A DNA stretch of 64,000 bases from Porogramme epimiltina. Taxonomy: Eukaryota > Basidiomycota > Agaricomycetes > Polyporales > Polyporaceae. Below are positions 1 to 64,000 of the stretch, in pieces. The notes beneath the pieces are model-generated. The model had not been told where the DNA came from. It did no database searches and saw only the letters and a program-made list of their open reading frames with translations. The DNA lies in assembly GCA_900155495.1 (NCBI GenBank), contig FTLJ01000292.1:30905-94904 (forward strand). The letters are read 5' to 3'. Numbering within the stretch: the stretch's first letter is position 1; every line of letters starts with the position of its first letter. The position numbers were made by a program, and so were the translations under genes.

Positions 1-28
1 CTCCACGCCACATGGCCAACGCGGTCCC

Positions 29-2877
29 ATGCAAGGGCGACCGCTCATCTTCGCCGCGATGGCTGCCGCAGAGGCCGAGGCGGAAATTGCGGAACCGAGG
101 GCGTGGATGGCGGTTGCTACGTCTGAGCCGGAGCTGGAGGAGTTCCACGCGAACGCCGTGCAGACCGAGCACAGCAACGGTTCCAGCCAGTTCGTCAACG
201 GGTACCCTACTCCTCGCTCCGCGTCACCGAACAAGCAGCCCTTTACGAACGCGCACGAAAGCGAAGGCGAGGAGAGAGGTGCGAGGATCGGATGGGGCCT
301 CGGCGGCCAAACTGTCGACCGCGCGACGAGCAAAGAGGATGCGCGGCGTGCGCACAGTCCGCCACTCGCATCCAGCAATTTACCCACCCCGCCGGAGGCA
401 CAGCGACCGCGAGCGCGGAAGCTGAGCAAGTCCAAATCGCGCGTAGCCCGCATGGCGAACTCTTCCCAGTCTGCGCCGCAGACGCCTATACCTTCAGCCA
501 CGTTCGGTGCAAAGCCTCCCACTCCCGTAGAGGATGCGCCACCGTCCAGGAGTAAGGATGCTCCTCCCAGAGGCGGTGTCAAGGCCGTGGCGGGCTCGGG
601 TGGCGCATCCGTCTCCGCGGTGTTGCCAGCTGCTTCCCGCAACGAGAAGCGCGGAGGTGAATCCCGACACCCACCGGGGGCATCGCGTTCTCCTCCACCC
701 CGCGTCATCTCTTCCGAGTCCCCTGTCCCGACCCGGCCAGTCAAGATACTTACCGAGCGACAAATGGAGAAGCTCAGCGCGACAAAAGGTCTCTCCATGA
801 CCGGTACCCACGGATCGGGGCATAACGGCGTGCATCCGCAGCCGCGGCGTGTGGACCCGCCCGCCCCCGCAAAGTCTCACAGCCACTCTTCATCCTCACG
901 CTTGCCTCCCGAGCCAGCGCCGATCGTTCAAACTTCCAATAATCATGTCTCCGACGACGTGCCTCCAGCTACGCCTCCGGGGCGGCCAACCGAGCTTGGA
1001 ACTGTTGGCAGTCCGCGGCGAGATGAGAAGTCCCTTCCCGAGCCACCGTCATCCCCCGATGACTACGCGCAGTCTCGTTCCCGTCGCCGCGGGAAGCCCC
1101 TCGAAAAGGCACGACCGGAAGGTATCGAGAACGTCGCGCCGGCCGCGGACCCGACGCCCGACGACCTCAAGGAACCCACATTCTATCCTATTGAGAAACA
1201 CTTGGCTGAACCGGCGCTCTTCGGCGCGCTCTTGTGGTATCTTTCGTTCACCGACTGGCTCGTGGTGTCCCATGCAAGCAAGTCCATTCGCGCGCTCTTG
1301 TATACTGAGCGCGAACTGGGAGAGCTCGCGCTTGAAAGGTTCCTACGGACAGTTGGATACGCCCGGTGGACGTTTCCGGAGAATGAGCCTCTCTCGCTCA
1401 CCGCGCAGGTATGTGGATATATCCGGCGACATAAGAGCCGATATTAACAGCTATCTCAAGGACCTAAGCGCGTATATGAGAGGCGTCTCACTACCACAAC
1501 ATCAGTTCGCGCGGTTTTCAGACGCATACCTTCACGCGCGCGATCGTCGTCAACGGGATTCTATCCAGATACACCTGCTCCAAGCCGCATGCCGCTCATA
1601 TACGCGTGTTGTCCTTCGCCTCCATGCTCAAGCCGAGGCGGAGGCGCGCAGCGCTCCGGTTGCCGCGCGCGATGGAGCTCCCAGCCCCACGCGTGGATGG
1701 GGCGGTTCAACCACATCCCTTAATCACATACCTAGCCAGGCCGCCGGCCGCCCAGGAAACAAAAGTTTCTCTCGCAGCTCAAGTCGCGCGGCCTCGCCAA
1801 CGTCGGCCTTCAGTCATTCACAGCCAGGGCATACACGCTCAGGGTCAATCCCTGGTGTCAGTCTAGCACAAGGGGCTGTTGTGGCGGGGTTTCAGTCACC
1901 TCTGGTCCGTCTCCGGAGAGCGCCGTTGCTACAGGTGTTTGTGCCGTCACCGGAGGGCGACTGGTTGTCCGATGCAAGCGTGCTGGAGTGTGAACAGGAG
2001 CTGAAACGCGCGGGCGTTACACACTTGCTGCGCGCTGGTGACGTGATCTGGGATACTGCGGTTGGCGACGAAGGGAACGTAGGGCGGCTGGTTTGGGACG
2101 GCAACTATCTCATCGTGGGTCACTCTATCGTGGTTCTGTCAAGTAGTTCGCTCGCGCTCATACACCGTGATACACAGGATCTCGACTATGCTTACTCGCG
2201 AGCGGGCGATCTACCGCGATATCTCCCTACGCTAGCGTTTGCGCCATCGTATTTCCACCGCGTCATCCGTACCATGGGCAATCCAATCTGTCACATTGAT
2301 ATTGCACCCTGGGGGGAGGAGATCGCTGCGAACTTGCAGCTACTCCAAGACAGGATGAAGATGGAGACGTAAGTTTGCGCTTTACGTATTCGCGGCCATC
2401 GCGCTGAAGCTCGTGGGACAGACCGCAAGGCGGACACCATATGGTCGTGCGGTGGGTACACCGCTCGTCATTCACGATCCGCCCCTCGTCAAACGGCAAG
2501 CCGATTCGCATATCTGTGCCGAAAAACGTCGGTCCAGGCCCTGCTCCAGGCGGCGCGTGGCTGGTCGACCCCGGCTGGTATGGCACTGTGGTCGTCGAAG
2601 CCGAGGGCACGAACGAGGGATTGGCCGACCTCCAAGCGCGTTGCCGTGGAGCATTCCCCATCCGAGCGGCTGGTGCGGCTCCGGGTGTCAGCTCGAGCCC
2701 TGACCGGGCGGCCAAGGAAGCAGCTAGGCGCATGGTGTTCAGGATCTTGCGGGAGAGAAGGTGCGGTGCGCTGTGTTCTCCACACTCTGCGTTGCTAACG
2801 CGTTTTTTTGCTTTAGCCGCCCCCAAGAGATATGGATCCGAACTGTAACAGATAAGGAACGTCTACTGCCCCTGTGA
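29..2877 (+). CDS. Ser/Pro-rich protein with possible F-box-like segment (5' end uncertain)
   Basis: Exons 29-1408, 1461-2368, 2422-2760 and 2817-2877 join in phase to 895 residues. All three introns are 52-56 nt with GT-AG ends, and the last has a perfect GCTAAC branch point. Residues 1-380 are low complexity (Ser, Pro, Arg, Ala) and look disordered. A helical, Leu/Trp-rich segment around residues 390-440 (FYPIEKHLAEPALFGALLWY, then SFTDWLVVSHASKSIRALL) has the spacing of an F-box, LP..L...IL.YL...DLL..S..SK.., but is divergent. The C-terminal third is better ordered, with a block from about residue 640 (FVPSPEGDWLSDASVLECE) that I do not recognise. No stop lies upstream in frame before the window edge, so the true start may be outside. 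Function unknown; a substrate adaptor of an SCF ligase is only a guess. Confidence 0.7.
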
Positions 2878-3308
2878 AACATGACACCCTTTGTTGTTGT
2901 CTTAAGGTAGATATCATAAGTGTATTTCAGCCCCCTACCTGTGTTGCTATCGATGTGTTGTGCTTATTAGGTCCTTCATCGTTTTCAAATGTCTGTTTAA
3001 TTCGTGTCTCCTTATAGTATCATCACGCTCACACTGTACGCCTAGTTATCAGCGGCATCTAAAGTTCCATCCTACGATTACCGATTCCGCTGCGAGTCCA
3101 TCCGCAGAAACGAAGTAATAATAGTGATCACCCTTATCCGCATATCTCCCAAAGCGCCGGGCTCATTTCCACATACAGACGCCTATAGCCAGCGCTTTCC
3201 CGTCATCGAAACGAGCTACTGTTTCGGAGCGATGTTAGTTTTGTGCACAACTCTAGGTTCAGAGCCAGAGAAGCTAACCTGGTGCCCGCACACGTCCTCC
3301 GGCTACTT
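2878..3308. other. Intergenic, convergent 3' ends
   Basis: Lies between the stop of the first gene and the stop of the first OB-fold gene on the other strand. It is AT-rich with several AATAAA-like and TTTCAAATG stretches expected of 3' UTRs. I see no gene; the 63-codon open frame near 3124-3315 has no family resemblance. Confidence 0.5.
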
Positions 3309-3921
3309 CTATTGAGCGCAAATATCCCCTATTCCACGGATCATGGAGGTGACATCTGACATGACTTCGGGGGTAGAGAGCTCGCGAAGCTTCCGCGCAC
3401 GCTCCTCCCGGGTCTTCCCCGGTACATGGCGAGCGAGAACATTGTCTTGTCTCTGTATCTCTTCAGACAGACCTAGGATGGGGTTTTCTAGTCATCCCGC
3501 CAACGGATAGAGACAAAACATACATTGATCCTCAGCGCTCAGCGCGCTTTCCATCATCTCAGCTTGCACGCTCTTGAAAACGAGTGCTCCTCTAGAAGGG
3601 AAAAACATGAGTAGTTTCTCGGGAGACCGTAGCGACATGGACGACATACGACCCATCTGGCAACTTTACAAGTTGTAATTCGTCGAGGGCGATAGAGCAA
3701 TTTACGTCTAGCTCGAATGAGCTCATGTTGCTGTAGTCTTCATCATTGAAAAGAAGGTTTGGAGAGAGGAAGATAGTGATGGTTTCGCATTGGAAGGGGG
3801 AGAGGACCTGGACAGAGAGTTTGTATTTGAACTCGGGTTTGCAGAGCTCCTTGAACTCCTTCACTGTAACGGTCCAGGGTGTGGGGTGTTGTGAGGCGGC
3901 GTTAGCAGATTTCCAATCCAT
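3309..3921 (-). CDS. RPA70N-like OB-fold plus coiled-coil protein, array member A
   Basis: Exons 3650-3921, 3524-3591 and 3309-3472 (read on the minus strand) join in phase to 167 residues. Residues 8-110 have the strand order of the RPA70 N-terminal OB fold: an opening VTVKEFKEL strand, a central YKLSVQVLSP hairpin, CSIALDELQLVKL, and the last strand GALVFKSVQAEM. That last strand is encoded by the small second exon, and would be lost if the first exon were read on to its in-frame stop. The third exon gives a charged helix (LSEEIQRQDNVLARHV, REERARKLRELS) ending in a TPEVMSDVTSMIRGIGDI segment. Intron phases are 2 then 1, as in the four other members. There are no zinc finger and no further RPA DNA-binding domains. 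Role unknown; RPA70N binds acidic peptides of repair factors in RPA. Start chosen at MDWKS because upstream codons are not conserved in character. Confidence 0.6.
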
Positions 3922-5464
3922 GGTTGTGGAGATGAGCGGACTGAGCTGTGGGGAGGTGAAAACAATGGGAGGGCATTTATATCTCGACAACAGGACGGTA
4001 CAAGCGTCTCCGGATACTTGTATCCGGATGGACGATCGGTCAATAAGCCGCTGCCAAAACACACGAGCGTGCTCACCACCACAATGGGCGCTCCGTTCAC
4101 GGTGTGTCCACGACGAGACATTGATGATGGGCAGGTATGTCCAATCCTTCCAGCCCGTTCCCGACATCGGTGACTCGGGACAGAAGACTTCGAAGGGATA
4201 ACGTCAGGGAAGGAAACATACGGGTGATTGTGGAACGCGCTTGTGAGACGCAGGGTTCAGTGGCGTTGAGCTATCCGTGTCACGGAATGAGATGAGCCCC
4301 GAGATATCCGCAGTGCGCCTGAATAAAGTCTATTGGCCGGTTTACATAGGCCCAACACAGATAGGCTTACTGCATGACACGTGTCACGGTATTCTTCCAT
4401 TCATCATTATGTACCTCAAGCAACGTATCGTCCTAGTCTCCCGTAGCTTTCTTCGTCTGTTAGTCGAGTGGATGGTGGACAGCCTCGTGAATGGAAGGGA
4501 CTTACAAAGGTACTCAAGCCCGGCAACCGCCCGAGGGCTAGACGGGAACTTCCGGAACCAGGTCCAACACCGACCGAGGTGTGGTCTGATTGACCTGGTT
4601 GCACAGACTCGATTAGAATGATACGGCGTCATAAGGGGTAATCGGGTCAATCCTGTGAACGTCCCCCTGTACTTTGCAAGATGGCGACATCTTGAACACG
4701 ACTGTGATTACAATGCTGCCTCGCTGGCGATTCTTGACGTGGGCTGCCAGTTCATGAGACTAGATCAGTATGGCGTAGTGCATTAGAACATACATAGATT
4801 GACTATGTACTGTCGGTTAGAACACTAATCACCGAAAAGCCTCGTCTTTAGCATTTGCCATTGATTAAAAACCTTACGGCAGTGAACGTCGTCAGGGTCG
4901 CCAAGACCTGGTTAGAATAGGCCACGCGGCCCACTGTCATGTTCGATCACACCACAGCTACCATTGCGGGCTTTGGGTAAAAGGTGGGCTACCGAAGAAA
5001 CGGCCAGCGATCGGAGAAGGGGCGAACTCCCATAGCAAGGTTCCATGTGGCAGGAACCAACTTGCGACGCAGTATACATTGAGTACGGCATCAATTTAGC
5101 CAGCATCTCGGACATAGCCGATGACGCCGAGGTTGGTAAGCAAAACGTGTCGCCTCCCAACACTCGGGCCCGGGGCCTTCTATCAGTGCTTGTTGTTCCG
5201 GTTCGCTGCAAAATGCACTATCCATCGCACTCATTCTAATTGCCATGTAATATACTCGATTAAGATGTATACACCAAGAGAACCGAAAGTAGAATTTCTC
5301 CTGTACTCCATTGCCGTTGGGGTACACTTCTCGGAACACTTCCTGTACACAAATGCGTGGTCATGTTGGAAATTGACGTATCCTGGTATTGTCAAAGTCA
5401 GTAACGCCCCCGGGGTTCTATTCATCACCGCCACTCGCCCATAGATTCCCATTTTCCCTCGACC
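3922..5464. other. Intergenic spacer of the OB-fold array
   Basis: About 1.5 kb of AT-richer sequence holding the upstream region of member A and the 3' flank of member B. Several short open frames exist on both strands, but none has splice structure, a recognisable domain or similarity to the array proteins. I see no intact gene and no repeat boundary. Confidence 0.45.
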
Positions 5465-6130
5465 TCATTCGGCATCTGTGACCTGGTGCACCACCTCGTC
5501 GTATTGCACGGTCAAAACATCCGTCTGGAGACGGTTCAACTCGTCTGAAAGGTCTGGTTGTACAACCGCGTTAGTTTTATGGGGTCACCGGAGCATGTTA
5601 TCAATGGAAGCCTCACTCCAACGATCTCGAGGGAGAATTTCCAAGATATTAACGACGATTCTAGGGTGGGAGATATCAGCATCCGTCGAGCTCCTACGCC
5701 GTAGTGTTTTCTGGTCTGAAATTTGTTACCTCGTTTGGCCCTCGAATTGCACTGGAGAGTACTTCCTCAATATGATTACGCATCCGTCCTGTAGTCGAAC
5801 TTGTTCATCGCCGAGGTAGTGGCTCTGGACGAGGTCTTCGTGGCATTCGAGGAATACGGTCACTGTGTTGTTGTTGCCGTCCTTGATATCGCATTCGTGC
5901 TCGACATCAAAATTACCAACTTTGAACCCTGTAATCTCGCGTAGTTTGACCATCTGAACAATCGGGTTCTTGACTGGCCGATCCGAGTTTATACGCAAGA
6001 CAGCGTCGTGATGGGGAGATGGGGTCTGCTGAGGGGGATCCATCGGCGAAGGTGAAGAGGTAGCTTCTGTGGGAGGATATGGAACGATAGGCCGTTGTTG
6101 TGTACCGTCGGCCCAGCGAGGTTTTATCAT
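5465..6130 (-). CDS. RPA70N-like OB-fold protein, array member B
   Basis: Exons 5730-6130, 5617-5660 and 5465-5553 join in phase to 177 residues. After about 45 residues of Pro/Ser-rich leader comes the domain: NPIVQMVKLREITGF matches the P-(V/I)-(V/L)-Q-(V/I) first strand of RPA70N, followed by EHECDIKDGNNN (the SDG-type turn), a TVTVFLEC strand, GCVIILRKYSPV, and the exon-2 strand RIVVNILEIL. The tail (LSDELNRLQTDVLTVQYDEV) is the shortest of the five. Intron 1 is placed with the acceptor CCCTAG at 5661-5662 (69 nt); an earlier acceptor would leave only 36 nt. The GTGAGG donor of intron 2 and its ACTAAC branch point are both clear. Intron phases 2 and 1 match the paralogues. Function unknown. 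Confidence 0.6.
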
Positions 6131-7649
6131 GTTCAGACCCCCGAGCGTTACCTGTTGCTCACCTAATGTTCGTACACATTGCAGCTACGAAAGGTGTAGG
6201 ATCCACATACTGCGATGGCGCGCTGTAATGAAGGCCACCGCATGAGGCTACGTGGTTGACGGTGGTTGACCTTATCCTGGAAGGTGCCAGGCGTTGTTCC
6301 ACCTTCACGACATCCTAATCTCATGCTGTGATACACATAAATGTCCAGGTGACCTTAAGACAGCCGCGAAATTCTAGGTAGTCAATGGTAGTTAGTACAC
6401 CAAGCAATATCCAAGCGATCGACACGCGGACGACTTCATGCGCATAGAAACTTGGTAATCGCTGGCATATGATCTATACCCTATGAAGTTTCAAACGCTT
6501 GGAACACGGTCAGCCAATAGTTCGTGAGTACACATAGTTGCCTTACACGGCGGAGGTTGCCACACTTAGCACTCAGGTGACCGGTGTAGACACATTACGT
6601 CGTTTCACTCTCTGCCACCAACGCTCAACAGCGCTTGTACGCTGCAGAAGCCTGTGATAACATATGACGTCCTATCAGCCTCAGAGGTTTAGAAAGATAT
6701 TGTACTCACGCGGTGAATGGAATCAGGGCAAGACGCGTTGCGCCTTCAACCACAATGACTGTGCCGGTGGTTCATCTGATGTCTATGTCTTTTTTTGGGC
6801 GATGCTCGTAGGATATTTGGAATGAAGAGGCTAAGCTGAGATGGAAATGAGATGATTTCACTTCATTTTATCCCAGGTCTTGCGCAGATATCCAATGACC
6901 TTGAAGCGCCCATGCGGAGGCGGGGCGCTGCAAGTTAGCGCAGATGCCAGCATTGGGGCCGTATAACGTCTATAGAGCAACCCAAGAGCGATTCAGCAGG
7001 TCATTCATGGAATGAGGGACAACTCCGCCCGACAAAACCGCAACGCATCGGGTAATTTGGAAGTCATCCCCCGCGGTGACCCATGTCAGCTGCCACCAGT
7101 GTAATCGAAAATGGCGCGAGCGAGCATTCCAAACGGTGGGGTCTACAGACGATAAAAGTTAGCGACGACAGCACCGACAAAGAGACTCCGGCACAGACGA
7201 CGCCTCGAAGCTACAAGCAAAAACACCTCTTACACCCCTATGAGATGGGGAGTGGTGAAAGATGCCAACCCAAGTTCAACTTCGTCGAGAGTTGATGAAA
7301 TTTTGTCACGTGGCCTTACCTCAGGCTGCTAGCGCCAAGTTGTAGCTTGACAGATGCGGTTCGCTGGTCTTGGCGCCATAGCTTGTTGCACGCCCCCTTA
7401 GTAGTCAGGCGCAAACAAGGTCCTATGTGTCGTCTCGCACCGCAAATTGCTTAGCTCTGACTAGTAACACTACACAGGATAAGCACAGCTGATAAACCAC
7501 TAGGATTTATAGGCTGACTTGTCTACCGCTGACTCCACACATCCCCCCCCTAAAGCGGGACTACGATCCTTGGTCTCACGAATATACGGTGATCATACAA
7601 AAAGGGTCAAGTACAAGCACTCGAAAACTGCCCCCTATAGACTTCCAGC
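6131..7649. other. Intergenic spacer of the OB-fold array
   Basis: About 1.5 kb with no recognisable gene. It should contain the promoter of member B (right after 6130) and the 3' region of member C. The 70-codon frame at 7083-7295 starts with ATG but has no family resemblance and no intron signals. Confidence 0.45.
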
Positions 7650-8356
7650 CTACTGATTGACTTCCCCATCACCGGACATGCCATCTGTGGTGACGCGCGC
7701 GAGCTCGTTAATCATATTCTGGGCCGGACGAATTGTCTCCGCGACGCCGTCGCGATCGATGTTGGCCAATACGCGTTCAGTCCTCCTCCTGCGGTCTTCT
7801 AGCCGCTGCAGCTCTTGTTCCTCTCTGTCAATCTTCAAGAGGATCTCTGACAACAATGTGAATGGTATCAGTTACAACCCCTACTTGGGAACGAGAAAAT
7901 CTCTCACCGTCTGATTCAAGGGGAGTAGCCGATATTCCAGGGGATCCTTCGTATGTATTCAGCTCCTTCACCAACACTACGCTAATAAAAACGATGCCTC
8001 TCGGCTCAGTTCCACAGAAAATCTAGCAAGAAGTTGATCGTGTCTTACCTCTGATCATTGACAGCTGGCACTCGAATCATACGTTTGAGTATGATGGCGC
8101 CGTGAAGGTTTCCACCCCCATAACGCCTTCCATTGACCTCAAAATTCTGGGGGAGCACGAGCCGGGTCCTGCCTCCGGCGCCGTCGACGACAACGAGCTC
8201 GTACTGGACTATCAAGTTACCGAGGTTGAAAAGCTGAGGGAGCTCCGTGAAGTCTTCAATTGTGACCTCAGGCTCGGCCACGAGGATATCCAAGTCGTTA
8301 GGGTCGTTGAGACGGTGGCAGGGGGTACCTGCGGCAGGGGTGTGGTGTTGAGCCAT
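7650..8356 (-). CDS. RPA70N-like OB-fold plus coiled-coil protein, array member C
   Basis: Exons 8049-8356, 7908-7981 and 7650-7846 join in phase to 192 residues. The domain runs from about residue 20: EVTIEDFTELPQLF, then IVQYELVVVDGAGGRTRLVL (turn GAGG in place of SDG), NLHGAIILKRMIRVP, and the exon-2 strand SVVLVKELNTY. A short acidic linker (GSPGISATPLESD) leads to a strongly charged helix, EILLKIDREEQELQRLEDRR, then RRTERVLANI, which is the best coiled coil of the array. The chain ends in an IRPAQNMINELARV segment comparable to the end of members A, D and E. The splice model is supported by GTAAGA and GTGAGA donors, and phases 2 and 1 recur. Likely a small soluble, perhaps oligomeric, protein. 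Function unknown. Confidence 0.65.
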
Positions 8357-9474
8357 GTTCGCTGTGTCAAAGAGCGGCGTTTTGCTCTGGAGATCCGGGA
8401 GTATTTATCTGAAGCCATTCAGCGCCCTTGAGCTTGCCCGGATATTTGTCACACATGGTTAGGACGCTGAGACATTCTCTATGGACGAAGACTACTCAAA
8501 TGGGCGACTAACTACCACACTGTCGCGGCACTTATAGCCGCGTATCCCAGAATGACATAGTGATGAACATCCAGATACAGTTATGATGCGCATAACTTTG
8601 CATAATATCTATGGTTTCCAGAAGAATCACCCTCGACTTGGAGTTCATGCGGAGCGCAGTAAGGTCGAAGGGCATGCCTGCACTGTTAATCCACACTCCG
8701 CAGCCTCTTTCCTTTATGAGGATATTCATATCCGCTCATATCGAAGCGGAACACAATCGGTTCGTGTCAAGTTATGACCGTCATGTAGGAATGTCACCGT
8801 GCCGCATAGGTACGTGACACTCAGTAGAAAAAGAGGGACCAATCTTCGTCTGTGCTTGATTCTGTGATTGAGGACTTCTGACCCCCGAAGGTCGTCACGC
8901 TGATATGTGATGAAGAAGCATAGAAGTGGTTCGTGCTCTTGATGGCTATGTAGCCGTAAAATCTTAGCAGAAGGTTCTAGACACGTAGAACCACATGTGA
9001 GGGTGCCGAGATTCCGGGTCGCCCCGCCTTGTTTGTGGTCAAAGTCGACAGTCTAGCGTTCGATGGGCGTCAGGAAGGCTCTTAAGGCTCGCTGGCCTGA
9101 TACGCCTAGATCTAGAATTAAGGTGAGGAAGCCGCTCCGACGTGAAGCGACGCTCACCACAATTTTGAGTAGCTGTCGGAAGCATATTCACACGTAAACA
9201 GGCCCTAAATAATACATATTGTCCAGACACTTGAACCTTACGACAAAGCGGAATCGGATGGGCAGCAGAGCCTTTGTGGGAAATGGATTGCATTGTGCAA
9301 AGGCGTCTCATGGACTTGGTCGTGTAGAATACGAGGTGTGAATTCGAGACCGACCACTCCGTATCTAACATATTCTGTAGGAAACACTGAAATAATCTCG
9401 AACTGCTGTCTTATGTAGCGAGAAAAATTAATGCTGCTATCTCATTAAGTGAATCTAAAGCGCACCATTGCTCC
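8357..9474. other. Intergenic spacer of the OB-fold array
   Basis: About 1.1 kb between members C and D. Minus-strand frames at 8532-8729 and 9039-9371 are open, but their translations are composition-driven and lack the array's motifs. No gene seen. Confidence 0.45.
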
Positions 9475-10187
9475 TCAGCCTCGCGTGGCTTCTTCACCAT
9501 GCCCTTGGATGAAGATTTGAAGCTCGGCCATGAGTCTAACTACTTCTTGTTGATGCCCCAAGGTGGGGGATATAACGTCGACCAATCGCTGAAATACAGC
9601 CTGGGCATCCTGGTCCGCTTTCTCGCGCTGGACCTGCACACTGTGCAGTCGCTGTTGTAAGGCTACGAATTACATGGGGTGTTAAAGGGATAGCGGATCG
9701 AATGAGGAGAACAGGAGCTAACTGAGCGGCTGGTGTTGACAGAAGACCTCGACGTCGTGAACGTAGATCATGTTGCTTTATAGGAGAACATAGCCATTAG
9801 TATAGAGAGAAGACGTTGGCTATGGCTTATAAGCTACCTTGGAGGAGGGAGACGGAGCATGCGTTGCACCGTGATGATAGCACCGTTCGTGAAGGTGCAG
9901 TCTGAAGGTCCATTGACGCATTCGTGGCCTTTCACGGCTTCGCCCCGAAGGGCTACGTTGACGACTTGGCCGTTACCGTCTTCGAGAGTTGCATGATAGT
10001 CAAGCTGTAGACCGTTGGTCAGGGTAGGAGCCGCGAGGGGCGTAAGGGTGTGGACGCGTAGAGTGGGGTTGGTTAACAGGACTGTATGGTCGGTCAGGTC
10101 ACCGAGCCTGGCGCAGGTGTTGAGAGTGAGGGCGGCCATGACTGAGCTGCTATGGATGCTGTCGTCGTAGGGCTCTTGCTGAGACAC
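9475..10187 (-). CDS. RPA70N-like OB-fold plus coiled-coil protein, array member D
   Basis: Exons 9838-10187, 9723-9775 and 9475-9662 join in phase to 196 residues, close to member C. The fold is readable as TLRVHTLTPL, LQLDYHATLEDGNGQVVNVA (turn EDGNG), NGAIITVQRMLRLP, and the exon-2 strand NMIYVHDVEVF. The third exon gives LQQRLHSVQVQREKADQ and a VISPTLGHQQEVVRLMAELQ tail that parallels the P..V..V...I end of the sister proteins. Introns are 62 and 60 nt, with branch points in TACTAAT and TTTAAC contexts, in phases 2 and 1. The start at 10187 is the outermost ATG; an internal Met at residue 17 is possible. Function unknown. Confidence 0.65.
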
Positions 10188-11423
10188 TTATATGCTGTCC
10201 CAGAGACTCGAACGAAGTCGCCCTAACGAATTCGGACATCCTCTGAGAAACGCGGGAGAGCCACGGAACGTTTCTGGGGTGAGAACGACCGGGACACTCC
10301 TGGCAAAATGGGAGGCACATCGACTTGTCGTTACCGGCGCTCCCAGACGGTCACATCGTCCATGCTACCGTGTAAACTGTCAAACAGCCAGATGAGCCAC
10401 TATGCCAAGGGGGGAATGCGGCTGAGATGCCTCTTGACTAAACACCTTTGGCTATGAGCGGAACCGAGCGCGATTTCCTCCCACCGCAGGCTGTCAGCCC
10501 CCGACGCCCTACGTTGCCACAAGCCTAGCGAAGGTTGAGGGAAGCAAAAGGCTGTTCCTACGTGAAGTGGATTTGATTAGCACTTGCATCTTCGTACTCG
10601 GACTGTCCCATGCCGGCTGCACCCAGCAGGAGTGCGGGGACGGATTAAAATTTTTGGTCCATGTTCCTCTCTTGCACGCAAGTTCGCTGTCGTTACGTCA
10701 CCGTGCTAGTGTACAATGAAGACAGTATGCGCCAGTATCGAGTACGGCATGTCGACACGGCAAGTAGACTAATGCCGAACTTGCCGTTATTCGAACGTGC
10801 GATCATGATTAGCATTGCAATTGCATGCAGGGAAAGTGGACTTTGGCGGCATCCCGCTTACCATAAGTTCCGTTCCAGCCCGGAGTTTGCACCTGTCTCT
10901 GGAACGCCAACATTGCATAGGTGAATGGAGGCTATTAGTTCCACCGTGGTGCAGCGACAGAAAAGCTCACTGCGTAACATGATCCCACTTGCTCCCAATT
11001 GTGCTAGCGTTACGCGCGTCACATATTATCAGGGTTTGAACGGATATTATTTGGGGTAATTTATAGGACATGGCACAGTTCATTTGTTCACTTGCATGTG
11101 TTCAGTGAAATATCCAGTGATGCCGCGACGCAAACCTGAAATATAGTGTCAGAATAGCCGGATAGGGGATCATCGATCACTTCCCGTAACGAGATCTAGA
11201 AAAGGTACGGCTGATAACTAAGAAGCGCGGAGATGAGGCTTATTATGTCACAACACATGTTCTTGTCCATGTGGTTACAGGTGCGAGCGGAGGGTGTCCC
11301 AATGAATGACTGCTAAAGATGATGTAGCACACAGCCGCAATAATACAATATATTACACACCCAATTTGCCGATATCCTCAGAATGGACATGTTTGGGCCA
11401 CCGGAAGCCCGGCGCACGGAGCG
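10188..11423. other. Intergenic spacer of the OB-fold array
   Basis: About 1.2 kb between members D and E. No coding pattern or repeat stands out. The 87-codon plus-strand frame at 10661-10924 has no recognisable features. Confidence 0.45.
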
Positions 11424-13797
11424 CTATATTGGGCTGACACTCATTACGGAGTCGGTTAAGTCCTCGATGCGCTCCATGACCTCCAGAACAGCGGGCGCGA
11501 TCGCATCCCTCCTGTGTAAGTCGGCGCATACGTGCGCGAGGGCACGCTCTAGAACGAGCCGGTTCTGACGCTCCTCCTGGAGACGCATTTCGGCTAGGAG
11601 GCGCTGGGCACGCTCCTTCTTGAGCGCCGCAGCCGCAGCTCCGTCAACATCAAGCACTGAATCGGTAACAATTAGTATCACTTGCGGGTATAGTAGATTA
11701 TGCGGAGCGTAGCTCTGGGGCACTCACGCGTGGGGGGGCTCATCGAGTGGGGCACCGAGTGGACCGATGGTGACTCGAGGGCGTTGGACGAGAGCTTCAT
11801 CGTGATCTCCGCCACCCTCTTAGGACGTTCAGGCCGCACGTTGACAAGCTCGAAGTCGCGAACCAGGACGGCACTGTCGGGAAGGCGGGTAGAACGTTCG
11901 TGAGCGGGCGATAGTAATAATAGAGTCGAAAGTACCAGGCATCGCCAGGCTCGAGCCTGTTAATGTTCTTGAGCTTCGCGACTGAGCCAATTTGCAGGTG
12001 GTCCGCATTCCCGAAGCCGGCGATACGGCCCTGTAGCGTAGGTGCGAGTGCGATCCATACGTATCCACGGCCGTCCGTGACATACGCTTCGTACGCTTTC
12101 GCTTGATTGGGATGTCCGACCGGCCCCGGATCAACGCCTCGTAGAACGAGGATCTGAACGACAGGGCATGCGGACAAGATGGTGTCCTCAGAGCGGTCTC
12201 GGAGCCGGTCACACGAACCGGCCGTGAGGGATATTGCTGGCGGCGAATAGGATGGCGCTGCCTTTGGAAGAGACGGAGCCGCTGGCGAGAGCGGAGCGCC
12301 GTGATCAGTGGCAGACCACCGACTGGGCGCCGGCGATCGTTGAACAGGGGCGGGGTCCGAATGTTCCTGCGAAGTGGAGCCGCTGAGAGGCCACAAAAGA
12401 GAAACATCGCGTAATAACTCACCGTCATAGTATGTACGGAAGGGGCAAGACTAGGGTTCGAAGACATTCCTGGGACGCACCCACCGCTATCCGAAGGTGC
12501 GCTCCAACGACCAAGTTCCGGTGCCGCCATCATGCCGCCCGCTGGAGACACCGTCGGAGTCCCGGCTGAAGATATCGTCCGGACGCTGTCTAGAGGAGCC
12601 GCCCGTGGACTGCCTGACGACGTGGCGGTAGAAGGCGTTATAGGCTGTCTTGGAGTGGTCGCGGCCATCATCGGGAATGCACCTTTGTTGGTCGCTCCGC
12701 TGCCCGATACACCGTGTTCCTGTAGCTGGACAGATGGAAGCACAGGCTGAGCTGGTGAGGCTTTCGGAGGCTGCTGTGGAGCAGGGTGCGCATGTGCCCT
12801 ATGTGATAGCTCCACAACCTTGGTTTGTTGTGTCCCTTCTCGCGACTGTGCCGGGGTGTGGGCTGGTAATGTTGGGCGAGGCCGCGATGTGACTGGTACC
12901 ACTACCTCTCCACCTGCGCTAGTAGGCGGAAGTCCAGATCGCGTTGCTGGATTTAGAACTTCGCGCGCACGATCCATGGTGCCTGTGTCAGTTGACCGGG
13001 AGGTTCTGGCCGTCTGTGGTTGAGACGTGGATGCAATGGTCCTGGCGCTGCTCTGAGGTGGCCGTTGAGCGGGGCCACTGACCGCAACGTTGGCGTTGGA
13101 AGTCGCGCGGGAATGTTCCGTTTCTGGTGGAACGTCTTTAGTGGGCAGCACTGCACCTGTATTCCTTGGACGAAAAAGTGGGACTTCCGGGGCTAACTTG
13201 TCCATATCCCATACCCGGCCGCTGGCGAGTGGGGAGTTAGCGCAGGTAAATCGGAATACGCAACACACGAGACAATACGTACTCTTCACTGTAAAAGATG
13301 TTTGCTCTGGAACCACGCTGTTATTTCTGCGCCTTAATGTTGACGATTCGATACGCACATCATACGTTCCGACAGTGTATCTTTGACCTCTTGCTGAGTT
13401 AATGCTCGCCGAACCAAGTACTGGATGGCGTAACAGATATCCTACGAAGACGAAACGGTCAGTGAGGCGAGCGCGTCTCAGAAGAACAGAAGGTGCTCAC
13501 TATGTGCAGCCGGGGGTATGTACCCCTAACTTGGCCAGTTCCCCATACGACTTTACATTCTGTCAAAGGCATTGTGCCTAAAGAGAGCGCTTGTAGATCC
13601 GCCCGGAATTCATCCACAATGGACGCTTCCATCGAATCTCTTCTTGATGGGTCCTTGGTTGTCTGTAGCGCACGTGCTCGGCTGCCCATATACTGGATCC
13701 ACACTCCTGGCTGTTTGCGTTCCGGGGTATTCACATGGCCAGCGTCCCGTGCGAGTGATTGTGACATAGCTGAACGAAGGAGGAGCCTGGCAGGCAC
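11424..13797 (-). CDS. Large RPA70N-like OB-fold protein with N-terminal extension, array member E
   Basis: Seven exons (13501-13797, 13366-13441, 13279-13306, 12423-13221, 11936-12366, 11728-11873, 11424-11656) join with every phase closing to 669 residues. The N-terminal 130 residues form an ordered region I do not recognise (TECKVVWGTGQVRG, DICYAIQYLVRRALTQQE). Next come about 300 residues of Pro/Ser/Thr-rich linker. Then comes the clearest RPA70N-like domain of the array: ACPVVQILVLRGV, YEAYVTDGRGYVWIALAPT, LQIGSVAKLKNINRL, and the last strand AVLVRDFELVNV in its own exon. The C-terminus is a long Arg/Glu/Leu helix (KKERAQRLLAEMRLQEER) ending in AIAPAVLEVMERIEDL. The last two introns sit in phases 2 and 1, as in members A-D. 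The 28-nt third exon is the weakest part of the model. The start could be the second Met at 13767. Confidence 0.6.
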
Positions 13798-14629
13798 AAC
13801 GTATGCAATCCGATGGTTCGTTTGAGGTACTAGTAGAGGCGGGTCCTATAATCCAGAGTATGGGCTCTCGCCCCCTTCCACCGAGTCTTCGTGCCTCAGA
13901 AGGGGTAAACGATTGGTGGTTGAGCCGTAACAGAAGGATGTGGGGTTTAGGGGTGCGGAGAGGTGCTCCCGAAATAGAAATGCTATTGAAAGCATGAATA
14001 ACCGCACAGAGAGGCTATATGCGCATACTCACAAGAAACAGCTATGGTTGAGCCAGGGCAGTAAATAGGTGATGACGTTCAGGATGAAGATGAGCCTCCG
14101 GCAATCAGAACCGGTGCTGACTGTTCGCGAGCCACAACAGTTTTTCACGTGACCTATTGGGCGAAGCTGACGGCTCTGTTTCTGGACTGGAAGACGTTAT
14201 CATGGGGAAGTTGGGTCGCTTTCAAGCGTGGGGCGCTTCACGTTCCTGACACAGCAGAGGGTCGCATAGTCCGACATCCTCCCAATGTTGTATTGCTTTG
14301 AATTTGAAAATAAGCCTGAAGCCTCCCGTGTCGATCATGTTCTACACTATCCAGGAGTCCCTTAGTAACTCTTGAAGAAAGTACAGTATGAAATCCTGGC
14401 TGGGAGGGTGAGACGCGCAGCCTGAGCCGACCCGCACAACGCGTCATGGATATCTTGTTCGAGCGAGGCGGTGCAACTCTAAATTAATACAAGGATGTCA
14501 TTGTGAGCGAGAAGATAGGTAGTCAAATATACAGCGTGTCGTCGTCGAATCTTGAGTTTCATCCACCGAGGGCGGCCACATCCCGCCTCCATCGGCACCC
14601 CTAAACCAAGCGTGGTGGAGCGCATGTTT
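13798..14629. other. Intergenic, upstream region of OB-fold member E
   Basis: About 830 nt between the start of member E and the stop of profilin, both on the minus strand. It should hold the promoter of E and the 3' UTR of profilin. No gene recognised. Confidence 0.45.
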
Positions 14630-15508
14630 TCAATATCCGACGCCGATGAGGTAGTCAGCGAGGCCCTCGACTATAGGGGTGCACTCGGGGGCCTGGAGCG
14701 GCGCGGAGTACTCAGCGACGAGGACTGCCTGCTTCGTCTTGACGAGGACACAGCCGTCGGCCTGTACACAGAAGCCGCGAGAACGGTGGTCAGCGCACGC
14801 GTAACGCATGGCAGCGGACAGCAGTCTGGGAAGAGAAGGCAGGACAGGGGCAGTGGGCCAGCGCGTGCGCCCCGCTCGACGCAAGTGGCGATCATGGAAA
14901 AACAAACGTGCGGCACTCACCCCCTTCTTCCCGTACACGCTCCGCTCGTTCGCAGAAAGGGTGAAGTACTTCGTGCCCGCGAGCCGGATGCCGTGCTCGC
15001 GCGCCTCGGCGGGGTTGCTGAACGCGCCGAGAACCTTTTGCTGCTCCTCCGTCGAGAGCTATCAAGGAGGGGCGGGGTTTGACAAGGTTCGAGCCGAAGG
15101 ACGGGGAGCGGGAAGGAGAAGGGGCGTGCGGGGTTGGAGAACGGGAGAGAAGGACCACAAAGTGAGGGTTCCGACGTCAAGATCGCGTTGCGAAGGTTGC
15201 AAGTGGTGTTCATCAGCTTCATGGATCTGCGAGCAGCATTATGCTCCGAGCCGAGCGCACCGTGTACCCCTGGGACGCTGCCCACACGCCGCCGCCGAGG
15301 CCGACGATAGCAGCCTTCGTGACCTTGCCCGTCCCGATGAGATTGGTGTCGACGTACGCTGAGCGGCCGCAAGAAGAGCGCGGCCGGGAGAAATCGGTAT
15401 CAGAATGTGGACATGGGCGGGGTGGTGGGGTGGACAAGGGCCGCGCGCGCTCGGACGCGGGACGCGCACACCGGGCGCTCGGCCTTTAGACTCACATTGC
15501 CAGGACAT
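14630..15508 (-). CDS. Profilin
   Basis: Exons 15496-15508, 15261-15358, 14921-15058 and 14630-14761 join to exactly 126 residues, the usual profilin length. The start is MSWQ-type (here MSW plus a split codon), followed by YVDTNLIGTGKVTKAAIVGL, GGVWAASQGYT, LSTEEQQKVLGAF, KYFTLSANERSVYGKKG, CVLVKTKQAVLVAEY and the C-terminal IVEGLADYLIGVGY helix. All are family signatures covering the actin- and poly-proline-binding surfaces. Profilin binds G-actin, exchanges its nucleotide and delivers it to formins. The first exon is only 13 nt, and the introns (137, 202, 159 nt) are much longer than elsewhere in the window, as is common for the early introns of highly expressed cytoskeletal genes. Confidence 0.95.
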
Positions 15509-16009
15509 TACAGAAATCCGGAGAATGGAGAGAGAGAAGGTGGAGGGTAGGGAGGGCACAGGGAAACGTGAGGCCCAGCACGGCGGTGGATGAGGAGAGG
15601 CGGGCGGATCAGGCAAGCCATTAAGTACGGACTCCCAAAGGGCCTCCGCGAGCACGGCTCACCACCAATCACCGTCACGCCGACGGGGCGTCGCAATCCG
15701 ATAACATCCACTGCAATCGCGAACAGTGCGCGGGAGAGGCCTTCGCTCGGCCGCCACGCCTCATCGTGCGCATCGGGCTCGGTTGTGCTGTAAAGGGGCG
15801 GACACGCTGCAAAGGCGGGCAGACGAGTAAGTGCAAGCAAACGAGCGACGACGTCATCGATATTAGCCGTGTATAGCCTATGGTAAAGAGCGTATCCGTA
15901 CAGGCGCACCGACGCCAACCCGTTACTGCACACCTCCAACCTTGCGTATTACCCTACAAACACGTATCCCACATACACCCGACTATCAAAATAAAACAAA
16001 CGGTGTTCT
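15509..16009. other. Intergenic, profilin promoter
   Basis: About 500 nt upstream of profilin, meeting the 3' end of the phosphatase. A purine-rich stretch at about 15520-15600 (pyrimidine-rich on the profilin strand) fits a basidiomycete transcription-start region. No gene seen. Confidence 0.45.
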
Positions 16010-17956
16010 TCACACCGCGACTGGGTACGGGAGCGGCACCTGCGACACGCTAGACTGCGCGGTCGTCGACGGCACGTGGGTGTAGATGTCAAGCTGGCTC
16101 GTCGCGTTCGACGTGCTCGTCAGCCCGCACACCGTCTTGAAGTCGCCGATCGCGGCGCCGCGCTTCTCGACGTACGTCGCGAATGACGAGAGCGGGCACG
16201 AGCCGCCGGGTCCGCTATCGCACCCGGGAACGGGGGTGACTGCGTCGTTGATCTGTTTGTCGCGCGCGTAAGCACTCAGGGTTAGAGACAAAGGGGGCGC
16301 GGAGAAAGGAGGCAGGCGGAAGCATGCAGGAGCGCTACTGACCTTAATCCGGATGTACTTCTTCGCGCTCGCGCTCTCGCCAGGGCTGAGGGTGACCTGC
16401 CCCGCGACGTGCTTCACCTGCGTGGCGGGCTCGTGGTCGCACGAGAGGCGCTCGATGGCGACGTAGCCCCGGAACGCGACGAGATACGAGGAGCGGAACG
16501 TGTGGTCGTCGTTGCGGCTGTTGACGTTCAGCGGGTACACGTTCTTGTGCGAAGACGTGTTCCAGAGGCCGAGCGCAGACAGGACCGGGGGCAGGTTGTT
16601 GTCGTGCTGGATAGAACCGTCAGCGCAGCGCGAGGATCACGGCGCAGAAGCCGCTCACAGTGAAACTCATGATGAGCGGAGGGGGCGTGAAGTTGCCGTC
16701 GGTGGTGCCGTTCGGGCCAGCGACCATGAGGTCGGTAATGGCCTTCACGTAGGGGTATCCAGTCACAGCCGAGTACGGGTTGCCGGGTCCAGCACTGGTC
16801 AGATGCCTTTAGCCCCCGTCTATGTGGAAATCGGGATATTCTCACCCATAGTAGTAGTTGAGATCGTGAGCGTACTCATAATCCAACCACTCGGACTCTG
16901 TAAGAACGTTCATTTACAAACGCCACTGTCACAGGTGGTTGGACACACCTTCGAAGATGTCACAGAAGCGGCTGTCACCGTTGACTTCCGTCTGGAAGCC
17001 GCACAAGTCCTGCATAACACCGATATCGCTAGCATTGAGGGTGAGCCCGTCAAGGTACTTGTTCAGGCGCTTGGCAACGTTGGGGCGGTAGAGAGCGCGG
17101 AATGTGTCCGCGTTCGAGGACTTGTCGCCGCTCTTGTAAGTCGGGCACCCCGAGGACGGCGTGAGGGAGTCCGCGAAGGTGTAGCTGACGGAGTCCGGCG
17201 TGGTGACGATCTTGCCGCGGTTTTCGTTGGTGGCGGTGAGGTAGTTGCCCTTGGAGAGGTAACCTTGCATAAACCAGGTCGCGGTGTCGAGCACACGCTG
17301 CTGGCTCGCAGCCCTGAGGTACAGGTGATAAGAGGTCGTGCGCGACGAGCACATGCGCGGAGAAACTCACCAAATGGTGAAGTTATCGCCACCGGCCGTG
17401 AACCCATAGCGCTTCCTCAGGTCGGCGCCGAGCTCGAAGGCCTCCTTCGCACCGGTGGAGGTCAGGTAGAGGGGCTGGTGGGGCTGATCGTCGACAGGGA
17501 GAGTCCACGACGGGACCCACGCGAGAGGGCCCTTAGCAGTGTAGGTTGCGTTTTGGAACTTCTGGTAGAGGCCGACCCAACCCTGGTACGAGCCGGGCTC
17601 CGGGAAACGACTGCATGCGTGCGTCAGAAGCTGCGTCGTCTGACCGGGTTGCACACGGATGCGTGGGTGAAAGAGCGCGGGTGTAGTTGGAAGAGGGGGA
17701 GGGGGTTGAGAAAACAGACGAGTACTCACGAGCCGTGACGAAGGATGTATGCGGCTTGCTCGACCTTGCACGCCGCGGGGGTATCGGAAGAGATGCCAAA
17801 CTGCGCGGGGGCGTCGAAGTACGGGGACGCGGGGCCCGAGTGGTGGAGCGGGTTGAAGCTGCTGTCGGAGGACGAGCTTGAGCTGCGCGCGTACGCGTTG
17901 CCAACTCCGGAGAGGATGGCGAGGGTGGTAAGGAGCGTGGTTGTCACGGAGGCCAT
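16010..17956 (-). CDS. Secreted histidine acid phosphatase (phytase/acid phosphatase family)
   Basis: Seven exons (17730-17956, 17371-17610, 16949-17313, 16846-16897, 16659-16794, 16343-16606, 16010-16252) join in phase to 508 residues. A signal peptide (MASVTTTLLTTLAILSGVGN) opens the protein. The catalytic RHG motif appears as AAYILRHGS, split by intron 1 and continuing RFPEPGS. The proton-donor HD appears as MSFTHDNNLPP, with intron 5 immediately before the His. Other family marks are NFTIWAASQQRVLDTATWF and several spaced cysteines. The enzyme forms a phosphohistidine and releases phosphate from esters, probably extracellularly or in the wall. At 508 residues it is a little longer than Aspergillus phytases, with extra C-terminal Ser/Thr. 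A TATA-like CCATATAAACC at about 18034-18043 lies 80 nt upstream. A longer Met at 18010 would spoil the signal peptide. Confidence 0.92.
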
Positions 17957-19040
17957 GGCGGAGCCGGGGTCGAAGGTGCGCGTCGGGTGGTGAGGGCGGT
18001 ATCGCGACAAAGCACCGAGTCTTCATCTACGCGGTTTATATGGGCGAGGAGAATCATGAGGGGGAGACGGAGAGGCGAGGGGCGGATGGCTCGAATCAGA
18101 AGGGCAAGAGAGCCACGTTCGTGCTGGGGGACGACGGCGATAGCGTGCAGGCTACGTCCCTGGGTGACACAGCCATCTGGCCGACGTGCTAGCACGCGTG
18201 AACGGTAGTCCCACCCGCGGCCCGCGTCCGTCCCGTCGGCCTGGCCACACCCGCCCCAAACCCCCGCCCGCCGGCGCGCCCACTCCTGCCCGCCATACGC
18301 GAGGTTCGAGCAACGTGTGTCTGTGCCTGGCGCAGGTCATTTTGCTACCCGGCGCGGCGTATTGGGCCCTCGACAAACGGTCTTTCTCTTACTTTTCTCC
18401 GTGCCGATCCCTCCAAGCCACAGGGCGCGATGACGTCCTCCAAACTCGTCCAGCCTCTTGCCGCCGGCAACTTCCTTCAACCTCCCACTAAGAAATAAAC
18501 TATGTTGTCTCGTTCGTCCCTGAGATTTTTCTCGGGTTTGCACAATATATGAGTACTGTGGGGGCCGTCGCTCGGAAGATGGTCGAGAAGACTTCATCCC
18601 AATTCTCAGTCGATTCGCAACAGAGACAACACGCCAGGGTTCTCATTCGGGGCCGAGAAATTGATGTGAGCTCTAAAACAAATACATGAAGTGCAGATGT
18701 CCTGTACAGTGGGGATATAAGCTGGGAGACAAGGCGACATGGAGGTAGCGCGGTGTACGGGAGGTGAGGAGGTGAGGGAGGAGAGGTCAATCAAAGGAGT
18801 GTTCGCCATGTGCGTATGGAAACAGTGAGTGGGGGTCGGCCGAGGGCGGATGTTACATGATAATGATAATACAACGGGGCGGCGCCGCGCGCTGCGGGGG
18901 TTGAACATATTGCTACAGACACGTGCACCATACCAGAGGGCGGGCGAAGGTGAAGGCGGGGAACCAAAAGAGAAGAAATGTCGGGACCGCGGCGGAAGGG
19001 AGAGGGGGCGGCGGCGGTGGCGGACGGCCGGCGGGTCGGT
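17957..19040. promoter_or_regulatory. Phosphatase upstream region and OPT 3' flank
   Basis: The first 250 nt hold the phosphatase TATA-like element (about 18034-18043) and CACGTT/AACGTG hexamers near 18114 and 18308. These match the degenerate Pho4/NUC-1 core, so phosphate-starvation control is possible but unproven. The remainder, to 19040, is GC-rich and has no recognisable gene. It should include the 3' UTR of the transporter. Confidence 0.4.
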
Positions 19041-21835
19041 TTACGACCACTCGGTCGGCCCGATGGGCACGTCCGTCACTAGCAGGCGCGGCATCCCGAT
19101 TGCGTCGAACGTGTTCAGCCACACGGTGTTGCCCCACCAGTTGAGTGTGACGCCGCCGTTGGCGTATTGGAGCGCGAAGAAGACGAGCACGGCGCCGACG
19201 GACACGCCGATGTCGAGACCCGCGGAAAGGATGTAGTTGAAGCGGAGCCACCACCGGAAGTGGAAGCGGCGCATGAACCACTGGAAGAACGCGCCGACCA
19301 TCGCCCACGACGAGTAGTTGATGCCTGTCGCGGGCGGGAGCTGCGCGAGCCCCGCAAAGCAGACTGGGATGTTGACGTAGCGCCAGAACGAGGTCGGGTA
19401 CCGCCGCGCGAGGATGTAGAAGGGGATGGGCAGGAGCGCGCCGATGAGGAAGAAGTAGAGGACCCAGTTGTACCTGCGGGGCGAGGTCTGTCAGGATGAG
19501 GGATAAAGGAAAATGCGTAAGGACTTACGGAGCACCAGGTGAGAAAAGACGACGAGGGCCGATACCGCCCCAGATGATCGACGCGGTTGAGAACGTAGTG
19601 ACATCCAGGCACAGGAAGCCGTCCTTCTGTGTTGGGGAGCAGAAATCCTGAATGTGGGAGAATTGCCACTCCTGCACGCCAATAGACACGAAGCACAGAA
19701 TGATGGTGGCGACGAGCTGTGCCATGAACATAACACGGGGAGGGATCTTCTGGTAGTGGCCGACCTTGAGGTCGTTGAGGAGCGAAAGGGCTTGGTACAT
19801 TGGCACAAAGCCCATCGTCTTGAACACCATGGACCCGAGAGGCTGGCCGGGGAGCGCGTATCCGCCAATGAATTCGGCGAGAACGTTGATGCCGAGGAGC
19901 TGGTTCGTGATGGCGCGAACGATGCCGACGGGGATGACGAAGAAGAACGAGATCGCAATCGACAGGATGAACGCCCACACTGGGAATTGCGTGGGGAAAA
20001 TCTCGATCGCGACGACGCCAAAGACGAAGGCAATGACGAAGAGGACACCGTACCACCACGTGGGGACTTCGGGGTACGCAGACATGAGACGGGCGTGGAT
20101 ATCCTTCTCGTCCCGGACGGTGCGGCGGAATTGGCGGATGATATCGTGTCTGTACCACACTGAGAAACAATTTAGTCAGCACTTCGCGTTCATACATGGA
20201 AAGAACTCACAGAGAGTGTGCACAATGACAGCGGTGATGACCGCAAACTGAGTGCCATAAGCGAGCATGAGGGTCGCGGACATGAACAGGGGCGAATAGG
20301 CCCGGTACTTCTCCTCATCGAAGAGACCATCGGGAGTAATAACTGCGGAGATGTTGTAAGGCATGCCGAGATTATCGAACGCGCCGGCAGATGAGATAGG
20401 GAAGTATGCCGTGTTCATGAAGTTGGTGACTGCATCAAGGTCAGCGCAATTCGTACAGAAAGCCCACGAAGACACTCACAGTACATGATCGGAGCGATGA
20501 ACCAGTAGATCACAACAAACATAATAAAGATATTGAGTTCAGTCCACCACTGGAAAGGAATACGTTTGTCAGTGGCATTGGAAATGAAAGGTAGAAATGG
20601 TACATACGGGAGAAACCAGTGGACTCCCGAGCCAGGAGATCATCGACCAGTCGAAAGTGAGGAAACCGAGGCCAAGGCCTGAGTTGTACCCGAACAACGT
20701 GTTGACCGTCTGGTTCTCCGGCGCGATCCAGCATACCCAGCTGAAAACGCTCAGGCCGGTGAACAGGAAGCCAGGGATGAAGTAGTACAGCGCGCTTCCG
20801 ACGGCGACGAAGAGGAAGAACTTCTCCCGCGAGATGTGCTTCTTCTCAACCTTGCCCCAGTTCTTGTTAAGCGCGTTGAGCAGTGCACAGCTCACAAGCG
20901 CCGACGGCCAGATCATACTCGAAGGCCACACGAGAAGCGAACGCGCGATGCCCGCGTACGCGTACCCAATAAGCTGTGAGGAGAGCGAGAGGAGGAGCTG
21001 GTAGCCGATAGTCGGGCGCTGGTTGTAGAAAACCCGCTGGGAGAGGAAGATGACGGACGCGTAGACGTCGCTGTAAACGGCATTGGCCATGATCGTGATC
21101 ACGGTGTGCTCCTTGACGTTGAAGGGGCCAGGGTTGAACGACCAAACGTAACCGAACGTGTTGAACCGCCGTGTCGGGAGGGCCCATTCCAGAAACTTGC
21201 CCGCCGGGAGTGCAACAAGCTGGGCAATAAGTGCACTAATTGAGACCGCAGGCCCTATTCTGTGGGTGAGCATATGCGAGGATGCGATAGTAGAAAATAT
21301 GCGCACAGCGGGTGGCGAAGAAATGATTCAAGCCAGAAAGAATGATGGAGATAATAGTTCCCAGGAACCAACTGTGGCGACGGATGAGTGACGTCAGACA
21401 ATGATCGTCCAAATACAACTCACACTCGGAAGGTGTTGACCGGCATCGAAGGGTCATCGTAGTTGGGGACTGCAGCCCTGACTTCGGCATAGGGCGAATC
21501 TCTGCATGTGGCGTCAACCAACCGCGAGACGGTCAATGTCACGAAAGAACGTACTCGTTTTGGAGAGCATTGTCGTGGAGATCCACCTTGGAAGGCCCTT
21601 TCGTCGACTCGTACTGAGATGACATCTCGATATCTGACGAGCGGAAAGACTTGTTCTCCCATGATGCGCTATTTTGCACGAAGGTGGCGGTAGTAGCAGT
21701 GGGCGAGGGCGCCGAATAGTCCCAATTAGGATCGTTGAAATGGTCGTCGATGTCCTCGGGCACATCTGGAGAGTCATTGCGACGGTGAATGAGGTTCGGG
21801 AGGGTTGGGTGAAGTCGAACTGCTGTTGACTGCAT
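19041..21835 (-). CDS. Oligopeptide transporter, OPT family
   Basis: Eight exons (21555-21835, 21424-21501, 21307-21371, 20608-21254, 20480-20549, 20211-20429, 19529-20159, 19041-19473) join in phase to 807 residues. A roughly 110-residue cytosolic acidic N-terminus precedes about 14-16 hydrophobic segments. OPT signatures are present in order: the NPGPFNVKEH motif, SALYYFIPGFLF, TNFMNTAYFPISSAGAFDN, WWYGVLFVIAFVFGVVAIEI, NQLLGINVLAEFIGGY, SPTQKDGFLC and GINYSSWAMVGAFF, then a WLN-type C-terminus. It imports tri- to pentapeptides (possibly glutathione or siderophore-type conjugates) with protons across the plasma membrane. ATG 21835 is chosen over the upstream GTG. Splice sites RW|PAVSIS and V|WFLGT restore the family consensus. 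Confidence 0.95.
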
Positions 21836-22672
21836 GATGGTCACAGCGAACTACGGGAAGAAGGTGAAGGGTCGTAGACACGGAGAGGGAACTGGCGGGA
21901 GCAAAGGCAGTGAGGAATGTCGGCATTAAGAGGGATGGGCGTCGTCATGAGGGGCGCCCGAGCTATTGTCTTGCATGGCGGCTCTCGCCAAGGAAAGCTC
22001 GTGGTCGTTAATATGAAAGGGAAGAAGACGTGCTCGGTCGGGCCGAAGCGCGGAACATCTGTAGCAAGACAATAGGTCGTGGAATCAGCCTCTATATAAG
22101 ACTTGCTCCGTAAATCCTTACTTGACACCTCTTTGCAGGCCCCTCTTCTTGAAAAACTAACCCGGACTGGCGGATATATGCATCATACATTAACTGGTCT
22201 TTCTTAGAGCAGCTGAGTCGCAAGGCGGCGGTCTACAGCAGCTAGGATTGACGGTTCGCGACGGACGAGTGAAGCTGTTCCCGATGTGCCTGACTTGCAC
22301 AGGCCATGTGCAGTCTATGTCAAAAGCGGTCATGTCGACCAGGGGCTGAGAAGGTCGAAGTACAGCTCCGGTTTATTGTTAAAGTTGGGTCCGGGGACGG
22401 AAGGCAAGACAATAATATAGGGTTCGCACGCTTGGACCAGCTGGGCACGGGCGCTTCTGTCGAGACCAGTCCAGAGCCACAGCCTGTCATATCCGTAACT
22501 CACCTTATCACTGTGGCGAAAACTGCCGACTAGCATCTTGACCTATCTCGTAGGAGAGTGTGTTCCTAGCTCATTGACTACAGTATGGGTGGTATAGATG
22601 TGTGGAGATCCGTGTGCGTAATAATACATGCGAGTACATCCAGAAAGCGAGAAAGCAGCAAAGGTCCAGTAT
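21836..22672. promoter_or_regulatory. OPT transporter promoter and BEACH gene 3' flank
   Basis: About 840 nt. The part next to 21836 is upstream of the transporter. A TATATAAG-like element at about 22090-22097 (minus-strand CTTATATAGAGG) lies 260 nt upstream of its ATG. The 68-codon minus-strand frame at 22330-22536 lies beyond the BEACH stop and lacks family features. Confidence 0.4.
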
Positions 22673-30423
<7,751 letters not shown>

Positions 30424-31151
30424 AGCGGGGAGGGAAGAGAGGGGGCCAGGAGAGCTACCAGAGTTCCAGGGTTTAGGCAGTCATGAGCATCTCAGACGGG
30501 TGGCAGAAGGTGTTGTCGAGAAGGAGGAAGAGGTCGTTAGGAGTGTTGGCGGCTTCAGCCACTCATGGCATGATGCAGCACATCATGTCTCAACCGGTGC
30601 AGGCGCGACGTGCCGTGATCAACTAACGATTTCGCTCGTCCCTAGCTTCGGTCCTGTGCTACAACATTCGCATCCTATCACCACCATTCGGGCGGGGTCG
30701 GGCATTTTCGCACATATTCGGCGAAGCCAACATATCGCGGGCGGTTGGCGGGCAAGCCCAAGCGCGCCATCCCCCTTCGCGAAGGCATGGAAACATCCAC
30801 GGTCGTAAACATGCGTCCGTCGCGTGGACTGCCCAGGACTCTTCCTCTGTTAAAACATAGTGCCAGCGTGTCTAAGCACATTCCCGTGGGCCTGACATCT
30901 ACCGGAACGCAACAACCGTGTTTGGTCGCTCTCGCAGTCCTAAGTCCGCCAAGGCTATCGGAAAGGGGGACAACTACAACACTCGACAGTTAGGGAGCGG
31001 GGAGGAAATTGTGCGGGCCACGTCTTCCGAGGTTCGAAAATAAATACTAGCTAGGTCATGAGTAGGTATTACGCTGCGTTTTATACAAGTACTAGATCGT
31101 AAACGGAGAACGGACAAGTGCGCGGGGAGGATAGACGGGCGGCGGGCGAAA
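30424..31151. promoter_or_regulatory. BEACH gene promoter and OGDH 3' flank
   Basis: About 730 nt between two minus-strand genes. Open frames here (for example plus strand to 30808) are GC-driven antisense extensions of the BEACH first exons. No separate gene seen. Confidence 0.45.
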
Positions 31152-34100
31152 TCACTGCCCGAAAGCAGTCGCGAGGAACTGCTCGATCTGCTTCTTGTGC
31201 ATCACCTTGCTGCCGGTCGCGACGGAGCTCGTGGGATCGCGGCCCGCGTAGAGCGGGTACTTGCCCTTGTGGTGCTCCGTCTCGTTCGCCGCGGTCTGGA
31301 TGCGGGGCCCGACGTAGGTCCACGCGCCGTTGTTGAGGGGCTCTTCCTGGCACCAGAGGATGTCCGCGTTGGGGTACTTGTCGAGGTGCGCAGTAATCTA
31401 TTCACAGTGGTCAGTAGCAGCTCAAGCAACGCCCACACGTGTTGCACGTACCAAGTCATAGGGGAAGGGAGAAATCTGCTCGACCCTGCTGATAGCGACA
31501 TCGTTGATGCCCTTGTCCTCACGCTCCTGGAGGAGGGTGTGGTAGACCTGGCCTGTAAACGCAGACCGACATCAGTACGCCACACTACCAGCGCATTGCT
31601 GCAAGACGTACCCGTGCACAGAATATGGCGGCGGACGTTTTCGGGAGCGACCATGGTCTCCGGGTGGGCCTCGGGGATGTAGCGCTGGAAGTGCGTGTCG
31701 CCGACCATCTCCGAGAGCTCGGAGCGGGCCTTGGGGTGGCGGAGGAGCGACTTGGAGAAGAAGATGACGAGGGGCTTGCGGAAGTCGCGGTGAATCTGGC
31801 GACGGAGGACGTGGAACTAGAGACGAACATGGTCAGTACCTCTATTGAGCAGTGACAAGTGTCAGAGTGCACTAACGTAGTTAGCGGGGGTCCTAGAAGA
31901 CAACAAGCATAAGTAAACATGTCAAAAAGCGAGGATGCGCATCAACATACGTGGGGTAGACAATCTGCATGTTGCAGTCCTGGTGCTGCCTCTCGATCTT
32001 CTCCGGCGAGGGGTACACATGCGGGTGGTCGTCGCACAGCTGCAAGAAGCGCTCGATGCGGCCGCTCGAGTGCTCCGGGCCCTGGCCGTCGAACCCGTGG
32101 GGCATGCTCATGACGAGGCCCGTGCGCTGGAGCCACTTGCGCTCGCCCGAGGCGAGGAACTGGTCGATGATGCACTGCGCGTTGTTCGCAAAGTCCCCAA
32201 ACTGCGCCTCCCAGATCGTCAGCGCGTCGGGCGAGACGAGCGAGTACCCGAGCTCGAACCCGAGCGCGCCGTACTCGGACAGCGACGAGTTCGCGACGAC
32301 GAACCGCGCCTGCTGCGAGCCGAGGTCGTTCAAAGGCACGTACTGCCCCTCGTTCTCCTGGTCGTGGATCACCGCGTGCCGCTGCGAGAACGTGCCGCGC
32401 TCGACGTCCTGCCCGGACAGCCGGATGTGGTTCCGCTCGAGCGCGAGCGTGCCGAACGCGAGCGCCTCCGCCGTCGCCCAGTCGATGTTCTGGCCCTCCT
32501 CGACCGTCTTGCCGCGGTTCGTCAGGATGCGCGCGAGGTTGCGGTGCGGCTTGAAGCCGCTCGGGAACGACGAGATCACCTTGCCGATGTGCTTCAGCGT
32601 GTCCTCCTCCGCGCCCGTCGCGCGCGTGGGCAGCGTCTTGTCCGCGAGCTCCTTCGGCGACGGGAAGCCGGGCCACGTCGCGGAGAGCCACTCCTTGCTC
32701 GACGGCACGTAGTCCTTCGCGCCCGCCGCGGCCTTGTCGAGCATGCCCCACACCCACTTCTTGTGCTCCTCGATGTCCTTCTCCGTGAACGTCCCGCGCC
32801 CGACGAGGAACTGCGAGTACTTCGTCAGCGTCGTCGGCTGCTTCTCGATCGCCTTGTACATCCGCGGCTGCGTGAAGCTCGGCTGGTCCGTCTCGTTGTG
32901 CCCGTGGCGCCGGTAGCAGACGATGTCGACCACGACGTCCTTCTTCCACTTGGCGCGCCAGTCCGCGGCGAGCTGGCAGACGAAGTTGACCGCCTCGACG
33001 TTGTCGCCGTTGACGTGGAAGATGGGCGCGTCGATGGCCTTCGCGAGGTCGGACGGGTACGGCGTCGAGCGCGAGAAGCGCGGGTCCGTCGTGAAGCCGA
33101 TCTGGTTGTTCACGATGAGGTGGATCGTTCCGCCGGTGCCGTAGTTGGCGAGGTTGTGGAAGCCCATCGTCTCGTAGACGACACCCTGGCCCGCGAACGC
33201 GGCGTCACCGTGGAGGAGGACGCCCATGGCCGTGTTATGCGCTGACTCGTCGCCCTCGAAGTGCTGGAGCGCACGCGTCTTGCCAAGCACGACCGGGTCC
33301 TCCGCCTCCAAGTGGGACGGGTTCGCGACGAGCGAGAGCGCGACCTTCTTGCCGGACGGCGTGGGGCGGACATAGTTGGCGCCAAGGTGGTACTTGACGT
33401 CACCCGCGGGGAAGTCATCGTCCTCGGCCGTGCCAGAGAACTCGTTGAGGATGGCCTCGAGCGGTTTCCGGATGACGTTCGCCAGAACGTTGAGACGGCC
33501 ACGATGCGGCATACCGATGGTAACGTGCTTGACCCCGTGCTCGACGGAGCGGTCGATGAGCGCCTTCATGCCCGGGATGAGCGACTCGCAGCCCTCGAGA
33601 CCGAACCGCTTCTCGTTGGGGTACTTGCTCGCGATGTACTTCTCAAACGAGTCTGACCAGATGAGACGGTCGAGCACCATGCGCTTCTCCTCGACGGTGT
33701 AGTTCCACGGCTTCGGGATCTCGACGCGCTCCCGGATCCAGTCACACTGCTCCTTGTCCGGGATGTGCACGTACTGGATGCCGACCGCGCCGCCTGCGTG
33801 GTGCGCGTGTGCGCGCGTCAATTACGCTCTCGTCCTGCTGGTATCGGCCGAAGGCCCCGCTGCAGCAAAGCACTCACAGTAGATGCGCTTGCACAGCCCG
33901 ATAATCTCGCCGAGCGACATTGTTTTCCTGTCCTCCGTGGCGAAGTGGGGCAGGATGCCGGGGCCGAGGGTGATCTGCTTGTCGAGATCGCGCTCCGTGA
34001 AGCCGTAGCGGCTCAGCTCGAGCTCGGGCGGGTGCGCCGGGTTCAGGTCCGGGTCGAGGATACCGAGGGGGTCGAGGTCGGCAACGTGGTGGCCGCGCAC

Positions 34101-34530
34101 TTGGTATGCGCGGACGAGGAGTTGGACCTGACACGACGCGCCCGTTGGAGTTGGGCGCAAACCCAAAAAAGACCGTACATATGCGCACCTTCAAGTGGTC
34201 GTCGAGCTCCGTGCCGCCGTGGGCGTGGAGGGCGGGGGCGCCGTCGGCGGGGGCGATGGTGGGCGGGGGCTGGAACGCCTTGTAGCTCGGCAGGCCCTTG
34301 TCCATGCCGGAGAAGTAGACGTCCCAGGACGCGTGCACAGACTTGGGATCCTGCCTCCACAGCCTGTACATCTCCTCGGCGTAGTACGTGTTCGTCCCGT
34401 TCGCGAAGGGGTCGTTCGGGGACGGCGCGGCCGCGGTCGCGAGCGTGCGCGCCAGCGGCTGCACGCCGTAGCGGTAGCGCGACCCGTGCAGGGCCTGCAC
34501 GACACGGGGGAGACGAGCGAGCCTGTGCAT
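31152..34530 (-). CDS. KGD1: 2-oxoglutarate dehydrogenase E1 component, mitochondrial
   Basis: Seven exons (34189-34530, 33878-34127, 31951-33793, 31877-31892, 31612-31816, 31452-31552, 31152-31397) join in phase to exactly 1000 residues, the family size. The N-terminus [20 protein letters not shown] is an Arg-rich mitochondrial transit peptide, followed by the E2-docking stretch [20 protein letters not shown]. Thiamine diphosphate and active-site blocks are intact: [107 protein letters not shown], then [13 protein letters not shown] and [13 protein letters not shown]. The enzyme decarboxylates 2-oxoglutarate and transfers succinyl to E2 in the Krebs cycle. Exon 4 is a 16-nt microexon that any simple gene finder would miss. 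Confidence 0.97.
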
Positions 34531-34904
34531 CGCTAACGAGGTCAGGAGAAAGAGGGTGGTGGGGTCGAGTAAACCGACGACGTGGAAGGGTGGAAAGGTG
34601 GTGACGAGCAGGAGCCGCTTTTGGCTCGATGGCATTCGGTGCACAGGGCCGACGCGTTGATTGGCTCGTCGGACTACCGGCGTTTACTTGTTCCGCCGCG
34701 TTCCGTAGGACAGTGCTCGACGAGCAAATGGCAGGCAGTTGATTGCGAGAGGCACACAAGACGTCATAGAAGATTAGTTTGGATCGGGGTAACATAATGC
34801 TACACATGTAGATATACAACAGGATTACGACAGTGTCTAAATGAGCGTCCAAGACGACAAACACACTGGACCAGCCATCTATATCCGATGCAATCCGAAG
34901 AACC
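34531..34904. promoter_or_regulatory. OGDH upstream region
   Basis: About 370 nt between the OGDH start and the stop of the Kre9-like gene, both on the minus strand. AT-rich near the Kre9-like stop, as expected for its 3' UTR. No gene seen. Confidence 0.45.
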
Positions 34905-35887
34905 TTACAACGCCATGGTAAGGCCGATGACCGTCGGCCAGAAGACGAACACGAAGCGGAACTTGAGGCCCTCCAGGTCGACTGGCGGCCGTTTGCGGAG
35001 TCCCATAGCCGCAGCGCCAGACCGGGCCCGTTGAGGGGTGGCTTCGGGAGTGGTCGTCGGAGGGGGGGTTGCCACAGAAGGAGGAGGCGTCGAGATTGTA
35101 GGCTTGAGCGTAGAGACGACGGTAGCATCAGGGAGCACGAAGGTGACTCTAGGCGTGATATAGACCAGACTTGGCGCAGCGTGGTCCTGGGCGTCGATGA
35201 CAGGTCCTTCGTACGGAAAGTCGTTCGCCATGCCAGAGATCGTGAAGTCGGCGGTGTATATTTTGCTCTTGGGGTTCTCTCCAGTAAAGAGCAAGAAGCT
35301 ATATGTTCTGCGTTAAAACGCAGGTCAACGACGAAGAAAGATAATACTGACTAGTCGGAACCGTTGTGCCTCCAAGAAGGGGAGATCCAGACGTCTGCTG
35401 AGAGACTATTGGGGTAGATACCCTCGGCCAAAGTGGCCACGTATGTCTAATGAGGGAATAAAGTTAGACACTGATTCATGAGAAAACAATAATGCCACCC
35501 CATAAGCCAGAATAGTTCCCACAGGTAGCCCGGGAGATAGAAAACGGTCGCCTTAGATGCTCTAGCCTGAATGGACGTCGGGGGCGCACAGCGCTCCCAT
35601 TACGATTATCGAACTTTCGATACGACTCGCTTCCGAGGAACAGGCGGGCGAGCGAGCAAGAGAAACTGCCTCAGGAACACAGTACTGACCTCGCCGACAT
35701 AAAGGTCAATTTTAACAGGTCCCATAGCGTCCAGCGTCGGCCATTTGCCGTCGTCGATCCACTGGATCGTGTTCACGCGACCGGCGCCGAGAACGGTGCT
35801 TGCGATGGGGTTTGTCGGATAGATGCTAGCGGAGCCCAGTGAGCTGAGAAGAGCCGCCAGATAGGCGCGAGTGAGAAGCCGAAGCAT
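34905..35887 (-). CDS. Kre9/Knh1-like cell-wall protein
   Basis: Exons 35690-35887, 35352-35446 and 34905-35298 join in phase to 228 residues. A signal peptide (MLRLLTRAYLAALLSSLGSA) is followed by one Ig-like Kre9/Knh1 domain: IASTVLGAGRVNTIQWIDDG, MGPVKIDLYVG, TYVATLAEGIYP, SPSWRHNGSDYFLLFTGENP and IYTADFTISGM. A Pro/Thr/Ser-rich stalk (STPPPSVATPPPTTTPEATP) then leads to a hydrophobic C-terminus (FVFVFWPTVIGLTMAL) that fits a GPI-anchor signal. Kre9/Knh1 proteins act in beta-1,6-glucan assembly, and GPI-anchored members are abundant in basidiomycete walls. The gene is divergent from ATG27 across 667 nt. Confidence 0.85.
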
Positions 35888-36554
35888 GTTCGCCAGCGTC
35901 GCCAAGCTATGTAGTAGGTATTCGGACCCGCCAGACGGATGCCTGAGGTCGCCAGATAGTCGAAGTCGAGCCGATGAGCCGGAGGTGGAGAGCGAGGCCA
36001 GTAGGGTGTGGAGAGATGGTCGAGGACAAGTTCGATTGCAAGGTTTGACGACGCCCGATAACGAGGCGAGTGCTCGGCACGGCAGAGATCCCGCGGCCCG
36101 AGCCAAGCGGAGGTCCCCTTTTGGCGAAATGACCTCGAAGCCCTCGAGCTCCATGGCCCTCCACCGTCCCCTTCGGCGGGCATTCCTCCCACTTTCTCCG
36201 TGATTCTTTAGGTCAGCATGCGGGCGGGTGAGTAAGACACCCCATCATCTTACGCCTTTTTTCACCCCGACGGTGTGGATAGTTCGCGGGGCCGAAGCGG
36301 CAGGCGGGAGCCCCGCGTCTCCTTCTGGGCAGAGCAGAGCACGGTCCGGTGACCCTAGGCCTCGCGCCCGTCCGAGCAGCCCCACGCCCACGGGCCCCAG
36401 ACGGCACTGGGGGGCCCAAGATGCTTCACGGCGCCGTGCACACGCTTTCAGCAACGTGCCTTGCGCCCCCCGAGGATAGCTATACCCACTTACCCACTCG
36501 ACGCCAGCCCCTACAGCCCACAGCTGCTCCCCCCCGGCGGACTGCGTCTCCCCC
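35888..36554. promoter_or_regulatory. Divergent promoter region between Kre9-like gene and ATG27
   Basis: A 667-nt head-to-head intergenic space. Both genes read outward from it, so it must hold both promoters. I see no clear TATA box; the right half is CT/GC-rich, which suits initiator-type promoters. No coding pattern. Confidence 0.5.
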
Positions 36555-38159
36555 ATGTCGGCCCCGACGCTCCTCCGCACCCTCGCGGCGCTCGCACTGC
36601 CCGTCCTCGCGCTCGCCCGCGCAGCAGCGGCCGCAGCGGCAGACCCCCTCCCGCCCGACCACGTCCACCGCCTGAAGAGCCTGACGGAGGAGTGCGCGTT
36701 CACGCTCGGCAAGAGCTCGTACAACCTGTGCCCGGTGCTGAGCGCGGTCACGGAGCTGGAGATCGCGAGCGAGCGGCAGACGGACCCGACGCTCACGAAG
36801 ACGGCGTACAGGATCGATCTCCGCGCGCCGCTCGCGAAGGTCGACGGCGTGCCCGGACACGAGCAGGTGCGTGTGTGTGTGCGTCGCTGTCGTCCGTCGG
36901 CCGAGCTATGGCGCGCCCCGCCTGCCCGCCTGGCAGAACTCTGTTTGCGTGTGCGTGTGCCCGGGGAGATCGCTTCGACAGGTTCCCCGCGGCGACGTGC
37001 GGGCAGGACGTGCGGGTCCGCCTGACGTGAAGTCTAGAGGGCGATATACGCTGCTTGCGTTCCCACCCTGCTTATCCTCGATTGACCCTGCACCGGCCGT
37101 GCCTCGCTGCATGCATGCGCGCAACGGGAACTGACCCCACGTTCGTCCGCTGCAGTGCCCCCAAGGGACGTGGATTTGCCAAACGAGTGCGTGCCCTTAA
37201 GTCCGCCATCCCCGTAAGACCCTCTGAATCTTATCGCCCCTTCCGCCTGCTAGTCACGAACCGCCGCCCGCGCCATGAGGACGAGGAGCCGCGCGTGCTC
37301 CAGGTCGTGCCCGTGGCCGGCGAGCTGCACCTCCAAAACTCCCCCGAATACCGCCCTGGGGTGAACCCCACCGCGCAGGTGACGCCCTCGCGCGCCGACC
37401 CCAAAGGTGCGTGCCCCACGTTCTCCTCACGATCCCGCCTCGCATGCTGACTGTGCGCTCCCCGCAGTCAACGTGCTCCATGTCCGCCTGCACGGCGGAT
37501 ACTACATGGGCCGTCAGCAAAGCGCCGACTTCCAATTCCTCTGCTCTAGGGACGCAGAAGAGGTGCGCATCCCGCTTCCCCTACCTTCCCCTAGCTCACC
37601 CTCCACCGCTCCCCTCCAGCCCTCCACCCCAAAGCATCTATACACATGGAACAACACACACACCTTCCAATGGCAAACCCAGCACGCCTGCGGCTCGCAG
37701 CGCGCGACGCCCGTCCCGCCCAACAAAGACACCGACGTCCCCCCCGACGCCGACGACTCCCCGCCGCCCCCGCCGCCCTCCTCGGACGAGCCCGCGCCCG
37801 AGCTCGTCGACGACGCGCGCGCGCGCCGCCCCCAGCGCACCGCCGCGCTCCTGCTCGGGGGCGCGGCCGCGCTCGCGGCGCTGGGCTACGGCCTGCGCGC
37901 CCCCCTCGCGCGCCTCGCGAAGCGCCACCGCCTCCGCCACCTCCTGCGCACGACGCGCTTCCGCGTTGGGGAGGGCGTGCTCGTCCGCTGGGCGTACGAG
38001 GACCTCGAGATGGACGACGGGCTCTACGCGGGCAGGGGCGGGGCGGAGGGCGAGGAGGACGTGATGGTCAACTTTAGAGCGGTGCCGGAGGAGGGTGGGG
38101 GCGAGGGGATCCCGCTGAAGCCGTCGCCGCGGTGGGCGAGCAGCTATGGGACGGCGTGA
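36555..38159 (+). CDS. ATG27: Autophagy-related protein 27 (type I membrane protein)
   Basis: Exons 36555-36866, 37156-37186, 37254-37406, 37468-37562 and 37620-38159 join in phase to 376 residues. A signal peptide (MSAPTLLRTLAALALPVLAL) precedes the lumenal mannose-6-phosphate-receptor-like domain: CAFTLGKSSYNLCPVL, TAYRIDLRAPL, CPQGTWICQT, EPRVLQVVPVAGE, LHVRLHGGYYMGRQQ and FQFLCSRDAEE, ending in an isolated HACG cysteine. A Pro/Asp-rich stalk, one membrane segment (TAALLLGGAAALAALGYGL), a basic stop-transfer and a cytosolic tail ending SSYGTA follow. The tyrosine near the end could be the trafficking signal known in Atg27. It cycles between Golgi, vacuole and the phagophore site and helps Atg9 traffic. 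Exon 2 is 31 nt. Confidence 0.8.
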
Positions 38160-38580
38160 GTGTGCGGGGTGGGGTGGCCTGGGTGTTGGGGATTGGGATT
38201 TGGTATCTATTTCGGATGCGGTTGGAAGGGCTGGGGTGTTCGGGCGTAGTTTCCTGTGTTGCTGTGTATTTTGAGGGCTTCTGTGTACCTGTAGACCTAT
38301 GCCTGCTGCTGCTGCTGTGTTGTTGTACGTATACCAGATTGTACCATAGAGGTTATTGCACCCATGTAATTCATTATTCTGCGCGCTGGAAATCGGACGA
38401 TACTGCGGGTTCTTGAATTCGTGCGATCTCTCCGGAACTGCGACACTGCAGAAGACAAGAGGTTTTGGATCCGATTACATTGGGTACCCCTAGATGCGGT
38501 AGCGGCTGTACAATATACATGGAAGAGCTCGCAGAAGCGGATGAGGGAGGCATGGAACGGCTGCTGCGTGACGAGGGCGA
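38160..38580. other. Shared 3' flank of ATG27 and ATG12
   Basis: A 421-nt convergent space with a short CTG repeat at about 38306 and TATA/AATAA-rich 3'-UTR-like stretches. No gene. Confidence 0.5.
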
Positions 38581-39310
38581 TCAGCCCCAGGCGGCGGTCG
38601 TGCTAGGATGGCTATTAGCGAAACAAAACGGGGCGCGAGACAGGCGCAGCGCGCACCTGTAGTTCACTATTAGGTGGCCCTCCGTCGAAAAGGACTGTCC
38701 GTGCCCGCTCAGAACACAAGAAGCGGATGCGATCTGTCCGCGCCGAAGCACGCACCTTGAACAGGTTCGCGACCGTGTCGTCCGGCGCGGGCGAGAATGC
38801 GAGATTGATGTACGTGAACTGGCGCACGGCGGCGGCGGGGGCATGAGAAGAGGGAAGGGGGAGGACGGAAGGAGCACAAGGGGCGACGCACCAGCGGGTC
38901 GCCCTGCTTCCACCCCAGCTCCTTGCGCAGGAACTGGATGACGGCTTGGAAGCGGTTCGACGCGGTGATCTTGTAGAAGTTCTGCTTCATAATGGGCGCG
39001 TTCCCCACCGCTTTGAAGCGCACGACGACTGGACGGGGGCATCGTCGACGGGCAAAATGTGCGACCGGGCCACGGAGGGCACGATTAAGGTCGACAGTCG
39101 AGGGGGGAAGGAGGGGAGGGGGAGAACGGCGAGTGAGCACGACGCCCGCCCACACACGAGCCCACCAGGCGACGCACCTTTGTTGGCGTCCTTCTTCTTG
39201 TAGGCCTCAAGGGCCTCCTGGGCCTCCTGCACGACGTTTCCGCCGTCGAGCGAGGTCCATGCCGAGGGGAGGGCGCGGGTGGGGGGCTCGGGGGTGCCGG
39301 CGAGGGCCAT
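38581..39310 (-). CDS. ATG12: Ubiquitin-like autophagy protein 12
   Basis: Exons 39178-39310, 38892-39028, 38756-38818, 38657-38694 and 38581-38602 join in phase to 130 residues. After about 35 variable residues and an EALEAYKKKDANK helix comes the ubiquitin fold: VVVRFKAVGNAPIMKQNFYK, ASNRFQAVIQFLRKELGWK, LFTYINLAFSPAPDDTVANL and TEGHLIVNYS, ending TAAWG with the essential C-terminal glycine. Atg7 and Atg10 activate this glycine and join it to Atg5, making the E3-like complex for Atg8 lipidation. The last exon is only 22 nt and encodes the terminal glycine, so a model lacking it would seem inactive. The gene faces ATG27 tail to tail. Confidence 0.93.
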
Positions 39311-39913
39311 GGCCGTGATTACGGTTGGGCAGACCGAGGGAGGGCGCGCCGGCGCCAACGGCCCCCATTATCCTGCAGCTCAGGCTCCCGCCCCCTCAAT
39401 CACGGCGCGACGGGGCGGGGTGCCCCCCCGATTGTGCTTCGTCCCGACTCCCGTATCGTCCTAGTCTCCATTTCGTTCGTATCTCGTGACCTACGGTGCG
39501 CGGATCGTATATATAGCGTACGGGGTGCCGCTCTACATCTACACTTCTCTCGCTCGTTTCTCTCTCATCTCTCTTGGGGACTACCGTCTGGGCGGCCCCG
39601 AGTCTGATCCCCTCGAACCCCCCACGGCGTCCCTCTCCTCGACTCTCTCCGACTCTCCCCTCAACATCAACAAACCCTTGCTCGCGGCCGCTACGACTCC
39701 CGTCGAGGGCGCCGCAGGCCCCGGTGAGTCCGTCAACCCCGTCACCCCCGTCGCTGACCCCCCTCGTCCCCCCAGCGTTACAGCCCTCAGTCGCGAGCAG
39801 CGTGCGCTCAGCGCCCTCACGCGCCAGTACGTCGAGTACTGTGTATGGAGCATTCGCTCCAAAGCCATGCGACGGCCCGATGTGATCCATCGGTGAGCCT
39901 TGTCTCGGCTTCC
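39311..39913 (+). promoter_or_regulatory. TATA-led spliced leader of an unidentified plus-strand transcript
   Basis: GTATATATAG at 39508-39517 is followed by a CT-rich start-like tract (39536-39575). There is also a textbook intron: GTGAGTCC donor at about 39723, GCTGAC branch, CCCCAG acceptor ending about 39774. A further donor (GTGAGCC) sits at about 39893. No ATG occurs between the TATA box and 39845, so any protein would start at 39845 or beyond the minisatellite. The 136-codon frame starting with GTG at 39486 has no recognised domain. The region is also upstream of ATG12 on the other strand. Confidence 0.35.
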
Positions 39914-40715
39914 CACCCCCGCTTCAAGAGCGGTGCGGGTGGAGATTCCACCCCCGCCTCAAGAGCGGCGCGGGTGAGTGCTTGTACCCCCGCCTCAAGG
40001 GCGGTGTGGGTTATAGCTGCCTGGTACCCCCGCCCCTAGGGCGGCGCGGGTTAAGGCTCTGCCTGGTACCCCCGCCCCCAGGGCGGCGCGGGTTATGGCA
40101 AGACCTGGCATCCCCGCCCCTAGGGCGGCGCGGGTGACGGCTCCGCCTGGTACCCCCGCCCCGAGGGCGGCGCGGGTTATGGCTTCCACCCCCGCCTCAA
40201 GAGCGGTGAGGGTGAGGACTTCTACCCCCGCCTCGAGAGCGGTGCGGGTATGGCCACGCCTGGAACCCCCGCCCCAAGGGCGGCGCGGGTGATGGCTCCG
40301 CCTGGTACCCCCGTCCCAAGGGCGGCGCGGGTTATGGCTCCACCTAGTACCCCCGCTCCAAGGGCGGTGCGGGTACGACCACGCCTGGCACCCCCGCCCC
40401 AAGGGCGGCGCGGGTTATGGCTTCGTCTGGTACCCCCGCCCCAAGGGCGGTGCGGGTTATGGCCTTGCCTGGTAGCCCCCGCCCCAAGAGCGGTGTGGGT
40501 GATGGCTCCGCCTAGTGCCCCCGCCCCAAGCGCGGCGCGGGTGACGGCTTCACCTAGTACCCCCGCCTCAAGAGCGGCACGGGTTATGGCTCTGCCTGGT
40601 ACCCCCGCCTCAAGAGCAGCGTAGGCGATGGCTTCGCCTAGTTCCCCCGCCCCAAGCGCGGCGCGGGTGATGGCTCTGTCTCCCCCCGCTCCAAGCGCAG
40701 CGTGTGGTGGGGTAT
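39914..40715. repeat. GC-rich minisatellite, about 20 copies of 36-42 bp units
   Basis: I count 20 units built on TACCCCCGCCCCAAGGGCGG followed by CGCGGGTTATGGCTCCGCCT with substitutions. Most are 42 bp, a few 36 bp, so both sizes keep a reading frame. Each unit contains CCGCCC-CAA-GGGCGG or a variant, a six-base-pair hairpin with a three-base loop. The forward frame reads as repeats of APPGTPAPRAARVM and the reverse as repeats of TRAALGAGVPGGAV, but stops interrupt both, so coding is doubtful. Spacing and contact between units without unique spacers exclude a CRISPR array. Confidence 0.95.
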
Positions 40716-41057
40716 AGAACTACGATCTGTTTATAACACATCTTTGTGTCCGCCTGAAGAGTGCGTGCACACCGAGGGCGGCAACGCCGTTCGACCTGTC
40801 ACGGTCGACGTAGTCGATGACTTCGATGCCTTCGGGCAGTAGCGCGAGGTCCATTACGACCGGTGCTGTTCAAGTAAGAGTACGGCTGCTCGCGGGGGTC
40901 AGTCCCCCGTAAGCTTACCTACCAGACAGTTGTCCGCCGTCCAACTCTACGCTGTTGATCAAGCGCAGCTGGAGCTTACTGCAAGCGAGCGCGAGTGCAG
41001 CGTCGCGCGCGAGTGACGGGGGGTGCGCTGGGGCGCACACCGTCCGCATCGTCAGTA
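40716..41057. other. Unique sequence between minisatellite and inverted repeat
   Basis: About 340 nt. The open frame running rightward from 40955 enters the inverted-repeat arm. No gene recognised. Confidence 0.4.
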
Positions 41058-42558
41058 GGGGCGTTCAAAGCGGCCGCTGCCGCTGCCAAACGGGGCGAGG
41101 CGCTGTGACCCCCTGTGATGCGAGTGACTTGAGTGACTGGCAGCTGTGCCGACCTCGCGCTGCCGCACCTGGTCCGCGGGAGCTTCACGCCAGCACCAGG
41201 TTCAGCTGTGGCACGATCTTCGTCTGCTTCACCGGCGCTGGCGTAGCCTTGGTCGTAGTCGTTGTAGTGGTCGACGCTGCCCGCTTTAACAGGGCGCTCG
41301 CGCCAGCCATACCCGCGACGCTCGGCGACGCTGCAGCGGGCGGCAGCGACTACTGGCGCGCGAGCGTCATCAGCGCCCCGCCCTCGCCCATCTGCTTGCC
41401 CCGTCCCGTCGTCCAGCCCATGTTCATGTCGACCGCACCGCGCGGCATCGCTGGCGAGGGCATCATCCCCCCGCTCGCGGAGCCCGCGAACATCCTCGCG
41501 TTAAAACTCGCGCTCGCGGCGTTGAGCGCCTGCAAAAGAGACGGGTCTGATGTTCCCCGCGACGCCCATCCCCGCGAGCCCCGTCGCACTCGCGCTCCAT
41601 CTGCGGTGGTCCCCGCACTGGCGTCCCCGCTGTGGACCCGACATTTGAGCGTCGCAAACGGCCAGCTGGGCACCTAGTTCATGGAGGCCATAGGCGCCCA
41701 TTGCCGCCGCGCGCACTGCGCCCTACTGGGCGTTCAAAGCTACGCTGCCGCTGCCGCTGTCGCTGCCAAACCGTCACGCGGGCGCCCGGGCCCGGTGCTC
41801 CAGTCACTCACCGGCGCTAAGCCCCCCAGTTCTAGCCCTGGCGCAGTGCGCGCGGCGGCGACGGGCGCCTATGTCCTCATCGTCCCCTCCTCTGTGAGCT
41901 ACTTGGGTGCCCGGCTGGCTGTTGGCGAACCCCAAACGTTGGGCCCACAGCAGAGACAACCGTACTGGGCCCGCCGCGATGGCGCGCGAGCGCGACGGGG
42001 CTCGCGGAGATGAGCATCGCGGGGAACGTCAGGCCCGCCCCCTCTGTGCAGGCGCCCAATGCCGCGAGCATGGGTTTAACGCGAGGATGTTCGTGGGCGC
42101 CGCGAGCGGGGAGATGATGCCCTTGCCAGCAATGCCGCGCGGTGCGGCTGACATGAGCATCGGCGGGATGACGGGACGGGACAGGCAGATGCGCGACGGC
42201 GGGGCGCAGATGACGCCCGCGCGCAAGTAACCTTCACCGTCGCCCACTGCTGCCTCGCCGAGCGTAGTGGGTACGGCTGGCGCGAGCATGCTGTCAAGGC
42301 GGGCAGCGTCAACCACGGCAACAGCGACCACCACGACCGCGCCGACGCCGGTGACGCAGACGAAGATCGTGCCGTAGCTGAACTTGCTGCTGGCGAATGT
42401 GAGCCCTGGCGGGCTACCCCTCCATAGGCGCCCGGCGCGCGAGGCTTGGGCGCGGTCGGCACAGCTGCCAGTCACTCAAGTCACTCTGCTCACAGGGGGT
42501 CACACGGAGTCACGGCGCCTCGCCTCGTTTAGCAGCGGCAGCGTAGCTTTGAACGCCC
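41058..42558. repeat. Large imperfect inverted repeat with decayed reading frame
   Basis: The left arm (about 41058-41700) reappears reverse-complemented as the right arm (about 41862-42558). Paired landmarks are GGGCGTTCAAAGC at 41058 and GCTTTGAACGCCC at 42546, GGCACGATCTTCGTCTGC at 41210 and its complement near 42358, and the GGCGCCTATG stretches near the centre. A third partial copy of the arm end (GGGCGTTCAAAGCTACGCTG) lies in the spacer at about 41728. Both arms keep the same frame open: FSCGTIFVCFTGAG versus FSYGTIFVCVTGVG, TAPRGIAGEGIIPPLAEPAN versus AAPRGIAGKGIISPLAAPTN. They differ by many substitutions, so the duplication is old and the sequence was probably once coding. The protein family is not recognised. 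Confidence 0.75.
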
Positions 42559-43863
42559 TTAATGGCGGGCTGGTCCGCAGGCTCGCGCGGCGACCCTTGA
42601 GCTTGAGCTCGCGCGGCCGAGCTATGCCCTCCTACGGCAGCGGGCCCGCCGACCTTAGGAAGCGCTGGAGCCCGGAGCTTGGAGCCCGGGGAGGAGGCTG
42701 TGTGGCCCTGGGCGACCGTCGCCGACGCTCGTCGAGGACGACGTCGTCGCCCCGCCTCCTCCTTCCGACCGCAAACACCGACGTCACCGTGCCCTGCAGG
42801 GAGCAATGTTCACGCCCGCACCGGCTGTCCGACCATCACTCTGTCGCCCTCTCGTCCTCGCTCGAGCTCGCGAGTTGCATCAGCGCCGTCGCGATGCGCG
42901 CGCTCATGCCCCCAATCTCTGCCTCTCGAATGTCGCCCCTCCCGCGGGCTGCAGCCCGTCTTCCGATGGCGCCACAAGGACGCTGCCCTCGACGGCGTGA
43001 TCGCCCATCGCGCAAGGGAAGGCAAGCACCCGGGCTAGGACTGTGGAAAACCCTGACCCGGCACTTTCTCAGCTCGCAACCTGCGCACCCCCGGCGTCCC
43101 ATCGCCAATGGCACTTCCTTACGTGACGGCTGCCTTCCGCCCGGCGGCGGCCTCGAGCGGCGAGCCTCGAGGATCCCCGCGCAAATTTAACGGGGGCAAA
43201 CTCAGCGGACGACGCTAGCCCCCCCGCCGGGGTGGCGCAAATGCGCACACGCGAGCTCACTTGGGAGTCGGGACGGGCCCTTGTGCCCTCGAGGCTCGAG
43301 GCGCGGCCCCGGGTACGCGAGCGCTCCCCTTCTCTCGCCCGGGGGGGCGATTTGCTTCCGCGCCGGGGACCCATCTGGCATCTGCCCCCCGTATGCGTTT
43401 TTCACGCTTCCTAATCGAATCTAGCGCGAGGGCGGTGGCGCGCGACCCCGGATCCCGCGGGCGCGTCCTGGAGACCGTATCGCGCCAGAAGGGCCACGAA
43501 TGCCCTGGCGTGCGCACGAAGGCGGCAGGTGCCCACCGTTCCGTGTGCACAGCAATGTCGTGCACCGCTCTCTCGTGCGCCCGCGTCCGTCAGAATCCCC
43601 CGCTGGAGACTGGGCGATGCCGGGGGCCCTAGGCTCCCTCTCCGCCCAATTAATTGGCTGCGTGCGTGATAAGCTCGCCTCAGGCGATCCGCGCCGACAA
43701 TAAAAACAAAGAGGGGGCGCGCGCCGGGACCCGTGTCAGTGTACCGCCCGCACACGCACCCCCCTTCCCCTTCCCCTCCCTCACTTCCTCTTTCTAGGCC
43801 CTTTTGGTCTCCCGGGCGTGCACGACGCGCCCAGGTCGATGACCGCCGACTGACTCTGGCGCG
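42559..43863. promoter_or_regulatory. Repeat flank and upstream region of the DUF6533 gene
   Basis: About 1.3 kb, very GC-rich. The minus frame entering the inverted repeat from 42806 carries QSYAAAAKRGEA, an Ala-rich motif also seen in the repeat spacer (QSYAAAAA), so this end probably belongs to the same decayed element. Near the gene, AATAAAAACAAA at 43699-43710 and a CT tract at 43760-43800 look like the core promoter of the downstream gene. No intact gene. Confidence 0.4.
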
Positions 43864-45813
43864 ATGTCCGTCGCCGCTGCCCTCGACGCTGTCGATGTGC
43901 CCTTCAACGAGCCCCTGGAGACGCTCCTTGTACATAGCACCGCAGTCAAGTGAGTCCCCTCGCGTCCGCGTGCGGCGGCCGCGCGTGCTGACGCGTTTTG
44001 TCCGGGCAGCGTTCTGACCCGTAAGCGATTCTACTGGCGAGGGGGGATGCGTGCGCAGAGGTGCTGAACGAGTGTTTTGCGCGCCGTAGTTGTCGGGTTT
44101 ACCGCCCTCCTTTACGACCACTTCGTTACGGTACGCAGCTTTCGCTCTGTCCCCATCCATCTGCCTCACGCTGACATCCACCATTTCAGCTCGGCGATGA
44201 GGTCTGTCTGACGTTGGACCCACTATGCCCCATGCCGACATCTCTGCACCAGATTCATTTGATATGGCGCGCCCGCAAGGGCGTCGTCTCCACCATCTTC
44301 CTCCTCGTGCGTTCATAGCCTATCACCATGGCCCTCGCGCGACATCGCTGACGGTAGTGGCAGAACCGTTATTGCATGTAAGCCGTTGCCCACTCACCGC
44401 GTCGCATCGGGAAGGTGACCAATACCGCCCGCCCGCCCCGGTTGCAGCCCAATCATGCTCGCGCTCGACATCTTCGGTAAGTGCCCAGCAAAGCATCATC
44501 CTGCCATCTGCTCACCTCCCGGCTCTGCAGAAACTTTCGGGAACGTAGCACATTTATTGACTGTAGGACTCCTCAACCTGGCCCTGGGAGGAACGAGATG
44601 CTGACGACACCCCCGCGCGCTACGTAGTTCTGCAAGGTCTGGACGGTCGTCCAGAGCTATCTGACCATCTTCTCCTTCATCTCCATCCACGGTAAGCGCG
44701 CATTCGTCCACCTCCGTGCCGCCGCTCACCCACCCATCACCGCCTGCCGCACCGTCCGTAGCGATCGTGGCGTGGAGAATTTACGCGATATACAACGGCC
44801 AGGCGTGGATCGCGCGCCTCCTCTGGGCGGCCGGCGTCCTCAACTTCGCCATCTCGTCCGCCGTCGCGACCGTGTCGCTTATTCCCGTCATATGTGCGTA
44901 TCCGTACCCCCGCTCCGCCCCGCTCTGTCGCCCCGGCTCGTATTTGTCGTCACCGCCTCTGTAGCGATGGTGCTGACGCTGATGCCGACGCTGCTACAGC
45001 GGATTTGCGGCCGTACCACCACGCCTGCGTCGGGAGTGCACCTGACTACATCTGGGCGATATGGCTCCCCAGGTACGCGGGTTACCTCGTGTGCAACGAC
45101 GTCGGTTTAACCATCCTATGCTCAATTCTCTAGTGTGGTGTTCGAGACGCTCCTTTTCGGCCTCACGATCAACGCAATGTACCAGCACGGGAAGCGCAAC
45201 TCGCTCACCGCGCTCTCGCTCCTCCTATACCGCGACGGCATGGTGTACTTCATCGCCGTAACATGTGCGCGGCCCCCCTTTCTCCCGCCCCAGCACTGCC
45301 TGATACATCTCCGCCCACGCAGTCTGCTCCCTCTTCTCCCTCATGGTCTGGGCCCTCGCCGGCCCCGACCTCCTCGGCCTCGCACGCTAGTACGTTGCCC
45401 CTCTTCCCTCCGCCTTTCGACAGCGCCCTCACAGCCCTCCTTCCCTCTCTACGAACAGCTTCGCGCTCGCGATGGTCAACATCGCCGGCTCCCGGCTCGT
45501 CCTCAACCTCAAGGCGTACTCGGCCGTGCGCTACGGCGGCGACTCGGACCTCGCGTGGGACATCGTCGCCGCGCCCGGGTCTGCCTCCGCCTCCGCGCCT
45601 GCCCCCGCGTGCGCGTCGGGGGCCCTGGAAGCGTGCTCGCCCGCGGGCGACGTACTGGTGTTTACGCCGCTGCCGCCGCGGCGCGCGCGCTGGGACGAAG
45701 AGGAGGGAGACAGGGACAGGAACAGGGACAGGGAGGGGTGGGAGTGCGCGTTTGATTTGGAGATGTACGCGATCGAGAGGGAGTGTCAGCAGCTGGGCTC
45801 GCGGCTGCGGTAG
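43864..45813 (+). CDS. DUF6533-family multi-pass membrane protein
   Basis: The 5' exons are 43864-43949, 44010-44020, 44090-44130, 44190-44201, 44253-44306 and 44364-44377; the rest run to 45813. Joined, they restore the family core: LVGFTALLYDHFVT, LGDE, IHLIWRARKGVV, STIFLLNRYC. Later segments include VWTVVQSYLTIFSFISIHAI, VAWRIYAIYNGQAWIARLLW, VFETLLFGLTINAMYQHGKR and YRDGMVYFIAVT, and about seven hydrophobic stretches in total. The C-terminal tail (FALAMVNIAGSRLVLNLKAY, then a Glu/Arg-rich end) is cytosolic-looking. DUF6533 proteins are greatly expanded in Agaricomycetes and of unknown function, with a receptor-like topology. Three exons of 11, 12 and 14 nt make automatic annotation likely to fail here. 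Exons in 44.4-45.4 kb were not all fixed. Confidence 0.8.
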
Positions 45814-46162
45814 CGCGCGAGCGGGCACCCACGGACTGAGAATACGTGTATGGGTTATTTGTACTTCGCACTGTATCGTTAGCGTTAGTGTACTTGTCGG
45901 GATCTGCTGGGCCGCCGTTATATCCGATTGGGTTTCCGGAGTGAACACTGTGACTTTGGGTTCTGGCTGAGGGTTTTCGGACTGGACTGGGCGTTAAGGT
46001 TTCACGAACGAGCGTGCATTAGGTGATTGTACATGTATGTAGTCGAGTCGCATATGTGCGCTATGAGCGAGGCCGTCCGGGTGGACGGCGTCCCCATCTC
46101 CATCTGCCGCGGCCCCGGCTCTCCAGCGGGCTCTAATGTCGGCGAGAGCACTAGCGGAGGCC
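45814..46162. other. Convergent 3' flanks of the DUF6533 and DUF6534 genes
   Basis: About 350 nt, AT-richer than the coding sequence, with no gene seen. Confidence 0.5.
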
Positions 46163-48169
46163 TCAGTACGCCTTCCCGAGGTACTTGATGTCGTCGTCCC
46201 GCTCGACAACCGTCTCCTGCATGATGTTGACCTGTGTCGGGAGCTTCGGCGGGCGTAGACAAGGTTAGCTGCCAGTCATTGTAGACGAGCGTGTCACTCA
46301 CGACGGTGCGAACGGGAGTCGTCGGGCGCTGGCCGCCACGCGTGTTGAACCGTGGGCCGGTGCTCCCCGAGCTGAGGCTCACGGAGACGGACTTGCCGCG
46401 CTCTCTGCGGCAGCGGGCGTTGTTCGACGTGAAGAGGGCGTTGGTGTGGACTGTAACGCGGGGGGAGTGAGACGCTGTGGAGGCTGACGGGGTACGAGAG
46501 GGAGGAGGAAGGCGTACATTTGCTCCACAGCATGAAGGGGGTGAGGAAGACAAGCTTGTCGGGCATGGCGGCATACTGTAGGCGCAGTGGTCAGAGAGGC
46601 CCGGAAGGGATTTCTAAGAGACGTACGAGAACGAGGATGAGGAGGGCAATGACGCTGGTGCGGGAAATCGAGGGTTAACGTCCGGCGGCTGCTCGCATAT
46701 GAGAGAACGGGTGCCTACACGTTCAGCATGCCTAGAAACGGTTCGATTGTTAGCGAGTATATAGATAGCATCGGCATTCGACGTACCAGTGCCCACGACG
46801 TATGTCTTAAATTTGACGACCAGTACGTCAAGGCGGCTAAAACATTGTCAGATGGCGGTGGTGTACCGAGAAGAAATGTATACGCTCACCCTAGGCTTGA
46901 TGTCACAACAATCTTCTGCTTCTTCAAGTAGTACCACAGGGTTGCAGACAGAGCGGCATCCGCAAGAATCGCAGACCCGAGGTCAAGGTAGATGTACGTC
47001 TGTATCCCGACATAAGATGACCGACACCAACATTGACATGCTGTGCTCAATCTCACGTACCTCAACGTTCTTGAAGTGCCCGTTGACGACCTTGTGTGCA
47101 TGGATCGTAAGGACTACAAGACATTGTTATACCTGATAGAGCTGCTCTGAGACTGGGTAGTGTACTCACGAACGCCGCATACTGAATATGCCACCGTACA
47201 CGGTCACCATATGTCTATACTACTCCAGTTGTGGGACGTACCGAGGCTGAATATAGAAAGAAGAGCCTATTGTTGGGATCGGTGAGCGGCGGATGCACAT
47301 TTTGACACGGTAGCCACTCACCATTGCTCCAGTCACGACAAAATTTGACATGCTCACTACAGTGGGGAATTAGTCCTGCTCGCACACCCTCCACTTGCAG
47401 ACTGCTGTCTCACTTTTCCAGACATTCATCACGAAAACCCTACGCAGTGCATATGTCAGCGACAGATAGATTCTAGCGAAAGGCGGTTACTTACATCCGA
47501 ACCATGAAGCTCACTACCGCCTATGGCTGTCGTTAATGTACGTGAAGATTGTAGATGCACACCGAAACATACCGATAGAACCACCATCGTCTGTTTTGAA
47601 TCCGATTAATTGGACTGGAGATATACGAACGGTAGCGCAGCTAACGTACCACAAGACTCCTGGAGATCACACAGCCGTCAATGAAAGGTGAACTGAAGCT
47701 GTTAAACGAGACACGCACCAAGCAGGCGTAGAGAGCGCACTAGGGACCGCATAATTTGTGATAAAGTAGTAGTACTGCGAGTGAGAGAGGAGCGCGGTGT
47801 TCACGGTGTCAACAACCCTGGGGAGGAGATTAGTGCGATATTGATAGACTGGCTAAAACTATGAATACATACCATGTCGCGAAAATCTTTGAGGTTCAAA
47901 ATTCAAGCGTCAGGAACTTGACTCGGATGATATAAAGACGAGGGGACACGACGCGTGACTTACATATAGTCGAAGGAGTAAAGGTTCCTTCTGACTAAGG
48001 GAGTAGTACATAAAACCTTGCGATGTCGTGAATCCATAGAAGCTATAGGAAGTGGGGGTGAGTATGCTCGCAGGATCCGCAACTTGAACGAGACTCACAC
48101 TACCCCAAGGACATTCCCAACCAAAAGAGCACCGATCGTTGAGCTAGGGGCAGCAGCTGAAGCGGACAT
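46163..48169 (-). CDS. DUF6534-family multi-pass membrane protein
   Basis: A gene of many short exons. It starts MSASAAAPSSTIGALLVGNV and runs through FGFTTSQGFMYYS, VVDTVNTALLSHSQYYYFIT, RMVFVMNVW, a WHIQYAAFV-type segment, ETYIYLDLGSAILADAALSA, TLWYYLKKQKIV, ADAIYILANN and AAMPDKLVFLTPFMLWSK, to HTNALFTSNNARCRRERGK. The last block is the family's C-terminal signature (in relatives, YVNSLLATLNAR). It ends KYLGKAY. About seven membrane segments are predicted. Function is unknown; these proteins are common, multiplied and poorly expressed in mushroom genomes. It faces the DUF6533 gene tail to tail. Exon edges inside 46.6-48.0 kb are only approximate. Confidence 0.75.
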
Positions 48170-49852
48170 CCTGCAAGCCGGGTCGGAGGGAAAGGAAGGG
48201 GGAATGGGACGGCGGTGCGGAACAGGGCTCGAAAGAACCCCGGGTTTTGTCAGACCGGCCTCCTTGTCTTGCTACGCGTTCGCGTTCACGACAGCCCTGA
48301 ACGCGGCCCCCGAGGAAGATTTTGGGGGGGAAATAGCACTAGATGAGGAAGGCGCTGGCCTAACGTGGACCTGCTTTATGTAAGTAGGGCCGTGGCCCGT
48401 CGGCTACTAGTCAGTGAGATGGGCCTCCGAGACCCTAGATGGAGGTTTCACGCAACGGTTGATACAAGGGTGTTTATTCGCCCTAGGCTCACCTATCGTC
48501 GGAGTCCGCGGAGCCGACGGGATTGGCACGGCATAGTGACGTGCATTCTATCATTGGCCCAGAGCTCCAAGCATTGCTTATTCCTGCTTAGCTCGCCGTA
48601 CTAAGTGCTGATTCCTTGGGGCATCGATTAGTGAGAGACGTCCACCTGCAAGAGAGATGCTAGCCCCGTTGAAGCACATTTGTGAGGACGTGGTGATTGG
48701 GATCGGTGCTCGATCGACAGGCCCGTTGACGTGATCGATCTGAAGGAATCCGGGGTGCCAAGGTCTTGTATGAAACGAATGCGGACGTTGTGTAGGCAAC
48801 AACTTGGGACGACTCCTACGACCTGAGGTCGGGTCGGGGTCCCGGAGAAGCCGTAGCCGGATCACCACCGGCATAGTCCTCTTCCCGATCCGAGTAGACG
48901 GACGCGTGGTGGCCTAGGCCCGCGGACTTGCGGAGCGCCCAGTCCGGGGCTCTTCTTTCGAAACTCTACCTTGAACCTCACGATCTTCTATAACACGCCG
49001 AGAACTTGGTATATAACCGGATTGCACACACAACGCACGGGGATATCTAGTAAGTGACGCGGTTCTTCGTGTCCCCTATCTTGAGCGCATCCAAGTAGAA
49101 TCTAACTGGCCGTTCCCGCGGATCCTAGAACGCCAGGGCCCAATTTATGCGCCATGCCTTGCGCTGGCGAACCACTAGTGCCAAGTCTTTACCCGCAGTA
49201 TCAGCGTTTGGACAGACCTGAGGACTTGAATACGATTCTTCGCCCAATCCGATACCGCCGTCAGTGTGAATGATCCCGCGGTAGGTCGATGGGCATCCCC
49301 TCGCCGCTCGATTCTCATACGGGAGCTCAGATTCATCATGTCAGTTATACAACGACGATTCTTTTAACTCAAGCGTCAAAAGTGCGCTTCATTCAGACGC
49401 GCCCCACACCCTAGGGAGGTCATGAGCTCTTCACGGCCGAAGCGGCATCACAACGACCCCCACGGCGTGTGGTCAAAAACCTCGTGGCAGAAGCAAGCAG
49501 GCGGCGTATATGTGCCAACGCTCGCCTGATTTGGGGTCGCAGCTCCCTTGGCACCCTCTTCAAGCAGCTCGTCCCATTTAATTTCAGCGTTTGACGAGCA
49601 CCCTTGGCATAGTAGAGGAAGACCGCACCCCCAGGACGCATTTTTGCAGGCCGTTCGCATACGTCCACGAGGCACTCGCAAGGACATCCAATCGCTCGTG
49701 TACGTATGCCTCGCCGCCCATACGCTGCGCGGTCTGTGCGTGGTGTGTATCCACACGCGTTATGTGCTTGGTCCCCTCGTTCTTATCTTGTCAGCCTATT
49801 TAAACTTTCTGGTTTTGGGCGCTGGTTTTGCCCTGCCCACCCTACTAGCAAA
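48170..49852. other. Intergenic region between DUF6534 and bestrophin genes
   Basis: About 1.7 kb holding two divergent promoters. TATATAACC at about 49010 and TTTAAACTTT just upstream of the bestrophin ATG are the only TATA-like elements noted. Frames on the minus strand at 49420-49756 are open but unrecognised. No supported gene. Confidence 0.4.
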
Positions 49853-52115
49853 ATGTACTCCACCGACCTTTTCGCCCCGGTGCGTCGCGGTGGCCCCTTC
49901 TCCAGATTCGTCGGCGCTGTTCTCGCCACTGCCGTCTTCCGATGTTGGGCCCTTCTTCTCTTCTACCTCGGTTGGGCAACAGCAATCACTTTTATCAGTC
50001 ACCATGTCAAGCCCTTAACGATCCAGCCTACCCTTTTGACTGTGTGAGTGCCCGTGTTCTCTGCGATTTCATACCCGATATCTTAGTATAAGAGCTTGTT
50101 ACCACCCACGCTGGTTTTCCGAATCATGTCGCTGACCATGTACAGATTTGGTACGGTTCTCGGTTTTGTTGTTTCGTACCGAACAACAGCCAGCTTTGAG
50201 CGGTACAATGAAGGGCGTCGACTTTGGTCGCAAATCATCCTAGGAAGTAGGACGTTGGCGCGCACGGTCTGGTTTCATGTTCCAGGTACGCTTTGAATGA
50301 TTTTCGGATAGCCCCTCGTTTACATCATTGACTCCTGCGATTTAACAATGAACAATAGAGACCAATAAAGACGAGCCGCCCTCGGAACAACAGAAGGCCC
50401 GTACACTCATCGAGAAGAAAACTGTGATCAACCTCATCGAAGCGTTCGGCGTCGCTGTCAAGCACTATCTTCGCGGTGAGGAAGGTGTTTACTATGAAGA
50501 CCTCTATCACCTCGTCAAATACCTTCCGGCGTACGCGTTGCCAGCAGGACTTCATATTCCCGCGGATTCCACCTCCCTCGATGGCGAGGGCCCACCCTCG
50601 CCGCCACCCCGTTGTGAGGACGGCACTATCCCGCCCTCAGACCCCGAATCGCTTCGGAAGCGCGAACCCCAAACACCCTCGGTGACATCAGATTCTTCAC
50701 GAAGCACATTACACCCACCAGCTACTTCGCCACGCGAATGTAGCGTAAACCCGCAGATCCCACCGTTGCACCGGAAGGAGACGTTTGACAAGGGTGAGAT
50801 GGGTGTGGCCTCCTCCTCGAACGCGAGTGAAGACTTCCTCTTGCCGGCGCGCAACCCCCCAAAATACTACCTTTTAGACCAATTCCCTTTCTCGCCCCTA
50901 GTTGCCCTTCTCACGAAAGGTAGGAAAGAAGGCAAGGTGCGCGTCTGTATCTTATACATACCTCCATATGTCCTCAAGCCTTTATTAGAGCTGGGGAGCT
51001 GCGCGCATTCGCGCAAAACTTCGCAGCAGGGTTGTCACGTACAATCTCCCACTGGAGATCTCTTTATATCTGGTACGAGAACGGGACAAATAAGTATACC
51101 GTCCTATCCTCACCAATAGTCATAGAGTTCATACATTGCAGCGGTTCAGGAGCGGGGTGTTGTATCCGCACCTACAGCTAGTAAGCAGCGTCGTTCCGAC
51201 TACTATATTAAGCCGTGCCAGACTGCTACGCACAGCGAACTTACTCAATGCGTTGAATCAACTCGTCGATGCACTGACCGGATTAGAACGTATACTGACA
51301 ACGCCAATTCCTTTCTCGTATGCCCTCAGACCTGTATTTTTTGACCATATCTGATGCCCACCCTTCCAGTTACCGCGTACAGTTGTGGAGTGTCACTCTC
51401 CTATATAATTTGTTATTGGTGAGTATCTCCTCCGGTAACTCATCTAGGTGATGCTGAGCAAACATAGCCCTTCCAAATATGGTCTACACTCGGATGGTTT
51501 ACGATCCCTGCTACAGTCATTTCAGTGCGTCCTGGTGCATATTGATGCTCAATAATCCTCATGTGTTCGACAGAGTTTTATCTTCTTTGGTTTCTTGGTT
51601 GCCGGCGAGGAGATCGAGAGTATGTCCCAAATTTACATCATGTCCCCTTGACACAAAGCTGATACCACCTGCTTCATAGACCCTTTTGGTAAGCATTCCG
51701 TGGAAAGTTATATTGGTGATACTGTGGCATAAAGACTTACATCGGACTTCTGGCTAAGGCTACGACAAGAATGACTTGGTATGTTATGAGTTGTATAACA
51801 CCCCTATGGTAACTGACATCATTCCCCATAACAGAACTTGGATCACTTCACGAGTAAAATGATTCGTGCGTCTGCTCCCAGACCGCGTTGTGTCCGAATT
51901 AACGCAACCTCCCGCTCACAGGAAACGAGCTTCGCGCGATCACGGCTCTCCCCGCCCCGCACATCGATAACTGGGCATTCTCCCAGTTCAATGACCATAT
52001 CTTCACCCCCACCCTCAAAAAGGGGGTCACCCCCACGTCCAAAAAGGGGGTCACGCCCGAGCAGTGGATGGAGCGCGGCTACGAATCCATACAGCAGGCT
52101 CTCGCTACTATCTAA
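49853..52115 (+). CDS. Bestrophin-type anion channel
   Basis: Opens MYSTDLFAPVRRGGPFSRFV with the first membrane segment in ATAVFRCWALLLFYLGWATA. The next exon holds the hallmark FGTVLGFVVSYRTTASFERY followed by NEGRRLWSQIILGSRTLART. Exon 3 carries VINLIEAFGVAVKHYLRGEE and a long Pro/Ser-rich insertion (about residues 190-290). Later exons give LRAFAQNFAAGL and the usual C-terminus (NELRAITALPAPHIDNWAFS, then PEQWMERGYESIQQALATI). The fungal bestrophin/RFP-TM family forms pentameric chloride or bicarbonate channels. Near the end KKGVTPT is followed by a second KKGVTPE, from an in-frame duplication of about 24 nt at 52015-52055. Internal exons at 51.0-51.8 kb were not all resolved. Confidence 0.8.
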
Positions 52116-52763
52116 AAGCTGCTAGCCTTCTTCTGGGGCACACCGGATCCCCGTGCAGAGGAATAGATGCGCAAAGCCTCACGATAGTCTAAATACTCAG
52201 CCTCGGCTTCCCACAACTAACACCCAATCTACTATAATTTATACTCCGTTGTTCCCAAGTAATTCGTCGTAGCCGGCTACCGGGTTCACGTATAACCATG
52301 CCCATCACACAATATGTACATCTAGAGCATACTCCTCCCCGCAGACCGTTGACACTGTCCCTGCCTCCCAGAATACAATCTCCTCCGGGCCAGTACCAGA
52401 CTGTCTGATTACATCTTCATAAGGAAGTTCTGCTTGCTCGGTATGAAGCAATCGAAGATTGAGCCGGGTTCAGTGCTCGCTAGAGCTTGGAAGGCTACTT
52501 GGTAGATTATTTTGGGCCTACGGCAAGGTTTTGATGATGATGCTGCGACGTCAGAGGGTATAGACTTGAGACGCGGCAGCGAAGTTGGGCCTCTCCTAGA
52601 CACGTGATCGTAACGCGGCTGGACGCGTCTGTCTCAGTGCTTGTGGATCTACCCCAACATATCCAATCTCCACCAAGTTTCCGCACGTTAATCTCTTCGT
52701 CGCAATCCACCTTTTCCGTATCGCTCTCCTGTGTGAAGACGATAAGCTTCCTCAAAGTACGTG
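52116..52763. promoter_or_regulatory. RAD10 upstream region
   Basis: About 650 nt between the bestrophin stop and the RAD10 start. Minus frames near 52409-52755 are short and unrecognised. An additional 5' exon of RAD10 cannot be excluded because GTG precedes the chosen ATG. Confidence 0.4.
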
Positions 52764-54168
52764 ATGTCCACCAACGCGTTGGCCGGCAGTTCTACAAGAC
52801 CGGTCAAACCTCCAGTCGTTGTCCCAAGCGGGGCGGGCAACAACATCATTGTCAATCCATGTCAGGTATGTGTGCTGCTGAGAACTGCGATATTTCGTCT
52901 TGACACTCTTCAAGAGAGGCAATCCCATCCTCGAATGTGTGCGGAACGTTGGGAAAGAGTTTGGTGAAATTCTTGCCGACTATCAAGTAGGGAGAACGAC
53001 TGGTGTGCTGTTTCTGAGGTTCGTACACACCTCTCCTATGCATATCTTTACACGAACTTACGTACTCGATATAGCCTTCGCTATCACAGACTTCATCCTG
53101 AGTATATTCATCAACGCATAGAGAAACTTGGACATGCTTACAACCTCCGGATACTTCTCTTAATGTGTGATGTGGTTGGTGCACCTGTCTTGCTACCTTC
53201 TTCTTTTCGCTGAATACAAGCCCTAGAGCGAGCACCAAGAACCGATCCGGGAACTCACCAAGGTACGCATTCGTCCTCAAGAACTACATGGTGTCTAATA
53301 TAAGGAGTAGATGTGTCTCATTAACGAGATTACGGTCATGGTGGCTTGGAAGTGAGTCGATGCCTGCTGGTTTTAGAGCCCCCATGCTCATGTGGCTTTC
53401 TTCAGCGCAGAAGAAGCAGGCTACTACCTTTCGACTTACAAACAGTTCGAGCACAAACCGCCAGATCTCATCAAAGAACGAGTAGACAAGGACTATCACT
53501 CCATGTTGCGCACAGCACTTACCAGCATTAGTAAAGTCAACAAGACTGACGTTGAAACCCTTCGCACATCCTTTGGGGTGAGTGCCGTCTTCCTTTCGTG
53601 TCACCTCATCGCCGATCCCAACCCCGACTCTCGTCAGAGCTTTGCGGCGATTTCGCGGGCATCTTCCGAACAACTACAGAATCTCCCAGGATTCGGTCAA
53701 GTGAAAGCGAAGCGTATACAAGACGCGTTCAATAAGCCTTTTCGCAATAATAGCACCAGTGCGCTTCCTGCCAGCACGCAGCTCCAACTACGTGCAACTC
53801 AGCAGCCGGCTGAGGCCAGTAACGGCAAAGGCAAGGACAAGGCGCAGGATCTCGAAGTAGACGACACGGATGCAGGCGACCATATGCCTCGAGCCCCGAC
53901 TCCCCCTCGTCCGCCCCCAGCCCCAAGACCTCGAGCTCCAAGTCCGACGTGGGACATCGAACTCGATCTAAACGAGAGCTCGCCCGAACCCACGGCGGAA
54001 TCGGGCCCACATCCAGTCCGCAAGCGTCCCCCGAGCCCAGTATGGGACATCGAACTAGATTTGAACGCAACAGACGAGGAGTATGAAGGATTTGGCGAAA
54101 GGGAGAGAAAACGGCCGAGAGAAGGGTCAGGGGAGTTCGGTGCGCCGTCGATGTTGATGGATGTATGA
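52764..54168 (+). CDS. RAD10: DNA repair endonuclease subunit Rad10/ERCC1
   Basis: The first exon (52764-52865) gives [20 protein letters not shown] and [10 protein letters not shown], and exon 2 starts at 52915. Joined exons restore the central domain: [82 protein letters not shown], then [19 protein letters not shown]. The tandem helix-hairpin-helix follows: [18 protein letters not shown] and [20 protein letters not shown]. An intron starting GTGAGTGCC after SFG is removed to reach the second HhH. Rad10 pairs with Rad1/XPF as the structure-specific nuclease of nucleotide-excision and interstrand crosslink repair. It is the non-catalytic DNA-binding partner. The C-terminal 90 residues are a disordered tail with WDIELDLN twice. 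Confidence 0.93.
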
Positions 54169-55863
<1,695 letters not shown>

Positions 55864-56086
55864 ACGAGCGAGTAGCATCTGTAGCAATGACGATACCCTT
55901 GACCATTCAACTCGAAATGTTTGCCGCTGTTTCTGCGCGTCCAGGTCACGTTTTCATGGTGGGAGTGATAACAATGTGATAGAGTACTACAATAATTAAC
56001 GTATCCACAGAGCTAGTAATCGTGCACTAGACCGCTTTTACAATACATGACACGAGCACGGGCACACCCACACTGCCCCTTTCCCC
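55864..56086. other. Convergent 3' flanks of GH53 and HHE genes
   Basis: A 223-nt AT-rich space with an AATTAA element near 55993, a plausible polyadenylation region. No gene. Confidence 0.5.
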
Positions 56087-56987
56087 TCAGAACGGGTGCG
56101 GCGCATACTTCCAGTACCTGCAACCGTCACAAGCCCATCAGCACACGTCCTCCATGACGCACAACCCCCCGCCGTGGTGGGCTGGGGGGGGGGGGAGCAC
56201 TCACCCGGAATACCGCCAACGAAACACGAACGGGACAAAGACGCGGCGGAGGACCCACGGCAGCGGCGGCCACGCGACGCTGGGCGGCGTGTGCGTGACG
56301 GCGTAGGGCAGGTCCGTCCACGAGTCCGCGTTGCGCACGATCTCCTTCTGGAAGCCCGCGAGGAACGCGGTGATCTCGTCGTCGGTGAAGACGCGCATGT
56401 TCGCGGGCGCGAGGTGCGCGACCTCCTCGTCGAGGTGCTGGTACTGCTCTCCCGCGAAGCACGTGCGGTGTGTGAGTGTGAGCGCGTTGAGGGGACGGAG
56501 CACAAGGACAGGGGGGGACGTACGAGGGGCGCGCGGAGGTCGCTGAGGATCTGCGTGAGGCGGGCGGCGTCGAACTTGGACGGGTCCGCGAGCGCGGCCT
56601 TGACGTGCGCGCTGAACGTGTCGAGCGCGTCGTGGATGCCCTTGTGCTCCTCGGCCTCCTTACCAAAGTCCATCTTCGTGTTCAGCCACGGGAAGATCAT
56701 CGTCTCTGCGCGCGCGCGTCATGTGAGCCCCGGAGCCGCGGGCGGGCGGAGTTGCAGGAACAGGAAATATTAATGGGGAGGAGGAGGAGGGCGGGCTCAC
56801 CTTCGCCGTCGTGGTGGTGCGTGAGGAGGTGCGTCCACGCGTTGCAGTACCCGAGGAAGTTCGGGAGGTCGTCCAGGGGCGGGCTCGCGAGGTGCTTGAG
56901 CATGCTGTCGAGCCCGGCCTTGAACATGTTGTGCGCGTTGTTCATCTCGAACTGGAGCATCTCGACGGGCGGCGGGTGCGCGGGCAT
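56087..56987 (-). CDS. Hemerythrin-like HHE-domain protein
   Basis: Exons 56801-56987, 56524-56705, 56205-56446 and 56087-56117 join in phase to 213 residues. The helical bundle shows the metal-ligand pattern: MNNAHNMFKAGLD, then AWTHLLTHHHDGETMIFPWL, then EHKGIHDALDTFSAHV, and HLDEEVAHLAPANMRVF. These supply the His and Glu/Asp that bind a di-iron centre in hemerythrin relatives. In fungi such soluble proteins are thought to sense or buffer oxygen, iron or redox state, but function here is unproven. The C-terminus (WVLRRVFVPFVFRWRYSGYW) is aromatic and basic. Intron 3 contains a run of more than ten Gs at about 56184-56195, a probable sequencing or polymorphism hotspot. Confidence 0.88.
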
Positions 56988-59900
56988 CGTGTCTGGCGTC
57001 TGGCGTTTGTGTGTGTGAGGGCGAGAGGTTGGGGGTGCGGTGCTTGAGGTGCGGAAGGGATGTTCAAGTTAAGGAAAGACGAGAGGTGGGGCTGAGGTTA
57101 AAGAATCAAGGAAAGAAGGAAGGGCGCGAGAGATGTCGGGTCCTCTGCCCAAGTCGGCGTGAAGAGTACACACTGCGCCCACGCACGTCGCGTTTATATG
57201 TGCGCGCACCTCCGGCGGGCCCGGACGGCGGGCGCGAGGCCCAAACCCACCCACCTGCGCTCTCGCGCGGAGGTGCAGCCGGCTCCGCTCCCATCGCGAA
57301 GCCTCCTGCGTGCAATGCGGAGAACGGCGGGTTGGATTCGACGGGAGGGCTGATGTGGTCGGGCAGATTTGGCACCGCCACCTGTACGTGCACCCGCCCA
57401 GGCGTCGATGATCACAGATGGCGGGCGGTGCTCCCCCGGATGCGGTGTGTGCGAATTCGAATTGTAGGGTGTTTACCCCATCGGGTTGAAAGGCGTTTGC
57501 TACTCGGTTTGAAGTTGTGGCGGGAGGTGTAGCCACAGGGGAGATGTAGTTTGTTCAGTTGATCATTGTCGTATCCGGAGTCGAGGTGCCACATGTACGT
57601 ACGCCGGGGGTCTAGAGATGAAATTCCTGTTGAGTTGAGGGGCATCACTACCCGCAACGTTGTCCTCGTGCGGCGGAGTGACCTCTCAGTGATGCGCCGG
57701 ACTGCAAAAAGGCGTTCCCCGGATCTGTTGTGGTGGGCGAGCGCAGGGTTGATGTGTCCAGATATAGCACCAGAAACGTTATCGAGCTGCGTATACCCCT
57801 CTGCGAGCTCAATTTGCATGACAGGACTGTGGACGAACGCAGCGTACCCCTGAGAGGGCTCCGATGCGGAAGAAGAGGAGCGGATTCTGTGGTTCAGCAA
57901 ACTCAAAATCCCCTTCTTCTACTTATGATTGGGCAGGCCTTCGCAGGCGGTAGCGACGCCCAACGGACGAACGTCACGCTTGGTTTGTGATGCTGCAGCG
58001 CCCCCACAGGTCGAAGCACCCGTGTGTGGCCTAGAGAAGCTTAGGCCGATTAAAATTGGAAGCGCGGACATGCACGGAGGACGCACGAGAGGGGGCAAAG
58101 GCCGCGCGATCATGATGCTTGAGCTTGAGCTTGAGCTAGCAGCTGGAGCGCTGTGTAAGAGGATTCGTGTTACGCTACACCATCAGCGATGGGCGCCGGG
58201 GACCCCCTATGATGCGTCCCCGAAATACAGCATGCCGGAACACACCCTCCTATCGACCTGACGTCCAGTCTGTGCCCAAGGGAGCTCAAGAGTTGGCTCA
58301 AGGCGCTTGCGATGTTATCGTGACCGGCCGGCACCTTGACAAACCTCCGGACGGCGGAAACATCGATCCTTCGGTCACGCGTGCCACTAACGGGGACACG
58401 TCCGACCTAGAAGACGAACGATTAGTGTGTCCGATCTTGAGAACTCACGCCAGCGGGCCCTCCGCACCGTTCGTCCGCGTGTTTCTCTTCGGAGTCAAAG
58501 CCTCCGAGGCGCTCTGCGGTTTACGTAGCGCACCCGAGGACCCCTCCGCTGAGCAGATGGCAGCCCAGCATTCGGCGCTGCGCGTTCGGAACGGCAGCAA
58601 CAGCATTGAACAGGCTAGAACCAGCAGCAGCGCGAGCGCGGCGGGAGCCCGACGTCATGTCTTCTTGAAAGCTTTCATGAAGGAACGGCGGCGTGGCACC
58701 GAGAGGCGAGGGCGCACCAGGCACTGGGGCTAAGCAGAGTCTGGGCATATTGTCATATCGTCGGCGGTCAACAGACGGCCATGCAGCCCCCCGAGCCCGG
58801 GCGCGTGCCGAAAGGAAGATGACGTACAGTACGAGCGGTGGGACCTGGGTGACGTCTTGTCGGCCTCGGAGGCGCGGCTCGACCCCGAGACCCAGAGGGC
58901 TTGCCAGCCGCGCTGGCCACATTATGTAGTATGTGTCTCCTGTGGGTGTGCGCACGACGCGCAATCGATGGTCCACGCCCGGTGTCGGCACCAGCGCTGC
59001 AGAGTCTGGACTGGGAGGAGCGGCGCGTCGTGTGCTCGATCGAGCCGCGCTAGATAATCGTGGACGCTTGGAGTTGGGACGCGCGCGTCGAAGGCGCCAG
59101 GCTAGCACTCGCACCACGTCAAACTTGAGGGCGCCTGAGGGGGAAGAGGGCGCGCAAGGCTCGCGTTGGCAGATCTGCTGCAAATCGCGCTGCCACGGAC
59201 GTCAGAGGGCGCTGCCATCGGCTTGCGTGCCTTCATGCGCGCACACCGCTCGATCGACGATAGCGCAATAAATGCAAAACGTCGCGCTTCTCGCGCTTCT
59301 CCGTCGGTCCGCGGCCGCGGTAATGCTGTCCGACGCGGTTCATGATCATAAGCAGGCTTCAAAGGTTCAAAGGGTCAGAGCTTCAAGCTTCGAGGGTGCC
59401 GCGTACGACACCGCCCGGGGGGTTGCGACGCGTCACGGTAGAGAGGAAGGGCTGCGGGGGCGGAGGCCGCCCGAAGCGAAGCGCGGGGCGTGTGTATGAA
59501 TGAACGAAGTCGAAGCGAAGAGGGAAGAGGGAAGAGGGAAGGAAGGAGTGGAGGCAGGGCGTGTGCGTGTGCCCGCGCAGCCACCGGCGGCCCGGCGGCG
59601 GCAGGGCCTCCCACCTCGCGAGCTCGTCCGCCCGGGAGATGAACATCTCGTACATACGCACACGCGCATGTGAATATTTGTGCAGCGCATATGGGCAGTC
59701 CGGGAGGGCGGAGCAGCACACCCTGCGCAGTGCGCGATGCGCGGGCGGGTCCCGGCGGAAGGGAGGGGCCAGGGAGGGGCGGGCGTGCCTCGCGACCGGT
59801 GTTCAAAACCGCACGTTCCCAGCCCATTCAGCGCACAGGGCCCTCTTCCCCTCCCCCACCGCCAGGCACCGGCCGCGCCGAGCAGCAGGAGGCAGGAGCG

Positions 59901-60867
59901 GCGGTTACCGCACGCGCAGCCCCCGGAGCGGGGCGAGGGGGGGCACGCGGGACGCCGCGCACCGCTCCGAGGGTGCCACGCCCGCGCCAGGGATGCATAC
60001 ACACATACAGTACGTGACCGCCGCCTGGGGGTCGTGGAATACAATACGTGACCGACCAAGCTCAGGGGATCGTCGATTCGTCGGGCACCGTTCGGGTCCC
60101 GCCCGGTGTGTGTGCGTGTGCGATCGCGATCCGCAATACATACATACCAGCTGTGACGTATGCGTAGCGCTGCTGCACCGTCGGCGGCGGCGCAGATCCA
60201 GGCTAGACGGCTCAGTTGGAGGATGGGAAGCACCCCCCCCTCCCCCGCGTCCGAGTCGCACGCCGCCGCCACCGCTGCTGGTCCCCGCCGCCGCCCGGGC
60301 CGCGAGGAGATTGGCGTGCCGAGGTGCTAAAGAGCGTGCTTGCATGCCAGGGGCGCGCGTCTGGCGTCCGGTGTCTGCAACATACATATGTGTCTATATC
60401 ATGCATACTTGCGGCGCGCCGCGGACGTCTACAGGCGTGCTAGTGCTAGGAGGTGCCAGGTGCCGGCGGAGGAGGCGCGCCCCGGGGTGGGCGGTCTAAA
60501 GTTCTTCGCTTTGGGACACGGAGATGCCGCGCGATCAGCTTCAGGCTGCGATGATGCGCCGCGCGGGCGAGAGGCGAACATACAGTGCAGCAAACATACC
60601 TGTGTGTCGTGTCTGCCGCTGCTTCCGCTCTTCTGCTGGACGTGTGTCGTCCTAACACGTCCGCCACACACCGCGCGCCAGGCGCCCCGGGGCCCGCACC
60701 CGCGCCCGCCTCCGCTTCCGGCACCTGTTGACTACCGCCTCCCCACAAACCGAACCTCGCCCGCCCCGAGCCCGACGACGACGTCCCCGAGCAGCCCAGA
60801 ATGAGCCCGAAGCCGGGGAGGCCAGCCCGCGAGCCGCCCGCCCGAACCCACGAATCCGCGGAGAGGG
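56988..60867. other. 3.9-kb region without a recognisable gene
   Basis: GC-rich throughout, increasingly so after 59.4 kb. It starts with the HHE promoter; a TATA-like CATATAAA on the minus strand is at about 57190-57197, 200 nt upstream. Open frames as long as 312 codons (plus strand, 59561-60499) and 279 codons (minus strand, 59433-60272) overlap each other on opposite strands and are of skewed Arg/Ala/Pro composition, so I treat them as composition artefacts. Purine-rich GGGAAGAGGGAAGAGGGAAG repeats occur at about 59520-59545. No splice-supported gene, RNA gene or transposon was seen. Confidence 0.5.
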
Positions 60868-62692
60868 CTAGGCGTACTCCGCGATCAGCGCCAGCTGCGC
60901 GTCCTTGCCCAGCCCCATCCTTCCGCGCCAGAGCGGCGGGCAGAGCGGTGGTGGCGGCGCCGCGCCCGCGCCCGCCCCGTGAGCCGGGTCGTGCGCCGCG
61001 TGCCACGCGAGCGCCGCCTCTAGGATCTGCGGCGCGTCGGATTCTTGGACCGTCCCCAGCCTGCGCGCCCCCGTTCGCGTTCGCGTTCGCGTGCGTGGGG
61101 TGTGTGGGGTGTGTGATTGAGTGGGTGTGCGTGGAGGTGTGGAGAATATTGGCCGCGATGGTCGTATTTCGGGCGCGCGCGTGTCGTCAGGTGGCAGAGA
61201 GAGTGCGGAAGGCGGAGCGGGGCGGACACGCGGGCGGGCAAGCGAGCGAACGAGGCTAGTAAGCGGCGGTGCTACGGGAAAGGGAGGGCGAGAGGCGAGC
61301 GGAACCGACGCACCAGTCGCCTGACGGGTATACCAAGACGTTCGCCGCATACCTGCGCGTTCGCGTATGCGTAATGGCGTGCGGGCGGGCGGGCGGGCGG
61401 GGAGCCAAAAAATTTGCGGTCGCGTGCGAGGCGAGATGGGCGTCCGAGGCGCCATCCGCGTGCGAGAAGACGGTGGCAGGATCCGGAAGGAGTGCGGGTG
61501 CGCGCACGGGCGGTGGGCGAGGGGCGAGGGGGCGAGGGGCGCGGAAGGCACAGAAGGTGCAGAGTTCGCAGAAGGCGGGGCGAGGCGAGGCGCGAAGCGG
61601 GCGAGCGATAGCGCGCGGGGGGTGTCATGTCAGGCGTCAGGACAGAACGGTCAGCGAGGCCCGCCCGCGGGCGAAACCCATATGACGAGAAACAAACAAA
61701 GGTGAGAAACACACGCACTTGTGGCCGCCGACGTGGGCGATCTCGCCGACGACGACGTCGTCCTCCAGCCCCTTGCGCGCGACCTCGGCGCGCAGCGCGC
61801 GCGCGACCGCGCCCCCGCCGTCGCCGCAGCGGCAGTCGCGCGAGCCGTGTGTGCACACGTACAGAAACACCCTTTCCTTTTCCCGTTTATGTCCCTGGGC
61901 CTGTACCCCTTGCGCCTTCTCCTTATCGTCCTCGTTTTCCTGCCCATGTTCGTGCTCCGGTCCCTGCTCCTCCCGCTCTGCGCCCACCGTAGACGTGGAG
62001 GGCGCGCTCCCCCCGCGGGCGCGCCCTGATGATGCGCCCCCTGGGCCTCGCGCCTGCGCCTGCGCCGCTGCCGCCGCGACCTCTGACAGCGCGCGCGCTA
62101 TCCGCGCCTCGACCGCGTCGAGGTTCGCGAGCGTCACCTCGGGCAGGAGCAGCGGCGCCCGCGCGCCCGCGACGAACACCGACGCCGCGTACCTCTCCAC
62201 CACCTGACCCCCTCCCCCTCCTCCTCCTTCTCCATGTTCTCCTTCACCCTCCACTCCTTCTCGCACCTCGTCCTTCTCGCCTAGACCGCGATAGCCCGGG
62301 TGCAGCGCGTGCCCCTCACCAGGGGCCCACGCGAAGTTGGGGAGGACGCCCGAGGCGCGCGCGCGCAGCGCGAGGGCGCGCCAGAGCGGCGACGCGGAGC
62401 GCGGCGGGTACGCGGCGGGCGGCAAGTGCGTGTGCAGGAGGAGCGTCGCGCGGTGCGGCGCGACGGTCCCCGCGAGCGCGGGCCCGCGCGCGGTGAGTGT
62501 GGACCAGAACGAGCGGGTGTGGGGCCTGGACGGCGGGGAGGGCGCTCGGGGGCTGTAGGCGGCGTTCGCGGGCCCGCAGACGCGGGCGCGGGCGGGCGGG
62601 CGTAAGGTGCTTTTTGCCCTTGGGCGCGGGTGCGCGTGTGGGTGATTCGCGAGGGGGATGTTCCGGGGGCGAGGCGAGAGGCGGGTGAGCAT
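60868..62692 (-). CDS. AIM32: Sucrase/ferredoxin-like protein (AIM32-type, thioredoxin-fold 2Fe-2S)
   Basis: Exons 61719-62692, 61314-61352 and 60868-61060 join in phase to 401 residues. The N-terminus (MLTRLSPRPRNIPLANHPHA, then more Arg/Ala/Ser) suits mitochondrial import. The family block is VFLYVCTHGSRDCRCGDGGG, then EVARKGLEDDVVVGEIAHVG and GHKYAANVLVYPSGDWLG. It contains the C-x6-C-x-C cysteine cluster and the HxxGG-H-K-YAAN motif that ligate a 2Fe-2S cluster in relatives. The C-terminus is LALIAEYA. Yeast Aim32 acts in mitochondrial redox quality control. Odd points are a long acidic Gly/Glu insertion (about residues 150-165), a second Glu/His-rich insertion (about 235-270), and a 253-nt second intron. 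A 39-nt middle exon carries the YAANVLVYPSG core. Confidence 0.85.
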
Positions 62693-64000
62693 GGTGACGG
62701 CGCAAGTAAGAGAGATTATGAGCGCGAGAGGCTAGTGGAATGGGATGAGGTTCAGCCTAGGGTGCGGACGTCGTGGTGGGGGTGGAGAGGAAGAGCGGGC
62801 TGAGCAGCGCGTTATGTGCCCGCCGTGCGTGGGCGGTGGAGGTGGTGGTGGCGGACGGCGCGCGCTGACGACCCCCCGCGGCTTGAAGCCGGGGGCAGGC
62901 CGTCGGGGAGTGCCACGCGACACGCGACCGCGACGGCGCCTGCGTGGCGTCGAGCGCGACCGACGCACGCACGCACGGATGGGCGGGGGGAGGGGCTCGC
63001 TGCGCGCCGTGCGGACCCAGGGCCGCGTCGTCGTCGCTGCCGCTGCCGCTGCCGACGCGGTGGGCCGATAACGATTTGTTTCCGTGAGCGTTGCAATATG
63101 GTCGGGAGTGGGTGCGGCCTGGTCCGCGGGGCGGAGGCCGGGGAGGCGGCTGTCGGACGCCTGGGCACGGAGTGGGGCGGGCGGCAGGCGCTGGAGCGCT
63201 GGAGCACTGGAACTCCAGCAAGTGCAAAATGGACGGGAGCAAGGCGCGGCGGGTTCCGATCAGAAATCGGGGGCGCGTCTGTTGAGCCGGATCGGGCAGG
63301 AGGGGGGGCGTGGGCGCGGCCCTGGGCTTCCCCGCGCTCCCACTGCCCCGTCTCAGACTCCGCCGCCCACCCGCGATTCGACGCGAGCCCATCCCTTTTC
63401 CGGACGTCCTTTGTACTTCCCACCTCCGTTCCTGCGTTGTGACGGCCCCCAGCGACGCCTCTCCCTCCCCCGCGCGTCCCCCGGCCGCGCCGCCGGGCGT
63501 GCGCACGGACGGCTTGGGGGGCGGGGCCCGCGCGGGGCGGAGCGCGGGCGCGACGAGATGCGATAATGGGGCCCAGGGACGCGACGGCTGTCAGCGGAGG
63601 GGGCTCGCGAGGGCGTGACAGCGGCGCGGATGTGCTCGGTGGCAGGCCGGCGTCGGGCGCAGCGCCTACCTGGGAGGCTCGGTCGAGGGACGCTCTCGCT
63701 CGCTCGTCCGGTGGCGGGCGCGCGCGACGCTCCCATCGCTAACGGACCCCATTCAGATCCCATCACCCTCGCGCGAAGCTCTCCCTCCCACCACGCGTCC
63801 GGCTTCGCGCGATTAGAGTTTGTCACCCCCCCTTCTTCCCCCCTAGCTCACCCTCAGCCTGCCACCCTTCGCGCCATATATTCCCGCCCGCTTCGCCCGC
63901 CCACCCTCCATCTTTTTCCCCCCTCCTCCCCATCATATCCTCCTCCCCCGCTGCCACGTCCGCGCGCCGTCTCTCCGCGGCGCAAGACACAGCGACACAC
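62693..64000. promoter_or_regulatory. AIM32 upstream region and GC/CT-rich right edge
   Basis: About 1.3 kb of extreme GC content. Frames are open on both strands for up to 249 codons but are composition-driven, with no domain and no splice signals. From about 63830 to 63960 the plus strand is strongly CT-rich (CCCCCCTTCTTCCCCCCTAG, CATCTTTTTCCCCCCTCCTC), the usual sign of a basidiomycete core promoter. A plus-strand gene probably starts just beyond the window. Confidence 0.4.

Follow-up and report, generated by a model that had tools for sequence, protein, structure and literature searches.

The N-terminal domain of RPA70 (RPA70N) acts as a hub for the recruitment of repair and checkpoint proteins. 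Within the 64,000-nucleotide stretch of Porogramme epimiltina DNA that we analysed (the window), a preliminary description proposed that five neighbouring genes each encode a domain of this kind on its own, followed by a helical tail. We wondered whether these genes form a family that descends from RPA70N, and whether its members could still bind what RPA70N binds.

The presence of five genes in a row was confirmed: the minus strand between positions 3309 and 13205 carries genes A-E, each with one OB-like domain, an intact spliced frame and GT-AG introns (Table 1). Genes A-D have three exons apiece, encode 148-192 amino acids and are interrupted by introns of 51-69 bases. Gene E has four exons in the present model, in which the 5′ end was drawn by eye, with an uncertain first exon and start. 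From the OB exon through the next two introns, it matches the pattern of A-D. The adjoining segment X may be a small gene of its own or belong to E as 5′ exons, and its best Pfam match, RecX_HTH1, lies below the cut-off with an E-value of 0.039.

Table 1 Features of the array in the window.
Feature	Position	Strand	Model	Product	Basis
Gene A	3309..3921	-	167 aa; exons 3921-3650, 3591-3524, 3472-3309	divergent OB-like member with tail	intact frame, intron phases 2 and 1
Gene B	5465..6043	-	148 aa; exons 6043-5730, 5660-5617, 5553-5465	RPA70N-like OB with short tail	PF04057 17.2 bits (below cut-off), paralogue profile, gene model
B OB region without last strand	5732..6007	-			AlphaFold2 model
Gene C	7650..8356	-	192 aa; exons 8356-8049, 7981-7908, 7846-7650	OB with charged tail	
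Gene D	9475..10139	-	180 aa; exons 10139-9838, 9775-9723, 9662-9475	OB with tail	
Gene E	11424..13205	-	516 aa in present model; exons 13205-12481, 12382-11936, 11873-11728, 11656-11424	proline-/threonine-rich N-terminal region, OB, tail	RPA70N profile 19.4 bits
Segment X	13206..13767	-	open frame from ATG at 13767, one probable intron		sequence and frames

The annotated frame has better codon usage than the other two forward frames in all six members of the family (A-E and a sixth gene, F, described below). Reverse frames were scored for A-E, F being scored in forward frames only; in B, C and D a single reverse frame outscores the annotated one, yet holds 2-5 stops. A TATA-like box, a motif picked post hoc, as was the start codon of B, lies 53-85 nucleotides upstream of the ATG in A, B, C, D and F, against a background of 70 of the 1778 ATGs in the window; it is absent at both candidate starts of E. 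Each of the five 2-kb bins across positions 2001-12000 has a GC content of 0.50-0.54, compared with 0.59 window-wide. Elsewhere in the window, at 39913-40676, there is a minisatellite in which a 42-base unit is repeated about 17 times; 950 bases around it were translated in six frames.

Judged by profile scores, B-F are related to each other: in leave-one-out comparisons, B scored 41.3, C 29.6, D 25.6, E 23.4 and F 42.6 bits, and none of 999 shuffles reached the score in any case. The relationship is distant, with paralogue identities to B as low as 14-24%. Gene A scored 0.9 bits against the profile of the other paralogues, a value reached by 15 of 999 shuffles, and it is counted in the family by position and intron pattern, sequence alone being insufficient.

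The family extends beyond the array, as F is found on another contig (C371:17415-16900, equivalent to L016:9416-8901, minus strand). It encodes 125 amino acids, contains both of the introns shared by the family and almost lacks the C-terminal tail. A search with B retrieved F (36% over 56 residues), and a search with F retrieves B. Frames matching IF-2 and CHORD occur about 6-9 kb past F. Searches of the P. epimiltina genome (41.9 Mb) with single proteins and with PF04057 returned A-F and RPA1 and no more paralogues; the first look passed 1-4 candidates per search, so that more diverged members may be missed.

The same genome encodes an RPA1 (at C106) whose N-domain scores above the PF04057 cut-off and whose second exon was read by eye as the next RPA70 domain. 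We combined this N-domain with 13 from an environmental protein collection into a 14-row profile, in which the P. epimiltina row and P0007 are identical across the N-domain exon. Gene E scored 19.4 bits against this profile, with none of 1999 shuffles reaching that value, and only RPA1 itself ranked higher among 2937 open frames. Taken singly, the other paralogues showed no clear excess over shuffles with this profile, their scores being reached by 29 (C), 82 (D), 221 (F), 282 (B) and 687 (A) of 1999. With RPA1 alone as the model, E scored 9.6 bits (0 of 999 shuffles), and the scores of D, C, B, F and A were reached by 7, 9, 71, 357 and 778 of 999 shuffles, respectively. A joint profile-versus-profile comparison of the family with the RPA1 N-domain gave a probability of 85 and an E-value of 6.2e-6 over 48 columns.

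Pfam by itself did not decide the matter. The proposal that E is the clearest RPA70N relative is borne out by the 14-row profile; the expected detection of E by PF04057 did not materialise, as this model leaves A, C, D, E and F unmatched and among A-F finds only B, at 17.2 bits against a cut-off of 26.7. It likewise scores two environmental relatives of B (P0001, 14.3 bits; P0002, 12.9 bits) and not the third, P0003. A search of PDB sequences with the paralogue profile returned eight chance-level rows, with RPA70N absent. For OB-A, OB-B and OB-C, Pfam gave no match in the proteins of A-D or in the part of E that starts with the OB exon, in agreement with the earlier statement that A-E are missing the other RPA70 domains. 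Both RPA70N ancestry and a free-standing family are supported.

The strongest tie to RPA1 is a phase-2 intron, which marks descent, not function. It immediately precedes the final OB strand in all six paralogues, and the RPA1 of the same genome has a phase-2 intron that, placed by eye, is within about one codon of this site. Among the RPA1 exon predictions in the collection, 8 of 13 stop exactly after Q-x-R/K-R, the intron site, and the remaining 5 extend 5-37 residues further; the exons ending at this motif suggest that the RPA1 intron is old. A further phase-1 intron is common to all six paralogues and missing from the modelled second exon of RPA1.

The helical character that the preliminary description gave to the C-terminal tail is weakly supported. 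Of 500 shuffles, those matching the heptad score numbered 465 for A, 26 for B (tested with an earlier exon junction), 29 for C, 120 for D and 41 for E. Coiled-coil tails were dropped as not clearly above shuffles, and F is almost tailless.

In human RPA70N, partner peptides are bound via R31, R41, R43 and R91, and mutating these arginines lowered partner binding, according to the cited passages of PMC10479964. Positions 31, 41 and 43 are K/R/R in 14 of 14 RPA1 rows. In the paralogues, they are R/E/E (B), T/Q/E (C), T/D/H (D), R/A/E (E) and T/D/T (F), meaning that R41 and R43 are replaced in all five that can be aligned; A is unalignable there. The R91 site, located by intron and by eye as the residue before the split codon, is basic in none of the six. 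One residue past it, at the intron-split codon, B has an R that corresponds to the second R of RPA1's G-R-R. The net charge of the OB domain is -6 in A and B, -5 in C, -4 in D, -1 in E and 0 in F, with 0 in the P. epimiltina RPA1. We read this as a loss of the RPA-type ligand in the paralogues, which argues against their being decoys.

Searches of the environmental collection with two profiles identified 5 of 2628 candidates (E-value up to 1) and 5 of 404 (E-value up to 10), amounting to six proteins in total, each nearest to A, B or E. In a control search with RPA1, 13 of 15 were at 52-98% identity, a comparison that is unmatched in that its search words all came from one sequence. Among these relatives, identity is 73.6% for the A exon and 75.5% for the A tail, the B exons are 97.1, 86.6 and 81.9% identical, and the E exon agrees at 78 of 79 residues, the start residue alone differing, in the one relative found. 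The environmental B variants look like mosaics at the protein level: between P0001 and P0002, no difference in 31 residues is followed by 15 in 74 (Fisher 0.0048), and between B and P0003, 15 differences in 60 residues are followed by 4 in 45 (Fisher 0.0415), at breakpoints chosen by eye post hoc among three unassigned environmental variants. At the same cuts, the pairs B-P0002 (0.26) and P0001-P0003 (0.068) are non-significant.

On the basis of the relatedness of B-F, the RPA70N similarity of E, the phase-2 intron and the loss of R41 and R43, we favour, with a probability of roughly 60%, a family that derives from the start of RPA1 and whose members persist as protein-binding modules of one OB each, with changed ligands. 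The first exon of RPA1 and the start of the second would have been copied, followed by duplication and strong divergence, and each product would consist of a single OB barrel of RPA70N descent, in most cases followed by a C-terminal tail. The groove of the barrel may still bind short peptides, other than the acidic partners of RPA, and the proteins would then act as small protein-binding modules, not as ssDNA binders or RPA decoys. The ssDNA role that was also suggested earlier is possible, but nothing observed speaks for it.

The decoy or adaptor role suggested earlier, in which the paralogues and RPA1 would be competitors for the acidic partner peptides, fits the RPA70N ancestry, the R still found at position 31 in B and E and the R at the intron-split codon of B. 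It is nevertheless quite improbable, given that R41 and R43 are gone from every alignable paralogue and kept in every RPA1 row, that the R91-site residue is non-basic throughout, that the A-D domains are net acidic and that the changes to human arginines described in the cited passages of PMC10479964 cut partner binding. Very improbable, too, is the idea that these are copies of the 5′ end of RPA1 that have no function and are decaying: the low identities to B and the scarcely recognisable A would suit it, but six intact frames with 12 GT-AG introns at shared positions, TATA-like boxes at five genes and family-wide profile conservation speak against it, as do, weakly, the open A, B and E exons in environmental assemblies, the collection holding only predicted open frames. 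An origin not from RPA1 but from the additional OB fold at the N-terminus of basidiomycete Pot1 would account for a protein-binding OB, as Pot1 OB-N lacks measurable DNA binding according to the cited passages of PMC9119445, and the genome does contain a Pot1-like gene (L029, C229:64500-69500), whose N-terminal stretch could be this extra fold. We discarded this source as extremely improbable, since the open frames of the locus match neither the family profile nor that of RPA70N, the highest score being 0.1 bits (family profile), and the probable N-terminal region forms a single long open frame in which no intron was seen.

Strongly diverged copies in a tandem array, together with B variants whose differences are unevenly spread, would also be expected of a diversifying recognition family, whose copies swap sequence and are altered by conflict or by self/non-self recognition. 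The variants are three, known as protein only, with post hoc breakpoints and two non-significant pairs, and the E exon is unchanged except for the start residue in its one relative, so that we regard this as improbable. A wider interpretation, in which RPA70N-derived domains with their cleft charge removed or reversed, freed from RPA and held in a sequence-exchanging array, would make up a so far undescribed system of recognition or regulation in this lineage of fungi, is speculative and unlikely.

As the preliminary description had supposed, the array may be undescribed: a free-standing RPA70N family was not found in the open-licence literature searched, with term sets that were partly very narrow. 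Should the protein-binding modules that we favour be real, the retention of fold and gene structure with the partner-binding arginines dropped would show how a hub can be duplicated on its own and acquire new ligands, and would make hub re-use testable with small single-domain proteins. A parallel among basidiomycete proteins is Pot1 OB-N, an OB fold that serves protein rather than DNA binding in the cited passages of PMC9119445. That domain, however, belongs to a four-OB telomere protein, and the Pot1 locus of this genome has no profile similarity to the family. Plants also have RPA1 paralogues, named RPA1A-E. These duplicated genes, suggested in PMC4731521 to have divided roles, encode RPA1 subunits, whereas the P. 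epimiltina genes are copies of the N-domain alone. With RPA70N (PF04057) itself, the paralogues share the motifs of strands 1 and 2 (Y or H at position 42, D48-G49), an OB-like strand pattern and the phase-2 intron within about one codon; they differ from it and from RPA1 in being free-standing without the later RPA70 domains, in the loss of R41 and R43, in the net acidic charge of A-D, and in the added phase-1 intron and, F excepted, C-terminal tail.
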